A DNA stretch of 64,000 bases from Pelolinea sp. (lineage in GTDB: Bacteria; Chloroflexota; Anaerolineae; Anaerolineales; Anaerolineaceae). Numbering within the stretch: the first letter of the stretch is position 1; the number at the start of each line of letters is the position of its first letter. Below are positions 1 to 64,000 of the stretch, one piece after another. Below the pieces are notes generated by a model. The model searched no databases. It was not told the DNA's origin and was given only the letters and a program-made list of their open reading frames with translations. Both the position numbers and the translations under genes were made by a program. The stretch is from assembly GCA_012797975.1 (NCBI GenBank), contig JAAZOD010000026.1, positions 62,001 to 126,000 on the forward strand. Direction: 5' to 3'.

Positions 1-650
1 ATACGGCGGTCAAACCGGCAGGCCTGCATGATACCTTCCAGCAGATCGGAATGATTTTTGCATTTGCTGATGCCCACCGACGAACCAAGGTTGGCAGGTT
101 TTATGAAGAATGGATAAGTTCCCAGTGCTTCAGTATCGTGCATAAGCGCATCAATGTTTTTCTCAGCGTCTTTGCGGCTGGCGATGATCCAATCGACCAC
201 CGGGATATTGTTGGAACGCATCACATCCTTGAAGAGCCCTTTATCCATCCCAACGGAAGAACCCAGCACACCCGCGCCGACATAGGCAATATCTGCCATT
301 TCGAAGAATCCTTGCAGCGTGCCATCTTCTCCGAATGTTCCGTGCAGCACCGGAAATATCACATCCAGTTCGACCAAAGGTTCCAGATTATCCTTTTCAC
401 GTTTATACAGAACGGTTTTCCCTGGTTCGGGGATGAGCAAAACCCGGTAAAGCCCTTCAAAGGAGCCTTCTTGGAATTTTTGCCAGGTCTGTTTGCCGCT
501 CCACCACTCCCCTGAATGGGTGATCCCAATTTCCGTGATCTCGTATTTTTGAGGATCCAGAACGGAGAGAACGGATCTTGAGGACATGAGCGATACCTCA
601 TGTTCCCCAGAGCGACCCCCGAATAGAACACCGATGCGGATCTTTGTCAT
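1..650 (-). CDS. ddl: D-alanine--D-alanine ligase (3' end outside window)
   Basis: Cytoplasmic ATP-grasp ligase that joins two D-alanines to make the dipeptide MurF adds to the peptidoglycan precursor. The first 216 codons are visible. They open with the family signature GGRSGEHEVS, followed by FGEDGTLQG and the ATP-grasp start FIKPANLGSSVG. The ATG at 650 overlaps the murB stop as ATGA and has AGGAGA seven bases upstream, so it is the last visible gene of the dcw operon. The frame stays open to the left edge, so the C-terminal catalytic part is outside the window. Identity is firm; completeness cannot be judged. Confidence 0.93.
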   Translation of the reverse strand, partial: MTKIRIGVLFGGRSGEHEVSLMSSRSVLSVLDPQKYEITEIGITHSGEWWSGKQTWQKFQEGSFEGLYRVLLIPEPGKTVLYKREKDNLEPLVELDVIFPVLHGTFGEDGTLQGFFEMADIAYVGAGVLGSSVGMDKGLFKDVMRSNNIPVVDWIIASRKDAEKNIDALMHDTEALGTYPFFIKPANLGSSVGISKCKNHSDLLEGIMQACRFDRR

Positions 651-1618
651 GCTTTCTCCTGTGATGCTTCGAATTTCCCAAAAGTCTCATAAATTGCCGC
701 ATCCCACTCGCCAATGAGTTGCATTTCGGGGTGCAGGTAATAGCCAAATTTCTGATGGACGGCGTTTTCAATGGTTTCGATCAAAGCCCAAATATCCTGA
801 GCGCTTCCGCCGTTATTATTCATGATGAAGTTGGCATGTTGATCGCTGATCTCTGCTCCGCCGATCTGTTTTCCCTTCAGACCGGCAGCTTCGATCAATT
901 GACCTGCCTTTTCATCCGGCGGGTTGCGGAAAATGGACCCCATACTGGGACCTGACGGTTGCGTTCTCTGCCGGCGCTCTTTATAATCTTCGACCTTTGC
1001 CACCATTTGATCGTAATCGCCCGGCTGCGCGGAGAAACTGGCAGTCAGTATCACACAGTCAGTGCATTCCCGTTTCAAGACACTGGAGCGATATGCAAAA
1101 GCCATGGCATCCTTTCCGTAAACCATTTTGCCATTTTTTCGGTGCAAGATTTCTGCCTGAATGAAGGAATCGGCAGTTTCCTTGCCAAAACAACCAGCGT
1201 TGCCATAGACCGCTCCACCAACCGTTCCGGGTAGCGTGGCAGCCCATTCCAATCCTGCCAGATGGCGGTTGATGGCCTGCCTGGCCACTTTCGATATCAG
1301 CGCTCCGGATTCTGCATTCACCCGGAATTTGTCCTGGTAGCTGTGGATGGCCATGTTGTGGGCATGATTGATGATGACCACACCGCGAATACCCTTGTCG
1401 CTGACGAGGATATTGGATCCGCTGCCCAGCACCAACAGAGGCAGATCCAATTTCCAAACCGAAGTGGTGAATGTTTCCAATTCTTTTGCATCCTGTGCGA
1501 TCAGCAGGGCATCTGCATACCCACCGGTCTGAATGGTGGTGTAGTGTTTCATCTGGACGTTCTCTTGCAACCGTTCACCAAATTTTTCCTGAAGCTGTTT
1601 CAAATCCGAATCACGCAT
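647..1618 (-). CDS. murB: UDP-N-acetylenolpyruvoylglucosamine reductase
   Basis: FAD enzyme that reduces UDP-GlcNAc-enolpyruvate to UDP-MurNAc with NADPH in the cytoplasm. The 323-residue protein shows the FAD-binding segment LVLGSGSNILVSD near residue 62, the VGGAVYGNAG motif, the Tyr-containing YRSSVLK, the catalytic-serine motif GSIFRNP and a C-terminal LHPEMQLIGEW holding the conserved Glu. The tyrosine insert suggests a type I enzyme. Its start overlaps the 3' end of murC by eight bases, and its stop overlaps the ddl start. Upstream AAGGGGGAAGC serves as ribosome binding site. Confidence 0.95.
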   Translation of the reverse strand: MRDSDLKQLQEKFGERLQENVQMKHYTTIQTGGYADALLIAQDAKELETFTTSVWKLDLPLLVLGSGSNILVSDKGIRGVVIINHAHNMAIHSYQDKFRVNAESGALISKVARQAINRHLAGLEWAATLPGTVGGAVYGNAGCFGKETADSFIQAEILHRKNGKMVYGKDAMAFAYRSSVLKRECTDCVILTASFSAQPGDYDQMVAKVEDYKERRQRTQPSGPSMGSIFRNPPDEKAGQLIEAAGLKGKQIGGAEISDQHANFIMNNNGGSAQDIWALIETIENAVHQKFGYYLHPEMQLIGEWDAAIYETFGKFEASQEKA

Positions 1619-2987
1619 GCTTCCCCCTTTCTTTCAGTTGGGCGGATAACTGCTGATTGATCTGATATGCATCTCCTGCGGAAAGCACAAGAACGACATC
1701 CCCGCTTTTTAATTCTTTCTGCAGAAATTGCACGACCTCTGCGATGGAAGCGATGAAATGAACGTTGTCGTGATGGATCTGCGATGCGATTAATTGCGAA
1801 GAGTAATTTTGCTGTTTTTCACGAGAAGCATAGATTTCTGTCACGATCACCATATCGCTGGCGTGAAAAGCATCCAAATATTCCTGGAACAATTGTTGGG
1901 TGCGACTGTACGTGTGGGGTTGCCACACTGCGATGATGCGCTGCTGCGGGTAGCGGCTGCGGGCGGCCTGGATGGTGGAGCGGATCTCGGTGGGGTGGTG
2001 CCCGTAATCATCGATCAGGGTGATGCCGGCGAAACTGCCCAGAGTGTCAAATCGTCTGCCGGTACCGCTGAATTGCTTCAAAGCGCTACAGGTCGATTCC
2101 ATGGATAAGCCCACCACATCTACCAGTGCCAGTACTGCCGCTGCATTGAACGCGTTGTGATCGCCGGGAATGGAAAGATCTTGGCTCACAGTTTTTCCAT
2201 CCGGCAGTTGCAATTGAAAATTGGCGCCCTGCTGTTCCTGATGATGGATGGATTTCATGCGGTAATCAGCGAAGGTTGCACTTCCGTAATACAACACTCG
2301 ATGCGCCTTCTCAGCCCATTTTCCAATTTCACAGGTTTGCGGGTGGTCTGCATAAACCAGCAGAATTGCATCATTTTTCATCTTTCCAACCAATTCTTGG
2401 AAGGCGTGGATATAGGCTTCATGGGTTGGATAGCAATCGGGATGATCATATTCTACGATGGTGAGGATAAGATAATCGGGGGCCAGCCCGAGGAACATGG
2501 AGTCATACTCGTCTGCTTCGATGACGAAATATGCTCCGTGGCCGGCATGGGCATTGCTTTTCAAATTCTTGGAGGTCCCGCCGATGATAAAAGAAGGGTC
2601 GAGGTTTGCCTGATGAAGGACCCAGGCAACCATGGCGGTGGTGGTCGTTTTTCCGTGCGTTCCGGCTACTGCGATAACTTTTTGATGTGCGGTGAGTTGC
2701 TGCAGAAAATCGACCCTGCGCAGAACAGGAATACCCGCTGCCCGGGCTGCCTGCACTTCCACGTTGTCTTCTTGAATGGCTGACGAGCGTATCACGATAT
2801 TGGCACCGGCGATTTGTTCGGCTTTATGTCCGGCATAAACCGTAGCACCCATGCTGCGCAATTCCTCAGCAAGGGGCGAGATGAGCGCATCCGAACCGCT
2901 GACCGTGTTCCCCTGTTCCAGGAGCACGCGTGCGATGGGAGCTAATCCTGTTCCGCCAATTCCGATAAAGTGATAGTGTTTGCTCAT
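1611..2987 (-). CDS. murC: UDP-N-acetylmuramate--L-alanine ligase
   Basis: Cytoplasmic Mur ligase that adds the first L-Ala to UDP-MurNAc. The 458-residue protein starts MSKHYHFIGIGGTG with the Rossmann-like UDP-binding loop, then has the ATP P-loop AGTHGKTTTT around residue 110 and the central ligase motif VIEADEYD. A longer in-frame start to 3056 exists. The ATG at 2987 is preferred because it gives the family N-terminus and overlaps the stop of the upstream CvpA gene as ATGA, like other junctions in this operon. Confidence 0.95.
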   Translation of the reverse strand: MSKHYHFIGIGGTGLAPIARVLLEQGNTVSGSDALISPLAEELRSMGATVYAGHKAEQIAGANIVIRSSAIQEDNVEVQAARAAGIPVLRRVDFLQQLTAHQKVIAVAGTHGKTTTTAMVAWVLHQANLDPSFIIGGTSKNLKSNAHAGHGAYFVIEADEYDSMFLGLAPDYLILTIVEYDHPDCYPTHEAYIHAFQELVGKMKNDAILLVYADHPQTCEIGKWAEKAHRVLYYGSATFADYRMKSIHHQEQQGANFQLQLPDGKTVSQDLSIPGDHNAFNAAAVLALVDVVGLSMESTCSALKQFSGTGRRFDTLGSFAGITLIDDYGHHPTEIRSTIQAARSRYPQQRIIAVWQPHTYSRTQQLFQEYLDAFHASDMVIVTEIYASREKQQNYSSQLIASQIHHDNVHFIASIAEVVQFLQKELKSGDVVLVLSAGDAYQINQQLSAQLKERGKHA

Positions 2988-3523
2988 ATAAACATCACCA
3001 AAACAAAGACAAAGGAAATCGCTACCGCGTAATAAATTACGGGTGCGGTCAACCAAACCGGAGGGAGATAAGGAACCAGTGCCAGAGCGGCTTCTCCGGC
3101 AGGAGTTCCAACGATGGGCGGGATGAGGATTTCAAAGGGATAATTGGCATCTGCCAAAAAGAACCACAGCGAACCATAGATCAGAAAACCATTGATCCCA
3201 CCAATGATCAATCCCAGCAAAATATCCTGCAGCCGTCCGCGTGCCAAACGGTCATCACCCGCAAAGCGGGGGATGTTGGGTGTCTGGTAACCGAAAAAGA
3301 TCAGTGCGATGAAAATGATGATGCGCATCCAAACCTTGGATGTGACCGGGTTGGAAGCCAGGTATGTTTTTACGAAAGGAACATAGGTTTCCAGAATGGT
3401 AATGGCAAAGATCCCCATGATCGCGCTGAAAGTGACCAAGATTTCCTTTGTCCACCCTCTGATCGCTCCAATCAGGGCGAACATGATGATGAAGATCCAG
3501 AAAAGAACTCCCAGACTGATCAT
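2984..3523 (-). CDS. CvpA-family membrane protein
   Basis: A 179-residue membrane protein with about four hydrophobic segments (near residues 3-20, 33-50, 65-80 and 100-120, plus a hydrophobic C-terminus). It begins with the CvpA-like pattern of a short TM helix followed by GAIRGWTKE. The ATG at 3523 overlaps the murG stop as ATGA and has AAAGGAG upstream. CvpA proteins are tied to envelope integrity and colicin V production elsewhere, but the molecular role is not settled. Its place between murG and murC, where some bacteria have other genes, suggests a wall-linked function here. This is inference from operon position. Confidence 0.7.
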   Translation of the reverse strand: MISLGVLFWIFIIMFALIGAIRGWTKEILVTFSAIMGIFAITILETYVPFVKTYLASNPVTSKVWMRIIIFIALIFFGYQTPNIPRFAGDDRLARGRLQDILLGLIIGGINGFLIYGSLWFFLADANYPFEILIPPIVGTPAGEAALALVPYLPPVWLTAPVIYYAVAISFVFVLVMFI

Positions 3524-4632
3524 GCTGCTGCTCCTTTCTGTTTTTTCTTTTTCATTCCTGTTTCCATCACAATCTGCCCGATTTTTTGTGCGGCGTCAGG
3601 GGTGGCAAGTGAACGCATTGCGGTTTGCATAGTTTGCAGCCGCTGAGGGTCGTACAGCAGATCAAGAACGGTCGGCCGCAAAGAGTTTGCCATATCCTCA
3701 TCTCTCAAGATCACCGCTGCCCCGCTGTTTGCCAGATGATCGGCATTATTTTTTTGATAATGCCAAGCATGCGGGTAGGGGACCAAAATGGCGGGAAGGT
3801 TGAAAAATGGGAGCTCGCCCAATGTGGATGCTCCGGCCCGACAAACGGCCAGGTCGGCCGCCGCCAGGGCGGCGCCCATCGTCTCGTGCAGGTAAGGGAA
3901 AAGGTGATAACGCTTTTTCAACGTGTCCGGCAGTGTTTGTGCATTTTGTTGCGTTTCCTGGTAGTTATCCGAACCGCTGATATGGACTACCTGTGCCGCC
4001 TTCAGAAAGTCTGGCAGCAAGGGGTACAGTGCACGGTTGATGGATTGGGCACCTTTGCTGCCTCCAAAAACCAGCAAGACCGGCAACGCATCGGTTAACG
4101 CCAGCTCTCTGCGAGCCGCATCTTTCTTCCAGCGGGTCACTTCTTTGCGCAGAGGATATCCGCACAGAGTGACTTTGCTTTTTCTGCGGATGAATTGCCC
4201 TGATTCCGCAGTGCTGGTGAGAATCCGATCGGCATATTTCATGAGCACTTTCAATGCCAGACCCGGTTCAATATCCGGGATAAAGACCACAGAAGGAACA
4301 TGACGGGCGGCCAGTGCAACAGGCACGGAAAGATACCCACCGGTAGAAAAGAAAACATCCGGTTGGAATGAATGGACGATCATTTCGGCTTCTTGATAAC
4401 CGCGGACCAATTTGCTTATATTGCCCGGCAGTTTTTGCAGGCTAACTCCATGCAATCCCGCAGCAGGGATCGCTTTGTAAGGGATGCTCAGGCGAGTGAT
4501 GAGTTCAGTTTCCATGCCGCCTTCGCTTCCTACCCAAAGGATTTCATCTACTTGTTTGGTGAGCGTTTGAAGAACGGCGAGAGCGGGGTACACTCCGCCA
4601 CCCGTCATTCCTGCGCAAATCAACAACTTCAT
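3520..4632 (-). CDS. murG: UDP-GlcNAc:lipid I N-acetylglucosaminyltransferase
   Basis: Peripheral inner-face glycosyltransferase that makes lipid II from lipid I. The 370-residue protein has the GT-B layout, the donor-site motif GASTLGELPFF and the stretch VPYPHAWHYQKNNA near residue 270. The N-terminal glycine loop reads GMTGGGVYPALAV, where the usual GGTGGHV motif has a conserved His, so that His is Gly here. A start at 4686 is possible. ATG 4632 is chosen because GGGAGG lies about eight bases upstream and MKLLICAG matches the family start. It overlaps the ftsW 3' end by 89 bases. Confidence 0.93.
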   Translation of the reverse strand: MKLLICAGMTGGGVYPALAVLQTLTKQVDEILWVGSEGGMETELITRLSIPYKAIPAAGLHGVSLQKLPGNISKLVRGYQEAEMIVHSFQPDVFFSTGGYLSVPVALAARHVPSVVFIPDIEPGLALKVLMKYADRILTSTAESGQFIRRKSKVTLCGYPLRKEVTRWKKDAARRELALTDALPVLLVFGGSKGAQSINRALYPLLPDFLKAAQVVHISGSDNYQETQQNAQTLPDTLKKRYHLFPYLHETMGAALAAADLAVCRAGASTLGELPFFNLPAILVPYPHAWHYQKNNADHLANSGAAVILRDEDMANSLRPTVLDLLYDPQRLQTMQTAMRSLATPDAAQKIGQIVMETGMKKKKQKGAAA

Positions 4633-5791
4633 CGATGGGCCTCCCTTCCTCTTTGTTTTTTTGGTTGGCAGTGGCTCTGGACACATTCAGGATGAATCCT
4701 ACCCCTGCCAGAACCGTTACCATGTTGGAACCGCCGGCGCTGATAAAAGGCAGAGCATTCCCGGCGATGGGGATGATATTTACCATAACGCAGATATTGA
4801 TGGCTGCTTCCACGAATATCCAAATGCTTATCCCGGCTGCTAGCAATTTCCCTAACAGGTCTGGTGCCTGACTTGCGATGGTGAGTCCTCTCCACAGAAA
4901 GAACAGGAAGAGGAGAACCACAACGGCAGCACCGAACAAGCCCAATTCTTCCACAATCACCGCATAGATGGAATCAGTAGGAGCAACTGGCAGACCGGTG
5001 AACTTGGTGGTTGCATGCCCGATACCGACGCCCCAGAAACCACCTTTTACAATCGCCTCGATGGAACGTTGAGTCTGATACGATGCATTTTGGGGATCCT
5101 GCAGCCCGGCAACGAAGTCACTCACACGGGTATGCGCAGTGGGATACAGGAATATCAATGCCGATCCGATCACCATCACGACCAGCAACACGACGATGAT
5201 TTGGCGGATATTTCCTCCTCCGATGAAGAACATGATGCCACCCATGAGAACGATCGTAAGCACAGCAGAAAAATCTGGCTGCGCCATGATCAATCCTGCG
5301 ATCAGTCCCAGAATGCCGGCCAGAGGGAGTAACCCGAATTTGACTGAATCCAGCACATCCTGTTTGGCATACAACCAGAAAGCCAGGTAGATCACAACGG
5401 CCAATTTTGCAAATTCAGATGGCTGGATGGAGCCTTGGAACAGGGAGCGGCGTGCGCCCAGACGCGTTTCACCATATACAAAAGAAACCAGGATCAGAAG
5501 GATGACGACCGCCACCATCATCGGGAAGAGGAGTTTCTTGAAGCGGTGATAATCGATAGAATAGATAAGCGCTGCACCGAGGCACCCGAGGATGACAAAT
5601 TGAATCTGGCGATTGAAAAGGTAATCAGGTTTTTCTCCCAGTGTCGTCATAGAGTATTCCCAACCAGCGGAATAGACCATGAGCAAGCCGATGGCCAGCA
5701 GTGCCAATACGCATACCAGAAATGGCACATCAACGCCGAGGTGCAACGAACGCTCTTTTTTCTTTTTCGGGATTCCACTATTTGCGTTCAT
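4544..5791 (-). CDS. ftsW: SEDS-family peptidoglycan glycosyltransferase FtsW
   Basis: Polytopic SEDS protein that polymerises lipid II at the septum together with a class B PBP. The 415-residue sequence has about ten hydrophobic segments and SEDS landmarks: the loop RLGARRSLFQGSIQPSEFAK near residue 110, and a C-terminal region with LPFISAGGSNMV. The first 20 residues and last 40 are hydrophilic and cytoplasmic. Its ATG shares one base with the murD stop (TAATG). The 3' end runs well into murG, so the C-terminal tail is encoded by DNA that also encodes the MurG start. Confidence 0.93.
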   Translation of the reverse strand: MNANSGIPKKKKERSLHLGVDVPFLVCVLALLAIGLLMVYSAGWEYSMTTLGEKPDYLFNRQIQFVILGCLGAALIYSIDYHRFKKLLFPMMVAVVILLILVSFVYGETRLGARRSLFQGSIQPSEFAKLAVVIYLAFWLYAKQDVLDSVKFGLLPLAGILGLIAGLIMAQPDFSAVLTIVLMGGIMFFIGGGNIRQIIVVLLVVMVIGSALIFLYPTAHTRVSDFVAGLQDPQNASYQTQRSIEAIVKGGFWGVGIGHATTKFTGLPVAPTDSIYAVIVEELGLFGAAVVVLLFLFFLWRGLTIASQAPDLLGKLLAAGISIWIFVEAAINICVMVNIIPIAGNALPFISAGGSNMVTVLAGVGFILNVSRATANQKNKEEGRPIDEVVDLRRNDGWRSVPRSRRSSNAHQTSR

Positions 5792-7170
5792 TACAGTTCC
5801 TCCACAAGTTTCCTGAACAGTTCACCACGTTCTTCAAAATCTTTGAAGGCGTCATAACTGGTTCCGCCGGGAGAAAGCAATACCACATCCCCCTCCTGAA
5901 CGATTTTTGCGGCTGCTTGGATGGCTTCGGGAAGTGTGCCTGTTCTTTCCAATGTATAGGGAAAGTTGTGTTTTTCATACGAATCCAGCGCTGAATAGAT
6001 CAAGCTGGCCGCCTCACCAAACAGAATGATATGATCAGCGCGTTGATGGATTTCGGCTGCCAGGTCCATCCATGGCAGATGTTTATCCCTGCCGCCCAGT
6101 AGCAAGACCAGCGGTTCGTGGAAGGAACGGATGGCAGCCAGCGTTCTTTCGGGTGTGGTGGCGATGGAATCGTTGTACCAATCTGCTCCATGCCATTGGC
6201 GGATGAATTCCAGACGATGGCTGATGCCGTGCACCTCTTCAATCCCTGCCTGCATCGCTTCTTTGGAAAAACCGGCTGCATGGGCTGTTGCACAGGCAGC
6301 CAGAGCATTCAGCAGATTATGTGTTCCACGCAGGCGTACAGAGTGATTGGGACATATTTCTTGTTCCAATACCCCATCTTTGATCCACAGAGAATTTTCG
6401 CGCAGGAAGGTACCTGCCAGGTCTCCTTTTGGCTCCTGCAGTCCAAAAGTGATCAATTTTCCACGTACCTTGTTGCGCAAGTCCCATGCACCCGCATCTT
6501 CCCGATTCAGAATGGCTGTATCAGAGGGATGTTGATAATCCAGGATATGCGCTTTCGCTGCAGTGTATGCCTGCATGGTGCCATGCCGGTCGAGATGGTT
6601 GGGGGTGATATTGGTGATGGTGGCAACGGCTGGTGAAATGGTCATCAATTCCAACTGAAAGCTGGAAAGTTCCAAAATTACAACATCGCGAGGACCGATC
6701 TCTGCCAGGTAAGGGATCAGTGGTACTCCAATATTGCCGCCGATCCATGCTTTTTGGCCGTCCCGTACTGATTTTTTCGCGATTTCACCGACCATGGTGG
6801 TGGTGGTAGTCTTACCTGCCGAACCGGTGATCCCGATCGCTTTCGCTTTCAACCCTTCGAAGAGGATCTGAGAATCGTTGGAGAGAGGGATACCACGTTT
6901 TTGTGCTTCCTGAACGATGGGAAGATCCAACGGTACGCCGCCCGATATGCAGACCAGATCACATTCATCCAACAGGGTGAGAGGATGGCTGCCAAAGAAT
7001 GTTTGAATGCCCAATGCGCCAAGTTCTATGACTAGGTCGCTGAAATTCTCGGCTGAACGATTATCGTTCAGCGTCACCAAAGCATTCTTCTCGGCCAGGA
7101 AGCGTGCTAGAGCAACACCCTGACGGGCGCCACCCAGAACTAACACGCGCATTCCTCGGAAATTTCTCAT
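5791..7170 (-). CDS. murD: UDP-N-acetylmuramoylalanine--D-glutamate ligase
   Basis: Cytoplasmic Mur ligase adding D-Glu to UDP-MurNAc-L-Ala. The 459-residue protein has the N-terminal UDP-binding fold (VLVLGGARQGVALARFL), the P-loop GITGSAGKTTTTTM near residue 112, NITPNHLDRHG, and the C-terminal domain with LLGGRDKHLPW and LLSPGGTSYDAF. The start at 7170 lies two bases after the mraY stop. The stop shares one base with the ftsW start, so translation is probably coupled across three genes. Confidence 0.96.
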   Translation of the reverse strand: MRNFRGMRVLVLGGARQGVALARFLAEKNALVTLNDNRSAENFSDLVIELGALGIQTFFGSHPLTLLDECDLVCISGGVPLDLPIVQEAQKRGIPLSNDSQILFEGLKAKAIGITGSAGKTTTTTMVGEIAKKSVRDGQKAWIGGNIGVPLIPYLAEIGPRDVVILELSSFQLELMTISPAVATITNITPNHLDRHGTMQAYTAAKAHILDYQHPSDTAILNREDAGAWDLRNKVRGKLITFGLQEPKGDLAGTFLRENSLWIKDGVLEQEICPNHSVRLRGTHNLLNALAACATAHAAGFSKEAMQAGIEEVHGISHRLEFIRQWHGADWYNDSIATTPERTLAAIRSFHEPLVLLLGGRDKHLPWMDLAAEIHQRADHIILFGEAASLIYSALDSYEKHNFPYTLERTGTLPEAIQAAAKIVQEGDVVLLSPGGTSYDAFKDFEERGELFRKLVEEL

Positions 7171-7172
7171 CG

Positions 7173-8168
7173 TTATTTCACCATACTGATTGCTATTCCA
7201 ACCAATGCGAACAATAGATCAACGATCCAGAAACGCTGTACTACTTGCGTTTCACTCCAACCGCTCAATTCAAAATGGTGATGGAGCGGTGCCATCTTGA
7301 AAAGCCGTTTTCCTCCGGAAAGACGGAAATAGCCGATTTGCAGAACAACGCTCAATACTTCACTGGCAGGAATGATGGCGATGAGAGGTAAGAGCAACCA
7401 TTGACCGGTCATCAAAGCAACCGTTGCCAGGGTGGCGCCTAAGGCCAGGGAACCGGCATCTCCCATGAACAATTGAGCAGGGTGAACGTTGAACCATAAG
7501 AACCCTAACAGCGCACCGACGATGGTAAAACAGAAATTGGCAAGGAAGGTTTGTCCCTGCATCAGAGAAATCACACCATACGCTGTAAATGCTGTGATGG
7601 AAATGAGACTTGCCAATCCATCCAGCCCATCCGTGAAATTTACGGCATTGGAAAAGCCAACGATGATAAAGGTTGCAATGGGGATATACGCGACTCCCAG
7701 GGGAATGGGTTCCGGATAACTGGGCCAATACATTTCCGGCACGTGCAACGCATATTTCAGGAGGAAAGCGGTGATCAAAGCAAAAATGGTTTGCATCAGG
7801 AATTTCATTTTCGCAGACATTCCCAACCCTTTACGCGGTCCGCGAATGCCTTCCCAATCATCGATGGCGCCCAGAATGCTGAAGATCACCATAACTGCCA
7901 AAGGGAGCAAAATGGATAATCCGGAAATGTCGAATCCAAGCACGGTGGCTGCATTCATGAGGATGGTCAAAATGATCACCGGAAGGAGGATGATAAAACC
8001 GCCCATGGTGGGTGTTCCCAATTTTTCGATATGGCTTTCAGGTCCGTCTTCGCGGATGATCTTTCCAATCTTGAAGTGGCGCATGAGTTTGATCAGCGGT
8101 CCGCCCCAAATCAGGGAAAGGACGAAGCTCAAAATGACCAGGACGATTGATACACTAGTTTCTCTCAT
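7173..8168 (-). CDS. mraY: Phospho-N-acetylmuramoyl-pentapeptide-transferase
   Basis: Integral membrane enzyme that transfers phospho-MurNAc-pentapeptide to undecaprenyl phosphate, making lipid I. The 331-residue protein has about ten hydrophobic helices and the catalytic landmarks DDWEG (twin Asp), NFTDGLDGLAS and MAPLHHHFELSGW. Length is slightly short for the family but all key motifs are there. The ATG overlaps the murF stop as ATGA, which supports this start. Confidence 0.96.
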   Translation of the reverse strand: MRETSVSIVLVILSFVLSLIWGGPLIKLMRHFKIGKIIREDGPESHIEKLGTPTMGGFIILLPVIILTILMNAATVLGFDISGLSILLPLAVMVIFSILGAIDDWEGIRGPRKGLGMSAKMKFLMQTIFALITAFLLKYALHVPEMYWPSYPEPIPLGVAYIPIATFIIVGFSNAVNFTDGLDGLASLISITAFTAYGVISLMQGQTFLANFCFTIVGALLGFLWFNVHPAQLFMGDAGSLALGATLATVALMTGQWLLLPLIAIIPASEVLSVVLQIGYFRLSGGKRLFKMAPLHHHFELSGWSETQVVQRFWIVDLLFALVGIAISMVK

Positions 8169-9580
8169 TGCGTTTTCTCCAAAGCAGCGGAGATGGTGTC
8201 CATATGCAATCCGTGGGAACCTTTGATCAGGACCACATCCTCCGCTGTAAGGTTGTATTTAAGAATTTCCACGGCTTCGGCTGAATTATCCACCGAAGTG
8301 ATGGCGTTTTCCGGCAGGCCCGCCCGGCTGGCTGTTTCGGCAATGATGCGACCAAGCTTTCCAACTGTGATCAAATGGTTGACGACCGTGGCGGCTTTTT
8401 CACCCACCTGGTGATGCCCAAGTTCTTCATACGCGCCCAGCTCGAGCATGTCACCTAGCACGGCCACTTTATGCCCTTTCAATTCGTCCAGCAGATCCAG
8501 AGCTGCCAGCATTGATTCGGGAGTGGCATTATAGGTGTCATCCAGAATTAACGCACCCGTTTCAGTGCGCACGGCAACCAAACGTAGTTGGGAATGTCCT
8601 TTTTGCAAACCACTGATGATCTCATCCCAATTCATCCCCATGGCCAGACCGGCCGCGGCTGACCGCAGGACAGTTTGCACAGAATGTCGGCCTAATAAGG
8701 GCACCTGCACCGGATGCATTGCACCCTGGTGATGCAGGGTAAGAGTGATGCCTTTCAACCCGTTGCCCTGAATGCTATCTGCCCACAGATCAGCTTCGGG
8801 TGAAAGACCATAGAAGAGCACCTTGGCATGGGTCTTCTCGCTCATCGACCGCACGAAAGGATCGTCATAATTCAAGATGGCTGTTCCATGTTCGGGCAGC
8901 GCCTCAACCAGCTCGGCTTTGCCGCTTGCGATGATTTGCTGGCTTCCCGCACGCTCTGCGTGGACGGTTCCAATATTGGTGACAATTCCAATCTCGGGGG
9001 CAGCGATTTCACAAAGGAATTTGATTTCGCCGGGATAATAGAATCCCATTTCCAGCACCACGCAGTTCTGCCCATATCCGCAGTTCATCAAGGTGAGAGG
9101 GAGACCGATCTCATTATTGTAGTTGCCAGGATTCTTGTGGGTAGTGAAACGTTGCCCCAGTACTTCAGCGACCAATTCTTTGGTGGATGATTTACCCACA
9201 CTGCCTGTAATTCCAATCACTTTAAGACTTCTGCACTGTCGTTGATGGACCGCAATGGATTGCATCGCTTTCAGGGTATCGGGTACCTTGATCCCAAAAG
9301 GAAGAGGAGGAATGGCAAGCGGTGCCGAACGATCGATGCTTTCAATGTCCAGCACAGGAAAATCGCAACGAGTCTCGTGATCCATGACCACTACCTGTGC
9401 TCCGGCGGCCACGGCTTGCGGGACATAGGCATGTCCATCCACCCGTTCGCCTTTGATTGCGAAAAAGATTGAACCGGGGATCACGCGCCGTGAATCAATC
9501 GTGGCTTCGGAGAGCATCCCGTGATTCTGCTCTGTGAGTTGGATGCTAAAGGAACCAAACAGGTCAGTTAATTGAATCAT
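8165..9580 (-). CDS. murF: UDP-N-acetylmuramoyl-tripeptide--D-alanyl-D-alanine ligase
   Basis: Last cytoplasmic Mur ligase, adding the D-Ala-D-Ala made by Ddl. The 471-residue protein has a FFAIKGERVDGHAYV substrate segment, the P-loop GITGSVGKSSTKE near residue 100, and DDTYNATPESM with VLGDMLELG in the C-terminal half, all MurF-specific. ATG 9580 is chosen over longer starts (9598 or 9664) because AGGAAGTG precedes it and MIQLTDL fits the family. It overlaps the ftsI 3' end by 17 bases. No murE lies between ftsI and this gene, which is the usual place. Confidence 0.95.
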   Translation of the reverse strand: MIQLTDLFGSFSIQLTEQNHGMLSEATIDSRRVIPGSIFFAIKGERVDGHAYVPQAVAAGAQVVVMDHETRCDFPVLDIESIDRSAPLAIPPLPFGIKVPDTLKAMQSIAVHQRQCRSLKVIGITGSVGKSSTKELVAEVLGQRFTTHKNPGNYNNEIGLPLTLMNCGYGQNCVVLEMGFYYPGEIKFLCEIAAPEIGIVTNIGTVHAERAGSQQIIASGKAELVEALPEHGTAILNYDDPFVRSMSEKTHAKVLFYGLSPEADLWADSIQGNGLKGITLTLHHQGAMHPVQVPLLGRHSVQTVLRSAAAGLAMGMNWDEIISGLQKGHSQLRLVAVRTETGALILDDTYNATPESMLAALDLLDELKGHKVAVLGDMLELGAYEELGHHQVGEKAATVVNHLITVGKLGRIIAETASRAGLPENAITSVDNSAEAVEILKYNLTAEDVVLIKGSHGLHMDTISAALEKTQ

Positions 9581-11378
9581 TTGCACTTCCTGCTGCATAC
9601 AGCGATTGCCGGACTGAGTCAGGCGGGATATCCAGCATGACCACCAGGTTTTCAACGACATCATGGAATACGGGGGCGGCTACATAAGAACCCCAATACC
9701 CGATCTCCGGATCCGGTTTTTCGACCCACACATACACCAGGAACTGTGGATCATCCACGGGGCCCCATCCAACAAACGATGCATTGGATAGATTGGCGTC
9801 ATATTCACCTTCCACCGGGATTTCTGCTGTGCCGGTTTTCCCTGCTATACGGTATCCATCCACCAATGCCAAGGAACCTTCACCGCCTTCCAATGATTTT
9901 GCTAACAGTTCGTTCATGGTATCCGCTGTTTTTTCGCTGATAGGAACACTTAAAACCTGGGGCTCTGTTTCGTATGTTTCGCCATTGTCAATAATGGCTT
10001 TTACCACATGCGGCTTCATCATTTTGCCACCGTTGGCAATTGCCGAAGCAGCCGTGGCCATTTGAATGGGGGTGACGGCAACACCTTGCCCGAAGGAGTT
10101 GGTAGCCAGGTTGATGGGATACCAACCATCGTCCTCTGGAAGACTGAGCGGCCAAATTTCCTCGCCACCCAGATCGATATTGGTGCGTCTTCCGATACCA
10201 AATGCCTGCATGTAAGAGTAGAAAGCATCGGCACCTAATTTTTCGGTGGCAATCTTTGCCAGGCAAACATTGAGCGAATGTTGCAAACAGCCGAGCGCAT
10301 CCTGCTCACCCCATGATTTACGATTCCAGTTATAGATATAACTGCCATAATATTCGAAATATTGACCCACATCGAATTTATCATCGAGGTCAACTTTCCC
10401 TGAATCAATGGCTGCGGCCATGGTCAGGATCTTGAAGACCGATCCGGGTTCATACGTTTCGGAGATGGCCCGATTGAAAGGCGTCGTATCTTTCAGTTCA
10501 TCTTCATACAACCAGTACTGGTTCAAGTTGATGCGTGGTTGCGAAGCCATGGCGAGTATTTCACCATTCTTGGGATTCATCACAATGATGGTGGCAGATT
10601 TGGCTTTGAATTGCTTTACGGTTTCATCCACTTTTTCTTCTACCATGGCCTGAATTTCACGGTCGATGGTCAATACAAGGCTGGCACCGGAAGGAAGGGT
10701 GGGAGTTTCTTCGATCATATAGGGATCAAGCGGTATTTCCACGGTGACCGGTGGGCCGGAAAGGATATCGTTGTAGTATTCTTCTACCCCGTAGAACCCC
10801 TCACCATTTTTGCGGTCGCGGAATTTATAGAAACCAAGCACATTCGCGGCCAGTGTGTTTTCAGGATAACTGCGCTGTAAATGAGGATACCAGACCATGC
10901 CCCGCAAGCTGGGCAGGTCTGGATCCTCCCCTTCCGGATTGAGCGTTTCATACTCATCCTTGATCTTCGATAATGCATCGATTACACCGGATGGCAGGAA
11001 ATCGGCGATGATGCCATAGATATTTTTCCCATTACCATAATCCAACGAAGCGGTCTCCAACGCATTTTCATAATTTACGTCGGGGATCACCGAGAGCGTT
11101 TCAGCGATGGATTTGGCGTTTTTCACATATTGAAGCAAGACACCAACTTCATAAACCTCTTCATTTCCGGCTAGCAAATGACCCCAACGATCATAAATAT
11201 TTCCTCGTTCCGGATAGATGACTCTTTTTTCATACGTGAATTGCTCATCTGCCCATTCGCTGAGTTTAATATATTCATTGCTATTTTGGATGCGAAATAG
11301 CTGAAAGACGATCACGATAGCAAGGAACAGGCAGATGGCCTTGACGAAATTCAAACGCGCATCAAATTTATATTTCAT
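9564..11378 (-). CDS. ftsI: Class B penicillin-binding protein, septal transpeptidase (FtsI-like)
   Basis: Membrane-anchored transpeptidase that crosslinks septal peptidoglycan, working with FtsW. The 604-residue protein has one N-terminal TM helix (about residues 12-28), a dimerisation domain with the early motif RGNIYDRWG, then a transpeptidase domain. That domain carries the active-site tetrad SVFK (near 310), the triad SLN (near 367) and KTG in AGKTGTAE (near 515). No PASTA domain is visible at the C-terminus. Its start overlaps the ftsL-like stop as ATGA. FtsI is preferred over other class B PBPs because of its place in the dcw operon. Confidence 0.93.
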   Translation of the reverse strand: MKYKFDARLNFVKAICLFLAIVIVFQLFRIQNSNEYIKLSEWADEQFTYEKRVIYPERGNIYDRWGHLLAGNEEVYEVGVLLQYVKNAKSIAETLSVIPDVNYENALETASLDYGNGKNIYGIIADFLPSGVIDALSKIKDEYETLNPEGEDPDLPSLRGMVWYPHLQRSYPENTLAANVLGFYKFRDRKNGEGFYGVEEYYNDILSGPPVTVEIPLDPYMIEETPTLPSGASLVLTIDREIQAMVEEKVDETVKQFKAKSATIIVMNPKNGEILAMASQPRINLNQYWLYEDELKDTTPFNRAISETYEPGSVFKILTMAAAIDSGKVDLDDKFDVGQYFEYYGSYIYNWNRKSWGEQDALGCLQHSLNVCLAKIATEKLGADAFYSYMQAFGIGRRTNIDLGGEEIWPLSLPEDDGWYPINLATNSFGQGVAVTPIQMATAASAIANGGKMMKPHVVKAIIDNGETYETEPQVLSVPISEKTADTMNELLAKSLEGGEGSLALVDGYRIAGKTGTAEIPVEGEYDANLSNASFVGWGPVDDPQFLVYVWVEKPDPEIGYWGSYVAAPVFHDVVENLVVMLDIPPDSVRQSLYAAGSANDSIN

Positions 11379-11842
11379 TGCTCAACCTCCTTGCTGGAAG
11401 CTGAGAATAAAAGGTTTTGTAAGAAATCACCCAATGATTCCTGATATGCAGAATTGAGCACCACATCACCCTCCGAATCACTGGCAGGGGCAGGGGATGT
11501 TAGGCGAACTGTGCGCCCGGGATAGGAAGGCAGAACCATGTAGAAAGTATTGTCCGATGAAATTTGGGTGAAGCCTAATTTTTCTGCCCGTTTAGACATG
11601 TTGGTGTTGGAGAGCAGCCAGGCCAACTGGGTATTTTCATTGGCGATCGTTCGCTGCAATTCTTCTTTGGTATCGAGATAAGCGCGTATCTCCAGGCCGG
11701 CAGCGGCAGCTTGAGCGCTGAAGACCAGGTACAGGGCAAAGATGGTTCCCAATGTGATCACAGGCAGCACAGACAGCCCCAATTTTTGGAGCTGCTTGCG
11801 GCGGGGTGTCTGTTTATATGCCTGTATCAATTGTTTTGCCAT
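11375..11842 (-). CDS. FtsL-like cell division protein
   Basis: A 155-residue bitopic protein between rsmH and ftsI, exactly where ftsL sits in dcw clusters. It has a basic N-terminal tail, one TM helix (about residues 24-44), then a segment likely to be coiled coil (DTKEELQRTIANENTQLAWL) and a low-complexity Pro/Ala/Ser stretch before the C-terminus. FtsL proteins diverge fast, so the call rests on size, topology and position. ATG 11842, four bases past the rsmH stop, is chosen. A TTG at 11866 would add eight residues. The ribosome binding site is weak (GGATAAG), suggesting coupling to rsmH. Confidence 0.75.
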   Translation of the reverse strand: MAKQLIQAYKQTPRRKQLQKLGLSVLPVITLGTIFALYLVFSAQAAAAGLEIRAYLDTKEELQRTIANENTQLAWLLSNTNMSKRAEKLGFTQISSDNTFYMVLPSYPGRTVRLTSPAPASDSEGDVVLNSAYQESLGDFLQNLLFSASSKEVEQ

Positions 11843-11846
11843 AGTC

Positions 11847-12785
11847 TTATCCGATTTTCTGCGCAACCCGTAATTTTGCGCTGCGCGATCGGGGGTTTAT
11901 TCTAATCTCTTCATCCGATGCTGTGACAGGTTTTTTTGTGAGAATGGCTAAACTGGCTTTATGCTGGCAAGTGCATACTGGCTGTTCGGGGGGGCAGATG
12001 CAGTCCCTCGATTCTCGTTTGAAGATGTCTTTTACGATCCGATCTTCGAGAGAATGGAAAGAAATTACTGCAATCTTTCCGCCTGCACATAATTGGGTGA
12101 TCGCCAGATTGATCCCCTTTTCCAGCACAGACAACTCTTGATTCACAGCGATCCGTATTGCCTGAAAAGTGCGCGTGGCAGGATGAATCCTGGATTTTTG
12201 TCCACCGTAAACCGACTGGACCAGTTGTGCCAATTGGGTGGTGGTATGCAAGGGACGGGCGGCGCAGATGGCTTTGGCAATGGCATGCGCCTTGGGTTCT
12301 TCCCCATAGTTCCAGAGGGTGGAAGCAATCTCTTCCTCGCTCCAATCGTTGAGCAAATCGCTGGCGCGGAAAGTGGCATGATCATCGAAGCGCATATCCA
12401 GCGGTCCTGCCTGGTGGAAAGAAAAACCGCGTTCGGCTGAATCTACCTGCATGGAAGATATGCCCAGGTCGAATACGATCCCATCAACACAGTCCCATCC
12501 CACTTTTTGCAGGCATGTTTTCATCTCAGTATAAGAGATGTTAAAAATGGATGCCCGCTTTGAAAAACCACGCAGACGTTCTGAAGCAATGGCCACGGCA
12601 TGATGGTCAATGTCAAGCCCGATCAGGGAACCATCAGGTTGGCTGGCAGTGAGAATGGCTTCCGCATGCCCACCGGCACCCAGTGTGGCATCCAGATATT
12701 TACCGTTCGAGGTGGGTTTAAGGTATGCGAGGACTTCCCGATTGAGAACAGGAACGTGGGGGTAGGTCTGATCTGCTGGCATCAT
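11847..12785 (-). CDS. rsmH: 16S rRNA (cytosine(1402)-N(4))-methyltransferase
   Basis: SAM-dependent enzyme (formerly MraW) that N4-methylates C1402 in the decoding centre of 16S rRNA. The 312-residue protein starts with HVPVLNREVLAYL, then the SAM-binding DATLGAGGHAEAI, GIVFDLGISSMQVD, RGFSFHQAGPLDMR and the C-terminal ISFHSLEDRIVK, all family hallmarks. It also has a Cys cluster near residue 258 (CICPPEQPVCTC). The ATG overlaps the mraZ stop as ATGA, with GAGGAACC upstream. Second gene of the dcw operon, as in most bacteria. Confidence 0.97.
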   Translation of the reverse strand: MMPADQTYPHVPVLNREVLAYLKPTSNGKYLDATLGAGGHAEAILTASQPDGSLIGLDIDHHAVAIASERLRGFSKRASIFNISYTEMKTCLQKVGWDCVDGIVFDLGISSMQVDSAERGFSFHQAGPLDMRFDDHATFRASDLLNDWSEEEIASTLWNYGEEPKAHAIAKAICAARPLHTTTQLAQLVQSVYGGQKSRIHPATRTFQAIRIAVNQELSVLEKGINLAITQLCAGGKIAVISFHSLEDRIVKDIFKRESRDCICPPEQPVCTCQHKASLAILTKKPVTASDEEIRINPRSRSAKLRVAQKIG

Positions 12786-13225
12786 GGTTCCTCAAAGGTA
12801 AGGTCCAAATATTCAAGCTTCTTATCCTTTAGATCAGATTTTTGAAGTTGATCCGATTCCGAATTCCACTGTGAGGCAGACCATATTTCAAAATAATCGC
12901 CAGACCCTGTAAGAACCACATTGACATCCAAGTTGACCATGTCACGCAGGTTCTGTGGAATCAGGATTCGCCCCATTTTATCGGTTTCAACCAGCACGCC
13001 GTAAGAATAGAACATGCGGCGCAATTTGCGTGCAAACGGATCCATGATATTATGAGTGCGTAACTTGTGAGATAATACTTCCAGATTATGTTGACTCATA
13101 CACATCAGGTTATTGTCAAAACCCAACGTGATATAAGTGCCTTCTTCGAGATCTTCACGAAAACGGGCAGGGATGGTCAATCTCCCTTTGTCATCGATTG
13201 TGTGTTCATACTGCCCGAAGAACAT
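12782..13225 (-). CDS. mraZ: Transcriptional regulator MraZ
   Basis: DNA-binding ring-forming protein of the AbrB/SpoVT fold that represses the dcw operon it heads. The 147-residue protein has two MraZ repeats: the first has DDKGRLTIPARFRE near residue 11, the second TDKMGRILIPQNLRD near residue 80. The ATG at 13225 has AGAGG upstream. Four direct repeats of MraZ-box type lie 45-80 bases upstream of this start, on top of the transcription start, which fits autoregulation as described for E. coli MraZ. Confidence 0.96.
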   Translation of the reverse strand: MFFGQYEHTIDDKGRLTIPARFREDLEEGTYITLGFDNNLMCMSQHNLEVLSHKLRTHNIMDPFARKLRRMFYSYGVLVETDKMGRILIPQNLRDMVNLDVNVVLTGSGDYFEIWSASQWNSESDQLQKSDLKDKKLEYLDLTFEEP

Positions 13226-13252
13226 CTGTTCTACCTCTTAGAATAACCAGAA

Positions 13253-13269
13253 CGCCGGTAAAACCGGCG
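13253..13269 (-). other. Short hairpin in the mraZ 5' leader
   Basis: CGCCGGT and ACCGGCG flank an AAA loop, giving a perfect 7-bp GC-rich stem between the MraZ boxes and the mraZ ribosome binding site. It has no U-tract, so it is not a terminator. It may affect mRNA stability or mraZ translation. Function unknown. Confidence 0.5.
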
Positions 13270-13334
13270 CTCCACTTTCACCCATATTTCTCCACTTGTT
13301 CCCACATTATATAGTACTTTTGGGTGAAATTCAA
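13270..13334 (-). promoter_or_regulatory. dcw operon promoter with four MraZ boxes
   Basis: On the minus strand, -35 TTGAAT (13329-13334) and -10 TATAAT (13306-13311) are separated by exactly 17 bp. Directly downstream are four 6-mers at an exact 10-bp period: GTGGGA (13300-13305), GTGGAG (13290-13295), ATGGGT (13280-13285) and GTGGAG (13270-13275). MraZ is known to bind TGGGN-type direct repeats at about one helical turn in mraZ promoters. The boxes cover the expected start site, so bound MraZ should block initiation or promoter escape. Confidence 0.85.
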
Positions 13335-13390
13335 GATAATTTTGACAAAAATGGAAGGAAAAAAAGATTCAATTTAACGATAGTTAAAAG

Positions 13391-13428
13391 AAAAAAGGGA
13401 AGCAATTATATTATTGCTTCCCTTTTTT
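13391..13428 (-). terminator. Intrinsic terminator, possibly bidirectional
   Basis: A 10-bp stem GGGAAGCAAT / ATTGCTTCCC (13397-13406 with 13413-13422) closes a 6-base loop and is flanked by A6 on the left and T6 on the right. It therefore reads as a terminator on both strands. On the minus strand it ends the lipoprotein gene at 13444 and insulates the dcw promoter. Confidence 0.85.
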
Positions 13429-13443
13429 ACGACGCTGAATTAC

Positions 13444-13974
13444 TTATTTAAAGCAGTCGGATGGTTTAATGCTACTATTGCGGCTGCCGCAAAAAGCGTT
13501 GCTGCTGCTCATCCGGCCGGTGAACAGATTCTCCGAAGAATCCATATAGATTGTGAATTCTCCTTCTGTTCCATCGGTGTTTTCCCATGTTCCCTTCACC
13601 GTTCCGCCATCTTCCTGAATGGTGCCGATGAAGGAGATGGAGTTGTGATTGGTCAACACGGTTGAGCCGCTGATCTTATCACCTTGGACAAGAAAATCGA
13701 TGGTATATCCCTTGCTGCTATCACCCATCCAGATAGTCCATTGGTCATCCCAGTCCACATCCATTACGACAACTGCGGTGGGTGCGGGGGTTGCACTGGC
13801 AGCCGCCACCTGATCTTCAGGCGCTGCTGTGACCAGAACGGTAATGACCTGGGGAACCAGGGTGGGAATAACAATTTCCTCTTCATTGCTCTGGAAGAAT
13901 GGGAAACTGCAAGCTACCGATATGATAGCCAAACAACAAATTGAAATGATCGCAAGTTTTAGGGGCGTTCTCAT
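13444..13974 (-). CDS. Predicted lipoprotein, unknown function
   Basis: A 176-residue protein with a lipoprotein signal peptide ending in the lipobox ISVAC (Cys near residue 22). An acidic and Thr/Pro/Ala-rich linker follows (to about residue 65), then a small beta-rich domain of about 100 residues with WTIWMGD, GSTVLTNH and GTWENTDGTEGEFTIYMD. The outer domain probably folds as a small beta-barrel or sandwich. I do not recognise the family. The start has a strong AGGAGGAA upstream. It forms a single-gene unit ending in the terminator at 13391-13428. Confidence 0.75.
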   Translation of the reverse strand: MRTPLKLAIISICCLAIISVACSFPFFQSNEEEIVIPTLVPQVITVLVTAAPEDQVAAASATPAPTAVVVMDVDWDDQWTIWMGDSSKGYTIDFLVQGDKISGSTVLTNHNSISFIGTIQEDGGTVKGTWENTDGTEGEFTIYMDSSENLFTGRMSSSNAFCGSRNSSIKPSDCFK

Positions 13975-14144
13975 TGGGTTCCTCCTGTTCCATTCAATAT
14001 AATTGTATGTAAAACGATAAAAAATACAATATCGATTCTAGATCCATTTCAATGACGATTGACGAATCGAAATGGTCATCCTCGTTTTTGCGTTCACTAC
14101 AAACGAAAAAAGGAAAACAGGAAAACAGTTTTTGTTGTTTGTGG

Positions 14145-14248
14145 TAGAATGATGTGCTCGATGGAACTTCCATCGAAACCGAGATCTTGCAAGTTTGAAG
14201 CGCCTTGCTGGTTTCAGAAGGGTGCTTTTTTTATTAATAGGAGAAAGA
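14145..14248 (+). promoter_or_regulatory. Leader of the DEAD-box helicase gene with terminator-like hairpin
   Basis: A likely -10 TAGAAT (14145-14150) puts the start near 14157, though the -35 is poor. The transcript would begin with a perfect 8-bp stem TCGATGGA / TCCATCGA around a 3-base loop (14158-14176). A second hairpin follows (about 14199-14206 with 14219-14226, two wobble pairs, inner CTG/CAG extension) and then T7 (14226-14232), like an intrinsic terminator. The ribosome binding site AGGAGA is at 14239-14244. The layout suggests transcription attenuation ahead of the gene. Confidence 0.6.
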
Positions 14249-15931
14249 ATGGATTTGAATTTCAATGATTTGGGCCTGGATGAACAATATCTGCAGGCAG
14301 TAGACCGACTGGGTTTTCAAAAACCCACACCCATCCAGAGCATGGCTATCCCTGTGTTGTTGGAAGGGAGGGATGTTCTGGGCCAGGCTCAAACCGGCAC
14401 GGGAAAGACCGCTGCTTTTCTTTTGCCAATATTGCAGAATATCCAACCCGGTATTGGATGTATTCAAGCATTGGTTCTTGCGCCTACCAGGGAATTGGCC
14501 ATTCAGATTGCGCAGGAAGCAAAAAAGATTGCGCAATTCACAGCCATTCGTATTGCAACGGTATATGGTGGACAGTCTTATGATATCCAGATCAGAGAAC
14601 TGAAGAATGGAGTGGATATGGTGATTGCAACCACCGGGCGCCTGATGGATTTGATCCGAAAAGATGTAATTGATTTGGACCAGGTACATTACTTGATCCT
14701 GGATGAAGCGGATGAGATGTTGGAAATGGGTTTTATTGAAGATATCGAAACGATCTTGACCCATTTGCCCAATGTGGAACAAAAAGGGTTATTTTCCGCG
14801 ACTATGCCCAAAGAAGTACGTCTGCTGGCGAATAAATACCTTGTAAAACCGAAAGAGATCATGATCAATCCTTCGAATCGTACCTTGGAAGAGATAGAAC
14901 AGCGCTGTTATTTTGTGCGTCAGGACGGTAAATTTGCAGCATTGCTGAAAATTTTAGAGATGGAGATGGTGCAGAGTGCATTGGTCTTTGTGCGCACAAA
15001 AATGCGTGCTCAGGAATTGGCTGATGATCTGGCAGAGCAAGGGTATGCTGCCAAAGCCATGCATGGAGATCTGAACCAAAAACAGCGTGAATCCGTCTTG
15101 CTAAGTTTTCGAAAACATCAGATCACAATGATGGTGGCGACCGATGTGGCAGCACGTGGTTTGGATATCAAAGGGGTATCGCATGTCATTAATTATGATA
15201 TTCCGGATGATCCAGAAGATTATATCCACCGCATTGGCAGGACGGGGCGTGCAGGATGCCGTGGAAATGCGATCTCCTTGATTTCAAAAAAGGAAGGTGA
15301 AAGATTCCATAAGATAGAGTCTTTTTCCCACCAAACGGTCATAGAATGTGCGGTTCCATCCCGTGGAGAAATTTTAGCCAAACGGGATGAGGTATTTATT
15401 CAGAGATTATTGGATTCAATGAAAAATACAGATTTGGAACGGGAGCGCGCCATGGTGCGACAATTGGCTGATCGTGATTTTTCAGCGCTTGATCTTGCTG
15501 CCGCTGCATTCAATTTGCTGCGCAACAATGAAAGTCCGCTACCAGAAGAGCACCGTTCTCCGGAAAAGTTTTCCCATGGGGAGAGATCACTTAAAAATGG
15601 ATCTTTAAAAGAAGTCAGTCACATTTCCAAAAAGCATGGATCTTCTTCTCGTTCGAAGAACAAAGGCGAATTTTCAGAGCATAAACAGGAAAAGGGAATG
15701 GTTTGCTTGAAAATGAATTTGGGTAAGAAACAAGGGCTGCGCCCCGGGAATGTGGTTGGAACGATAACCGGCGAATTGGGTATATCTGGAAAAACAATTG
15801 GGAAGATCCATATTTATAACGACCATACGCTGGTGGATGTATCTGAAAACCATGTTCAGGCAGTGCTTGCCAATAGTAATGGCAGCTACAAAGTGAATGG
15901 AAGACCTGTTTATTTGACCAGGGTTGAATGA
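14249..15931 (+). CDS. DEAD-box ATP-dependent RNA helicase (CsdA/DeaD type)
   Basis: RNA helicase that remodels structured RNA in ribosome assembly, mRNA decay or cold adaptation. The 560-residue protein shows the Q motif, motif I AQTGTGKT, PTREL, motif II DEAD near residue 155, SAT, then the second RecA domain with VATDVAARGLD and HRIGRTGRAG. A charged Ser/Lys/His-rich linker (about 440-485) leads to a C-terminal DbpA-type RNA-binding domain with GLRPGNVVGTITGELGI. ATG 14249 has AGGAGA upstream; an earlier start at 14195 would lie inside the leader hairpin. Whether it corresponds to DeaD or DbpA is not certain. Confidence 0.95.
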   Translation: MDLNFNDLGLDEQYLQAVDRLGFQKPTPIQSMAIPVLLEGRDVLGQAQTGTGKTAAFLLPILQNIQPGIGCIQALVLAPTRELAIQIAQEAKKIAQFTAIRIATVYGGQSYDIQIRELKNGVDMVIATTGRLMDLIRKDVIDLDQVHYLILDEADEMLEMGFIEDIETILTHLPNVEQKGLFSATMPKEVRLLANKYLVKPKEIMINPSNRTLEEIEQRCYFVRQDGKFAALLKILEMEMVQSALVFVRTKMRAQELADDLAEQGYAAKAMHGDLNQKQRESVLLSFRKHQITMMVATDVAARGLDIKGVSHVINYDIPDDPEDYIHRIGRTGRAGCRGNAISLISKKEGERFHKIESFSHQTVIECAVPSRGEILAKRDEVFIQRLLDSMKNTDLERERAMVRQLADRDFSALDLAAAAFNLLRNNESPLPEEHRSPEKFSHGERSLKNGSLKEVSHISKKHGSSSRSKNKGEFSEHKQEKGMVCLKMNLGKKQGLRPGNVVGTITGELGISGKTIGKIHIYNDHTLVDVSENHVQAVLANSNGSYKVNGRPVYLTRVE

Positions 15932-15959
15932 TTTCCTTGGAAAATGAGTGATCGATTTT

Positions 15960-16547
15960 TTACCCCGGTTTTGCTTGCTTCTCTGCTTTGATCTCCTCAG
16001 CAGGTCTCAGGGGAACACTTAACTCATGACAGGGTTCTTTGCTCCGGTCAACTCTCCATAAATAAAGATCTTCTTTATTCACTGGATTGTTCTTCATTTC
16101 AGTCAAATATTGCAAAAGCAACTGTGCTGATCGGATCATGATGTGGGTACATCGCGATTGTGCGCCACCAGTATAAGCTTGCTGTTTTAAGGTGGAGCAA
16201 TGGGATGTTTTGAATTCGTCCAAAAAACGCTGCCAGTAGCCCCTGGCTATTGCCGAATCGTAGCGAGCATCTCCGTTTACATCAATCCGTCCATAAACTG
16301 CTCCAATTAGCAAGATTCCGACCGTCAATCCACCGCAATGACTGCTCATAGATTCTGCCATCCCTCCATGCAGAATGGCGGTCATTTTGAGAATAGTTTC
16401 ATTGAGTTCGACTTTGGGCAGTAAGTAAGGCCACAATGCCCTGATCAGTGTTTCGGAACAGTGATAGCCGGAAGCATGCAGGTCAACGACCACATCCTTT
16501 ACAGCGCGCAATGATCCGTCATCCTTAAAATATACAATGTTTTCCAT
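15960..16547 (-). CDS. C_GCAxxG_C_C family putative redox protein
   Basis: A 195-residue soluble protein with the cysteine pattern of the C_GCAxxG_C_C family: one Cys in GYHCSETLI (near residue 30), HCGGLTVGILLIGAVYG (near 80), then two further single cysteines, HCSTL and SRCTHIM. Members are proposed to bind a redox cofactor or metal, but no reaction is established. The second motif reads CGGLTVG where the family has GCAxxG, so it is slightly divergent. The ATG has AAGGAAA upstream. It is convergent with the helicase gene, 28 bases away. Confidence 0.75.
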   Translation of the reverse strand: MENIVYFKDDGSLRAVKDVVVDLHASGYHCSETLIRALWPYLLPKVELNETILKMTAILHGGMAESMSSHCGGLTVGILLIGAVYGRIDVNGDARYDSAIARGYWQRFLDEFKTSHCSTLKQQAYTGGAQSRCTHIMIRSAQLLLQYLTEMKNNPVNKEDLYLWRVDRSKEPCHELSVPLRPAEEIKAEKQAKPG

Positions 16548-16744
16548 GAAAGGGTTTCCTTAAATATCCGTAATTCTTTGATCCATATCATTACATATGG
16601 TGAAATGAATTTTAGCAAATATATCCTCATTCTTGAGCATTAAAAAGACTTTTCTCTCCCTTCTTTTCCTTTCCAATTCGGGATATGATTTTGCGCGAAG
16701 TTGGTATACTTTCAACGAATGTTTTTATTGCAGGTCATGAGGTC

Positions 16745-17707
16745 ATGATGAAAAAAGTTTGGATAGATACAGATCCTGGTATCGATGATACCTACGCTAT
16801 TGCCATGCTGTTGGAAGATCCGCGAATTGAGATCGTGGGAGTTTCCACAGTTTTTGGAAATGTGACCGTGGATAAAACCACACGCAATGCCAAGCTGCTG
16901 CTGGAAGCAGCCGGAAAAGCACAAGTGCCGCTCGCCTGTGGGGCGGCCAATCCATTATATGTTCCATTGGATACTTCACCTTTTGTGCATGGTGCCAATG
17001 GTCTGGGCGATATGCCGCTCCCTGAAGCATCGATGCAGGAGTGTCCTCTGCGTGCGCCGCAGGCCTTGATTGATGCAATTCTCAATAATCCGCATGAAAT
17101 CACCTTATTACCGATCGGACCACTTACCAATATCGCCATGGCGATCATCCTTGAACCGCGTATTGTGGATCTCGTGAAGGAGGTGGTCATCATGGGTGGG
17201 GCAGTGCATTGCCCGGGGAATATTACCCCGGCTGCTGAAGCGAATTTTTTCCATGATCCGCATGCTGCCCAAATTGTAATTGGCGCAGGTTGGAAGGTGG
17301 TGCTGGCTGGTTTGGATGTGTGCAACCGCGGATTGATCCCGCAGCAGATGCTGGAAAAGATCGGCAATGGAAAAAGTCCTTTAGCACCCTATATGAAAGG
17401 ATCTCTGCCATTCTTTAAAAATTTCTTAAAACTTTTTGAAATGGGAGATGCCGTAACCCTTCCCGATACCATGGCTGCTGCTTATTTATTGGACCCCACC
17501 ATGTTCACGGTGAAAAGTGAATACTTGTTTGTTGAAACGGAAGGCAGTTGCCAGGGCCAGTCGTTGGCTGTTCCGCGTGGAAAATGGTATGAAGATCCGG
17601 GGAGCAAAGTGCGTTATCCTGCGGATGACCATATCCAGATAGTGGAGGTCTTGTTGGATGTTGATCCGTGTAAATTTCTGGAATTGTTGGATAGATTGCT
17701 GGTCTGA
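16745..17707 (+). CDS. Nucleoside hydrolase (IunH/RihA family)
   Basis: Hydrolyses the N-glycosidic bond of ribonucleosides for base salvage. The 320-residue protein opens with the calcium-binding signature DTDPGIDDTYAIAML, has the ribose-site segment VHGANGLGDMPLP and the LLPIGPLTNIAMA helix near residue 120, and VIMGGAVHCPGN downstream. The His/Asp-containing C-terminal LPDTMAAAYLLDP is also present. Substrate (purine or pyrimidine) cannot be told. ATG 16745 (ATGATG, with GAGG upstream) is chosen over a start 60 bases earlier because the family N-terminus begins there. Confidence 0.9.
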   Translation: MMKKVWIDTDPGIDDTYAIAMLLEDPRIEIVGVSTVFGNVTVDKTTRNAKLLLEAAGKAQVPLACGAANPLYVPLDTSPFVHGANGLGDMPLPEASMQECPLRAPQALIDAILNNPHEITLLPIGPLTNIAMAIILEPRIVDLVKEVVIMGGAVHCPGNITPAAEANFFHDPHAAQIVIGAGWKVVLAGLDVCNRGLIPQQMLEKIGNGKSPLAPYMKGSLPFFKNFLKLFEMGDAVTLPDTMAAAYLLDPTMFTVKSEYLFVETEGSCQGQSLAVPRGKWYEDPGSKVRYPADDHIQIVEVLLDVDPCKFLELLDRLLV

Positions 17708-17840
17708 TAACGACCCAAAAAGATGGGGTGAATCACTTTGACAAACGGATGCTCGCTATATTTTATTTCAACGAGCTTTTTATGTAATTAATTAGCAAAA
17801 GTCAAATAGACATTCGAGGAATTGACCGAGATGGAATTCA

Positions 17841-17868
17841 TTTACAATCAAAATCAAAATTGTATAAT
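17841..17868 (+). promoter_or_regulatory. Promoter ahead of the PAS/HD-GYP gene pair
   Basis: TTTACA (17841-17846) and TATAAT (17863-17868) are 16 bp apart. Transcription from here gives a leader of roughly 185 bases before the ATG at 18062. The rest of the gap 17708-17840 shows no gene. Confidence 0.6.
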
Positions 17869-17989
17869 ATGAATAACCCACGCACCTTCCATGGCTGAAT
17901 GGATATCAGCTTCGATATGCAACGATGTTTTTATGAATTGGAAAAGCTGGACCATATAATTTACAAAATGGGGTCTGGCGAATTTTGGG

Positions 17990-18026
17990 AAAAAACATGC
18001 CGCAAAATATCTCTGGCATGTTTTTT
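17990..18026 (+). terminator. Terminator hairpin inside the PAS/HD-GYP leader
   Basis: A 12-bp inverted repeat ending ACATGCC / GGCATGT (17990-18001 with 18015-18026) finishes in T6, the form of an intrinsic terminator on the plus strand. It lies about 35 bases before the ATG at 18062 and about 115 bases after the promoter at 17841-17868. It can therefore act as an attenuator for the genes behind it. Upstream leader DNA can form small stems (TCCAT/ATGGA and ATATC/GATAT near 17887-17920). Confidence 0.65.
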
Positions 18027-18061
18027 GATTATTATGTAGAGAAGATTGATTGAGGAGTGGA

Positions 18062-19030
18062 ATGACGGGAAAAAAAGTGGAAAAGCAAAAGATAAATCTT
18101 GATGCCAGAAATAAGGTCATCATTGAAGCGATCCATGAACCGGTACTGATCCTGAACACTGATTTACGAATTTTTTTCGCCAACAAACACTTTTATTCAA
18201 CTTTCCAATTGAAAAAAGATGAGGTGATTGGAAAATTGATCTACGATCTGGCAGGGAAAACGTGGGATATACCTGAGTTCCACTCGATCAAGGCGGATCT
18301 TTTAAAAAAGGATGCCACAAGTATTTTTTTACGAATCGAACATGATCTATCAGGTTCTGTGAAACATGGCATTTATTTAAATGCAATCCGCTTTCCGGAG
18401 GGAGAGAAAAATCAATGCATGGTTGCTCTATTGTTCGAGAACATCGTCGAACAAAAGCTCCAGGAAAGCATGGAGTTCCAGCGTTCTATTTTTGAAACCA
18501 CATCCCTGCCCACTGCAATCCTGGCAGCAGATAAAACGATCCTTGGGGTGAATAGAGAATTCGAGAAACTTTCCGGCTTTTCAAAAAAAGAAATTGAGAA
18601 TAAGAAAACATTCTCGGAATTCATTACGCCGGAATATCTGTCACTTGTCGAAAAACGCCATGATCAAAGACGGATTGACCCCCAAAAGACACCCAAACAC
18701 TATGAATTTCAGATCAAAACGCGAAATGGTGAGATTCGGGATGTTTTATTAAATGCCGATCTGATTCCAGGCACGCAAGAAAGCGTGGTCTCTCTTCTGG
18801 ATATGACTGAACGGAATCAGGTTGAAAGAGCACTACTGGAAAGTGAAGAAAAATTTAAATTCATCTTTGATAATTCCGTTATCGGAAAATTGCTGAGTTA
18901 TCCCTCAGGGGAAATGTATTTCAATCAGGCATATTGTGACATGCTGGGATATACACGAGAAGAGTTAAAACATAAAAAATGGCAGGAACTTGTTCATCCG
19001 CAGGAATTTGAAAATTTCCAAAAAAAATGA
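18062..19030 (+). CDS. PAS-domain protein, N-terminal part of a split HD-GYP sensor
   Basis: A 322-residue cytoplasmic protein without TM segments. PAS domain 1 covers about residues 15-120, PAS domain 2 about 125-255 (ending VSLLDMTERNQVE), and a third PAS starts at 260 with FKFIFDNSVIGKLLS. It stops at HPQEFENFQKK, half-way through the fold. The missing half is encoded in the -1 frame by the next gene. The stop comes right after a run of eight A. The ATG has GAGGAG six bases upstream. Probably not a complete protein by itself; see the frameshift site at 19020. Confidence 0.85.
   Translation: MTGKKVEKQKINLDARNKVIIEAIHEPVLILNTDLRIFFANKHFYSTFQLKKDEVIGKLIYDLAGKTWDIPEFHSIKADLLKKDATSIFLRIEHDLSGSVKHGIYLNAIRFPEGEKNQCMVALLFENIVEQKLQESMEFQRSIFETTSLPTAILAADKTILGVNREFEKLSGFSKKEIENKKTFSEFITPEYLSLVEKRHDQRRIDPQKTPKHYEFQIKTRNGEIRDVLLNADLIPGTQESVVSLLDMTERNQVERALLESEEKFKFIFDNSVIGKLLSYPSGEMYFNQAYCDMLGYTREELKHKKWQELVHPQEFENFQKK
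19020..19030 (+). other. Poly-A frameshift site joining the two halves of the sensor
   Basis: The run CAA AAA AAA TGA ends the upstream frame. A slip of -1 on A AAA AAA, or one extra A, gives CAA AAA AAA ATG AAC, continuing as QKK-MNT into the downstream gene. The joined sequence restores a PAS domain of normal spacing (HPQEFENFQKK then MNTLLSGESS). The ATG and TGA also overlap as ATGA, so reinitiation is possible too. Confidence 0.8.
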
Positions 19031-21459
19031 ACACTCTACTTTCTGGAGAATCGTCATCGTTGCATTTTATGACCCGCCTTGTCAAAAAAGATCAGTCGAT
19101 TGTTTGGGCAAACATTCTTCTTTCGATACGTTTCGATAAGAACAATGAACCCATGTATTATTTTGCCACGATCGTGGATCTTACCGAACGCATAAAGATC
19201 GAAGAGCAGTTGCGCGAAAGTATGAATTTTCAGAAAGTCATTTTTGAAACGACCACCCTGCCTACTACTATTCTTGATGAAGACAAAACGATTTTGATTT
19301 CCAACAGACAATTCGAATTGCTGTCTGGTTATACAAAAGAAGAAATCGAGGGGAAAAAGAAATGGATGGAATTTGTCGATCCGGAGTATCGATTGATGAT
19401 GGAACAATATCATGAAAAAAGGCGGATCGCGCCGAATGAAGTTCCCCTGCAGTACGAGTTTAAATTCATTGATAGAAAGGGGGAGAAAAAAGATATTTTC
19501 TTAAGTGTTAATATAATCCCCGGCACAATGAAAAGTGTCGCATGCCTTTTCAATATTACCGAGTTAAAACGCAATGAAAAGGCATTACAAGAGGCAAATG
19601 TCATTATTAACCGTGGCCCGGCAGTGGCTTTTCTATGGAAAAATACTTCTGGATGGCCTGTCGAATTTGCCTCAGAAAATGTCGATAAACTTTTCGGTTA
19701 TTCTGCCAAAGAATTCACAAACGGGCATATTGCATACACTGACACGATTCATCAAGATGATCTGGCGCGTGTTGCTTCGGAAGTGAAAAAGTACAGCAAT
19801 ATCGAAGGACTACAGTCATTTACTCATGAGCCGTACCGGATCATAACCAAAGCAAAAGAAGTGAAATGGATTGAGGACATTACATACATTCGGAGAGGTG
19901 GGCATGGGGAAATAACCCACTACGAAGGAATCGTATATGACATTACTGCCAGGAAAATGGCTGAAGAAAAATTACAGATCAGTGAGAACAATTATCGCTC
20001 GGTTGTTGAACATGCTCCAATTCTCATGGCTAATTTCTTGCCGGATGGAACGATCACCTTTGTAAATAAGGCGTATTGTGATTATTTTGGAATACCCAAT
20101 GAAAAGATTGTAGGTAAAACCATCTATTCTTCCATCCCTGAATACGAGAGACAAAGCATGAGGGATAGGTTAGCTAACTGCTCTCAGGAGACCCCTCTGT
20201 TTGTAACAGAAAACAGAGTAAATAAAAGTGGCGAGCTGCGCTGGATGCGTTGGACAAATAGCGCGTTTTTCAATGAACAGGGTAAGGTCATCTATTTTCA
20301 ATCTTATGGCCAGGATATTCACGAACGCAAGCGAGTGGATGAGTTATTGTATGCGCTCAATCAGGCAGCGGTGGCAATGGGATCGGCCTTCTCGGTAGAT
20401 GAAATTTTCGCTGTGGTTGCCAATCAACTGGGCGAACTTGCAATCACCTGCCAGTTGTTCCCGGTGGATGAAACAAAAAAGCGGTTTTTCACAAAATATT
20501 TACACTTTGATCAAAAATTGATTGCCATGGTCGAGAAATGGCTTCAGGTTGATCATGAAAACTACTCATTTCCTATCGATATCGTTGAACCTTATCAAAA
20601 CGCCATTCAAGAGAAAAAAGCCATCTTTATAGCTGATACAAAATATCTGGTCAAGAAAGTAATACCGTCGGTGGCGGCAAAGCTCACTGACCCGATCATA
20701 AAAAGCTTCCATTCTTCCAAAAGTATTGTTACTCCATTGATTGTTGATGATGACGTCATTGGTATCTTTTCAGTGCAATCCGATCATCTTCGAGAAGAAG
20801 ATGTTCCGATTTTTACTGTTTTCGCTGACCAGTTAGCCAGCGCATGGAAAAAAGTGGAACTACTACAAGATTTGAAAAAAACCATCGATGGCACCATTCT
20901 TACCATTGCCGCAACCGTAGAAATGCGCGATCCCTATACGGCGGGTCACCAAACGCGGGTGGCTGATCTGGCAGTTGCCATTGCCAGAAAAATGAATCTT
21001 TCAGAAACGCAAATAGAAAGTATCCACATGGCGGGTATTATTCACGACCTGGGAAAGATCAATGTGCCGGCAGAGATTCTGAGTAAACCTGGTAAGATTT
21101 CCCCTCTGGAATTCGAGATCATTAAAACTCACCCCCAAGTGGGGTACGACTTACTGAAGAAGATCAAATTCCCCTGGCCACTGGCTCAGATCGTATATCA
21201 GCACCATGAAAAAATGGATGGATCAGGTTACCCTCAAGGTCTAAAGGAAGATAATATCATGATCGAAGCTCGCATTCTGTGCGTGGCAGATATCGTGGAG
21301 GCCATGTCTTCACATCGTCCTTACCGGCCATCTCTGGGCATAGACAAAGCGCTGGCACAGATCAGAAAAGATCGAGGTACTTTACTGGATGCTAAGGCTG
21401 TGGATGCATGCTTGGAATTGTTCGATCAGGGTTATGAATTGTTGAATGCAGAGCATTGA
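19027..21459 (+). CDS. PAS-GAF-HD-GYP protein, probable cyclic di-GMP phosphodiesterase
   Basis: An 810-residue cytoplasmic sensor. Residues 1-60 are the second half of a PAS domain begun in the upstream gene (KKDQSIVWANILLS). Three full PAS domains (about 66-185, 190-315, 320-440) and a GAF domain (about 450-610) follow, then HD-GYP from 619. The HD-GYP has HQTRVADLA, the metal site HDLGK, HHEKMDGSGYP and ADIVEAMSSHRPYRP, so the catalytic residues look intact. HD-GYP domains usually hydrolyse c-di-GMP. PAS at 66-185 closely resembles PAS 2 of the upstream part, a sign of internal duplication. Confidence 0.9.
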   Translation: MNTLLSGESSSLHFMTRLVKKDQSIVWANILLSIRFDKNNEPMYYFATIVDLTERIKIEEQLRESMNFQKVIFETTTLPTTILDEDKTILISNRQFELLSGYTKEEIEGKKKWMEFVDPEYRLMMEQYHEKRRIAPNEVPLQYEFKFIDRKGEKKDIFLSVNIIPGTMKSVACLFNITELKRNEKALQEANVIINRGPAVAFLWKNTSGWPVEFASENVDKLFGYSAKEFTNGHIAYTDTIHQDDLARVASEVKKYSNIEGLQSFTHEPYRIITKAKEVKWIEDITYIRRGGHGEITHYEGIVYDITARKMAEEKLQISENNYRSVVEHAPILMANFLPDGTITFVNKAYCDYFGIPNEKIVGKTIYSSIPEYERQSMRDRLANCSQETPLFVTENRVNKSGELRWMRWTNSAFFNEQGKVIYFQSYGQDIHERKRVDELLYALNQAAVAMGSAFSVDEIFAVVANQLGELAITCQLFPVDETKKRFFTKYLHFDQKLIAMVEKWLQVDHENYSFPIDIVEPYQNAIQEKKAIFIADTKYLVKKVIPSVAAKLTDPIIKSFHSSKSIVTPLIVDDDVIGIFSVQSDHLREEDVPIFTVFADQLASAWKKVELLQDLKKTIDGTILTIAATVEMRDPYTAGHQTRVADLAVAIARKMNLSETQIESIHMAGIIHDLGKINVPAEILSKPGKISPLEFEIIKTHPQVGYDLLKKIKFPWPLAQIVYQHHEKMDGSGYPQGLKEDNIMIEARILCVADIVEAMSSHRPYRPSLGIDKALAQIRKDRGTLLDAKAVDACLELFDQGYELLNAEH

Positions 21460-21528
21460 AACTGTTCTGTGGAATTGAAGGTATCGATTTTGGTTTGAAA
21501 AGAAAAAACATCTTCTGATGGATAATCT

Positions 21529-21993
21529 TCAAAAATGTTCCTGGAAGTAAAGTTTCAGGAGTGTTGAAACACAGGCAATTTCCTCATCCGCTCCCCGTGG
21601 GGCATCCGGCCATTCGTCCACTTTTGTTCCCCAGTACTCACGCGGAGCATTGGGATACCTGCCGATGATATGTACATGAACATGGGGCACCCCGTCTCCG
21701 ATCACAAAAGAATAGACATGAACCATTCCCAAGGTGGCCATTAATGCTTGGGATACCTTTTGCGTGTAGAGGCCCAACATCTTGGCTTCCGGTTCGGTCA
21801 ATTCTGAAATTTCGGGGATATGACGTTTGGTTTCAATAAAAATATGTCCCAGATAGTGATCTTTTTCATTACCAAAAGGTGTAGCATGGCAAACAAAGAT
21901 TAACCCATTTTCATAGATTGCACCGCCCGGCAGGTGAGGGGTTCCAAGATGTTTTTGGCAGATCATGCAATTTTGAACAGGACTTTCACTCAT
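21529..21993 (-). CDS. HIT-family nucleotide-binding protein
   Basis: A 154-residue histidine-triad protein with the active-site pattern PHVHVHIIGRYP near residue 103, which gives the HxHxHxx triad. An N-terminal CMICQKHLG could bind zinc with later His residues. HIT proteins hydrolyse or transfer nucleotides from phosphoramidates and dinucleotides; the substrate here is unknown. The gene converges with the HD-GYP gene, 69 bases away, and is divergent from the flavodoxin gene. Confidence 0.88.
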   Translation of the reverse strand: MSESPVQNCMICQKHLGTPHLPGGAIYENGLIFVCHATPFGNEKDHYLGHIFIETKRHIPEISELTEPEAKMLGLYTQKVSQALMATLGMVHVYSFVIGDGVPHVHVHIIGRYPNAPREYWGTKVDEWPDAPRGADEEIACVSTLLKLYFQEHF

Positions 21994-22099
21994 GGCTTTA
22001 CTATATCTGATTTTTCCGAAAAAACCATCTTGTGATGATTTCTGCTATAGTGTTCATGAACAGGAAATCGTTGTTTAATGTCTAAAAGGAAAAATGCTC

Positions 22100-22573
22100 A
22101 TGAAAACTTTGATTATTTATGATTCGGTATTTGGGAACACGGAAAAGATCGCTAGTGCCATTGGCTCCGCACAGAGTTTACAAAAGGATGTGACGGTAAA
22201 ACGTGTGTCGGAAATAGAAATGAAAGATTTGAAAGGTGTTGATTTGCTGTTGATCGGTTCACCAACCCGCGGTTTCCGCCCCACGGAAGGCATTACTGCT
22301 TTCTTAAAGAAGATGCTGTCCGAGATAATACGAGGGGTGCATACGGCTGTATTCGATACACGTATTCCCAGTGAATTGATCAAGCCTGCTTTTTTTCGAG
22401 CCATTGTGAAAAAAGGCGGGTATGCAGCCCCGGTCATTGCGAAGGAATTGGAAGCGAAAGGAGCCAAGCTGATTGCTGATCCGCAAGGTTTCTTTGTGAT
22501 CAATTCGGAAGGTCCTCTGCAAGAAGGGGAATTGGAACGGGCAGTAACTTGGGCAAACACATTGAAAATATAA
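22100..22573 (+). CDS. Flavodoxin-fold protein
   Basis: A 157-residue flavodoxin-like protein that should bind FMN and carry electrons. The FMN phosphate loop is YDSVFGNTEKIA at residues 7-18, followed by LLIGSPTRGFRPT near 55 and VFDTRIPS near 90. The ATG at 22100 is chosen over 22094 because AAGGA lies nine bases upstream of it. There is no fused partner domain and no obvious redox partner beside it. The sequence is closer to the short flavodoxin domain proteins of anaerobes than to classical FldA, as judged by motif only. Confidence 0.85.
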   Translation: MKTLIIYDSVFGNTEKIASAIGSAQSLQKDVTVKRVSEIEMKDLKGVDLLLIGSPTRGFRPTEGITAFLKKMLSEIIRGVHTAVFDTRIPSELIKPAFFRAIVKKGGYAAPVIAKELEAKGAKLIADPQGFFVINSEGPLQEGELERAVTWANTLKI

Positions 22574-22654
22574 GGTGCCAGGAAAAAATTTTGATAGTTT
22601 TCGATAGGTTTTCCGGTTAGGATTGGTGAAGATCAAAGCGAAAGGTCATTCAAA

Positions 22655-24232
22655 ATGAAGAAATACCTAACCATTGCTTCACTGTGTGTTGGACTTGCCG
22701 TCGATTTCCTTTTTTGGGAAAAAACTCCCGGGATCTCTTTTGCAATCTTCGTCGTCTTTTGCCTTGCGATCGGACTTGAGCTAATGTACCTGCAGCACAT
22801 CCGCCCGGCACGCAGCAGTTCCATTTTGCTTATTCCCATCCTGCTCTTCTGTATAATGACTTTCCTGCGTCAGGACCCATTCACAATCTTTATGAATGTA
22901 GTGCTTACCCTGATTGCTGTTGCAGTATTGGTGATAACCTTCCAAAGTGGAGGTTGGACTTCCTACAATTTGCAGAATTACGCCGTAAAGCTTCTTCAAC
23001 TGATTGGCAGTCTGTTCATTCACCCTAAAGGTCCATCCGATCTGGCTGGTTCCTCTGAAAATACTGAAAATCGAGGTAAAAACGGCAAACCTATACTACC
23101 AGTTTTGCGCGGAGTCTTATTGGCAGTACCCATTCTTGCCCTTTTCATTGCGCTGTTTTCATCTGCTGATTTGGTGTTCGCACAAAAACTGCACGAGCTG
23201 CTGGCAGGCTTTCAAATCGAGAATGTTGGCGAATATATTTTTCGAGCGATCTATATCCTGATTTCTGCTTATTTCTTTGCTGGGCTCATGCATCATGCGG
23301 CTGTACGCAGCCAACAAACGATTTCAATGGAAGCAAAAGAACACCGACCGAAAACGTTCCTTGGTTTCACGGAAACCGGCATCATTCTGGGAAGCGTCAT
23401 TCTACTTTTTGGGATTTTCATCATGATCCAGTTTCGCTACCTCTTTTTTGGGCAAAGCAATATCATGCTCACGGGTTTTACCTATGCTGAATATGCCCGG
23501 CGCGGATTCAATGAATTGATTGCGGTGGCGATCTTCAGTTTGCTGTTATTTCAAGGGATGGATGCTTTCTCCAAGCGTGAAAATCCAACGCAAGAGCATG
23601 TTTTTACCGGCATGCAGATTGGTTTGGTTTGTGCAGTGCTGGTAATCCTGGTCTCTGCTTTTCAACGATTACTGTTATACGAATCGGCGTACGGATTCTC
23701 CGAACTGCGCACCTATGCACATCTGTTCATGATCTGGCTTGCTATCCTTTTGATTGGCGTGTTGATCTCTGCGCTTCAGAAGCACCAGCAATTTTTTGCC
23801 AATTGGATTCTGATTGTGCTGGCCGGATTTACGGTTTCACTCAACCTGATGAATGTTGATGCTTTCATCGCCCGTCAAAATATCCACCGGGCGCTGCAGG
23901 GTGAGGAACTGGATATCTCATACCTGAGCGGGCTTTCCGATGATGCTGTGCCTGAGTTGGTTAAGACTTATTTGTCTTCTGAGTCTTCTCCGGCTCTCAA
24001 AGAGAAGATTGGTGCTGTACTGGTATGCCATACTGTCTTGAATGGCGATGCAGAATCTCAAAAAAAGCCCTGGCAATCTTTTCATCTTTCCACCTGGCGT
24101 GCTGATAGGTCCATGAAAACGGTGAAGGATGATCTGTCACAGTATCAGGTTCAGGAAGATGAATGGTCGAACACTGTAATCAGCCCAACAGGGGTGGAAT
24201 ACGTTTGTCAAACTTTTACAATGTTTGATTGA
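22655..24232 (+). CDS. DUF4173 polytopic membrane protein
   Basis: A 525-residue membrane protein with about twelve hydrophobic segments. Features match the DUF4173 family: an N-terminal block of TM helices, a middle segment with LFSSADLVFAQKLHEL, FRAIYILISAYFFAGL, and GFTYAEYARRGFNELIAVAI near residue 275, the best family landmark. The last 110 residues are soluble, with DGDAESQ and LSTWRADRSMK. Function of the family is unknown. The flavodoxin gene lies 81 bases upstream with no terminator between, so they may be cotranscribed. A strong terminator follows at 24254-24295. Confidence 0.75.
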   Translation: MKKYLTIASLCVGLAVDFLFWEKTPGISFAIFVVFCLAIGLELMYLQHIRPARSSSILLIPILLFCIMTFLRQDPFTIFMNVVLTLIAVAVLVITFQSGGWTSYNLQNYAVKLLQLIGSLFIHPKGPSDLAGSSENTENRGKNGKPILPVLRGVLLAVPILALFIALFSSADLVFAQKLHELLAGFQIENVGEYIFRAIYILISAYFFAGLMHHAAVRSQQTISMEAKEHRPKTFLGFTETGIILGSVILLFGIFIMIQFRYLFFGQSNIMLTGFTYAEYARRGFNELIAVAIFSLLLFQGMDAFSKRENPTQEHVFTGMQIGLVCAVLVILVSAFQRLLLYESAYGFSELRTYAHLFMIWLAILLIGVLISALQKHQQFFANWILIVLAGFTVSLNLMNVDAFIARQNIHRALQGEELDISYLSGLSDDAVPELVKTYLSSESSPALKEKIGAVLVCHTVLNGDAESQKKPWQSFHLSTWRADRSMKTVKDDLSQYQVQEDEWSNTVISPTGVEYVCQTFTMFD

Positions 24233-24253
24233 AGTCATAAAAAATCAGTTGTA

Positions 24254-24295
24254 AAAAAACATCTCTGATGGATTGTTTCATACAGAGATGTTTTT
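24254..24295 (+). terminator. Intrinsic terminator after the DUF4173 gene
   Basis: A long stem with core ACATCTCTG / CAGAGATGT (about 24258-24267 with 24283-24292) closes a 15-base loop. It has A-rich left and T5 right flanks, 20 bases after the stop. Confidence 0.85.
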
Positions 24296-24480
24296 GTATT
24301 TGTTGATGTAGCAAGAGGGCATTGGCGAATTTATCAACCATTTCAATTATTTCCACTGGTTCGATGAGCTAAAGTATCAATCGATAAATAAAATGTGTAT
24401 GTTTATTCTTATATAATGAATGAAGCAAGATAGCGAATAAATTTGAATATCTGAAATTACCAGTAATAAGCGAGGGAAAA

Positions 24481-24993
24481 ATGAATGAAATTATTTGTAA
24501 AAAGTGTAAATTATTGAACGATGCGTCCCAGGAACACTGCCAGTTGTGTGGCACGAATCTCCAAGGTGGAAAAGATAATGTACCGGGGAACATCTTCCAG
24601 GTAAGGATACAATACCAATTCTTTGATACTTTCATTGCATGGAAAAAAGATGCCCTATATGTTATTCCAATGACAATGGTAGCCGCTGCCGGTGGTGGGG
24701 GAATGGTGGGAATGGCTTCGGTCCTGGCAATTAGAAAGATTCAGGAAGATAAATATAAGAAAGAGATTTTCCCTCTTCCGCTTGACGAGCAGGTGGCCAT
24801 TCAACATGGGATCAATGTGAAACTCAATGAAATTACCCAAATCAAAGAAAAAAAAGGGTTCCTGGGTGTTGGCATGCTCTTTGTCTATTCCAAAGAGAAC
24901 AAGCCATTATTTACTGTGTCCGGTTCAAAATCTGAAAAAGAAAATTTTATTCAGAAAGCACAATCCCATGGACTTGAAGTGATTTTAAAGTAG
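24481..24993 (+). CDS. Zinc-ribbon protein of unknown function
   Basis: A 170-residue protein opening with a zinc ribbon: CKKC at residues 6-9 and CQLC near 20-23. A domain with FFDTFIAWKKDALYVIP, a Gly-rich hydrophobic patch (AAAGGGGMVGMA) and a C-terminal alpha/beta stretch ending KAQSHGLEVILK follows. The later part resembles a PH-like or bacterial membrane-associated domain by pattern, but I do not recognise it. The Gly-rich stretch may contact a membrane. It stands alone between two terminator-bounded units; a TATAAT lies at 24412-24417. Confidence 0.7.
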   Translation: MNEIICKKCKLLNDASQEHCQLCGTNLQGGKDNVPGNIFQVRIQYQFFDTFIAWKKDALYVIPMTMVAAAGGGGMVGMASVLAIRKIQEDKYKKEIFPLPLDEQVAIQHGINVKLNEITQIKEKKGFLGVGMLFVYSKENKPLFTVSGSKSEKENFIQKAQSHGLEVILK

Positions 24994-25245
24994 ACACCAA
25001 TGTTTTTCGATTGCAAACTTTAAAATAGATCGCTTCATTGTTCTCGATCTTCAGGATTACAAAGCATAAGGCGATATCTATTCTTTTTTCCGTTTCCAGC
25101 CATTAAAATACATTGAAGCTCTGCCGTCGGAGGCAATATCCATGCATATCAGATCCCAGACCACCAATGTTGAAAAATCATGATTTTTTATTAAGAATGC
25201 GCTTGTTTCTCACAAAAAGAACATTTCCAAATTTGTGGTATCAGT
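24994..25245 (+). other. Intergenic region between convergent genes
   Basis: No confident gene. An A/T palindrome AAAAATCATGATTTTT near 25173-25188 could end the plus-strand transcript. On the minus strand an open stretch of about 43 codons (25078-25209) reads plausibly, ending MYFNGWKRKKE. It has no good start and I recognise no family, so it may be a remnant or chance. Confidence 0.4.
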
Positions 25246-25282
25246 AAAAAAGACCGTAGAATATTATCCTGTGGTCTTTTTA
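25246..25282 (-). terminator. Intrinsic terminator for the secreted protein gene
   Basis: AAAAAAGACC (25246-25255) pairs with GGTCTTTTT (25273-25281) across a 17-base loop. On the minus strand it ends in T6, 17 bases after the stop at 25299. Confidence 0.75.
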
Positions 25283-25298
25283 TTGGTATCTGGACAAA

Positions 25299-25976
25299 TT
25301 ATTGATTAGAAAATAACGAAATAACCATGTTGCCAGTAGATTGACAGGTTTTCATCACATAGTTTCTGACTGTGCCATCCAGGGCTGCCATTCCTCCGGT
25401 TTTGATCATGGTTCCTACGCCGACCACACAACCCACAGAATTCATTTCGTTGTTCATCAGGGTCATGAAGAAGTTAAACTTATCTTCTGGAAGATAATTC
25501 CCAATGATCGTGAGGCCTTCGCTCACAGGCTTGACCAGGTCATTAACCGGATCACGGACATTCCCCGCTTCTCCCCCGATGCAACCTTGCTCCGGTTGAT
25601 AGATGATTTCCACTCGCGGAGAGTCGATTGGTTGCAATAACCTGTCAAATGTGCAGGTTTGTTGAGTTTGATTTCCTTGTTCATCTTGCAGGGTGAAAGA
25701 GATTTGGACAAAATTCTCAGTCCACCACCAATCTTTTGTATAGGCTAAATAAAATCCGTTCTGGTTCTCATTACTCCAGGTTACCCACTCATTGTTTTGG
25801 TTATACCCGGAGATGGATACCGATGTAAACTTTTTTCCGGGATCATCCAGTAAAAATACAATCTGCTTTCCGTCAGTGGATTGTTCCACGAAAGTGGCAA
25901 ATACGGTAGAGTGGGTAATGGTCAAAATGAGGGTGGTAAGGGCTAAAACAATAAAATTGCGGTTGATACGCTTCAT
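25299..25976 (-). CDS. Predicted secreted protein, unknown function
   Basis: A 225-residue protein with a Sec signal peptide (basic MKRINRN, hydrophobic to about residue 22, cleavage near VFA). The mature part starts with a beta-rich region (VFLLDDPGKKFTSVSISGY, then EWVTWSNENQNGF), like carbohydrate-binding or immunoglobulin-type domains. A helical C-terminal part has four cysteines: one in QTCTFD, one in GCIGGEA, one in VGCVVG and one in KTCQSTG. These may form disulfides outside the membrane. I do not recognise the family. GGAG precedes the start by about eight bases. Confidence 0.65.
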   Translation of the reverse strand: MKRINRNFIVLALTTLILTITHSTVFATFVEQSTDGKQIVFLLDDPGKKFTSVSISGYNQNNEWVTWSNENQNGFYLAYTKDWWWTENFVQISFTLQDEQGNQTQQTCTFDRLLQPIDSPRVEIIYQPEQGCIGGEAGNVRDPVNDLVKPVSEGLTIIGNYLPEDKFNFFMTLMNNEMNSVGCVVGVGTMIKTGGMAALDGTVRNYVMKTCQSTGNMVISLFSNQ

Positions 25977-26231
25977 GGTATTGCTCCAATATTAATAATA
26001 AGGATTGATTTAATATTCTACATCATTATTTGCGGGTGTTGAACAATATACCAATGTAAACTGATAATTTAAAGAAGATCCGTGATTGGTTGGTGATAAA
26101 TTTTTCCAAAGTAATCGATTCATCCAATCGCCTTAATTTCTGTACCCGGAGAATCAGATTATCTGTAGAAATCACTTTTCAATTATGAACAGATCAGTTT
26201 CTGCTCAAAATAAATGATTTTAACAATACCT
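25977..26231 (+). other. AT-rich intergenic region
   Basis: No RNA gene or strong repeat is visible. A minus-strand open stretch of about 50 codons (about 26020-26170) exists, but it has no ribosome binding site and is within chance expectation for such sequence. The region probably holds the promoter of the secreted protein gene on the minus strand. Confidence 0.35.
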
Positions 26232-26363
26232 TTATTTCTTACAGGTACAACTGTCAATATAATCCCATAGTTTTTCTTTTACATTTGTAGAAAAATTAAT
26301 TTGCTTCCAACCATTATTCCATGTTTGAAAGGGTATTTTCTTTGCAAGAATTAATAGGAGCAA
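26232..26363 (-). CDS. Possible small ORF directly after acr3
   Basis: Past the acr3 stop codon the same frame stays open for 48 more codons. From a TTG at 26363 it encodes 43 residues with a hydrophobic start (LLLLILAKK), three Trp and a C-terminal CTCKK. A Cys-x-Cys tail would suit a thiol-binding role beside an arsenite pump, but no family is recognised. It could be a small gene, the relic of a longer acr3 tail or neighbour, or chance: an open run of this length is expected in roughly one frame in ten. Confidence 0.25.
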   Translation of the reverse strand: MLLLILAKKIPFQTWNNGWKQINFSTNVKEKLWDYIDSCTCKK

Positions 26364-26378
26364 GGGTCCTGAGTGGTT

Positions 26379-27509
26379 TTATTGTTTTACAGTAGGAAGA
26401 GCTTCAGAGGTAATTGCTCCTTGAGCGATAGATTCTATCTGACCTTCTTCCCTATTTTGGTTATCTTTGAAATATTTCTTCTGAAACCATAATGCCAGAT
26501 TAACCAAACCGATCATCACCGGCACTTCGACTAATGGACCAATCACCCCGGCAAATGCTTCACCAGAATTTATACCGAAAACTGCAACGGCGACTGCGAT
26601 TGCCAATTCAAAATTATTACTTGCTGCAGTAAAGGACAGTGTAACTGTTTTTGAATAATCCACTTTAGCGCGGCGGAGCATCCACATGCTGATGAAGAAC
26701 ATGATTGTGGAATAACTAAGAAGGGGCAAAAGAATGCGAAGTACGTCCAGTGGAATAGTAACGATTGTTTTCCCTTTTAGGCTAAACATTACAACAATTG
26801 TGAACAACAAAGCGATCAAAGTGATCGGACTGATGGCTGGGATGAATTTCTCTTCATACCACTGTTTCCCTTTGATCCGCGTTAATAGCAGGCGACTGAG
26901 AAAGCCGGCAACCAGAGGAGCACCTAAAAAGGAAATCACAGTTTTTGCAATGTCCCAAATCCCCACATCAATTACGCTCCCCCGTAAGCCGAAAATTGGG
27001 GGAAGGATCGTGATAAAAAACCATGCATAGACACTATAAAAGAAAACTTGGAAGATAGAATCAAATGCGACCAGACCGGCACAATATTCTGTATCTCCCT
27101 TCGCAAGTTGATTCCATACGATCACCATGGCGATACAGGGCGCCATACCAATTAGAATTACACCTGTCATATAATCCGGCCTATCTCGCAGCATCAAAGT
27201 TCCCAAGCCGAACATTACAATGGGGGCGATAATCCAGTTCAATAAGAAAGCCATCCAGAAGATTTTCTTGTTTCGAAAAACATCTCCCAGTTTTTCAAAT
27301 TTTACTTTCGCAAAAGGTGGATACATCATTAATATAAGGCCAATCGCAATAGGAATATTCGTTGTTCCCGCCTGGAATTTTGATATGAAGCCTTCCATCC
27401 CAGGAATAAAATATCCCAGGCCGACTCCCAGCGCAATTGCCAGAAAGATCCATAAAGTTAGGAATCGATCGATGAAGGATAATTTTTTTGTTACAGATTT
27501 ATTGGTCAT
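26379..27509 (-). CDS. acr3: Arsenite efflux transporter, ACR3 family
   Basis: Inner-membrane arsenite exporter of the bile/arsenite/riboflavin transporter superfamily. The 376-residue protein has ten hydrophobic helices and ACR3 hallmarks: the loop [33 protein letters not shown] with the conserved functional Cys, and the [17 protein letters not shown] motif near residue 285. ATG 27509 is chosen over 27590 because [19 protein letters not shown] fits the family; it overlaps the arsR 3' end by 11 bases and has GAGAG upstream. There is no arsC reductase next to it. Confidence 0.93.
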
Positions 27510-27852
27510 TGTTTTGCTCTCTCTTCCTTGAAGTGGATATGCAGAGGGGGATTCGCCTATTGAGGATTTCTGGTTGAAGGAAACTTTCAATCTCTTTGGA
27601 AATCCTTTTTACATTTTCCTGATTGATCGAATAATGGATCCAACGCGCATCACGGTTATCGCGCTCAGAGTTGATGAGCCCGGCATCGTGCAATATTCGC
27701 AAATGGTGAGACAGGAGGTTGATAGGTAATTCGGTGATTTGGTTCAGTTCACAATTGCAATAATCCCCATTAATTAGAAGTTGAAAGATTTTTAAACGGT
27801 TTGGATCAGATAGAATTTTAAATAACGTGCTCAGTTCAATTAAGGGTTCCAT
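27499..27852 (-). CDS. arsR: ArsR-family metalloregulator
   Basis: Winged-helix repressor that should release DNA when As(III) binds. The 117-residue protein starts [23 protein letters not shown], has the metal site GDYCNCEL (Cys-x-Cys at the helix 3 position) near residue 33, and the recognition helix [19 protein letters not shown] longer start at 27927 is open but would run through the promoter and operator, so ATG 27852 (AGGAT upstream) is preferred. It forms an arsR-acr3 operon. Confidence 0.92.
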
Positions 27853-27866
27853 AAAATAATCCTGAC

Positions 27867-27926
27867 ACTTCAATGAAGGTTGAAGTATATCATGGGAGAA
27901 ATTTATGTCAATGTTGATCATGATCA
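27867..27926 (-). promoter_or_regulatory. arsR-acr3 promoter with ArsR operator
   Basis: Minus strand: -35 TTGACA (27906-27911), 16 bp spacer, -10 TATACT (27884-27889). A perfect inverted repeat ACTTCAA-6-TTGAAGT spans 27867-27886 and overlaps the -10 and start site, as expected for an ArsR operator. A 12-bp palindrome TGATCATGATCA (27915-27926) lies just upstream of the -35 and may be a second site. Confidence 0.8.
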
Positions 27927-28135
27927 TTTTTATCGGATTGCGGGATAGTACGTCAGAAAACTAGTATGCTGGTTCTACGTATCTATTAATCTACTTTGAC
28001 ACGACAAATCTCTTATAGAATTATTCGATTATAAATTTAGGGGTTGTTGACATTACATACGATTTATTCTGGATCGGTTTATTCGCAATACTGCTGATTG
28101 TTTATGGAGCTCTCAAAAAACTTATGCACGGACGA

Positions 28136-29674
28136 TTACATCAATAACATTTGTGGTCGGTACTGCAGTGCTTCTGCCAGGTGAATGCTGTTAATCTGCT
28201 CTTCTCCTGCCAGATCAGCAATGCTGCGTGCCAATTTTAGAATGCGATAGTAAGCGCGAGCGGTGAGCTGCATTTGGCGCATGGCAGTTTCCATCAGCTT
28301 TTGTCCGTCCGCATCCAGCGCACAGTATTTTCGCGTATCGGCATTTTTCATATCAGCATTGGCGAAAATTGGATGCATCCGTTCAGCGTTGACATCATGG
28401 AAACGCGTCTGCTGGTGTGCCCTTGCAGTTTCAATCCGTGCACGGATTGCGGAAGAGGTTTCACCCATACGGGATTCACTCAATTTTTGATATTCCACAC
28501 GCGGCACTTGAATGTGAATGTCAATGCGATCCAGTAAAGGCCCTGAAATACGTTTTTGATATTTGGTGATGCTGGAGGGGGAACAGGTGCAGGGTTTGCT
28601 TGCATCTCCATAATATCCGCAGGGGCAGGGATTCATAGCTGCCACCAGTTGGAAATTAGCCGGAAAGGTGAGCGAACCACGCGCGCGGCTGATGGTGACG
28701 ATCTTATCTTCCAGCGGTTGGCGCAGCACTTCCAGCACCTGTTTGCTGAACTCCGGCAGCTCATCCAGAAACAACACACCCCGATGAGCCAGGGAGATCT
28801 CTCCTGGATGCGGCCAGTTGCCACCACCCACCAATCCGGCGTGCGAGATAGTATGGTGCGGGGCGCGGAATGGACGGGTTTGAATAAGCGGTATATCTTT
28901 TGGAAGTAGATCAGCAACCGAGTAAATGCGGGTGACGTCCAGCGCTTCCTGAATGGTCATGGAAGGCAATATAGCCGGCAGAGCACGAGCAAGTAATGTT
29001 TTTCCGGCTCCGGGCGGTCCAATCATGAGGATATTGTGCCCGCCGGCTGCAGCAATTTCCAATGCGCGTTTCACATGTTCCTGCCCTTTGATTTCGCTGA
29101 AATCGGTCAATTCCCAAGCAGGTTGAGTGGCGCTTTTCACGATTTCTTGTAGTTTGATGGAGATTGAACCATTCAATGCTGCACAAAGTTGGGCAAGGTC
29201 ATGCACAGGGATCACCTCCAATCCGGGAATGAGCGCTGCTTCGGCAGCGTCCTCTTCTGGCACCAGAATGCGCTGAAAACCTTTCTCTGCTGCCAAGGCG
29301 GCCATCGGCAATACCCCACGCACATGGCGCACACTGCCATCCAGGGAGAGTTCTCCCACCACCAGTGTATTTTGCAGAATACCCAGCGGTATCTGGTCGG
29401 AAGCTGCCAAAATACCCAGCGCAATCGGCAGATCATACGAAGGCCCTTCTTTGCGCACTGAGGCAGGCGCCAGGTTTACACGCACATGTTTGCGGGGAAA
29501 GAACAGGTTGGAATTCTTGACGGCAGACTGCACCCGTTCGCGGCTCTCTTGCACAGCGGTATCAGGCAGCCCTACGATGATTACCCCCGGTAACCCGTTC
29601 GCCAGGTCCACCTCGACTTCAACGATGACTCCATCCAACCCTAGGACGGCACAGGAAAAGACTCGTGCCAGCAT
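28136..29674 (-). CDS. comM: YifB/ComM-family Mg chelatase-like AAA+ ATPase
   Basis: Helicase-like AAA+ protein; ComM drives branch migration during natural transformation in Vibrio, and the family is widespread. The 512-residue protein has the N-terminal S5-like domain (VEVDLANGLPGVIIVGLPD), the Walker A GPPGAGKTLLARALP near residue 219, the Walker B region HRGVLFLDELPEF, the zinc-like CPCGYYGDASKPCTC loop, and the C-terminal helical part ending ALQYRP. It is a single gene on the minus strand; natural competence cannot be inferred from it alone. Confidence 0.94.
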   Translation of the reverse strand: MLARVFSCAVLGLDGVIVEVEVDLANGLPGVIIVGLPDTAVQESRERVQSAVKNSNLFFPRKHVRVNLAPASVRKEGPSYDLPIALGILAASDQIPLGILQNTLVVGELSLDGSVRHVRGVLPMAALAAEKGFQRILVPEEDAAEAALIPGLEVIPVHDLAQLCAALNGSISIKLQEIVKSATQPAWELTDFSEIKGQEHVKRALEIAAAGGHNILMIGPPGAGKTLLARALPAILPSMTIQEALDVTRIYSVADLLPKDIPLIQTRPFRAPHHTISHAGLVGGGNWPHPGEISLAHRGVLFLDELPEFSKQVLEVLRQPLEDKIVTISRARGSLTFPANFQLVAAMNPCPCGYYGDASKPCTCSPSSITKYQKRISGPLLDRIDIHIQVPRVEYQKLSESRMGETSSAIRARIETARAHQQTRFHDVNAERMHPIFANADMKNADTRKYCALDADGQKLMETAMRQMQLTARAYYRILKLARSIADLAGEEQINSIHLAEALQYRPQMLLM

Positions 29675-29705
29675 GGTTTAAGTGTACCGGAGAACCAATA
29701 AAAAA

Positions 29706-29751
29706 GCCAACGGATTTTTAAAAGGAGAAATATGGAGTTATCGCCGTTGGC
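29706..29751 (-). terminator. Inverted repeat with U-tract upstream of comM
   Basis: GCCAACGG (29706-29713) and CCGTTGGC (29744-29751) are perfect inverted repeats around a 30-base loop. On the minus strand the second arm is followed by TTTTTTATT. It could be the terminator of a lost minus-strand gene or a comM leader attenuator. The long loop makes it weaker than the other terminators here. Confidence 0.4.
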
Positions 29752-29945
29752 TGGTTGCTTTCACCCGTAAAATTCAGTCCGGGGTCATTTTTGATGGGCG
29801 CTCTGTGGTATGAAGCATCGGCGGATTGTTTGATGGTCCAGTGGTCGCTATTGTCGCGGGTTGTATGGCGGCAGCTTATCGCATCTATCTGGGAGGCAAT
29901 GGAATGATCACCGGTTGGAAAAACGTTTTTTCCGAAAGTACTTGA
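29730..29945 (+). pseudogene. Remnant of a LytS-type 5TM receptor domain
   Basis: Read in one frame, the region gives SGVIFDGRSVV, then a TGA at 29811-29813, then SIGGLFDGPVVAIVAGCMAA and AYRIYLGGNGMITG. This is the hallmark core of 5TM-5TMR_LYT sensor domains (typically GVIFDTRSVLLS...GLFFGP...AYRLYLGG). Only about 70 codons survive, with an internal stop, no proper start and no downstream effector domain, so it is a decayed fragment. It ends right at the promoter of the next gene, which suggests the insertion or rearrangement that brought the SBP module destroyed it. Confidence 0.7.
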
Positions 29946-29969
29946 TTATCTCAAGTCTATCTGTATAAT
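29942..29969 (+). promoter_or_regulatory. Promoter of the first membrane/SBP module
   Basis: TTGATT (29942-29947) and TATAAT (29964-29969) are 16 bp apart, giving a start near 29976 and a short leader to the GGGAGG site at 30023. Confidence 0.6.
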
Positions 29970-30032
29970 TTCTCCATATCACCAAAGATAGATTTGGTAC
30001 AGAAAACATCAAATCACTTACTGGGAGGAATG

Positions 30033-31682
30033 ATGGAATCCAAGAAAGCATCGATTTTAAAGCCAATCTTGATCTGTCTTTGCAATTTTAATTTTCTCGG
30101 GATTGGATACTTGCTGATCGGGCAGAAAAGACGCTGGCTGATTGCTTTTGGCGGAACAGTGGCCGTGCTGCTGGCGGCATATTTTGCCAATGCGCCAAAA
30201 AATCCATGGTTGTGGGCAGGAGTTTACGCAACCATTCTGATCGCAATGATGGTAGATCTCTGGTTGCTGTTGAAAAAAGATCCGGCGCTTTGCGACAAGG
30301 TTTTAAAGAACAATATGAACTTGCTGATCATCACGGCTGTCTTGCTGGTTGTTTTATTTGGCGGCGGATTTTATTCCTACCGCTGGATGGCAGAAAAGCT
30401 GTACAGAGAGGGTAGTCTGGCTTACTTGAAGGATGATTTTTACACAGCATTCAAAGATCTTTATTCTGATTCTCACTTATACCGGCTTTCTCTTAATCCC
30501 ACGGTGCTTCAAGCACAACAATTATTGGGTGAGGTAAGCTTGATCATTGACAGCCAAAACAAAGTAAAAGGGGGTGACTTTGTTGCGGCTTCCGATCTGG
30601 TGGCAAAATTTCAGAAACTGTATCCAGATTCCTCAAAATTGGATCAGGTCAAGAATATCGGTATCGATGCTTATATTGGTGCAGCGAAGCAACTAACAGA
30701 AAATGCTGAATTTGAAGCGGCGGTGGGAAAGATTGATGCGCTAAGAGAGTTCCTTCCGCTTCAGGCCGAAGAAAGAAAAGCAGAGATCGATGAAGTGCTG
30801 GCTGCCAACTATTTGGCCTGGGGACAGGATCTGTATACCAAGAAAGAATTTGCCAGTTCCATTGAAAAATTCGAGATTGTGACCAACGATTTCAATACGT
30901 CGGAATCCTATACCGAAGCTTTTTCAGGTGCATCGCTGGCACATTATGATTATGCAACGCAGCTTGCAAGCGAACAGAACTATGATCTGGCCTGGGAGCA
31001 ATACCAATCAATTTTCAATAATTACTCTTCGGGAGCAGAATATAGCAAATCCAAAGCAGAAGTGGCAGATATGCTTCTGGATTGGGGGGGAAGTCTGCTT
31101 GATCAGGATCACTTTATTTTGGCGTTGGAAAAATTCAATTTGGTGGGTGAATATAGTTCTGCGGCTGATCTGCTTTCTGCGGCACAGGAACAGAAAGATG
31201 CAACCATTGTGTTGCTGGCGAATGATAGCGGAGAAGATGGACAGAGCGTTATCAGCGCTGCAACGAATGCGGCATGCAGTGGAGAGTCGGTTACCGATCC
31301 ATCCATTGGAATTCTTGAAGAAGAACCCAAGAAAGCGATGGCGTGTGATTCGTATGCGCTCACTTTACCGGACGAAGTGATTGCGGATAAACCAGGCAAT
31401 CTGGCTTATGTGGTGGAACGGGTGGATGACAGCCGCAGAGTGCAGAGCTGTGACTATGTGACTTCGATCGATCGACGTGTTCTTGAGCGATGGCAGTATT
31501 ATTCTGCGATCACGGTCAAGGAAGTGCTCACCGGTAAAACAGTTTATGAAAAAACGTTTTATGGGCCTTCTCCAGAATCATGTCCCTATGAATACTATTT
31601 TGGGAGCATGACGGAATATTTATATGGAGATTATGTAGATGATGAAAAGATCACCGTTTGGCTTGGTGAGGTATTGCAATGA
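30033..31682 (+). CDS. Four-TM protein with TPR-like repeats and four-Cys outer domain (copy 1)
   Basis: A 549-residue protein of unrecognised family. Four TM helices lie in the first 112 residues. Positive loops GQKRRW and the KKDPALCDKVLKNN stretch lie on the inside, placing the C-terminus outside. A helical region follows with three TPR-like units near residues 257-290, 302-332 and 346-375 (WGQDLYTKKEFASSIEKFE is the clearest). The last 150 residues are a beta-rich domain with KPGNLAYVV and four cysteines conserved in copy 2 (one each in NAACSG, MACDS, QSCDY and ESCPY). Start 30033 follows GGGAGG. It overlaps the SBP gene as ATGA. The function is unknown; partnership with the lipoprotein is inferred from the duplicated pairing. 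Confidence 0.8.
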   Translation: MESKKASILKPILICLCNFNFLGIGYLLIGQKRRWLIAFGGTVAVLLAAYFANAPKNPWLWAGVYATILIAMMVDLWLLLKKDPALCDKVLKNNMNLLIITAVLLVVLFGGGFYSYRWMAEKLYREGSLAYLKDDFYTAFKDLYSDSHLYRLSLNPTVLQAQQLLGEVSLIIDSQNKVKGGDFVAASDLVAKFQKLYPDSSKLDQVKNIGIDAYIGAAKQLTENAEFEAAVGKIDALREFLPLQAEERKAEIDEVLAANYLAWGQDLYTKKEFASSIEKFEIVTNDFNTSESYTEAFSGASLAHYDYATQLASEQNYDLAWEQYQSIFNNYSSGAEYSKSKAEVADMLLDWGGSLLDQDHFILALEKFNLVGEYSSAADLLSAAQEQKDATIVLLANDSGEDGQSVISAATNAACSGESVTDPSIGILEEEPKKAMACDSYALTLPDEVIADKPGNLAYVVERVDDSRRVQSCDYVTSIDRRVLERWQYYSAITVKEVLTGKTVYEKTFYGPSPESCPYEYYFGSMTEYLYGDYVDDEKITVWLGEVLQ

Positions 31683-33406
31683 ATAAGAAAACATTCTTCA
31701 GAAAACTTTCAATATTGATGTTGATGGTCATGATGGCCGGCTGCATCCCCATGAGTAATGCCGGTGTGGATAAAAAAGCTGCGATTGTGGCTGAAAAGGT
31801 GATCGAGGAATCGGAGAAACCCAAAAAAGAACCGAAAGAAAAGAAAACAAAATACAATCTGGCAGAGGAACAGGTTTTGAATCTCAGCATCCGCTGTTAT
31901 AACGATTTGAAACCGAGCAATGCGTATGGTGAATACAATGATGTGGTAACTCTCGTACTGCCGGGCCTGACCAGACAGGATGCAACTTCAACCGAATTTC
32001 TGCCAGTTCTTGCAAAATCATGGGAAGTATCAGATGATCGCATGACATGGACGTTCACAATTCGGGATGATGTACCCTGGGTGACATATAACAGTGCGAC
32101 GCAAGAAGTGGAACAGGTTGCAGGGCTCGATGGCAAACCGGCGTATGTCACAGCGCAGGATATTCAGGCACGCCTCCTGCAGATCCTTGACCCTTTTGCT
32201 TATGCTAATAATTCTTATCTGCTCTATACGATCGCTGGCGCGGAAGATTATTTCACTCTAGCCGGAACAGTTGAGGAAGTGCAAATTGAAGTGCCTTCTT
32301 CTACTGAGCTCGTTGTTCATCTACAAGAACCGGATGCAAGTTTCTTATCTTTGACAGAATTATCCATTTTTTCCGCTTTCCCGTCCTGGTTGGATTCCAG
32401 CGATGCTGCGGTCGATTCTTATTCTTATGGACCGTACGTTGGAACAACACCATTGACAGTTGACCATTCGACCGTCACGCTTGTTCAAAACCCATTCTGG
32501 GTTAAAACGGAAGGCCTGGCAGATCCAATCCTGGATCAGATCAACATCGCTATACAATACGATCAGGATGTGTTGACGGCGTTCAGGGATGGGGAAATTG
32601 ATGCAGTTTCTCTCAATGAGGATGAATATCAAGAGGTATTGGAGGATGACACACTTGCACAATATCTGGTCAATGCTCCGGGAGATTTTGGAATTTACGT
32701 ACTTTTTAATAATACAAATCTGGAACCGATCAACGATGTAGAAGTCAGACACGCCATGGCAAGTGTCATCAACAGGGATACCCTGCTGACCGGTCAAGAA
32801 ATGATCAGCGGAAGTGCATTGCAGGGTTTCATCCCCGATTCGATCCGAGGTGCATCGTTTGAAGGCATTCCCTATAACCCAGAAGTGAGCAGCACTCTGG
32901 ACACTCAATCGAGTGCAGCTTTTGATCTCCTTTACAACAGTTATTCTGTCAACCGTGATATTGCACAAGATCTTTCGGATGTATGGAAAGGGGAATTCGG
33001 CTGGGATTTTTATCCGTTCGCTGAAGAGTATGCCTATTTCCTGGATGACCTGCAAAGGATATACACTCAATTTCCTGGTGTATATTTGCTTACCTTCACA
33101 TTGGAAGCCAATGGACAGGAGAATATGTGGAAATATTTGCGGGATGGGAGCAGCTTTGTCGATATTGTGAAAGGAAATTGGAGCAATGAAGAATTCAATT
33201 CCCTCTATGATCAGGCGCAGATGGAACTGGATGGCGAAAAAAGAGCCGAACTTTATGATCGCATGGAAGAGATACTGGTGAATGAGGATGTGGTGATCAT
33301 TCCACTGCTGTGGAAACAACAGCACTGGCTGATTCGTTCTGATGTGGGGGCGGAGATTCGACCGGTGTTCCAGCAATTGGAAAACTGGGCACGTATCGTT
33401 CCATAG
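31679..33406 (+). CDS. Family-5 solute-binding lipoprotein (copy 1)
   Basis: A 575-residue lipoprotein with lipobox MAGC (Cys near residue 21), a long charged Lys/Glu linker (about 35-60), then an SBP_bac_5 fold as in oligopeptide, dipeptide and nickel binding proteins. Family signs include LPVLAKSWEVSDD, WTFTIRDDVPWV and the C-terminal RMEEILVNEDVVIIPLLW. It should sit on the outer face of the cytoplasmic membrane and bind a ligand, perhaps a peptide. No permease or ATPase gene is near, so it may feed a distant transporter or signal through the four-TM protein encoded directly upstream. The ligand is unknown. Confidence 0.85.
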   Translation: MNKKTFFRKLSILMLMVMMAGCIPMSNAGVDKKAAIVAEKVIEESEKPKKEPKEKKTKYNLAEEQVLNLSIRCYNDLKPSNAYGEYNDVVTLVLPGLTRQDATSTEFLPVLAKSWEVSDDRMTWTFTIRDDVPWVTYNSATQEVEQVAGLDGKPAYVTAQDIQARLLQILDPFAYANNSYLLYTIAGAEDYFTLAGTVEEVQIEVPSSTELVVHLQEPDASFLSLTELSIFSAFPSWLDSSDAAVDSYSYGPYVGTTPLTVDHSTVTLVQNPFWVKTEGLADPILDQINIAIQYDQDVLTAFRDGEIDAVSLNEDEYQEVLEDDTLAQYLVNAPGDFGIYVLFNNTNLEPINDVEVRHAMASVINRDTLLTGQEMISGSALQGFIPDSIRGASFEGIPYNPEVSSTLDTQSSAAFDLLYNSYSVNRDIAQDLSDVWKGEFGWDFYPFAEEYAYFLDDLQRIYTQFPGVYLLTFTLEANGQENMWKYLRDGSSFVDIVKGNWSNEEFNSLYDQAQMELDGEKRAELYDRMEEILVNEDVVIIPLLWKQQHWLIRSDVGAEIRPVFQQLENWARIVP

Positions 33407-33431
33407 TTTTCTAGAACAGTAGTAATGAGAA

Positions 33432-33465
33432 GCCAGAGGTTTTCTAGATTTCAACCTCTGGCTTT
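33432..33465 (+). terminator. Terminator of module copy 1
   Basis: A perfect 10-bp stem GCCAGAGGTT / AACCTCTGGC (33432-33441 with 33453-33462) followed by a T-rich stretch, 25 bases after the SBP stop. A related stem closes copy 2. Confidence 0.8.
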
Positions 33466-33652
33466 AACTTTTCTGTATTTAAGAGGAAAGACGAATTTGC
33501 TATAAATATCGACTTGGCCAAGAGGAAAACAGAGTTCAGGAATCATCGATTTTTAGATGTATGGTTAAAAGTTTTTCTGAAAAGCCAAAAAAAGCAAGAT
33601 TAAAAAGAACAGATTACTTCTTACAAGACATGTTTGTTGCCTTGGAGGGGAA

Positions 33653-35035
33653 ATGAGAATAAACAAAGATTCACCCATAAAACCTTATTTAGTTTGTCTG
33701 TGCAATCTGAATTTTCTTGGTTTAGGTTATTTGCTCATCGGACAGAAGAAAAGGTGGTTTATCGCTTTCGTGGCATCATTATCTATGCTGCTTATTGCTC
33801 ATTTTACCAATGCGCCAACGAGACCCTGGTTATGGATGGGAATTTACTTGGTGTTTTTAATTGGCATGGCGTTGGATATGGGACTCCTTATTAAAAAGAG
33901 TAATTCGGTTCAGGAGAGGATTTTAAAAAAGAGTTTGACCTCTCTGATACTGATCACATTAATGATTGGGATAGTGTTTGGAGGAGGATTCTTTTACTAC
34001 CGAAATGCAGGCGAAATGTTATACCGGCAGGGGGTAATTGCTTATGAAGATGATGATATGCAAACTGCGTTCAAAGATCTGTACTCGGTTTCTACACTGT
34101 ATCGACTTTCTCTTGATGCTTCCGTACTAGAAGCACAAAAAATGATCGATGAAGTTAGTTTGATTACGTCAATAAAAAATCACATTGAAATTGGCGATTT
34201 AACAACTGCTTCTGCGATGATCAAGACATTCAAAATTCTGTATCCCAATTCAACAAAAATAGAGCAAGTCGAAAAAGTGGATTTTGATTCGCGTCTTGAA
34301 TTGGCAATCCAGTCAACAGGATCTGGCGAATACGAGACCGGTCTCCAAAAGATTGCAGACCTCGGAACAGAATACCCCACCCTCTATAAAGAGAGAAAAG
34401 AAGAGATCGACCAAGTATTGGCGACCAATTATTTTGAATGGGGGAGGGACCTGATTGATAATGGTCATTATTTCCTGGCAATAGGGAAATTAAACAAGGT
34501 TATGGAATATAGTAATTCTTCTGAATTACTCGCAAAAGTCCAAGATGAAAAAGAGGCAATCATCCCCTTGATTGCTAAGGATACTGGCGAAGATGGGCAA
34601 AAGATCCTTTCACATGCCACGATAACCGCTTGCGGCGGCTCCTATGTGCTAGACCCAACGATTGGCATTTTAGAGGGTGAACCGAAGAAAGTTAAAGTTT
34701 GTCCTGCTTCCACTGTTTCTGTTCCCCAGGAGTTCATTGCAGAAAAACCCGGAAATTTAACGTATGTGATAAAAAGAAGTGACGGTTCTTCGCTGTTTGG
34801 AAGATGCACGTACTACACCACATTCAAGAATGGCGTGGTAGAAGCTCGACAACTTAACGCTACTGTCAATATCATCGAAGTGCAGACTGGAAGAATTGTT
34901 TTCCAGAAGATATTCTATGGTTCGACCCCCATTTGCCCCGGAACATATCAATTTACAAATTCCCTTCAATTACCGATTTTGGGGGGAAACGTAAGTGATC
35001 AAGAAATTACAGACTGGATCAATGAGGTGCTGTGA
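33653..35035 (+). CDS. Four-TM protein with TPR-like repeat and four-Cys outer domain (copy 2)
   Basis: A 460-residue paralogue of the 30033 protein. The N-terminal block is nearly superimposable (ICLCNFNFLGIGYLLIGQK versus VCLCNLNFLGLGYLLIGQK), again with four TM helices. The outer domain keeps KPGNLTYVI and four cysteines (TACGG, KVCPAS, GRCTYY and PICPG). It is about 90 residues shorter because it has only one TPR-like unit (YFEWGRDLIDNGHYFLAIGK) where copy 1 has three. GGAGGGG precedes the ATG. Its stop overlaps the next ATG as TGATG. Unknown function; same inferred partnership as copy 1. Confidence 0.8.
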   Translation: MRINKDSPIKPYLVCLCNLNFLGLGYLLIGQKKRWFIAFVASLSMLLIAHFTNAPTRPWLWMGIYLVFLIGMALDMGLLIKKSNSVQERILKKSLTSLILITLMIGIVFGGGFFYYRNAGEMLYRQGVIAYEDDDMQTAFKDLYSVSTLYRLSLDASVLEAQKMIDEVSLITSIKNHIEIGDLTTASAMIKTFKILYPNSTKIEQVEKVDFDSRLELAIQSTGSGEYETGLQKIADLGTEYPTLYKERKEEIDQVLATNYFEWGRDLIDNGHYFLAIGKLNKVMEYSNSSELLAKVQDEKEAIIPLIAKDTGEDGQKILSHATITACGGSYVLDPTIGILEGEPKKVKVCPASTVSVPQEFIAEKPGNLTYVIKRSDGSSLFGRCTYYTTFKNGVVEARQLNATVNIIEVQTGRIVFQKIFYGSTPICPGTYQFTNSLQLPILGGNVSDQEITDWINEVL

Positions 35036-36768
35036 TGAACAATAAAATGCTGAATATTATTACGTTATGTATTTTGTTGTTTATGCTGGCGGGCTGCGTT
35101 TCTTTCGATGAAGGCCAAGTCAGTGAAAAAACCGATGAGATCGCTGAAAAGATAATTCAAGAGAATCCAAATCAGGATGAACTGGAAGTGAGCGATCGGA
35201 ATGCTGAACCGGATGCTGTTAGATCGATATTGAATCTGAGCGGTCGCAATTTTGACGGGTTCGGCCTGAACGACGCGTTCGGAGATGAAATGAGCATCCT
35301 CAACCTTATTTCTCCCGGCTTGACACGCTATGATCCTGACTCGATGCGGTTTTTACCAGTCTTGGCTGAAAGCTGGGAGATATCGGATGATCTATTAACC
35401 TGGACTTTCACCCTGCGGGATGATATTGCCTGGGTCGTGGTTGACACAACCAATCAGGAGGTTAGACAGGTAACAGACTCAGATGGGGAAGTCATTTTTC
35501 TTTCGGCAAACGATATCAAGAATCAATTGCTCTATACTCTTGCTCCCGGCTCAGGCAGTGATTTTTCTTATCTGCTTTTCAATATTGTGGGCGCACAGGA
35601 ATATGCATCGGGAACAGGTGGCGAGGAGGGAGTGCAGATTGAGGTTCCTTCCGAAGATAGGTTGGTAATCCACTTGAAAGAACCTGATGCCGGTTTGCTG
35701 GATCTGACGGAACTCAATCTGTTTTCGGCTTTTCCCACATGGCTGGACCAAGGCGATTCTACCGGGCGAAGCTATTTTTATGGTCCTTTCATTCCTGCCA
35801 GTGCCTTGACCATTGATAATGATGAATTAATATTAGTCAAGAATTCCTATTGGCCAGGGACGGAAGGTCTTGCAATGCCATCGATGGATATGATCAATAT
35901 CACCATACAGAACAGTCTGGATGTTTTGGAAACTTTTAGGGTGGGAGCATTGGATGCGGTTCTATTGACGGACACGGAATATGAAATCGCACTCGCTGAT
36001 CCAGAACTGGCGGATAGCATTGTCAGCGTTCCCGGCAGAGTCGGTCTTTATATGCTCTTCAATAATACCGATTTGGAACCTCTGAATGATGTCAATGTAC
36101 GTCGGAGTATTGCAGGATCATTGGACAGATCTTCTCTCATGGATTCTTTGGAGAAGGGCGAGTGGATTGTGCAGGAAGGTTTCATCCCGGATTATTTACG
36201 AAAAGAACCCTTTGATGGAGCTTCCTATTCCAGCAATGCCAACAGCTCAACAGCAGATTTCAACATGGCAGGCATTGACCTGATCTCTTATGGTCTTTCC
36301 ACAAAAATTAGCAATGCAATCTATTTTCAGTTATCGGAGAAATCAAAATTGAATTTCTTCCCCCATTTTGTGTCGAACAGTGGCACGGATGAATCCTCTC
36401 TGTATACTGAACTGAATCAAAACTATAGTGACAGTCCCGGAATTTACATGTTGCATTTTTCTTTGAATGAAAACAGCCAGCAGGAAATGTGGGATTCTCT
36501 ATATGACCCAATGACTTTCGTGGAGATTCAAAATGGAAACTGGAATAATTCAGAATTCACTGATCTCTTTAATCAAGCCAAACAGGCCACAAATCCTGAG
36601 GATCGGATAGATCTCTATGCCCGCATGGAAGAAATCCTGGTGAATGAAGATGTCATGATCATTCCTATTTTTTGGGCTCAGGAACATTGGCTGGTCAGTC
36701 AAGATCTCAACGCGGAGATATTACCGCTTTATCAACAATATGAGAATTGGTCACATATAGCACCTTGA
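35035..36768 (+). CDS. Family-5 solute-binding lipoprotein (copy 2)
   Basis: A 577-residue paralogue of the 31679 lipoprotein with lipobox LAGC (Cys near residue 20), an acidic linker, and the same SBP_bac_5 fold: LPVLAESWEISDD, WTFTLRDDIAWV and RMEEILVNEDVMIIPIFW. The overall layout is collinear with copy 1, but the residues are widely different, so the duplication is old or the copies diverged to bind different ligands. ATG 35035 is used; a GTG three bases earlier is in frame. The pair ends at the terminator near 36795. No ABC membrane or ATPase gene is adjacent. Confidence 0.85.
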   Translation: MNNKMLNIITLCILLFMLAGCVSFDEGQVSEKTDEIAEKIIQENPNQDELEVSDRNAEPDAVRSILNLSGRNFDGFGLNDAFGDEMSILNLISPGLTRYDPDSMRFLPVLAESWEISDDLLTWTFTLRDDIAWVVVDTTNQEVRQVTDSDGEVIFLSANDIKNQLLYTLAPGSGSDFSYLLFNIVGAQEYASGTGGEEGVQIEVPSEDRLVIHLKEPDAGLLDLTELNLFSAFPTWLDQGDSTGRSYFYGPFIPASALTIDNDELILVKNSYWPGTEGLAMPSMDMINITIQNSLDVLETFRVGALDAVLLTDTEYEIALADPELADSIVSVPGRVGLYMLFNNTDLEPLNDVNVRRSIAGSLDRSSLMDSLEKGEWIVQEGFIPDYLRKEPFDGASYSSNANSSTADFNMAGIDLISYGLSTKISNAIYFQLSEKSKLNFFPHFVSNSGTDESSLYTELNQNYSDSPGIYMLHFSLNENSQQEMWDSLYDPMTFVEIQNGNWNNSEFTDLFNQAKQATNPEDRIDLYARMEEILVNEDVMIIPIFWAQEHWLVSQDLNAEILPLYQQYENWSHIAP

Positions 36769-36793
36769 TATCCGATTATTTTGAATACTAAAA

Positions 36794-36832
36794 GGGCCAG
36801 AGATGGGGTTTGACCTGCTCTCTGGCCTTTTT
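36794..36832 (+). terminator. Terminator of module copy 2
   Basis: Stem GGCCAGAGA / TCTCTGGCC (36795-36803 with 36819-36827) followed by T5. The stem sequence resembles that of the copy 1 terminator (GCCAGAG core), consistent with duplication of the whole transcription unit. Confidence 0.85.
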
Positions 36833-37069
36833 GTTGCAAGGATCAGGGAACAGACAAGCTTACTTTGTCGCTGTACGTAGACAGTGATGGAATTTGTTTT
36901 GCGAAGCTGATCCCGCAAACCGACTACACTCAATGTATGAAAATAAATTCTATTTACAAAGTAATAAATAATAGTAAAATAATACAGGTGTACTATTTAT
37001 AAATAATGCAAATAATATTAATAATAATAAGAAATGCTTTAATAATATTCATTTCAAGAGGTAAATAAA
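36833..37069 (+). other. AT-rich intergenic region before the MFS gene
   Basis: No gene is supported. The last 120 bases are extremely A/T-rich (runs such as TTTATAAATAATG and AATAATATTAATAAT) and hold the probable promoter of the MFS gene, but no -35/-10 pair stands out. GAGG at 37058-37061 is the ribosome binding site. The more GC-rich left part (36840-36940) has an open plus-strand frame with no recognisable product. Confidence 0.4.
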
Positions 37070-38365
37070 ATGGAAAATTCACTGAATAAAAATAATTGGA
37101 AAAAACATTTCTTTCCATTTTGGGCCAGCCAGATGCTTTCACTGCTGGGAAGCGCACTGGTTCAGTTTTCATTAGTCTGGTGGTTGACCAAAGAAACTGG
37201 TTCTGCTACCGTGCTGGCCATGGCATCCATGTTTGCATTGATCCCTGAAATCGTGATTCAGCCCTTTGCGGGTGCGATCACGGACCGTATCAATCGCAAA
37301 ACGGTCATCATCATCTCGGACGGTGCCATTGCATTGGCAACCTTGGTCCTGGGTGTGTTCTTTTTCTTCGATCATGTGCAGGTTTGGTATATCTATGCCA
37401 TCATGATGATTCGCGGGATTGGCAGCGCCTTCCATTATCCAGCCGAGCAATCATCGGTCTCACTCATGATTCCCAAAGAACAATTGGGAAGGATCGCTGG
37501 ATTAAACCAGGCAGCCAAGGGAATCATTAATATCGTCGCTGCGCCATTGGGTGCACTGGTCATGGAACTAATCGGTGTGGAGGGTTCTTTGATGATCGAT
37601 GTGGTGACTGCTGTGCTTGCCATTGGGATCGTCTCTTTCACATTCATTCCACGCCAGCAACAATTGGAGAAGAGAGGGGGATCCTGGTTCAGTGTGGTCA
37701 TGCATGATATGAAGGATGGTTTTCGCTATTTGATCAACTGGAAAGGTCTGATGGTGCTTACAGCCATGGCACTCATTTTCAAAATTGCCCTTTCCCCTGC
37801 TTTTTCATTAATCCCATTATTGGTGAGCAGTCATTTTGGCGGTGATGCTGCCAAATACAGCTTGGTTGAAATGGCCGCCGGTATTGGAATCATTGCAGGG
37901 GGTTCGGTTCTGGGTACCTGGGGCGGTTTCAAGAAAAAAGTATATACCATGCTGATGGGTGGTTTGGGTGTGGGATTGGGAATGATCGTCCTGGGCTCCC
38001 TTTCCAAGGATGGCTATTACTATAGTCTTCCGATCCTGCTTGTGATCGGTTTTGCGATTCCAATGGTGGATGGTTCCTTGATGGCGATCATGCAGGAGAA
38101 GATCGATAATGAGTACCAGGGTCGTGTTTTTACCATGTTTGGCAGCATTCTCTACCTTTCCACGCCCATCGGTTTGGCGATCGCAGGTCCGGTCTCTGAT
38201 GCCCTGGGGGTGCAGTTCTGGTTCGTGCTGGCAGGTATTTTGGTGCTGGTAACCATGAGCGCAGGTATGACATTCAGATCCTGGCGTAATATTGAAGAAG
38301 AAGCGGTGGTTAACCCCAATAAAGTGGTCGAGCAGGCCGCGAAAGCCAATAACCAGGTAGAATAA
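37070..38365 (+). CDS. MFS drug/macrolide efflux-type transporter
   Basis: A 431-residue proton-driven exporter of the major facilitator superfamily with twelve hydrophobic segments. It resembles the DHA3 or Mef-like branch: N-terminal FPFWASQMLSLLGSALVQFS, the A-motif loop GAITDRINRKTVII near residue 67, and RGIGSAFHYPAEQS near 120. The second half has the repeat loop GGFKKKVYTMLMGG. Mef-like proteins expel macrolides or other amphiphiles; the substrate here cannot be told. It is followed after six bases by the flavoprotein gene, so the two are probably cotranscribed. Confidence 0.85.
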   Translation: MENSLNKNNWKKHFFPFWASQMLSLLGSALVQFSLVWWLTKETGSATVLAMASMFALIPEIVIQPFAGAITDRINRKTVIIISDGAIALATLVLGVFFFFDHVQVWYIYAIMMIRGIGSAFHYPAEQSSVSLMIPKEQLGRIAGLNQAAKGIINIVAAPLGALVMELIGVEGSLMIDVVTAVLAIGIVSFTFIPRQQQLEKRGGSWFSVVMHDMKDGFRYLINWKGLMVLTAMALIFKIALSPAFSLIPLLVSSHFGGDAAKYSLVEMAAGIGIIAGGSVLGTWGGFKKKVYTMLMGGLGVGLGMIVLGSLSKDGYYYSLPILLVIGFAIPMVDGSLMAIMQEKIDNEYQGRVFTMFGSILYLSTPIGLAIAGPVSDALGVQFWFVLAGILVLVTMSAGMTFRSWRNIEEEAVVNPNKVVEQAAKANNQVE

Positions 38366-38371
38366 GGTTTC

Positions 38372-39649
38372 ATGGGTCATAAAAAAGATGGATTGGTGAA
38401 ATCTCCAAAATTGATCGTGATTGGCGGCGGGCCGGCAGGATTGATGGCCGCTGGCGCCGCTGCCGCGCATGGCGTTTCCACACTGTTGCTTGAAAAAATG
38501 GAACAGCCGGGCCGAAAACTGCGCATTACCGGCAAGGGACGTTGCAATCTGACCAACCAAACTGACTTGCGCACCTTTATTGCCCACTTTGGGAAGAACG
38601 GACCTTTCTTATATCAGGCGTTTTCCCGTTTCTTTATCGATGACCTGCTGTCTTTGTTTCATTCATTGGGAATTGAGACCGTGACCGAGCGCGGCGGCCG
38701 GATTTTTCCCGCCAGCGGCGCTGCCAACGAGGTTGCCGATGCTCTCATTGAATGGGCAAAAACACAGGGAGTACAGATGCAAATGCGATCACCAGCTCGG
38801 GAAATTCTGGTGCAAAATGGAATGGTGCAGGCAGTGCTGCTGAATGATGGAACAGAGTTGCCCGCCAGTGCGGTCATTCTGGCGGCGGGGGGAGCATCCT
38901 ATACGGGGACCGGTTCTAGTGGTGATGGATTTCGCATGGCTGAAAAAGTCGGCCATGCCATTGTGCCAATCCGCCCGGCTCTGGTGCCTTTGAAGAGTGT
39001 GGGTGATGCCGCGCCGCGTATGCAGGGTTTGAGTTTAAAGAATGTGCGTGCAACCGTGCTGGTGGACGGAAAAAAAATGAGTTCGGAATTTGGGGAGATG
39101 CTGTTCACCCATTTTGGGTTGAGTGGTCCGATCATTCTGACCTTGAGCGGGCAGGTGGTGGACGCTCTGCGCATAGGCAAAAACGTGGTGATCTCGATCG
39201 ATCTCAAACCAGCCCTGGACGAACAAAAATTGGATGCACGTCTGCTGCGTGAACTGGACGCGCATGGGAAACAACAATTCAGCAGTATGCTAAAAGCACT
39301 GCTGCCGCAAAAGATGATTCCTGTCTGTATGGAACAGGTGGGCGTGACTGAGGAAAAGCTATGCAACCAGATTACATCGAAGGAACGTGCCATCTTACGG
39401 CAGTGGTTGAAAGATTTTTGTTTTCCCATCAGCGGAAGTTTGCCGCTGGAAGCTGCCATCATCACCGCAGGGGGGATAACCCTATCCGAAGTGGACGCCC
39501 ATACCATGCAATCCAAATTGATACAGGGCTTGTTCTTTGCAGGGGAAGTGCTGGATCTCAATGCAGATACGGGGGGATACAATCTGCAGGAATCCTTTTC
39601 AACCGGGTGGCTGGCAGGCATTTCTACTGCTGATTGGTTGAAGAAGTGA
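38372..39649 (+). CDS. HI0933-family FAD-dependent oxidoreductase (YhiN/BaiN-like)
   Basis: A 425-residue flavoprotein. The dinucleotide loop VIGGGPAGLMAAGAA at residues 13-27 binds FAD. LLLEKMEQPGRKLRITGKGRCNLTN is the family signature (the Lys-Arg-rich stretch near 35-55). TERGGRIFPASGAANEV and, at the C-terminus, GLFFAGEVLDLNADTGGYNL complete the FAD site. Members have been linked to bile-acid dehydroxylation (BaiN) in gut anaerobes, but most have no known substrate, so the name is not transferred. Downstream of and probably cotranscribed with the MFS gene. Confidence 0.9.
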   Translation: MGHKKDGLVKSPKLIVIGGGPAGLMAAGAAAAHGVSTLLLEKMEQPGRKLRITGKGRCNLTNQTDLRTFIAHFGKNGPFLYQAFSRFFIDDLLSLFHSLGIETVTERGGRIFPASGAANEVADALIEWAKTQGVQMQMRSPAREILVQNGMVQAVLLNDGTELPASAVILAAGGASYTGTGSSGDGFRMAEKVGHAIVPIRPALVPLKSVGDAAPRMQGLSLKNVRATVLVDGKKMSSEFGEMLFTHFGLSGPIILTLSGQVVDALRIGKNVVISIDLKPALDEQKLDARLLRELDAHGKQQFSSMLKALLPQKMIPVCMEQVGVTEEKLCNQITSKERAILRQWLKDFCFPISGSLPLEAAIITAGGITLSEVDAHTMQSKLIQGLFFAGEVLDLNADTGGYNLQESFSTGWLAGISTADWLKK

Positions 39650-39677
39650 CAGTTTGCTGATCTGTCTTTTGAGCAAA

Positions 39678-40238
39678 CTAATGGTTTTCAAGGTACCTGA
39701 CGAACAGCGATCCAATCATGAACAGCACAAGAAGCAAGAATGAAGAACCCACACAGACCCATTTGACCAGTGTGAAGAAAGGGGCGGCCATGCAGAAAAG
39801 GGTGCTGGGGGCCGGATAATGGATGAACACCAGCGTTGTGCAGCTGTTTTCCAGCAGATCAAAGAGCATGGCGAACAACGGTAGTACATTGGCTGTGCGC
39901 CATTCGCTGCCAACCGGCAAAACGCGTTCTTCAAACCAGCTCAGTGCGATTGTCAGAAAAGATGTGTAGATGATGGGAAAAGCCAGATCAAAGGTCCAGC
40001 GTGCTTTTACATAAGCAGTTCGCCCTTCTCTTCCATACACCTCGGCCATCCGATACAGGTCAGCCGGTGTATATAAAAAGTGAGTATCGGGTGCACCCAA
40101 ACCGGAAGAGTAGGTATTTGCCAATTTGGTTTGACCGGGCAAAAAGCACAGGGAAAAGAAAAAAAAGACCAAACTGCTGAAGATGAGGGCCGATCTTTTA
40201 CGGTTCTTAAGAAAATAATTTGAAAGATTGTTCAGCAT
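39678..40238 (-). CDS. Four-TM membrane protein, unknown function
   Basis: A 186-residue integral membrane protein from ATG 40238 (a TTG at 40268 would add ten residues). Hydrophobic segments lie near residues 16-31, 83-101, 116-134 and 148-175. The loop between the first two has TPADLYRMAEVYGREGRTAY. I recognise no characterised family. No Shine-Dalgarno site precedes the ATG, but TACAAT (40245-40250) sits only six bases before it, so the mRNA may be leaderless. It converges with the flavoprotein gene. Confidence 0.65.
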   Translation of the reverse strand: MLNNLSNYFLKNRKRSALIFSSLVFFFFSLCFLPGQTKLANTYSSGLGAPDTHFLYTPADLYRMAEVYGREGRTAYVKARWTFDLAFPIIYTSFLTIALSWFEERVLPVGSEWRTANVLPLFAMLFDLLENSCTTLVFIHYPAPSTLFCMAAPFFTLVKWVCVGSSFLLLVLFMIGSLFVRYLENH

Positions 40239-40250
40239 AAAAAAATTGTA

Positions 40251-40538
40251 ACAAGGAAAAACGAACAAAGAAAGAATTCAATCCTTGAAAATTATTGGAA
40301 AACATGTGGATTGAAACTTGCCCGATGTTTTGTTTTCTTGTTGTCTGATTGTTTACGATGGTAATTTCATTCATGATAAACCGATGCCTTCATGCAGATA
40401 GGGATAATAAAGAGAAATTTTTTAATTCGTTCATGTGGAAAGGCAACACATTTGAGGGATGGGATTTCCGCAACTGGAGAATTATCTGCATACACAGAAT
40501 GTTTATTGTCTGTAGCGCTTCTTGTAGCTTGGAAGATT
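40251..40538 (+). other. Intergenic region without supported gene
   Basis: About 290 bases between two minus-strand genes. Open frames of 60-67 codons occur on both strands around 40350-40555, but they overlap each other, lack ribosome binding sites and show no family features. No strong hairpin or promoter pair stands out. Confidence 0.4.
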
Positions 40539-40793
40539 TTATTCAAAAATGACAAAGACCATGGTATTGCGTTTAACGGGTTTGATGGTCTTTACAGCAA
40601 CCAGTTCCCCTTTGACGCCCTGTTGGATGGGTTCATTCTCGATCTGCATGGAGGTGATCTTTTGCTGAAAATCGCTGCCGTGTCCCAGAAAGTGGACAGA
40701 ATCACCAACCTTTAACCCCGCACAGAGATTGATTACTGCCACGGCAATGTGATCGTAATAGTGAAGGACTTCTCCTACCTTTGTTCCGCTCAT
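40539..40793 (-). CDS. Small EF-Tu domain 2-like protein
   Basis: An 84-residue protein with the fold pattern of translation GTPase domain 2: VGEVLHYYDHIAVAVI, GLKVGDSVHFLG, ITSMQIENEPIQQ, KGELVAVKT. It has no GTPase domain. Stand-alone proteins of this type occur in bacteria and archaea and are often labelled elongation factor-like; their role is unknown, with RNA or protein binding likely. The ATG is preceded by GAGGGAA. Confidence 0.75.
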   Translation of the reverse strand: MSGTKVGEVLHYYDHIAVAVINLCAGLKVGDSVHFLGHGSDFQQKITSMQIENEPIQQGVKGELVAVKTIKPVKRNTMVFVIFE

Positions 40794-40933
40794 GTTCCCT
40801 CTCGATTATTTCTTTGTTAATTATACAGACCAAACCGCCCGAAAAATAGTGTACAATTGAACACATGTCCTATAAAAAATCCATGAATATGCGTTATAGT
40901 TGACATACTTAAATTATTTACGAAAAGGTTTCC

Positions 40934-41902
40934 ATGAGTGCAATTGAAGTCATCAACTTACAACGAGAATTCCAGACCACCATCGGGGTTTTCAATCGAA
41001 AGAAAAAAATAGTTCCAGCCGTGAAGGGCATTTCCTTCGAAATTGCAGGTGGCGAGCTGTTCGGTTTGCTGGGCCCGAACGGGGCAGGCAAAACCACTTC
41101 GGTGAAAATGCTGACCACCTTGCTCATCCCCACCGGTGGCACCGCAAAAATTCTCGGTTTGGATATCGTTAATGATGCCGAAGCAGTACGTCCACGTATC
41201 GGTTTCATCTTCGGCGGCGAACGCGGGCTGTATTGGCGTTTGAATGCCACCGATAACCTGCGTTACTTTGCCAGTTTGTACTATCTTGATCCAGCGGTTT
41301 CCAAAAAACGCATCCCCTATTTATTGGAAATGGTCGGGCTGACGGACCGCGCGGATGAAAAAGTGGAAGGATATTCGCGCGGCATGCGCCAGCGTTTGCA
41401 CATTGCGCGCGCCTTGCTGCATGATCCCGAAGTGTTGTTTTTGGATGAGCCAACCATGGGGCTGGATCCGGTGGGAGCACGCGAATTGCGTCAGACTGTG
41501 CGCAATCTGCAAGATGAAAAGAAGACTATCCTGCTGACCACCCACTATATGTTCGAAGCGGATGCGCTCTGTCAGCGCGTGGCGGTTATCAATAAAGGGG
41601 AGATCGTAGCCATGGATACCCCCTCGAAGTTAAAGGATTCGGTCAATGATCTTTCCGTAGTGGAGATTGAAGTGTTTGGCATTCCCCCGGAGACGGTGGA
41701 GAAGATCAAGACCCTGTCGATGGTGGAAAATGTCAGCGTGGAAGACCGTGACCAGCTCCAGCTTCTATTGGTACATACCTCCAAGGGGGCGGAGGCGATT
41801 CCGCTTTTGATCTCTGAATTGAATGGTTTGAAATTGGGAAAGGTGACCACGCGTGAGCCAACCCTTGAGGATGCCTACGTGCGGTTGGTGGGAGGGGAAT
41901 GA
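40934..41902 (+). CDS. ABC-2 type exporter ATP-binding protein
   Basis: A 322-residue ATPase subunit of an export ABC system. It has Walker A GPNGAGKTT near residue 52, signature YSRGMRQRL near 145, Walker B VLFLDEPTMGLD, and the H-loop TTHYMFEAD. The C-terminal 80 residues form the extra domain seen in drug, polysaccharide and DrrA-like exporters. The insert NRKKKIVPAVKGISF is shared with viologen and daunorubicin-type exporters. It overlaps the first permease gene as ATGA and heads an operon that ends with the NifS-SelD fusion. Confidence 0.93.
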   Translation: MSAIEVINLQREFQTTIGVFNRKKKIVPAVKGISFEIAGGELFGLLGPNGAGKTTSVKMLTTLLIPTGGTAKILGLDIVNDAEAVRPRIGFIFGGERGLYWRLNATDNLRYFASLYYLDPAVSKKRIPYLLEMVGLTDRADEKVEGYSRGMRQRLHIARALLHDPEVLFLDEPTMGLDPVGARELRQTVRNLQDEKKTILLTTHYMFEADALCQRVAVINKGEIVAMDTPSKLKDSVNDLSVVEIEVFGIPPETVEKIKTLSMVENVSVEDRDQLQLLLVHTSKGAEAIPLLISELNGLKLGKVTTREPTLEDAYVRLVGGE

Positions 41903-42702
41903 TGACCGCCTGGCAGAGAATAAAAGCTAACCTGCGTGTCGTTTTCATGGCATTCGAGATTGAATTGCGTCAATCTTTTACCGATGCTTTTGTGTTATTC
42001 GGGATCATCGTACAACCGACCATTGTTGCTTTTATGGCATTATGGATGTTGAAGGATCAGGTTGCCAACTATGCGATCTTTGTGGTGGTGGGCAGTGCCA
42101 TGACTGGCCTGTGGACCACTCTGCTATTTCAGGGCGGAAACAGCATTACCGGTGAACGCTGGACAGGAACCCTGGAACCTTTAAGCTGCGCACCGGCCCC
42201 CTTGCGGGCGGTGGTGTCGGGCAAGCTGCTGGCAAATATCACACAATCATTATTATCCCTTATTTGCTGCTATACCTTTATTTCTTTGATCATGGGGTTA
42301 CCGCTTACCATAGCCAACCCCGGGTTATTTGCTGGCTCTATTGTGCTGACCGTGGTGGCTTTCATTGCGTTCGGATTGATCATTGGCTCATTGTTCATTC
42401 TTAATCCGGATGTGCAGCGTTTCCAAAATGGGCTGGAATTCGTCGTGTATATCTTTTCCGGTTTCTTGTTTCCCATTGCTCTGCTGCCCATGTGGACCAC
42501 GCCCTTCAGTTATATTCTTACCCCGTATTGGGCTGCTCGTGCACTGCATGCAGCCTCCAGCGGAACCGGCAGTGATGGAGAAATCTATTTTTGTTGGGCA
42601 ATGCTGATTGTGTTCAGCATCCTTTATGCCATTGTCTCAAAATTCCTCTTCAAATCCATTTTGCGGAAAGCAAGAGAAGACGCCACTTTGAACATGCAAT
42701 GA
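41899..42702 (+). CDS. ABC-2 type exporter permease 1
   Basis: A 267-residue ABC-2 permease with six hydrophobic segments. The extended N-terminal amphipathic region (VVFMAFEIELRQSFTDA) and the ERWTGTLEPLSCAP segment near residue 85 are typical of the family. The substrate is unknown. It overlaps the ATPase gene and the second permease gene by four bases each, so the three products should be made together as an ATPase plus a permease heterodimer. Confidence 0.88.
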   Translation: MMTAWQRIKANLRVVFMAFEIELRQSFTDAFVLFGIIVQPTIVAFMALWMLKDQVANYAIFVVVGSAMTGLWTTLLFQGGNSITGERWTGTLEPLSCAPAPLRAVVSGKLLANITQSLLSLICCYTFISLIMGLPLTIANPGLFAGSIVLTVVAFIAFGLIIGSLFILNPDVQRFQNGLEFVVYIFSGFLFPIALLPMWTTPFSYILTPYWAARALHAASSGTGSDGEIYFCWAMLIVFSILYAIVSKFLFKSILRKAREDATLNMQ

Positions 42703-43505
42703 TTATGGAAAAATTAAAACTGAACATAAAGATCTTTTTTGAAGGTGCTTACTTATCGTATGTGGGGCTTTTTCGCTGGTTGAGCCCTTCCACCTATCTG
42801 GCCACCTTGATATTTTCACCGCTCACTCAAATGCTGTTTTTTGTGCTGATCGGGACCTACGCACAGGGTACCGATAAAGCATATTTCTATGTGATCGGCA
42901 ATGCATTGATGAATGCTGCCATGAGCGGCATCTATGGCGTTACCATGAGCATTGGGGGTGACCGTTGGGATGGCACGCTGCCTTATTTGTTTGGCGCACC
43001 CGCCAATCGAATGACGGTCTTTCTGGGGAGAGCGTTCATGCACATTCTGAACGGCATGATCGGTGTGCTGACCGGTTTGTTGTGGGGATGGCTGCTTTTC
43101 CATATTGATTATTCTGCGGCCAATCCATGGGCATTGCTGCTCACCATTCTGGTAACTACCTTCAGCACGTCCGGATTGGGGTTGCTGATGGGCTGTATCG
43201 GATTGATCACGCGCAATGTGATGTTTGTGAACAATACCGTATATTTTGTCCTGCTCGTTTTTTCTGGAGCGAATCTGGATCTGGCTACACTACCCTCTTG
43301 GATGCGCATCGTTTCTAACTATCTGCCTTTGACACGTGGTATCGCTTCCGCCCGTTTGATCATCGCCGGGCATAGTTTGACAGAAGTGTTGCCATTGCTC
43401 ATCGAAGAATTTGGCATTGGGCTGTTCTTTGCTTTGCTGGGTTATTCTTTATTCCGCTGGTTTGAGATCACAGCCAAGAAACGAGGGACACTGGAAGTAT
43501 TTTGA
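42699..43505 (+). CDS. ABC-2 type exporter permease 2
   Basis: A 268-residue ABC-2 permease with six hydrophobic segments and GGDRWDGTLPYLFGAP near residue 90, parallel to the equivalent loop in permease 1. ATG 42699 overlaps the preceding stop as ATGA; a longer frame back to 42591 would run through permease 1 and is not used. The C-terminus RWFEITAKKRGTLEVF is basic and cytoplasmic. Partner of permease 1 in one exporter. Confidence 0.88.
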   Translation: MIMEKLKLNIKIFFEGAYLSYVGLFRWLSPSTYLATLIFSPLTQMLFFVLIGTYAQGTDKAYFYVIGNALMNAAMSGIYGVTMSIGGDRWDGTLPYLFGAPANRMTVFLGRAFMHILNGMIGVLTGLLWGWLLFHIDYSAANPWALLLTILVTTFSTSGLGLLMGCIGLITRNVMFVNNTVYFVLLVFSGANLDLATLPSWMRIVSNYLPLTRGIASARLIIAGHSLTEVLPLLIEEFGIGLFFALLGYSLFRWFEITAKKRGTLEVF

Positions 43506-43513
43506 GGTGAATT

Positions 43514-45718
43514 ATGCAAAAGCCGGTCTATCTGGACTATAACGCCACCACACCCATTGCTCCGCAGGTTGCGGAAGCGATGCGGCCGTATATTTATGAG
43601 AATTTTGGAAACCCATCCAGCAGCCATGCCTATGGCAGTGCAGCCAAAAAAGGGGTGGAGAGGGCGCGCAGGCAGGTGGCGGAGATGTTGGGCTGCCAGC
43701 CGGATGAGATTGTTTTTACCAGCGGCGGCTCCGAATCCAATAATCTGGCCATCAAGGGTGTGGCTTTTGCCTATCGTGAAAAAGGCAATCACATCATCAC
43801 CTCTGCGGTGGAACACCCAGCGGTGCTGGATGTGGTGAAATATCTCGAAAAGCAGGGCTTTCGCATTACCATTCTGCCCGTGGATGAGTACGGGATGGTG
43901 GATGTGGGGGATGTGGAACGGGCTATCACACCGGATACCATCTTGGTCAGCATTATGCATGCCAATAATGAGGTGGGTACCATTGAACCGATCCGGGAGA
44001 TCGCGAAAATTGCCCACCAGCATCAGGTGCTGGTGCATACGGATGCGGCTCAATCGGTTGGAAAGATCCCGGTCCGGGTGGATGAACTGGGTGTGGACCT
44101 GCTTTCCATAGCCGGGCATAAACTGTATGCTCCCAAAGGGATCGGAGTGCTGTTCATCCGCCGGGGGGTGCGTGTGGAAAAGATCATGCACGGTGCCGAA
44201 CATGAGATGAACAAGCGCGCCGGAACGGAAAATGTGATCGAGATCGCAGCGCTGGGACAGGCATGCGAATTGGTCGACAAACAGCTGGCTCAATATCAGA
44301 CCCACATGCTTGAAATGCGTACACATCTGGAAAAAGGATTGAAAACGGCTTTTCCCAACTTGAAAATCAACGGGCATCCTGAAAAACGTCTTCCCAACAC
44401 CACCAATGTGAGTTTTTACGGCTTGGAGGCCAACACTATTTTATCGGAGTTGGATCAGGTGGCTGCATCGGCAGGAGCTGCCTGCCATTCCGATCAGGTG
44501 GATGTTTCTCCGGTCATTGCGGCTATGGGTGTTCCATTGGAATATGCCATGGGAACCATCCGGTTTTCAGTTGGGCGCAATACCACACAGGAAGAGGTCG
44601 ATTTCGCTCTGGAAGAGATCCAGCGGGTGATTGGAAATCTGCAAGCTCAAGAAAAACCCACGCTCAAAGAAGGATCAACACAGGGTATTCGTTTAACCCA
44701 CTACACCCACGGGCTGGGCTGTGCCTGTAAATTGCGACCGCAATTGTTGGAAGAAGTGTTGGCGGAGATCAGCCCTCCTCAAGATAAACGTATCCTGGTG
44801 GGAACAGAAACCGGGGACGACGCTGCGGTCTATTTGATCAATCCAGAGACTGCTATTGTTCAAACGGTCGATTTTTTCACTCCCATTGTGGATGATCCTT
44901 ACCTGTTTGGCGCCATTTCCGCTGCCAATTCACTCAGTGATATCTATGCCATGGGTGCCACGCCCCTGTTCGCGCTTAATATTGTTGGCTTTCCCAGTAA
45001 CCGGTTGCCGATGACCGTGCTGCGTGAGATCTTGCGCGGTGCGCAGGAGAAAGCCAAGGAAGCGGGAATTTCGATCATTGGCGGACATAGCGTGGATGAC
45101 ACTGAGCCGAAGTACGGTATGGCGGTGACAGGGGTGGTGCATCCCGATAAGTTGGTTACCAATGCCAGCGCCCGGGCTGGGGACCAACTGATCCTGACCA
45201 AGCCAATCGGCACCGGAATTTTGACTACTGCCTTGAAACAGGGATTGCTGGAAAAAGACCAGGTTGACCCGCTGATTGCCAGTATGTCCATGCTCAATCA
45301 GAAGGCGGGAGTGGCGTTGCAACAATTCCATGCACATGCCTGCACCGATGTGACCGGTTTTGGACTGTTGGGGCATTTGCTGGGAATGATGAAAGCAGCC
45401 AACCTCTGTGCCGTTTTGGATGCAGATGCCATCCCGACCCTGCCGGGGGTGTACGACCTGGCAGCCGCAAGCGTCATTCCAGGGGGTAGCCGCAACAACT
45501 ATGCCTATACTAAACCGTATGTCGAATACGCGGAAGAAATGACAGAGGTCCAGCAACTTATCCTCAATGATGCACAAACGTCAGGTGGGCTGCTGATGGC
45601 GGTGGAAAAATCTTCTGTTTCTTCAATGATTAATTTCCTGACGAATGAGGGTATTTTTGCTTCAAAAATCGGGGAAGTAATGGAGAAAAAAGAGAATTTC
45701 TACATCATTGCTAAATAA
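43514..45718 (+). CDS. Cysteine desulfurase-selenophosphate synthase fusion (NifS-SelD)
   Basis: A 734-residue bifunctional protein. Residues 1-385 are a PLP cysteine desulfurase: YLDYNATTP start, TSGGSESNNLA, SAVEHPAVL, the PLP-lysine segment SIAGHKLYAPKG, and active Cys in SAGAACHS near 324. From about 392 the protein is SelD: GLGCACKL with the catalytic Cys-Lys, GDDAAVYLI, DFFTPIVDDPYLFGAISAAN and ALNIVGFPSN. The first half could supply selenium (selenide from selenocysteine or cysteine persulfide), the second makes selenophosphate for selenocysteine or selenouridine tRNA. The catalytic position is Cys, not selenocysteine. Eight bases after permease 2, last in its operon. No selA, selB or selU is in the window. 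Confidence 0.93.
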   Translation: MQKPVYLDYNATTPIAPQVAEAMRPYIYENFGNPSSSHAYGSAAKKGVERARRQVAEMLGCQPDEIVFTSGGSESNNLAIKGVAFAYREKGNHIITSAVEHPAVLDVVKYLEKQGFRITILPVDEYGMVDVGDVERAITPDTILVSIMHANNEVGTIEPIREIAKIAHQHQVLVHTDAAQSVGKIPVRVDELGVDLLSIAGHKLYAPKGIGVLFIRRGVRVEKIMHGAEHEMNKRAGTENVIEIAALGQACELVDKQLAQYQTHMLEMRTHLEKGLKTAFPNLKINGHPEKRLPNTTNVSFYGLEANTILSELDQVAASAGAACHSDQVDVSPVIAAMGVPLEYAMGTIRFSVGRNTTQEEVDFALEEIQRVIGNLQAQEKPTLKEGSTQGIRLTHYTHGLGCACKLRPQLLEEVLAEISPPQDKRILVGTETGDDAAVYLINPETAIVQTVDFFTPIVDDPYLFGAISAANSLSDIYAMGATPLFALNIVGFPSNRLPMTVLREILRGAQEKAKEAGISIIGGHSVDDTEPKYGMAVTGVVHPDKLVTNASARAGDQLILTKPIGTGILTTALKQGLLEKDQVDPLIASMSMLNQKAGVALQQFHAHACTDVTGFGLLGHLLGMMKAANLCAVLDADAIPTLPGVYDLAAASVIPGGSRNNYAYTKPYVEYAEEMTEVQQLILNDAQTSGGLLMAVEKSSVSSMINFLTNEGIFASKIGEVMEKKENFYIIAK

Positions 45719-45743
45719 AAGTAATCCAAATGAAAAAGGTGAT

Positions 45744-45775
45744 AATTCATGAAAAAGAAATTTTTTCAATGAATT
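45744..45775 (+). terminator. Hairpin between convergent genes
   Basis: AATTCAT (45744-45750) pairs with ATGAATT (45769-45775), and GAAAAA with TTTTTC inside, making a long A/T stem with one bulge. It lies 25 bases after the NifS-SelD stop. It lacks a long 3' T-run, so it is a weak terminator. Confidence 0.45.
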
Positions 45776-45817
45776 CTTCCGCCTGAATTGATTTCCGCCA
45801 ATTCATGAAAAGGTGAT

Positions 45818-46441
45818 TTACTTCCGTGGCGCTAACATTCTTTCTGGAAAGAGTTTCTGAAGTAGTTCAAGCAGTGATGCTCCGCCCAAAGCAAGAAATG
45901 CAGCGCTGACAATATTCATCGTTGTGGTTGTCCAGAGAAATGTAAAAAAATGAACATGGTGATAACCACAAATAATGCTCATTCCTCTTATTCCGCCTGG
46001 AAGCAGTCTGCTTATTAAAAGAAAGAAAGGTGAATTCATTGGAAGATGTTGAAGAAAAGGAGGAAGTTTACCTTGCTTTTCTTCAATGCTCTTTATCTCC
46101 GTTAACGTAGTTCCTATGTGATACTGTACCAGTGCTGCCAGGGTATTTCCCAAGGTGGCAATGGCAATGGCCGATGCCGGACCATTTAACATCGCTAAGA
46201 ATATCGTTATCGGGGATGAAGGAATAAAGGTGAAACTCGTTAGAAAATATACAGCCAGTCCGATGATTCTGCTCAGCAGCGGATCCTTCTGTAAAAGTGT
46301 TTTCATTTTTTCCATGTCGAAAGAATGGGTAAAAATGATTATGACGACCAAGGAAATGATTACCCATACGATTTTGGTCCATGGCTGCCTTTGCGATGAG
46401 TTCTTCTGATCATCACTGGTGATTTCTGTGTTATTCTTCAT
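45818..46441 (-). CDS. TVP38/TMEM64-family membrane protein
   Basis: A 207-residue DedA-superfamily protein with about five hydrophobic segments. It carries the SNARE-associated (VTT) domain pattern FIPSSPITIFLAMLNGP and ALVQYHIGTTLTEI near residue 110, then LLPGGIRGMSIICGY. Members of the wider family act in lipid scrambling or flipping, but this protein's substrate is unknown. Its ATG overlaps the ppk2 stop by 11 bases, so it is the last gene of a minus-strand unit. Confidence 0.8.
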   Translation of the reverse strand: MKNNTEITSDDQKNSSQRQPWTKIVWVIISLVVIIIFTHSFDMEKMKTLLQKDPLLSRIIGLAVYFLTSFTFIPSSPITIFLAMLNGPASAIAIATLGNTLAALVQYHIGTTLTEIKSIEEKQGKLPPFLQHLPMNSPFFLLISRLLPGGIRGMSIICGYHHVHFFTFLWTTTTMNIVSAAFLALGGASLLELLQKLFPERMLAPRK

Positions 46442-47249
46442 GGTTTAGAAAATCGATATACTGGTTGGAATTTTGAAGTGGGCTGGGATATTTTAACTGA
46501 AGTGAACCTAAAGTTTCGACAATTATGGATGCTACACAAAGGTTGCGATACCAGTTGTGGTTGGCCGGAATGGCATACCAGGGTGCCCAGGCAGTACTGG
46601 TCTTGTTGAGAACGTCTTGATAGGCATCCATGTACGCATCCCAAAGTTTGCGTTCTTCCAGATCAGCGGGGTTGAATTTCCACTGTTTTTTCGGATCGGC
46701 CAGCCGTTCCAGGAAGCGCTGTTTTTGTTCATCTTTGCTGATGTGCAAATAGAACTTCAGGATGGTAGTGCCTTCTTCCGCCAGCATTTTTTCGAAGGCG
46801 TTGATCTGGTCAAAGCGTTTTTTCCAAACCTCTTTGGTCACCAATTCATGCACCCGCACCACCAGCACATCCTCGTACTGTGAGCGGTTGAAGATCACCA
46901 TTTCGCCTTTGGCAGGAATGGCGGCATGCACCCGCCACAAATAATCATGGGCTAATTCCATTTCGGAAGGCACTTTGAAGTTGGCGATTCGGACCCCCTG
47001 CGGGTTCACTTTTTCCAATAATGAGCGGATGGTGCCGTCTTTTCCACCGGTATCCATTGCTTGCAAAACGATGAGGACTTTCCGTTTTTGTTCGGCATAA
47101 AGGATCTCCTGCAGATCGGCGAGTTCTTTTTGCAGTTTTTTGAATTGCTTTTGCGCTGCTTTCTTTTTCCCCTCCCAGTCGCCCACCGCATCCGCATCCA
47201 GTTTCTTGAGTTTCACTGGCTTTTCAGGATCGATTTGATATTGCCGCAT
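46431..47249 (-). CDS. ppk2: Polyphosphate kinase 2 family protein
   Basis: A 272-residue polyphosphate:nucleotide phosphotransferase. It uses polyphosphate to phosphorylate AMP or ADP (or GDP). Signs are the Walker A-like VLQAMDTGGKDGTIR near residue 62, FNRSQYEDVLVVRVH near 120 and the lid region ERKLWDAYMDAYQDVL. The size and TSTAWAPWYAIPANHNWYR suggest class III, the type able to use both AMP and ADP. AAGGAGG precedes the start. It sits between DUF1028 and TVP38 genes with tight spacing. Confidence 0.9.
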   Translation of the reverse strand: MRQYQIDPEKPVKLKKLDADAVGDWEGKKKAAQKQFKKLQKELADLQEILYAEQKRKVLIVLQAMDTGGKDGTIRSLLEKVNPQGVRIANFKVPSEMELAHDYLWRVHAAIPAKGEMVIFNRSQYEDVLVVRVHELVTKEVWKKRFDQINAFEKMLAEEGTTILKFYLHISKDEQKQRFLERLADPKKQWKFNPADLEERKLWDAYMDAYQDVLNKTSTAWAPWYAIPANHNWYRNLCVASIIVETLGSLQLKYPSPLQNSNQYIDFLNHEE

Positions 47250-47258
47250 AAATCCTCC

Positions 47259-48179
47259 TTATTCTTCCAATTCTCTCAAAATTATATTCATCATCTCCGC
47301 ATCTTCCGGAAAGAACCCTGCTGCCGGAAGACGTTTCAGTGCTTCTGCCCAGTCCCTGTTCTTGCTGAAGACTGTGTGGAATATGGGCAACGCTTCGGTT
47401 AGATGCCCGTTGGCTGCCATGGTCACCGCCTGCCAGAAGGGAAGCTCATCAATCGAGGGCGCCAATCTTGCACCCAAACTGTATTGTTTCATCGCCTCTG
47501 CCATTTCGTTCTTGACCAAGAATTCATCCCCTTTGTTCATGCATTCATATGCGCGCTGAATGTGCAGCAGACGTTCCAGTTCCACCAGTGGTTCAGGATG
47601 ATCATCGATGCGCAGATCGATCAGGATGTGGTCATACGGTTCAGCACTGCGTGTTCCATCCGCCACCAGCATGGCTGCGCTCTGCTTGCCGCGAATATCG
47701 CCGCCTTCGGCTTGAGCGGCCTGCAGGGTATTTAGCATACGTTCTGCCAGATCGCCTTTGCTGGCTTGGAATGCTTCTGCCATGGCAGGCCATACACTGT
47801 CATTTTTCATCATATTTGCCTGCACCGAGAAACCCTTTCCGGCGATGTGCCCGGCTTTGGCAATGCAGTGTGCGCCAGTATGCACGGCCACGTTGCCGTG
47901 TGCATCCACCATTGCAACCTGGCGTGATTCTCTGCCTTCATCTTCGGCCAGCAATGTGGCAAGAGCTTCCTGAGCGCTTTTTCCTGTTCGCAGCAAATCC
48001 AGTCCTTTCGGACCATAACTGGCTTTTACAGAGGATTGAGTGGCAACTGCCCCCACGCCTGCTTCCACCCAGGGACATAACGATCCAACACTGAACCAGT
48101 GTGATTGGACCGCAACCCCGAATTGGCCGCTCGTTTCGTCTCGCGCAACAATGGAATAAGTATGTACGATAGGTTCCAT
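47259..48179 (-). CDS. DUF1028 Ntn-hydrolase-like protein
   Basis: A 306-residue protein with the DUF1028 core in residues 1-225: HTYSIVARDETSGQFGVAVQ, GVGAVATQSSVKASYGPKGL, RQVAMVDAHGNVAVHTG and GKGFSVQANMM. The fold is Ntn-hydrolase-like, so peptidase or amidase activity is possible but unproven. Residues 226-306 look like TPR-type helices (CMNKGDEFLVKNEMAEAMKQ). ATG 48179 is chosen because GGGGAGG lies six bases upstream; an in-frame ATG at 48185 has no spacing. Ten bases before ppk2 and 20 after the methyltransferase, in one operon. Confidence 0.8.
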   Translation of the reverse strand: MEPIVHTYSIVARDETSGQFGVAVQSHWFSVGSLCPWVEAGVGAVATQSSVKASYGPKGLDLLRTGKSAQEALATLLAEDEGRESRQVAMVDAHGNVAVHTGAHCIAKAGHIAGKGFSVQANMMKNDSVWPAMAEAFQASKGDLAERMLNTLQAAQAEGGDIRGKQSAAMLVADGTRSAEPYDHILIDLRIDDHPEPLVELERLLHIQRAYECMNKGDEFLVKNEMAEAMKQYSLGARLAPSIDELPFWQAVTMAANGHLTEALPIFHTVFSKNRDWAEALKRLPAAGFFPEDAEMMNIILRELEE

Positions 48180-48199
48180 AAACATCCTCCCCGATAGAT

Positions 48200-49108
48200 T
48201 TATTTCTTCCAAAGAGCGTAGATCGCTCGTGATAGCAATCTTTTGCTGTAAGTTTCTTGCTGTACCATTTCACCGGCGGTGATGGTCCCGCCGCGCTCTT
48301 GCATTTGTTCCTGCACGGCACGCAACAAGGTCAATGCGGATGCTTTCACTGCGTAAGCGGTTAATAATAAGAAAGATGCCTGGCTGCTGAGGATCTGTTC
48401 ACAGGCCTGCAGCAGGTTGGGGAAGTATTTGTAGAATTCCCATACTTCGCCATTCGGTCCGCGGCCAAACTTGGGCGGATCCAGCACGATGGCATCGTAG
48501 TAGCTTTGCCGGCGGGCTTCCCGTTTTACAAACTTCAAGGCATCATCAACGATCCAGCGAATGGATTTTTCCTGCAACCCTGAAAGTGCCTGATTTTCTT
48601 TTGCCCAACTGACCGCTTTTTTTGACGCATCCACATGGGTAACCTGCGCTCCGGCGCTTGCTGCGAAAAGGGTTGCCATGCCGGTATAACCGAACAGGTT
48701 TAAAATTTTCATAGGGCTCTGCCTATTCGAAATGAGATCTTGCAGCCACAACCACTGCGGGTATTGTTCGGGGAAAAGCCCGATGTGGCGCGATCCGGTG
48801 AGTTCCAGCTTGCAGCGTAGTTTTCCCACCTGTATATCCCATGGATTCTGGAATACTTTATGGATTTTCCAGGTTCCATTCTCTTCTTGAGAAGGGGAAA
48901 AATAGCTGGCATTCGCTTTTTTCCATTCCTGTGCACCCAGACTTTTTGCCCAAAATGCTTCCGGTTCGGGGCGTGCCAGCAGGATCTTGCCATAGCGTTC
49001 CAGCTTCATACCGGCGCCGCTATCCACCAGTTCGTATTCGTCCCAGCCGGCTGTGATGGTAAGAGGAATGTCTTTGATGAAAGATTCCATAGAATTGTTT
49101 TGCTTCAT
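48200..49108 (-). CDS. Class I SAM-dependent RNA methyltransferase (RlmI/PF10672-like)
   Basis: A 302-residue methyltransferase of the type that modifies rRNA cytosine C5. It shows SAM loop LNLFGYTGMATLFAASAG near residue 140, DASKKAVSWAKENQ and the catalytic loop IVLDPPKFGRGPNGEVWEF near 210. The N-terminal part has no clear PUA domain, so it is closer to the short SAM methyltransferases than to full-length RlmI. The target is not known. First gene of the minus-strand group leading to DUF1028, ppk2 and TVP38. Confidence 0.87.
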   Translation of the reverse strand: MKQNNSMESFIKDIPLTITAGWDEYELVDSGAGMKLERYGKILLARPEPEAFWAKSLGAQEWKKANASYFSPSQEENGTWKIHKVFQNPWDIQVGKLRCKLELTGSRHIGLFPEQYPQWLWLQDLISNRQSPMKILNLFGYTGMATLFAASAGAQVTHVDASKKAVSWAKENQALSGLQEKSIRWIVDDALKFVKREARRQSYYDAIVLDPPKFGRGPNGEVWEFYKYFPNLLQACEQILSSQASFLLLTAYAVKASALTLLRAVQEQMQERGGTITAGEMVQQETYSKRLLSRAIYALWKK

Positions 49109-49231
49109 GGGTTTGTGCTTTTCTGTTTAGTATACCAATGAACCATTTCAAAAGAATGGGACTGATGTATAGGAAATCACGAGAATCTGACCGAAAAGTG
49201 TTGCAGGAGAAAAGGCATTATGAGAAAATGT

Positions 49232-49245
49232 ATCCATTGATGGAT
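49232..49245. repeat. 14-bp palindrome upstream of the HTH-kinase pair
   Basis: ATCCAT-TG-ATGGAT, perfect six-base arms, ends 38 bases before the HTH gene start. It could be an operator for that HTH protein. No matching copy occurs at the other palindrome (51359). Confidence 0.4.
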
Positions 49246-49283
49246 GTTTATCAGTTTTCTTTATCAATGAACAGGAAAATGCA

Positions 49284-49730
49284 ATGACCGGATTACTTAC
49301 CAAAGATAGCCATACCAGTTCGATATTTCGTAAATTGTTCAAGTCGCCTGATATTGAGACCTTCTTGAAAGGTACTGTGGATGACCTTTGGATACCTCCT
49401 TTTCATGAATACATTACTGGCTTATGCAAACCGAAGAATCTGATACCGGAGCATGTGATCAAGCGTGCAGGTATTGAACGTGCTTTTGGACACCAAATTT
49501 TCAACGGGACACGCAAACCATCAAGGGACAAGGTAATTCAACTGGCATTTGGCTTTGAATTGAATATCAAAGATACGCAAATGCTTTTGCAGGTTGCGCA
49601 AAAAAGTTTGCTTTACCCAAGGATAAAACGCGATGCGGTGATTCTGCATTGTATTCAGAAGGAAAAGAGTATTTATGAAACGCAAAGCAAACTTCAGGAA
49701 TTAGGGTTACCTTTATTGGGTGATAAGTAA
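49284..49730 (+). CDS. HTH (XRE-like) protein paired with a kinase
   Basis: A 148-residue protein. The centre (about residues 55-110) reads as a lambda-repressor-type HTH: VIKRAGIERAFGHQIFNG as helix-turn-helix, then TRKPSRDKVIQLAFGFEL. The C-terminal 40 residues form a conserved tail (LLYPRIKRDAVILHCI and LQELGLPLLGDK). A start of this pattern (IFRKLFKSPDIETFL) followed directly by a Ser/Thr kinase gene is a pair I recall from Firmicutes genomes, so transfer from there is possible. The gene ends three bases before the kinase start. It may be a DNA-binding partner or a substrate of the kinase. Confidence 0.75.
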   Translation: MTGLLTKDSHTSSIFRKLFKSPDIETFLKGTVDDLWIPPFHEYITGLCKPKNLIPEHVIKRAGIERAFGHQIFNGTRKPSRDKVIQLAFGFELNIKDTQMLLQVAQKSLLYPRIKRDAVILHCIQKEKSIYETQSKLQELGLPLLGDK

Positions 49731-49733
49731 ATT

Positions 49734-51347
49734 ATGCTGGATGATCCCAACGAAAATTTCTTAGAGAGTTACGACGAAAACCGGTTTCCTCAAGATTTCC
49801 TGAAGCAGTATGAGCCGATGGAATGCTTTTCGCATAATGAGATGGGGGAGACACTTTTAGTAAAGGAACGCCAGACCGGTGAGTATTATGCAGCGAAATG
49901 CTATACAGAAAAGTCTCTGTTATCGCACACAACCGAAAGTGAATTGCTGAGGAAATTACATCACCAGGGTTTACCTGCCTATATCAGTGAGCATCACAAT
50001 GAGAATATGCTGTGCGTTGTGCGCACATTCATTCAAGGACGATCACTGGATGAACTTGCCCGCGAAAGACGGTTCAACCAGCAGCAGGCCATGGATATTA
50101 GTGTACAGCTTTGTACTATTCTGACTTACCTGCATGAGCAAACCCCTGCCATCATCCATCGCGATATCAAACCACAAAACATCATCATGGATGAACAGGG
50201 GAAAATCACGCTGATCGATTTTGGGATCTCAAGAACATACAGTGAAAGCGAAAGGCAGGATACCTTCTGTTTCGGGACCAGGTATTATGCGGCACCGGAG
50301 CAGTATGGATTCTCTCAAACGGATTGCCGTTCGGATATATTTTCTGTTGGAATCTTGCTTTGCTGGTTATTAACAGGCCATGTGGATATTAAGCAGGGTT
50401 TGGGTGAAATCTCCGATCGCAGATTAGCCAGGATCATTCAAAAGTGTACTGCTTTTGACCCAAAGGATCGCTTCAAGAATGCGTCCCAACTCAAAGATGC
50501 TTTAACGGGTCGAAGGATTCGCCAAAGATTCTTGACATCATTGGGTGTGACCATTTGCCTTCTGGTTGCGGCAGCTCATTTTCTCAATCCCTTTTCACCG
50601 CGGAATCTGGTATCAAAAGGTGTGGTATTTCAAGAACCTCTGATTGAAGAAGCAGTAAGAACGGAACTGGGAAAAGAAGAAGGTGAAACAATCTCAGAAC
50701 AGGAACTTTTATCGATCACCGATCTTTATATGTGGGGGGATCAGGTCGCGGTTGATGCGGATGCTTTTAATGAATTGATGAATGACTTTGTGAACAATGG
50801 AGGGGATATTGCGCGAGGGAACATCAGCCGGCTGGATGATCTAGCTCTCTTGAAAAACCTAAAAAGTGTTTCTCTGGCATACCAAAATATCACCGATCTT
50901 TCACCACTTTCCGAGTTAACCTTTCTGGAAGTGGTTGATTTTCGGCATAATCCGATAGAAGATGTTGCTCCATTGAAATACCTCTCGTCATTGAAGTCGT
51001 TAGTTTTGTTTGATACCAATGTTCATGACCTCAGTGCTTTAAATAGTTGTGTGAAATTAACTACGCTGGATGTGGGGGGTACGCCGATCACATCATTAAC
51101 GGCTCTGAACGGGTTGGCCTCCCTGCAGAACTTGATGATCCGCAAAACTCCACTGCGATCGCTTGAGCATGTTGAAAATTTTCCCATGCTCGAGAGGATT
51201 TATCTGTCGGAAACCCCTGTCAACGACCTTACTCCACTTCTATCTCTTCCTAGTTTGCAAATGGTTGAAATCGATCAAGACATGCAGGAAGCGGCCGATG
51301 AGATCAAGAGCCAGGCTCACTTTGCGATTATTTTTCAGGAAAATTAA
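49734..51347 (+). CDS. Transmembrane Ser/Thr kinase with outer leucine-rich repeats
   Basis: A 537-residue Hanks-type kinase. The kinase domain spans about residues 25-258: the Gly loop is poorly formed, Lys in YYAAKCY near 52, HRDIKPQN near 142, DFGIS near 162, and APEQYG with DIFSVGILL. One TM helix follows at about 266-284 (FLTSLGVTICLLVAAAHF). The outer part has at least six leucine-rich repeats of the SDS22-like form (LTDLSPLSELTFLEVVDFR-type units) from about residue 360 to 520. It should sense something outside by LRR and phosphorylate inside, possibly the HTH protein encoded three bases upstream. Confidence 0.92.
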   Translation: MLDDPNENFLESYDENRFPQDFLKQYEPMECFSHNEMGETLLVKERQTGEYYAAKCYTEKSLLSHTTESELLRKLHHQGLPAYISEHHNENMLCVVRTFIQGRSLDELARERRFNQQQAMDISVQLCTILTYLHEQTPAIIHRDIKPQNIIMDEQGKITLIDFGISRTYSESERQDTFCFGTRYYAAPEQYGFSQTDCRSDIFSVGILLCWLLTGHVDIKQGLGEISDRRLARIIQKCTAFDPKDRFKNASQLKDALTGRRIRQRFLTSLGVTICLLVAAAHFLNPFSPRNLVSKGVVFQEPLIEEAVRTELGKEEGETISEQELLSITDLYMWGDQVAVDADAFNELMNDFVNNGGDIARGNISRLDDLALLKNLKSVSLAYQNITDLSPLSELTFLEVVDFRHNPIEDVAPLKYLSSLKSLVLFDTNVHDLSALNSCVKLTTLDVGGTPITSLTALNGLASLQNLMIRKTPLRSLEHVENFPMLERIYLSETPVNDLTPLLSLPSLQMVEIDQDMQEAADEIKSQAHFAIIFQEN

Positions 51348-51358
51348 AAATTCTTTAA

Positions 51359-51375
51359 GTGTGCAGCCTGCACAC
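51359..51375. repeat. 17-bp palindrome ahead of the zinc-ribbon membrane gene
   Basis: GTGTGCAG-C-CTGCACAC is a perfect interrupted palindrome. It lies just upstream of a TATAAT at 51397-51402, near the -35 position of that promoter, where no good -35 is visible. The layout fits an operator or activator site. Confidence 0.55.
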
Positions 51376-51476
51376 CTATGAAAAAGGTATCCTCGCTATA
51401 ATACACACAAATTCGCTGATGGTTTTTTCCTGTTAAGAATCTTCTTGTATCAATACCATACCGGAGCACTTCACTC

Positions 51477-52034
51477 ATGCAAACAAAGAAATCAGTCTGT
51501 ATCAGTAATGGGCAAGAAAATATGTCTTGTCCGCATTGCGGAAAGGTAATGCAAACCGTCGAATACTATACTGCCCGGCCGATCAACCAGGAGGTCAGGC
51601 AACAGAACTACAATACCCAGCAAATCATTACTACCTATACTGATGTCAACCACCATTGGGGAAATCTCTGCCTTTCCTGTGCCTATGAAAACGAAAAGAA
51701 GAAACGCACGTTTGGTTTGATTCTTTTAATGGGCGGGGGAGTGCTGAGCTTTGGTTCGATGATGATCGGATTGATCCTTTCATCCATTGCACAGAGCAAA
51801 GGTGGAAATGTGGGAGCTTCTCTAATGCTGCCGATGGCTCTCATGTGCATTTTTCTGATCCTGGCAGTGTTTGGGATTGCCATTTTCAGTGAAATGAATG
51901 CGCTTCAACCGAAACGGGTTCGTTCCAAAGAACAGCTCTATGCGTTGTTTGAGAAATGCATAAAAAAAGAAGTCCCGCAAAGCGGGATCGTCTATCTCAG
52001 CCCATGGTTGGCGGCACAGTTGAAGAAAAAATGA
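51477..52034 (+). CDS. Zinc-ribbon protein with two TM segments
   Basis: A 185-residue protein. The N-terminal half has CPHC near residue 18 and CLSC near 63, a split zinc-ribbon. Two TM helices follow (about 81-105 and 119-142), then a soluble tail with SKEQLYALFEKCIKKEVPQ. Function unknown. It lies 130 bases after the LRR kinase in the same direction, behind its own likely promoter and a palindrome, so it may or may not belong to the kinase system. Confidence 0.65.
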   Translation: MQTKKSVCISNGQENMSCPHCGKVMQTVEYYTARPINQEVRQQNYNTQQIITTYTDVNHHWGNLCLSCAYENEKKKRTFGLILLMGGGVLSFGSMMIGLILSSIAQSKGGNVGASLMLPMALMCIFLILAVFGIAIFSEMNALQPKRVRSKEQLYALFEKCIKKEVPQSGIVYLSPWLAAQLKKK

Positions 52035-52126
52035 CAGGGTAATACAGCATCAAATCCTTCTTTTCGTGTTGACCACAGCGGAAGAGGACATGATCTGATC
52101 ATATTCATTGTAAAGAAAGGAAAAGC

Positions 52127-54118
52127 ATGAAAAATAAATCGTTGTCAATTCTCATTGTTCTCTGTTTTTTTAGTTTGATCTTTACAGGCTGTACACCCGC
52201 GGTAACTGCTGAACCATCCGGCAGTGATACGGAATCTGTGGCAGTTGCTACTGAATTACCGGCCCCTACTGCAACCACAGAACCTATTCCCTGCATGATC
52301 GCTTTTGATTCGGACCGTGACGGGAATAGAGAAATCTATGTGATGGACCCTGATGGAAAGAATACAGTCAATCTCACCAACAATCCGGCAGATGATTTTG
52401 GACCAGCCTGGTCACCGGATGGTCAGGAGATCGCCTTCGTTTCGAACCGTGAGAATGAGCAAGGCGGTGGTCAATACATCTACATAATGAATGCGGATGG
52501 CAGCGATGTACGCCAACTTACTACCGGCAATAACAGTGATCATCCAGACTGGTCACATGATGGAAGCGCTATCGTCTTTTCCAGTGATGCAAATGGAAAT
52601 AACGAAATTTATGTTATTAAAGCAGATGGTGGTGTTGAACCAACAAACCTGACCAACAGCGATGTGCAAGATACCCAACCCACCTGGTCACCGGATGGCA
52701 GTAAGATTGCCTGGCTCTCGGGAAGTGATGGAAACTGGGATATCTTTGTGATGTATGCCGATGGCAGTAATATAAAGCAACTCACGGATAATGGTAAAGT
52801 AACTGATGTTGCGTGGACTATTGACAATCAGATTTTTTCCTACTGGGAAAATCAGGAGAATGGTTGTTTCAATTGTGTGATGGATGCAGATGGTTCCAAC
52901 GTTATCGATGCGGGGGGAAAGGGAGAGATGCAGCGCTATATACCTTTCTGGACTTTAAATGGAGACAGAGTGGAATTGGTTTCGGTCAGCCTGAACGGTA
53001 GCGATGAGGAGATCTACCTGGTGAGCGATATTTACCCGGATATGTTCCTCAATCTTACCAATAATCCGGGCAATGATCGCAACCCTGATTGGCCGGCAAA
53101 TTGTGGATCTGGAAATACGGTGACCGATTCGCAGCCGCAAGTGACGGAAAATAACGAAGTTGCTGAAACTGAAACACAACCACTCAAAGACCCCAAAGAT
53201 ATCATTATTGGTTATGGGGGAGATGACCAGTGGGAGCCGCAGAAAAAAGAGGATTTCCAGAAAGCATGTAGTGAATTGGGCATCCAGTGTGTGGTCGGCG
53301 ATATGAACCAATTAATTGAACAGGGAGTAGATGCCATAATACAAAATTCAAATTATTGGACTGTAGCTGGTTTGTTCCCCGATGTTCAAAATGCCAAGGA
53401 AAAAGGTATCCCTGTGTTCATCTTGAACGCCGATTCAAACATCGATGGTGCGTATAGTATTTCAATCGATCACAAAGAATGGGCGACGATCGGTTTGGAA
53501 TGGATGGCTGAAAAGATGGGAGGAGAGGGTGATTTCATCTATGTCAACCCCGGATTCGCCAATGTCCATTCCACAGCCATTGAAGAGATGCTGGCGAAGT
53601 ATCCCGGAATTGATGTGGTAGATAGCAGGATAGAAAAATATGATGCGCACGCACAGCTCCGATCAGATGTCGCCAATTTCGTTGCCAGTTATCCGGATCT
53701 CAAGATGATCTGGTCTGATTCTGAATTGATGCAGGTGGTATGGGGAGTGCAAGATGCGGGAATTCCTGCGAAAGACTGGCCGCTGTTTTTATGTGATGCA
53801 ACGAAAGAAGGTTTGGATACCTGGAGAAATTTATTGGAGAGGGACTCGAATTTTGATTGTATCGCTGTTATCAATCCGCCAGGTATTGCCTATGATGCGG
53901 TTTATGCGGCGTATTATCTACTGAGCGGCTATACAATTGATGAATCTGCGCTCGGTGGTGATTATGGCAGAATGCTGCCGGTCAATATTCCGGTGGTGAC
54001 CAAAGCCAATTTTCAAGAATGGTGGGCAACCGTTGAAAAAGAGGATATCGAGTGGAGTACTGTCTTGGACCAGTTTATGACACCACAAGAGATCAAGGAA
54101 GCATGGTTTCTTGATTGA
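52127..54118 (+). CDS. Lipoprotein fusing a TolB-like propeller with a sugar-binding-protein domain
   Basis: A 663-residue lipoprotein with lipobox FTGC (Cys near residue 22) and a Thr/Pro/Ala linker. Residues 50-330 are a TolB/PD40-type beta-propeller with repeats such as AWSPDGQEIAFVSNRE, TWSPDGSKIAWLS and FVMYADGSNIKQLT. Residues 360-663 resemble a type I periplasmic binding protein of the ribose/xylose class: IIIGYGGDDQWEPQKKEDF, GVDAIIQNSNYW, GIPVFILNADSNIDG and KMIWSDSELMQVVWG. No sugar ABC permease or ATPase is adjacent. The fusion is unusual; its ligand and role are unknown. Confidence 0.85.
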   Translation: MKNKSLSILIVLCFFSLIFTGCTPAVTAEPSGSDTESVAVATELPAPTATTEPIPCMIAFDSDRDGNREIYVMDPDGKNTVNLTNNPADDFGPAWSPDGQEIAFVSNRENEQGGGQYIYIMNADGSDVRQLTTGNNSDHPDWSHDGSAIVFSSDANGNNEIYVIKADGGVEPTNLTNSDVQDTQPTWSPDGSKIAWLSGSDGNWDIFVMYADGSNIKQLTDNGKVTDVAWTIDNQIFSYWENQENGCFNCVMDADGSNVIDAGGKGEMQRYIPFWTLNGDRVELVSVSLNGSDEEIYLVSDIYPDMFLNLTNNPGNDRNPDWPANCGSGNTVTDSQPQVTENNEVAETETQPLKDPKDIIIGYGGDDQWEPQKKEDFQKACSELGIQCVVGDMNQLIEQGVDAIIQNSNYWTVAGLFPDVQNAKEKGIPVFILNADSNIDGAYSISIDHKEWATIGLEWMAEKMGGEGDFIYVNPGFANVHSTAIEEMLAKYPGIDVVDSRIEKYDAHAQLRSDVANFVASYPDLKMIWSDSELMQVVWGVQDAGIPAKDWPLFLCDATKEGLDTWRNLLERDSNFDCIAVINPPGIAYDAVYAAYYLLSGYTIDESALGGDYGRMLPVNIPVVTKANFQEWWATVEKEDIEWSTVLDQFMTPQEIKEAWFLD

Positions 54119-54178
54119 TCGGAAACAATAGGGGCAGACTCTTTTACCATGCAGGTACAACAGTGGGGGAGATGATCT

Positions 54179-54206
54179 AAAACGACCAATGATTGGTCGT
54201 TTTAGT
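54179..54206 (+). terminator. Terminator after the propeller/PBP lipoprotein
   Basis: An 11-bp stem AAAACGACCAA / TTGGTCGTTTT around a TGA loop (54179-54203), 60 bases after the stop. It is symmetric, so it can act in both directions. Confidence 0.75.
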
Positions 54207-54327
54207 TTAATAAAAAAGGTGGTTTCTGATCAGGAAGGCAAGATCGTTATTGCTATTCATGATGGATGAAAGGTCAGCAGATTCGAAGATTCAAGTAGAA
54301 TAGGATTATTTGAGGAATTGAGGTGGC

Positions 54328-55482
54328 ATGGCTGAAAACTTTGATGTTCTCCTTGATCGAAAACGTAGCGATTCGATAAAATGGAATGTATTTCCTGAGG
54401 ATGTTCTGCCCATGTGGGTGGCAGACATGGATTTTCTTTCACCACCAGCGGTCATCGACGCATTAACCCGGCGTGTAGGACATGGCGTTTTTGGTTATGC
54501 TGCTGAGCCGGAAGATCTGCAGGAAGTGGTCATTCGTTGGGTAGCGGATCAATATAAAATGCAGGTGGAACCCCAGCACCTGTTGTTTGTTCCGGGTGTG
54601 GTAACGGGGTTGAATCTGGCAAGCCGAGCTTTTCTTTCCCCCGCTGAGGGGTTGATGTTTCAACCTCCCATTTATCCACCCTTCTTTGAGATTGGCAGAC
54701 ATACCGGTGTGGAAAGTCATACGGTTGACCTGATGCGGAATTCCGATGGCTTCTACTCGATCGATTTTGAAGCATTGGAGAAGGGTGTTCGACCCAACAC
54801 AAGAATGTTCCTGCTGTGCAATCCGCATAACCCGGTGGGAAGGGTATTTACACAAAAAGAATTGGAACAGATCGCAGATTTTTGTTTGCGCCACCGTCTG
54901 CTGCTTTGTTCGGATGAGATCCATTGCGATATCATCTACCCGGGCAGCACCCACATTCCGGTGATGTCGCTGGGAAATGAGATTGCACAACACACGATCA
55001 TGTTGATCGCTCCCAGCAAAACATTCAATATTGCCGGATTAGGTTTTTCAGTGATGATAATCAAAAATGAAGAGATAATGACAAGAATGAAAAGGACCTT
55101 CAGCGGTATCTTGCCACATCCTGATCTGCTGGCAGTCCAGGCCGCCCGTGCGGCGTACTTAGAGGGAAAACCCTGGCTGCAAGAATTGCTGACATATCTT
55201 AAGGGAAATCGCGATTATCTGTACGATTTTGTGAATGCGGAGTTTTCCGGCATCTCCATGACGAAGCCGGAAGGGACATTCCTGGCATGGTTGGATTGCC
55301 GCAGAATGCCATTTGGAAAAGATCCTTTTACTTTCTTTCTGAAAAATGCAAAAGTAGGATTGAATAATGGCATCGATTTTGGGTTGGCTGGTGAAGGTTT
55401 TGTTCGACTGAATTATGCCTGCCCGCGCAGCGTATTGGAAGAAGGACTTGCCAGGATGAAACAAGCGATGAAAGGAATGTAA
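54328..55482 (+). CDS. MalY/PatB-family PLP C-S lyase (aminotransferase class I/II)
   Basis: A 384-residue PLP enzyme of the cystathionine beta-lyase branch. Features are DSIKWNVFPEDVLPMWVADMDF at the start, VTGLNLASRAF near residue 93, LLCNPHNPVGRVF near 170, CSDEIHCDI near 195, and the PLP lysine in APSKTFNIAGL near 232. Members cleave C-S bonds of cystathionine or cysteine conjugates. MalY in E. coli also affects maltose regulation, which is not implied here. GAGGTGG is the ribosome binding site. First in a plus-strand run towards mtaB. Confidence 0.9.
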   Translation: MAENFDVLLDRKRSDSIKWNVFPEDVLPMWVADMDFLSPPAVIDALTRRVGHGVFGYAAEPEDLQEVVIRWVADQYKMQVEPQHLLFVPGVVTGLNLASRAFLSPAEGLMFQPPIYPPFFEIGRHTGVESHTVDLMRNSDGFYSIDFEALEKGVRPNTRMFLLCNPHNPVGRVFTQKELEQIADFCLRHRLLLCSDEIHCDIIYPGSTHIPVMSLGNEIAQHTIMLIAPSKTFNIAGLGFSVMIIKNEEIMTRMKRTFSGILPHPDLLAVQAARAAYLEGKPWLQELLTYLKGNRDYLYDFVNAEFSGISMTKPEGTFLAWLDCRRMPFGKDPFTFFLKNAKVGLNNGIDFGLAGEGFVRLNYACPRSVLEEGLARMKQAMKGM

Positions 55483-55507
55483 TTCTTCTGATAAGATAAT
55501 CCAAAAG

Positions 55508-56134
55508 ATGAAGGCACGAGTGAGAACAGAAACCAAAAAGAAGAAAAAGAATACCGCGCAAAGAATTTTGATCACTGTGGTGATCCTCTTTATCTGTTTG
55601 TTTATTCTCAGAGCCATGGGTTCTTACCTGATCGTTTCCAATGAGTTGGAATATGCGAATGCCATCGTTGTCTTAAGCGGTGGTGACGAAAGCCGCATGC
55701 AGGAAGCGCTGGAACTTTATAACCAGAACTATTCCAACCTGATCATTCTCACCGAAACCGGCGATGTGGTGGAAGGGTATGACTATTTGCACAGTTTTGA
55801 CATGCGCATTGAACTGCTCAACAATGGTGTGCCCAGTGGAAACATCCTGCTGACCGATCAAACTGTCACCAGCACGCAAGAAGAGGCCGAAGCGGTAAAA
55901 CAGCTGCTCACCAGCCGTCAACTGGTATCTTGCATCGTGGTGACCGATCCCTATCATACCCGGCGCGCCTATGCCATCTTCAAAGATGTTTTTGCCGATA
56001 CGGGCATCAAGGTTATGATCCACCCCACTTCACCCCACTGGTTTAGTGCAAATACATGGTTTTTAAAGATAAAAGGTTGGCATTTTGTGATCCTGGAGTA
56101 TATAAAATATCTTTCCTACATATTGGGCAAATAG
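55508..56134 (+). CDS. YdcF/DUF218-family membrane-anchored protein
   Basis: A 208-residue protein with one N-terminal TM helix (about residues 18-36) and a DUF218 Rossmann-like domain outside or at the membrane: AIVVLSGGDESRMQEALELY, LTETGDVV, QTVTSTQEEAEAV and VTDPYHTRRAYAIF. The family includes SanA and ElyC, which affect the envelope, and YdcF, which binds SAM. The role here is unknown. It lies 25 bases after the MalY gene. Confidence 0.82.
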   Translation: MKARVRTETKKKKKNTAQRILITVVILFICLFILRAMGSYLIVSNELEYANAIVVLSGGDESRMQEALELYNQNYSNLIILTETGDVVEGYDYLHSFDMRIELLNNGVPSGNILLTDQTVTSTQEEAEAVKQLLTSRQLVSCIVVTDPYHTRRAYAIFKDVFADTGIKVMIHPTSPHWFSANTWFLKIKGWHFVILEYIKYLSYILGK

Positions 56135-56197
56135 TGATTGAAAAACTCTCAATGCGGTAAGGGTTGCCAGGTATAATTATTCCTCAAGGATAGTTTC

Positions 56198-56848
56198 ATG
56201 CGGATGCGGAATCTCTTTTTTATTAGTTTGATTTTCACCCTGTGCATTCTTCTGACCGGCTGCTACAGCCGTTTCCCTTCGGATTATCAGTCAGGGGAAT
56301 TGTTGATGGTGGATGATTTTTCCTCACCCAACTTTGAATGGGATGTGTGGAAGAGAGCGGATGGATCGACGGTAGGTTACTATCAAGAAGGATTGGTCTT
56401 CATCATTAACTCTCCCAATACCGATTATGTCAGCACGTTGAACAGCACCTATTCCGATGTTCATGAAGAGGTGATTGCAGATAATCTTAATGGATTGATG
56501 AACAATGGTTTCGGGATGATATGCCGCTATCAGGATGATTCCAACTACTATGCTTTTCTGGTCTCCTCTGATGGCTATTATGGTATTTTGAGGATCCTCT
56601 ATGGTGGTTATGCGGTCCTGAACGGTGGCGAATTGCAATATTCCGAGATCATCTCTCAAGGAAAGGGCACTAATCATATCCGCGCGGATTGCATCGGAAA
56701 CCAGCTAACCTTATATGTAAATAATGTGTTGCTGGCGCAGGTGCATGATGATGTGTTCTCCGAAGGGCGCATTGGATTGCTCGCCAGTTCCTTTGAAGAA
56801 CCCGGCGTGGCAATCCTGTTCGATAACTTCACAGCGGTTTATCCATAA
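56198..56848 (+). CDS. Lipoprotein with concanavalin A-like domain
   Basis: A 216-residue lipoprotein with lipobox LTGC (Cys near residue 25). The mature part looks like a LamG/DUF1080-type jelly roll: DDFSSPNFEWDVW, GMICRYQDDSNYYAFLVSS, IRADCIGNQLTLYVNN and GRIGLLASSFEEPGVAILFD are typical strands of such glycan-binding or adhesive folds. The ligand is unknown. The stop at 56848 is one base before the mtaB start, so the two are translationally close. Confidence 0.78.
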   Translation: MRMRNLFFISLIFTLCILLTGCYSRFPSDYQSGELLMVDDFSSPNFEWDVWKRADGSTVGYYQEGLVFIINSPNTDYVSTLNSTYSDVHEEVIADNLNGLMNNGFGMICRYQDDSNYYAFLVSSDGYYGILRILYGGYAVLNGGELQYSEIISQGKGTNHIRADCIGNQLTLYVNNVLLAQVHDDVFSEGRIGLLASSFEEPGVAILFDNFTAVYP

Positions 56849-56849
56849 G

Positions 56850-58133
56850 ATGAAAATATTTTTGGGGTTTGTTGGATGCCGCCTCAACCAGAGTGAATTA
56901 GAAATACTGGCAGCCGATTTGCGTTCTGCAGGGCATGAAATTGTGGCAGATGCGCAACAAGCTCAAGCAGCCATCATTAATTCCTGTACGGTGACCGCAG
57001 CAGCCGATGCGGATTCGCGCCAGATGGTCCACCGATTGCAACGGCTGGGGGTGCAGAAAATATATTTGACCGGATGTTGGGTTTCAGTACAAAACCAGGA
57101 TGACCAGCCGTTCCCTGAAGGTGTGATCCTCGTTCACAATTTGGACAAAATGAAAATCCCATCCCTTTTCTTTTGCAACACAGCCGAAACACAATTGGGC
57201 AGGGCAGCACGTATTCCTCTGCCTGGTAAAGCCAGGCGCACCCGCGCGTTCATCAAAGTGCAGGAAGGATGCGATTACCACTGCACATTCTGCATCACGC
57301 GCATCGCCAGAGGAAGGAGTATCAGCCGCCCCCTTGAACAGATCATGCAAGATATCCAATCTGCCATTCAAGCGGATGTGAAAGAGGTGGTGCTCAGCGG
57401 CACACAACTGGGGGGTTGGGGAAAAGACCTTCCGGAAAAAAGAACGATCGCTTATCTGGTTGGCGCCATTCTGGAGCAAACCAATATCCCGCAGGTGCGT
57501 TTGAGTTCCATTGAACCGTGGGATATTCAATCTGATTTTCTACCCTTGCTGACCAATCCCCGTTTTTGTGCTCATCTGCACCTTCCGCTTCAATCGGGTT
57601 CGCTGTCTACATTGAAACGTATGGGAAGGAGCATGCACCCCGAAGAATATTCTTCTCTTGTGCAGAAAATTCGATCACTGAATCCGGACATTGCGATCAC
57701 CACCGATGTGGTGGTCGGGTTCCCGGGTGAAGATGATTTGGAATTTTCAGAAAGTCTGTCTTTTGTGAGAAATATGGAATTTGCCGGCGGGCATGTGTTT
57801 CGCTACTCGTTGCGGACTGGCACTCCTGCCGCCAGCTATCCGAATCAGGTGGATGGGCTTGAAAAAAGAGCACGCAATGGGAGCATGCGTTCCGTCTTGC
57901 AGGAATCTGCGAAACGATATCGAGCCAGATTTGTCAACCGAATGGTTCCGGTGTTGTGGGAGAAGGGTCAGCGATCAGGTGCTGAGGGATGGATCATGGA
58001 AGGGCTTTCGACCAATTACATCCAGGTGCAGGCAGCATCTGCCATGGATTTATGGAATACACTCTCTCGGGTAAAACTGAAAGAAGATCATGGTGCGTGT
58101 ATGATCGGAGAAATTTGCCAGGACAATCGCTAA
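56850..58133 (+). CDS. mtaB: tRNA (t6A37) methylthiotransferase, MtaB type
   Basis: Radical SAM enzyme with two [4Fe-4S] clusters that makes ms2t6A at position 37 of tRNA. The 427-residue protein has the N-terminal UPF0004 domain with cysteines in VGCRLNQSE, NSCTVT and TGCW. The radical SAM motif CDYHCTFC lies near residue 144, then QLGGWG, LHLPLQSGS and DVVVGFPGED. A C-terminal TRAM-like region (VLWEKGQRSGAEGWIMEG) ends the protein. ATG 56850 is used: the family N-terminus starts here, whereas the longer open frame would overlap the lipoprotein. No strong ribosome binding site is visible, so coupling is likely. Confidence 0.92.
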   Translation: MKIFLGFVGCRLNQSELEILAADLRSAGHEIVADAQQAQAAIINSCTVTAAADADSRQMVHRLQRLGVQKIYLTGCWVSVQNQDDQPFPEGVILVHNLDKMKIPSLFFCNTAETQLGRAARIPLPGKARRTRAFIKVQEGCDYHCTFCITRIARGRSISRPLEQIMQDIQSAIQADVKEVVLSGTQLGGWGKDLPEKRTIAYLVGAILEQTNIPQVRLSSIEPWDIQSDFLPLLTNPRFCAHLHLPLQSGSLSTLKRMGRSMHPEEYSSLVQKIRSLNPDIAITTDVVVGFPGEDDLEFSESLSFVRNMEFAGGHVFRYSLRTGTPAASYPNQVDGLEKRARNGSMRSVLQESAKRYRARFVNRMVPVLWEKGQRSGAEGWIMEGLSTNYIQVQAASAMDLWNTLSRVKLKEDHGACMIGEICQDNR

Positions 58134-58160
58134 ACCATCTGCAACACGAATTTGCCATTA

Positions 58161-58169
58161 TGGTATAAT
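58161..58169 (+). promoter_or_regulatory. Extended -10 promoter of rpmH
   Basis: TGGTATAAT matches the extended -10 consensus TGnTATAAT. No good -35 lies 17 bp upstream, which is normal for extended -10 promoters. It heads the rpmH-rnpA-yidD group. Confidence 0.6.
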
Positions 58170-58219
58170 TTTCCCGCTATATCAAAGAAATCAATCGCTA
58201 GAAGAAGAGGAATCGAAAC

Positions 58220-58390
58220 ATGCCGAAAAGGACATACCAACCACGTATACGAAAGCGCGTTCGTGTTCATGGTTTCAGACAACGCATGGCCACTGCTAAT
58301 GGCAGAAAAGTTTTAAAAAGAAGAATGGCCCGCGGCCGCCATAATTTAGCAGTGTCCAAAAACAATCATGTCAAAAATGTGCGCTGGTAG
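58220..58390 (+). CDS. rpmH: 50S ribosomal protein L34
   Basis: A 56-residue basic protein starting [19 protein letters not shown], with [20 protein letters not shown], the conserved L34 core. It is somewhat longer than the usual 44-50 residues because of the tail [13 protein letters not shown]. It lies directly upstream of rnpA, the nearly universal bacterial order. No dnaA or DnaA-box cluster is visible on the other side, so this is not a classical rpmH-dnaA origin layout. Confidence 0.96.
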
Positions 58391-58435
58391 ATCAGAGATC
58401 GTTTTTGATCTTCAATAATTTCGCTTGAGTTTTGA

Positions 58436-58780
58436 GTGAACCGAAAATTCCGTCTTACAAAGAGTGCGGACTTTAAAAAGGTAAAAGATTCTGGCAGGGT
58501 ATTTTTTCACCCGATCGTGAAAATGGCAGTTCACAGCAACGAACTACCTTATTCACGGTTTGCGGTGATAACCAGTAAAATAATAGGGAATGCAGTAGAA
58601 AGAAATCGTTGCAAACGAAGAATGAAGGCTGTTTTAAGTCTTTTAGAAAGTAATTGCGAATCTGGCTGGGATATTATTTTCATCATCCGAAAAGATTTCA
58701 GGCATTCAAATTCAAGCGAAATACAGGCGGTCGTGAAAGATCTGTTTCATCAGGCTGGCTTGTTTAAAATAAAAGAATGA
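58436..58780 (+). CDS. rnpA: Ribonuclease P protein component
   Basis: The protein subunit that helps RNase P RNA cut 5' leaders from pre-tRNA. The 114-residue basic protein starts with GTG at 58436 ([12 protein letters not shown]), shows [23 protein letters not shown] with the RNR signature near residue 58, and [13 protein letters not shown]. Directly after rpmH and four bases before yidD. Confidence 0.95.
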
Positions 58781-58784
58781 AGGT

Positions 58785-59066
58785 ATGAGCGTAGAAGCAA
58801 ATCAGTCTCAGGAACCATCTTTGCATGATGTGAAGATAACAATCTGGACATTTCCTCGATATATTATCTTGTTCTTGATCCGCGTCTACCAAAAAACGAT
58901 CTCCCCAGCATTGCCGGCCAATACCTGCCGATTTTATCCAACCTGTTCACAGTATGCATATCAAGCAATTTTCCGCTATGGAGTTTGGAAAGGTGGTTAT
59001 TTAGCAATTCATCGATTGATCCGCTGTAATCCTTTCAATGAGGGCGGATATGATCCCGTGCCATAG
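58785..59066 (+). CDS. yidD: Membrane protein insertion efficiency factor YidD
   Basis: A 93-residue amphipathic membrane-associated protein that assists YidC. The core is [48 protein letters not shown] and GGYDPVP, all family landmarks, with a 25-residue N-terminal extension. Four bases after rnpA. Confidence 0.95.
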
Positions 59067-59092
59067 GAGAAAAAATAAATTTAGGTGAAAAA

Positions 59093-60217
59093 ATGAAAAA
59101 AAATATTGCGATCACAGTACTTTTGATTTTGGTCATTGCAGGTGCGCTGACTGGGTGCACTTCTAATGTTGGGGCGTCTTCCAGTTGGCCAGGCCTTGCG
59201 GTGGGCGATAACCTGGCAGTAGTCTCATACGGGTATCAGCTTTATGCGTTGAACATCCAAAATGGAAGCAAGACATGGGTTTTTCCGGCGGAGCAGAATT
59301 CTAAGGTCATTTTCTATGCCCCGGTTGAATTTGCTGAGAATGCGGTCATCGCCGGCGATTATGCCAATCATCTCTATGCTGTGAACACCAGCAACGGTTT
59401 GCTAAAATGGCAGTTCGATGGGGCAAAAAGCCGTTATGTAGCCAGCGCTTTTTATAAAAACGGTTATACCTATGCACCGAACGCCGACAAGAAATTGTAC
59501 GTGCTCGATCAGAATGGAATCCTGCAGTGGGTCTTTGAAACCGCAGGCGCAAACTGGTCAAAACCGGTTGCCGATGACCAGTATCTCTATCTGGCGTCTA
59601 TGGACCACCACGTTTATGCATTGAATTTGACTTATGCAGTTTCTGACCTGACGGCAGATGAGGATGGAACCAAAAACGTGGTTGCCGAACCAGTTTGGGA
59701 GACAGATCTGGGTACCGCGATCGTATCTGACCCTCTATTGGCAGATGGTTTTCTGTACGTGGGTACAATTGACGGAAAGATGTTCAAGATCAACGCCGGC
59801 ACAGGTGAAATCGCCTGGAAATATGAAGGTGAAACCAAGATTAAAAGCATTTGGACCAAACCGGTGATCCTTGATGGCGCAGTTTTCTTTGCTACCGAGG
59901 ACGGCAATATTTACGCTTTGGATGTTGAAACGGGAACACCTGTTTGGAATGCTCCTATTTCAACCGGTTCCCAGATTGTTGCCAGCGGTGTGATAATAAA
60001 TGGTACGATTGGCTTTGGAACATTAGCTGGAAATTTGGTGATTGTCGATAAAAACCAAACAACTTCACCATCCATTAGTCGTGAAGGCGCCATTTATTCG
60101 ACCCCTATCTATAAAGATGGAAAGCTCTATCTGATGATGGTGAATGGCGAAAAGCTGGTTTATGCCTTGGATGAGAATGGTCGTGAATTTTGGTCGTTTT
60201 CTACAGAGAATAAATAG
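59093..60217 (+). CDS. PQQ-type beta-propeller lipoprotein (BamB-like)
   Basis: A 374-residue lipoprotein with lipobox LTGC (Cys near residue 22) and an eight-bladed propeller of PQQ-type repeats: VVSYGYQLYALNIQNGSKTW, AVNTSNGLLKWQF, YVLDQNGILQWVF, FKINAGTGEIAWKYE and ALDVETGTPVWN. It lies between yidD and yidC with tight spacing, so it is likely made with the YidC insertion machinery. In Gram-negative bacteria the fold occurs in BamB; here, in a lineage mostly without a classical outer membrane, it may hold membrane or secreted partners. That role is inference. Confidence 0.85.
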   Translation: MKKNIAITVLLILVIAGALTGCTSNVGASSSWPGLAVGDNLAVVSYGYQLYALNIQNGSKTWVFPAEQNSKVIFYAPVEFAENAVIAGDYANHLYAVNTSNGLLKWQFDGAKSRYVASAFYKNGYTYAPNADKKLYVLDQNGILQWVFETAGANWSKPVADDQYLYLASMDHHVYALNLTYAVSDLTADEDGTKNVVAEPVWETDLGTAIVSDPLLADGFLYVGTIDGKMFKINAGTGEIAWKYEGETKIKSIWTKPVILDGAVFFATEDGNIYALDVETGTPVWNAPISTGSQIVASGVIINGTIGFGTLAGNLVIVDKNQTTSPSISREGAIYSTPIYKDGKLYLMMVNGEKLVYALDENGREFWSFSTENK

Positions 60218-60231
60218 AAAAGGAAGAAGCC

Positions 60232-61044
60232 ATGTGGGATTCACTTATCATCAAACCGTTTATTAATACTTTACTGTTGATCTATAACCTGACGGGTGAA
60301 AATTTTGGCATTGCCATCATTGTTTTTACCATCCTGGTTAAATTGATCACCCATCCTTTGATCGCACGCCAGATCAAAAGCTCTGCAGCTTTGCAAGATC
60401 TTCAAAAAGATGAAGAATATCTTGAAATGCAGAAGAAATATAAGAACGATAAAGAACGGCTTGCCCAAGCGCAGATGGACCTGTATAAGAAGAAAGGGAT
60501 CAAACCATTCGCCTCCTGCCTGCCCACCTTACTTCAATTCCCGATCATTATCGGTCTATACCAAAGCATCATTCAGACCATGGGAACGGCACCGCTGCAG
60601 GTGTTCAACCTGGTATCCAAGATCGGAATGGGAATGGCAAATTTCTTTTCCTTCATTCCCGGCGTAAAGAATCCCTTTACCTTAATTCCGTTGAATAATA
60701 ATTTCCTGTGGATGGATCTGAGCCAACCGGACAGAGTCTATATCCCGGGCATCTCGTTTGGAATCCCTGTCCTGGCGATCTTCGTTGTGATCACCAGTAT
60801 CATTCAAAATAAACTGATCAACCCGTCAGGCGGCGACCCGCAAGCGAATCAAGCGACCGGCATGATGAACATTTATATGCCATTGTTAATGGGTTGGTTT
60901 GCCTATTCACTTTCATCCGGTTTGGCGCTCTATTTTGCAATTTCCAATGTGCTCAGTTTGCTGCAATATGCGGCATTAGGTCGTGTGAAAATCAAAGATC
61001 TTTTCAAGAAGAAAGCGGTACCAACTAAAAAGCCATCTGCGTAG
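60232..61044 (+). CDS. yidC: Membrane protein insertase YidC
   Basis: A 270-residue insertase that places membrane proteins with or without Sec. It has the conserved core only, without the large periplasmic domain of proteobacterial YidC. The pattern is NFGIAIIVFTILVKLITHPL, RQIKSSAALQDLQ, KKGIKPFASCLPTLLQFPI with GLYQSI, and a late MNIYMPLLMGWFAYSLSSG. Five TM helices are visible. AGGAAG lies before the ATG, 14 bases after the propeller gene. Downstream is jag. Confidence 0.95.
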   Translation: MWDSLIIKPFINTLLLIYNLTGENFGIAIIVFTILVKLITHPLIARQIKSSAALQDLQKDEEYLEMQKKYKNDKERLAQAQMDLYKKKGIKPFASCLPTLLQFPIIIGLYQSIIQTMGTAPLQVFNLVSKIGMGMANFFSFIPGVKNPFTLIPLNNNFLWMDLSQPDRVYIPGISFGIPVLAIFVVITSIIQNKLINPSGGDPQANQATGMMNIYMPLLMGWFAYSLSSGLALYFAISNVLSLLQYAALGRVKIKDLFKKKAVPTKKPSA

Positions 61045-61105
61045 GTGGCGTTAAGAATATGTCGTTACCTGAAGAAGATTCATACAAAATGCTTTAGTGG
61101 TTTCA

Positions 61106-61125
61106 ACCCCTTCGAAAGAAGGGGT
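61106..61125 (+). other. GNRA-capped hairpin between yidC and jag
   Basis: ACCCCTTC (61106-61113) and GAAGGGGT (61118-61125) form a perfect 8-bp stem closed by a GAAA tetraloop. It has no T-run behind it, so it is a processing, stability or protein-binding site rather than a terminator. A near-palindrome around GAATTAATTC follows at about 61148-61165. Confidence 0.55.
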
Positions 61126-61234
61126 CGTTGGGTTTCCACTTGATTTCTGAGAATTAATTCTGAGGCTCAATTCCAGGATTCGTTTTCAGAAGAAATCCCT
61201 AAAGCGTTACAACGCGAAAGGAAGAAGAGATATT

Positions 61235-61786
61235 ATGGAAGGACAACCTGCTGAAGCGAAATTATCGAATGAAACACCTACATATTTTGACGATGCGGAA
61301 GATAAAATAGAAAAGGCCTGCCAAATGGCACATGAAACACTCACTGACCTGCTCGGAAAGATGAGTATCGATGCCAAAGTGGTTACCCGAATTGTTGATC
61401 CCGAAGATGATAAAGATCGTCCGATTGTGTTGGCTGATATTTCTGGAAAAGACCTCAGCATTCTGATCGGACGAAAATCGGAAACTTTGAATTCGCTACA
61501 ATACATTACCAGTTTGATCCTTTGTAATGAAGTAGGGGAATGGGTACCTCTGATGGTGGATGTGCAGGGTTACCGCTACCGCCGCGAACGACAGCTCCGC
61601 CAGCTTGCAAGACGGATCGCTGATCAGGTGGTTCAAACCGGGCGAAAACAGGTATTGGAACCAATGCCGGCCAATGAACGCAGGATCATTCACCTTGAAT
61701 TGCGCTACCATCCTTTTGTCACCACCGAAAGTGTTGGCGAGGAACCAAACCGGCGTGCCACTATTTTCCTGAAACCACGCGAATAA
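61235..61786 (+). CDS. RNA-binding protein Jag/KhpB (KH and R3H domains)
   Basis: A 183-residue single-stranded nucleic acid binding protein. A KH domain covers about residues 65-120 with LIGRKSETLNSLQYITSLI. An R3H domain follows with RQLARRIADQVVQTGRKQ, EPMPANERRIIHLELR and the end PNRRATIFLKPR. The Jag N-terminal domain is missing or replaced by a short acidic stretch. In Gram-positives KhpB works with KhpA in cell division and wall synthesis control. It follows yidC, the usual neighbour. AAAGGAAG precedes the start. Confidence 0.92.
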   Translation: MEGQPAEAKLSNETPTYFDDAEDKIEKACQMAHETLTDLLGKMSIDAKVVTRIVDPEDDKDRPIVLADISGKDLSILIGRKSETLNSLQYITSLILCNEVGEWVPLMVDVQGYRYRRERQLRQLARRIADQVVQTGRKQVLEPMPANERRIIHLELRYHPFVTTESVGEEPNRRATIFLKPRE

Positions 61787-61820
61787 GAATTTACGTGCGT
61801 TGCCTGAACAAGGAGGTAGT

Positions 61821-63122
61821 ATGCGTGCAGTTGATATCATCATCCGCAAACGAGAAAAACAAGAGCTTAACAAAGAAGAGATTGATTTCTTCATTGACGG
61901 TGTGACCAAGGGCTCCATTCCTGATTACCAGATCTCTGCCTGGGCAATGGCTGTTTTGCTAAACGGCATGACCCCCCAAGAAACAACCTATCTAACCCTG
62001 GCAATGGCTCATTCGGGAGATATCCTTGACCTCTCCTCCATTGCTCCGCTGGTAGTCGATAAACATTCTTCCGGTGGAGTGGGCGATAAGACCACATTGG
62101 TGGTTGCCCCGATCGTGGCTTCTTATGGGTTGCCGGTCGGAAAAATGTCTGGCAGAGGTCTGGGATTCAGCGGGGGAACGCTGGACAAGATGGAATCCAT
62201 TCCCGGTTATCGCGTGGATTTGAGCGAAGCAGAATTTATGAGTCAGTTGAAAGAAATTGGTATTGTTCTGACCGGACAATCTGGTGATCTGGCACCTGCC
62301 GATGGAATCCTGTACGGGCTTCGCGATGTGACCGGAACGGTGCCTTCGACCCCCTTGATCGCATCATCCATCATGAGTAAAAAGATTGCTGCCGGTGCGC
62401 AGGCCATTGTGCTGGATGTAAAGCTTGGGTACGGTGCATTTATGAAAGATCTGGAAAGTGCCCGCGAATTGGCGCAGCTAATGGTGCAGATCGGGGAACT
62501 CAGCGGCCGAAAGGTGCGCGCTTTGCTTTCGGATATGAACCAACCATTGGGTGAAGCGGTGGGCAATGCCATTGAATTGAAAGAAGCCATTGAAACACTG
62601 CATGATGGTGGACCGGCCGATTTCAGGGAACACTGTTTTACGGTTTCTGCCCATATGTTGCTGCTTGGCAAGAAAGCGGAAACTTTGGACGCTGCCCGCG
62701 CTATGGCCGAACAAGCGGTCCGGGAAGGAAAGGCATGGGAAAAGTTTGTCCAACTGGTGAAAGCTCAGGATGGTGATCTATCTTTCATCGAAAATCCTGA
62801 AAAATTGCCTTCCGGATCGATCCGTGAAGAAATCAAAGCGGACAATGACGGATATCTTTCCATGGTGAACGCTCAAGCGGTGGGTGAGGCAGCCGTGCTG
62901 TTGGGTGCCGGACGTGAAAAGAAAGGTGCCCCGATCGATCTTGGAGTGGGAATTCTTGTCTATCATAAAGTAGGCGCTGCGGTTCAGAGAGGGGATGTGC
63001 TCTTTACGATCATTGCCAATGATGCCACGCGTTTGAATGCAGCGAAAGAAAAGTTGAAAGAAAGTGTTGGTATCAGTGAAGAAAAGTGTGCTGCACTACC
63101 ACTCTTCTATGGTGTTCTGTAA
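61821..63122 (+). CDS. Pyrimidine-nucleoside/thymidine phosphorylase
   Basis: A 433-residue salvage enzyme that splits thymidine or uridine with phosphate. It has the helical dimer domain MRAVDIIIRKREKQ, KHSSGGVGDKTTLVV near residue 80, the thymidine phosphorylase signature SGRGLGFSGGTLDKME near 110, ADGILYGLRDVTGTVPS and the C-terminal GVGILVYHKVGAAVQRGD. It resembles both Pdp and DeoA; the base specificity cannot be told. AAGGAGGT lies four bases upstream of ATG 61821, so the longer TTG start at 61800 is not used. Confidence 0.92.
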   Translation: MRAVDIIIRKREKQELNKEEIDFFIDGVTKGSIPDYQISAWAMAVLLNGMTPQETTYLTLAMAHSGDILDLSSIAPLVVDKHSSGGVGDKTTLVVAPIVASYGLPVGKMSGRGLGFSGGTLDKMESIPGYRVDLSEAEFMSQLKEIGIVLTGQSGDLAPADGILYGLRDVTGTVPSTPLIASSIMSKKIAAGAQAIVLDVKLGYGAFMKDLESARELAQLMVQIGELSGRKVRALLSDMNQPLGEAVGNAIELKEAIETLHDGGPADFREHCFTVSAHMLLLGKKAETLDAARAMAEQAVREGKAWEKFVQLVKAQDGDLSFIENPEKLPSGSIREEIKADNDGYLSMVNAQAVGEAAVLLGAGREKKGAPIDLGVGILVYHKVGAAVQRGDVLFTIIANDATRLNAAKEKLKESVGISEEKCAALPLFYGVL

Positions 63123-63132
63123 AGAACCTTAA

Positions 63133-63161
63133 TTGATAAAAATCTCTGTTTATGAGATAAT
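63133..63161 (+). promoter_or_regulatory. Promoter of the ileS T-box leader
   Basis: TTGATA (63133-63138) and GATAAT (63156-63161) are 17 bp apart, giving a start near 63168 right before stem I of the T-box. Confidence 0.6.
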
Positions 63162-63167
63162 CAAAAG

Positions 63168-63440
63168 CGAAAAGCTGTGATGGAAACGAGTAGATGCGAG
63201 CACTGTTTTCAGCGAGCCGGGGAGCGTGCAAGCCCGGTAAACATCTCGATCGAAAATCCTTCCGGAGCTGTGATCTGAACCTGACGTGATCGTCATCAGT
63301 AAGAAAATCGGAAACGCTGACCGTTAACCTGGCGCAGGAATCTGTGAAAACAGGCTTCGGATGGAGAGCTCTCGCAGGAGAGAATGTGGGTGGTACCACG
63401 GGTGAATTTGCTCGTCCCTGAGAAAAGGACGAGCTTTTTT
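63168..63440 (+). promoter_or_regulatory. T-box riboswitch specific for tRNA-Ile, controlling ileS
   Basis: A transcription-attenuation T-box. Stem I starts near AAAGCTGTGATGG and holds the AGTA motif (GAGTAGATG, 63189-63197). The specifier in the 3' side of the stem I loop reads ATC (63273-63275, GTG-ATC-TGAAC), an Ile codon matching the gene downstream. The T-box sequence TGGGTGGTACCACGG is at 63387-63401. The terminator is GCTCGTCC / GGACGAGC (63410-63417 with 63427-63434) followed by T6. Uncharged tRNA-Ile should stabilise the antiterminator and switch ileS on. Confidence 0.95.
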
Positions 63441-63452
63441 ATTGGAGGTGTT

Positions 63453-64000
63453 ATGTTCAAACCGGTTTCTTCCAAACTGGAAGTGAATGAACAGGAAGAA
63501 TCAATCCTGGAATTTTGGAAGCGGCAGGAAATTTTTAAACAGACCTTGAAAAAAACGGAAGGCGGTCTGAAATATGTGGTCTATGAAGGACCGCCGACCG
63601 CCAATGGAAAGCCGGGAGTGCATCATATCCTGGCCAGGGTTTTCAAGGATATTTTCCCCCGCTATAAGACCATGCAGGGATACTATGTTGACCGGCGAGG
63701 TGGTTGGGATACGCACGGACTGCCCGTCGAAATCGAAGTGGAAAAGAAGCTGGGTTTTAACAACAAACAGCAGATCGAAGAATTTGGCATCGAAAAATTC
63801 AACCGGTTGTGTCGTGAATCCGCTTTTTCTTATATCCAGGAATGGGAAAAATTGACTGATCGTATTGCCTATTGGGTTGACCTCAGCCGGTCTTATGTAA
63901 CCTATCGCAATGAGTACATCGAGTCGGTGTGGTGGATCCTGAAAAACCTGTGGGAGAAGGATCTGCTTTTCCAGGGATTTAAAGTGGTGCCTTATTGCAC
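63453..64000 (+). CDS. ileS: Isoleucyl-tRNA synthetase (N-terminal part, 3' end outside window)
   Basis: Class I synthetase charging tRNA-Ile. About 182 residues are visible: KYVVYEGPPTANGKPGVHHI holds the HIGH-type ATP-binding motif (HHILAR) near residue 50, then YYVDRRGGWDTHGLPVEIEV and FNRLCRESAFSYIQEWEKLT. The wording of these motifs and VHHILAR rather than PHIGH fit the eukaryal/archaeal-like (type 2, often mupirocin-resistant) form, as judged by eye. GGAGGTG precedes the ATG. Controlled by the T-box leader in front. Confidence 0.93.
   Translation, partial: MFKPVSSKLEVNEQEESILEFWKRQEIFKQTLKKTEGGLKYVVYEGPPTANGKPGVHHILARVFKDIFPRYKTMQGYYVDRRGGWDTHGLPVEIEVEKKLGFNNKQQIEEFGIEKFNRLCRESAFSYIQEWEKLTDRIAYWVDLSRSYVTYRNEYIESVWWILKNLWEKDLLFQGFKVVPYC

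Follow-up and report, generated by a model that had tools for sequence, protein, structure and literature searches.

Orphan solute-binding lipoproteins are common, and most are without a role. BamD is a scaffold for other lipoproteins, and NspS is a solute-binding protein (SBP) that is not of the PF00496 type. As far as the available part of the source describes it, NspS works with a non-transporter membrane protein, MbaA, which has a c-di-GMP output module. The nearest described analogue of the gene pairs analysed here is the TPR-protein-associated TRAP transporter (TPAT), with TatT/TatP of Treponema pallidum, where the TPR protein binds the solute-binding lipoprotein according to the accessible portion of PMC5812351.

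The window, by which we mean the whole 64 kb stretch of DNA analysed, contains two tandem gene pairs, each with a gene for a TM/TPR/four-Cys protein (the platform) followed by a gene for an SBP_bac_5 lipoprotein (the head). As in TPAT, a TPR protein gene lies beside an SBP lipoprotein gene, here at 9 of the 12 loci in sampled relatives where the TM and Cys domains occur together (TMN+CYS loci). In TPAT, however, the SBP is DctP-type, the TPR protein is a soluble lipoprotein and there is a TRAP permease, while the SBPs of the window belong to PF00496, their TPR partners have a TM anchor and a Cys domain, and the heads have been exchanged; none of the genes flanking the window pairs (YifB, MFS) was recognised as a TRAP gene. 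BamD/YfiO gives the best structural match to the platform's TPR part, but the platform is TM-anchored where BamD is lipid-anchored, has the extra Cys domain and scores far below the TIGR03302 cut-off. The heads are clear members of the Opp/Dpp SBP family, although they lack a permease and ATPase of their own, have lost a Cys pair, show an altered Asp motif and carry an additional linker motif. The likeness to NspS-MbaA lies in an SBP beside a non-transporter membrane protein; unlike MbaA, the platform has no GGDEF/EAL or other output domain in Pfam and NCBIfam searches. In the literature searched, including the available parts of PMC5812351 and PMC10907252, we found no description of a TM/TPR platform paired with a lipoprotein.

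Gene layout of the two pairs

The features of the locus are as follows.

29942..29969, + strand: promoter-like site TTGATT-16-TATAAT, 5' of pair 1, consensus match 10/12
30033..31682, + strand: platform protein 1, 549 aa; predicted hydrophobic hairpin and three TM helices at residues 11-116, TPR region ~119-414, four-Cys domain ~415-549
31275..31679, + strand: four-Cys alpha/beta domain of platform 1 (Cys 415, 438, 473, 517), from the AF2 model and Cys conservation
31679..33406, + strand: SBP_bac_5 lipoprotein 1, 575 aa; PF00496 at 8e-30; ATGA overlap with platform 1
31742..31801, + strand: lipobox Cys and linker motif CIPMSNAGVDKKAAIVAEKV of lipoprotein 1
33429..33465, + strand: hairpin terminator of pair 1, -20.1 kcal/mol, z -4.2
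33653..35035, + strand: platform protein 2, 460 aa, with a shorter TPR region
35035..36768, + strand: SBP_bac_5 lipoprotein 2, 577 aa; PF00496 at 5.2e-28; TGATG junction with platform 2
35095..35154, + strand: lipobox Cys and linker motif CVSFDEGQVSEKTDEIAEKI of lipoprotein 2
36789..36833, + strand: hairpin terminator of pair 2, -27.5 kcal/mol, z -6.7

The sequence-only reading had described the same gene order with ATGA and TGATG junctions, similar terminators and SBP_bac_5 lipoproteins in both pairs, and all of this holds: strong hairpins lie 3' of both pairs with GCCAGAG in their stems, both SBPs have a lipobox Cys, and both exceed the PF00496 cut-off of 32.4 bits. Lipoprotein 2 could alternatively start at the in-frame GTG at 35032. 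The promoter-like site is weak, since the scan for promoter-type consensus sites found 19 where 14.4 were expected; neither terminator hairpin appears in the output of the consensus scan, which was limited to loops of 3-8 bases. Pair 1 and pair 2 share 47% identity between their TM/TPR proteins and 43-44% between their SBPs. YifB is the next gene upstream, and an MFS gene is also a neighbour. A PADLOC search gave no match at 0.001, and no platform relatives were found in the viral contigs searched.

Platform and head proteins

Neither platform protein matches a Pfam or NCBIfam family at cut-off. Four TM helices had been proposed from the sequence, and four hydrophobic segments do exist; the first, however, probably does not span the membrane, and three TM helices with a re-entrant hairpin are the better reading of the region. 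Positive-inside counting over 14 members gives 2.86, 0.71 and 3.43 K+R for loops 1, 2 and 3, and the predicted topology of the window platforms has an N-terminus of about 8 residues and cytoplasmic loops of about 7 and 14.

The TPR-like repeats noted earlier were confirmed, and residues 163-406 find their best structural match in BamD 3qky (Z 11.9 over 222 residues, rmsd 4.5 Å, in the second structure comparison), a Z value of a size that can be common for helical repeats, as BamD-type values under about 13 are; the profile match to 3qky is 1.7e-10. Against TIGR03302 (BamD/YfiO) the two platforms score 19.9 and 21.3 bits, the curated cut-off being 81.4. TatT is not among the 50 structural matches listed for the full platform model, which is not evidence against a likeness to TatT. 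The four-cysteine domain likewise stood up to analysis, all four Cys being invariant in 10/10 aligned members. Folded alone, this domain with its preceding helices gives an AF2 model of mean pLDDT 91.6, while its start (417-457) falls below pLDDT 50 in the full-length model. The best Foldseek match to the fold has an E of 0.02; likenesses to the flagellar LPHT ring, CsgG, LptE and the TolB N-domain were rejected as not trustworthy (best Z 5.2, mixed proteins).

For lipoprotein 1, the nearest solved relatives by sequence are DppE 8ay0 and OppA 8are. In the window SBPs the Asp of the C-x-D motif is replaced by Glu or Asn, and since the Cys pair is lost as well, ligand binding by these proteins is not assured. 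Following the lipobox, the SBP heads share a linker motif, and the one PD40 beta-propeller head among the relatives retains it: a profile built from 7 SBP heads ranks this propeller head, together with two distant heads of the SBP type, above 85/85 control lipoproteins. The motif thus rests on one non-SBP case, as it is not above controls in the heads of CYS-only cousins or in an uncharacterised 444-aa head (L107), where it was dropped because 17/85 controls score as high by sliding score.

Conserved pairing and exchange of heads

The sequence-only reading had argued that the genes are kept as pairs, and relatives bear this out. A lipoprotein gene lies no more than 20 nt downstream at 11 of the 12 TMN+CYS loci, L112 being the one without a partner gene; the lipoproteins are nine SBPs, one PD40 propeller and the 444-aa protein. 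Eight of the 11 junctions overlap (six ATGA, including that of the PD40 pair, and two TGATG). By one lipobox rule, lipoproteins make up 11/16 tight downstream partners of family members vs 10/236 other tight neighbours at the same loci, counts that come from simple longest-ORF gene calls and partly homologous loci. Among 20 CYS-only cousins, a tight downstream lipoprotein follows in four and a different tight gene in one, and at the other 15 there is either no tight gene on the same strand or the contig ends; the lipoproteins beside some Cys-domain cousins are LRR and other proteins. The pair can also be lost, as a remnant (L127) in G144 indicates.

For these counts, the remnant and a locus at a contig end (L056) had no countable partner, L050 and L051 were treated as halves of one G002 gene split between contigs, and L106 was left out of the pairs (its downstream WD40 gene is 127 nt away with no signal peptide seen, on a contig with unknown bases). 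An alignment-based pattern search of the genome contigs gave 8 loci; a single-protein search of them with platform 2 gave nothing.

It is very improbable, in our view, that the two genes are only neighbours that stayed in one operon by descent with unrelated roles. Seven of the nine SBP pairs do come from two related genera and, wherever the relevant side of the contig is visible, lie near YifB, but the other two (G009, G026) are deep pairs with different surroundings, the lipoprotein keeps its position while its fold changes, and the linker motif is common to two folds.

In the tree of platforms, one clade (100/100) unites the PD40-headed platform with seven SBP-headed ones, and these seven group together inside it at 93/92. 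The AU test rejects a single clade of SBP-headed platforms (p 4.35e-7), from which it follows that heads have been swapped and that the SBP is not the constant part; a clade of the two platforms with non-SBP heads is rejected as well (AU p 2.3e-5). These AU groups were defined by head type and tested after the tree had been seen. The constant partner of the platform is thus a lipoprotein, not an SBP as such. A single clade of the nine SBP heads is not rejected (AU p 0.333), so single and repeated recruitment of SBPs are not told apart, and the forks that bear on the origin of pair 2, before or within the genus, are weak in the platform tree. A parsimony count of head changes (2) was not used, as any tree requires two changes for three states. 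The distances among platforms correlate with those among SBPs (r 0.871, 0/5000 permutations as high), a correlation that also mirrors shared species history.

A proposed docking complex and its alternatives

A docking protein kept beside a lipoprotein whose binding part is sometimes swapped hints at an undescribed modular surface complex. We give roughly even chances to the view that each pair forms a membrane-anchored, BamD-like TPR docking platform with an exchangeable lipoprotein binding head. The platform would enter the membrane by a short cytoplasmic N-terminus, the re-entrant hairpin and three TM helices, and would display its TPR stack and disulfide-type alpha/beta domain outside the cell membrane. 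Made together with it through coupled translation, the head would be anchored through its lipid in the outer leaflet, the short conserved linker leading to the binding domain, here an Opp-type SBP; the membrane-proximal linker may dock on the platform, and the head may bind a ligand and hold or present it on the cell surface with no dedicated ABC importer. In this view the platform would be the constant part, and the head an SBP, a PD40 propeller or another protein. That this amounts to an Anaerolineales family of surface complexes, a transporter-free plug-in system for reception or capture with heads docked by the linker, is a somewhat more tentative proposal. If the platform keeps its place while the lipoprotein fold changes, this would suggest a mechanism outside transport for some orphan SBPs and, if true, would add to TPAT a second way for TPR proteins and SBPs to work as partners.

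The first alternative to be weighed is TPAT-like uptake, where the pair is a transporter accessory: the SBP hands on its ligand, either to the TPR protein or in trans to an Opp/Dpp importer elsewhere in the genome. TatT and TatP do form a complex in TPAT systems according to the accessible part of PMC5812351, and the window's own genome has four Opp/Dpp ATPase pairs. An SBP gene lies no more than about 5 kb from each of these, however, so that the distant SBP-less importer suggested earlier was not found among the four operons. The window pairs have the SBP_bac_5 domain of an SBP-dependent Opp/Dpp importer without the cognate permease and ATPase in the operon; no Opp/Dpp-type ATPase (PF08352) lies on their contig, and among eight genomes with SBP pairs one shares the pair's contig only in G026, about 100 kb away, and in single-contig G145, about 750 kb away. 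The initial statement that the window has no ABC genes beside the pairs needs amending, as an ABC ATPase and two ABC-2 permeases lie at 40934-43505, 4.2 kb downstream; they are of the ABC-2 type, not an SBP-dependent importer. Homologues do occur near ABC genes: more distant SBP relatives sit in what read as Opp operons, a non-SBP-headed platform (L053) has an ABC-2 exporter upstream, and L107 has an apparent sugar ABC set 1.5 kb downstream, by reading of the genes and not by Pfam. The SBP-headed platforms themselves have no Opp/Dpp genes alongside, and a PD40 propeller is ill-suited as a transport subunit. We consider this uptake role unlikely. Slightly less unlikely is that the TPR protein acts as a dedicated assembly factor, chaperoning, sorting or folding its cognate lipoprotein without remaining bound to it permanently. 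Such an assembly factor would agree with BamD as the closest solved structure among the matches listed for the TPR part, with lipoprotein partners of different folds in 11 tight TMN+CYS pairs, and with translational coupling, which suits a chaperone. Against it, 84 of 819 called genes score as lipoproteins and 11 are counted partners, most lipoproteins thus lacking such a neighbour, and at L122 part of the Cys domain is fused to a WD40 lipoprotein, suggesting a structural role.

The proposal that the SBP docks on the membrane protein instead of a transporter, for sensing or presenting a ligand, is partly supported, in that the pairing is conserved and no Opp/Dpp importer lies beside the SBP pairs. 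Sensing is without direct support, because the window proteins have no output domain. We regard a signal receptor, in which the ligand-bound head would alter the platform and the signal would cross the TM region to a cytoplasmic partner, as improbable. NspS-MbaA, from the part of its description available, is a known SBP-receptor pair without transport, and a 5TM-5TMR_LYT/GAF/HD sensor-type gene lies upstream, not directly adjacent, at two of the five loci of the window's genus (L048, L050); in the window, L049 and L105, by contrast, the next upstream gene is YifB. In several relatives of the platform the N-terminus is extended by 47-227 residues, and Cys pairs can be made out by eye in some of these extensions, but the window proteins and those of the nearest genera have 8-13 residues ahead of the hairpin. 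Returning to the platform and its exchangeable head, docking and head specificity are directly testable, because one platform member comes from Pelolinea submarina, a named strain whose genome is complete.

Conserved pairing of the platform with a downstream lipoprotein

Two tandem gene pairs lie in the window, each encoding a protein with TM, TPR and four-Cys regions (the platform), followed by a lipoprotein (its head) that in both pairs is a solute-binding protein (SBP) of the SBP_bac_5 family:

30033-31682, + strand: platform gene of pair 1, ATGA overlap with the SBP gene
31679-33406, + strand: SBP_bac_5 lipoprotein gene of pair 1
33653-35035, + strand: platform gene of pair 2, TGATG junction with the SBP gene
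35035-36768, + strand: SBP_bac_5 lipoprotein gene of pair 2

The sequence-only reading had described two modules with the same gene order and junctions and similar terminators, and this is borne out by the coordinates and by a strong hairpin at the end of each pair (z -4.2 for pair 1, -6.7 for pair 2), with GCCAGAG in both stems. The platforms are 47% identical and the SBPs 43-44%; neither platform reaches the cut-off of any Pfam or NCBIfam family.

TM and Cys domains are both present at 12 loci, one split over two contigs; genes outside the window were called by a simple longest-ORF script, so their starts are approximate. At nine of the 12 (window twice, L048, L049, L050/L051, L052, L105, L054 and L055) an SBP_bac_5 lipoprotein is encoded directly downstream, L053 and L107 carry other lipoproteins, and L112 has no partner directly downstream. 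The genes overlap in 8 of 11 platform-head pairs, with an ATGA junction in window pair 1, L048, L049, L052, L105 and L053 and TGATG in window pair 2 and L051; L054, L055 and L107 have a short gap. Under one lipobox rule, lipoproteins make up 11 of 16 tight downstream partners vs 10 of 236 other tight neighbours; by eye and by a looser rule the count is 15/16, the background of 10 of 236 belonging to the first rule. The pairing of a TM-TPR-Cys protein with the lipoprotein encoded next downstream is conserved.

Three further loci match the TM domain and not the Cys domain: L056, at a contig end; L106, with a WD40 gene 127 nt downstream in which no signal peptide was seen; and L127 (2961-3230, +), an 89-aa TM-domain remnant flanked by YifB and a regulator-like gene. 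The remnant occupies the same place as the intact pair of L105 and marks loss of the pair. Among 20 cousins with the Cys domain and no TM domain (16 besides L051, plus 4 from a second locus set), a lipoprotein gene follows directly in four: L116 (LRR, overlap of 4), L109 (weak carboxypeptidase-regulatory-like match, overlap of 4), and L111 and L166 (without fold assignment). L114 precedes a non-lipoprotein gene, and 15 of the 20 have no tight same-strand neighbour or are at a contig end. Pairing thus marks the TM-containing class above all.

Head replacement and a common linker

The head of L053 is a PD40 beta-propeller lipoprotein (PF07676, 1.1e-51); that of L107 is a 444-aa lipoprotein for which neither Pfam (E up to 0.1) nor a PDB sequence search (E up to 0.01) gave a match. 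In the tree of platforms, the PD40-headed one of genome G009 forms a clade with seven SBP-headed ones (100/100), which cluster inside it at 93/92, while the SBP-headed second platform of G009 and the platform of G026 fall outside. The AU test rejects the SBP-headed platforms as one clade (p 4.35e-7), and likewise the two otherwise headed platforms (p 2.3e-5), with groups set by head type, tests run once the tree was known, and long rows among those used. The head has been replaced on the platform. The nine SBP heads could form a single clade or more than one (AU p 0.333), and members of their subfamily at greater distance are found in apparent Opp operons.

A 20-residue linker profile, anchored at the lipid-bearing Cys and built on seven SBP heads, gives the PD40 head a score of 7.6 and the distant SBP heads 6.9 (G009) and 0.9 (G026); the top score among 85 control lipoproteins is -3.4. 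With a sliding score, all three heads still lie above 85/85 controls; the L107, LRR and other heads do not outscore the full control set. The linker is common to SBP and PD40 heads, and its membrane-near position in two unrelated folds, with a single non-SBP case so far, is the strongest sign of docking. We suggest that platform and head form a physical complex in which the head would capture or present a ligand.

The nearest described analogue is the TPR-protein-associated TRAP transporter (TPAT; TatT/TatP). The pairs resemble it in their TPR-SBP pairing (PMC5812351) and would work like its pair; they differ in SBP family, in having a TM anchor and in that no TRAP permease was recognised, and they are not a TPAT member. 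A full-text literature search, with most subscription papers outside its scope, found no description of such platform-lipoprotein pairing. At L122 (6995-8641, +), a WD40 lipoprotein with part of the platform Cys domain at its C-terminus is a natural fusion of head type and Cys domain.

Platform architecture and distribution

In the AF2 model of platform 1 (mean pLDDT 80.1, pTM 0.55), confidence is high for the TPR region and modest for the TM region (about 65-90 per block). The first hydrophobic stretch forms a short helix (9-20, then 24-28), and helices at 32-51, 58-82 and 95-132 come after it. K+R per loop in 14 members is 2.86, 0.71 and 3.43 for loops 1 to 3, a pattern that fits an inside position for loops 1 and 3 and an outside one for loop 2 and the C-terminal part. 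Of the four TM helices initially proposed, a TM region with four hydrophobic segments stands, but the counts fit a re-entrant hairpin with three TM helices. The best fit of residues 163-406 is to BamD (Z 11.9, a value helical repeats reach easily), and the Cys-domain model (mean pLDDT 91.6) has no significant fold match. The four Cys are invariant in 10/10 members and would form disulfides outside the cell; in the TM-less cousins the pattern is looser, and while most retain the last two Cys, four (L114, L117, L118, L119) have lost them. The platforms of L053 (about 12035-12425, +) and L055 (about 10030-10400, -) have a related, presumably cytoplasmic N-terminal domain that contains Cys pairs; comparing the two sequences directly gives 26% identity at E 7e-6.

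The source genome is 2.57 Mb long and 98.5% complete. The platform 1 profile matched 11/147 genomes of the family, 30/400 of the order, and 19/152, 3/38 and 2/27 in three other families of the order, many of these matches being TPR or Cys parts only. It matched 35/400 phylum genomes; outside the order, the matches listed span TPR positions only (156-383). A profile of only the Cys domain matched 4/400 (the source genome, two others in the order and, at 9.1e-7, one in the class). Within the genomes sampled, the TM plus Cys architecture is thus seen in this order only. A pattern search returned records named Anaerolineaceae UBA4781, Pelolinea submarina MO-CFX1, and Chloroflexota or Anaerolineae MAGs.

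SBP heads, importers and neighbouring genes

The nearest solved relatives of the window heads are DppE and OppA. In OppA and DppA, the N-terminus of the peptide is anchored by the Asp of a C-x-D motif. A Cys pair is common to the two ABC-linked SBPs aligned and the heads of G020, G145, G009 and G026, and C-x-D is also present in these, the G145 head excepted. Both Cys are lost in 5/5 heads of the window's genus, and the Asp is replaced by Glu in head 1 (P0002) and Asn in head 2 (P0004); with these changes, the ligand of the window heads may have been altered or lost.

The pairs had been described as having no ABC genes beside them; an ABC-2 set does lie 4.2 kb downstream in the window, but it is not an SBP-type importer. 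A distant transporter without its own SBP, also proposed, did not emerge for the Opp/Dpp class: the source genome has ten SBP_bac_5 genes (eleven matches), and all four Opp/Dpp ATPase pairs (one of eight ATPase matches under cut-off) have an SBP gene no more than about 5 kb away (L173, L175, L176, L177; permeases by eye).

YifB, on the opposite strand, is the upstream gene in the window, L049 and L105. In L048 and L050, from two of the window's sister species, a 5TM-5TMR_LYT/GAF/HD sensor-type gene (3429-5477 in L048 and 15646-17742 in L050, both +) that is absent from the window is found between YifB and the pair, and a further gene intervenes. Upstream of the L053 platform stand an ABC ATPase gene and two ABC-2 permease genes, and downstream of L107 come a LacI-like gene and an apparent sugar ABC set that includes its own binding protein (by eye). 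These are the nearest genes for transport or signalling that were seen.

Several minor observations concern other loci. At L110 (4086-10147, -), a zinc-ribbon/TPR/Cys-domain protein gene lies just upstream of two FHA-domain protein kinase genes. Same-fold SBPs stand beside response-regulator-like and large lipoprotein genes at L057, L058, L060 and L062 (by eye), an arrangement that adjoins apparent Opp operons in several Anaerolineaceae (by eye); in the source genome, a stand-alone SBP (L174) adjoins a response-regulator gene (by eye). A giant open frame in G008 contig 56 (L067, 7171-19998, +; 4276 residues in the sequence stretch, 5229 by search) has two SBP_bac_5-like regions. In the window, 43514-45718 (+) encodes a 734-aa fusion of class-V aminotransferase (cysteine desulfurase type) and AIR-synthase-like domains (Pfam), a make-up that we take to be that of a NifS-SelD fusion.
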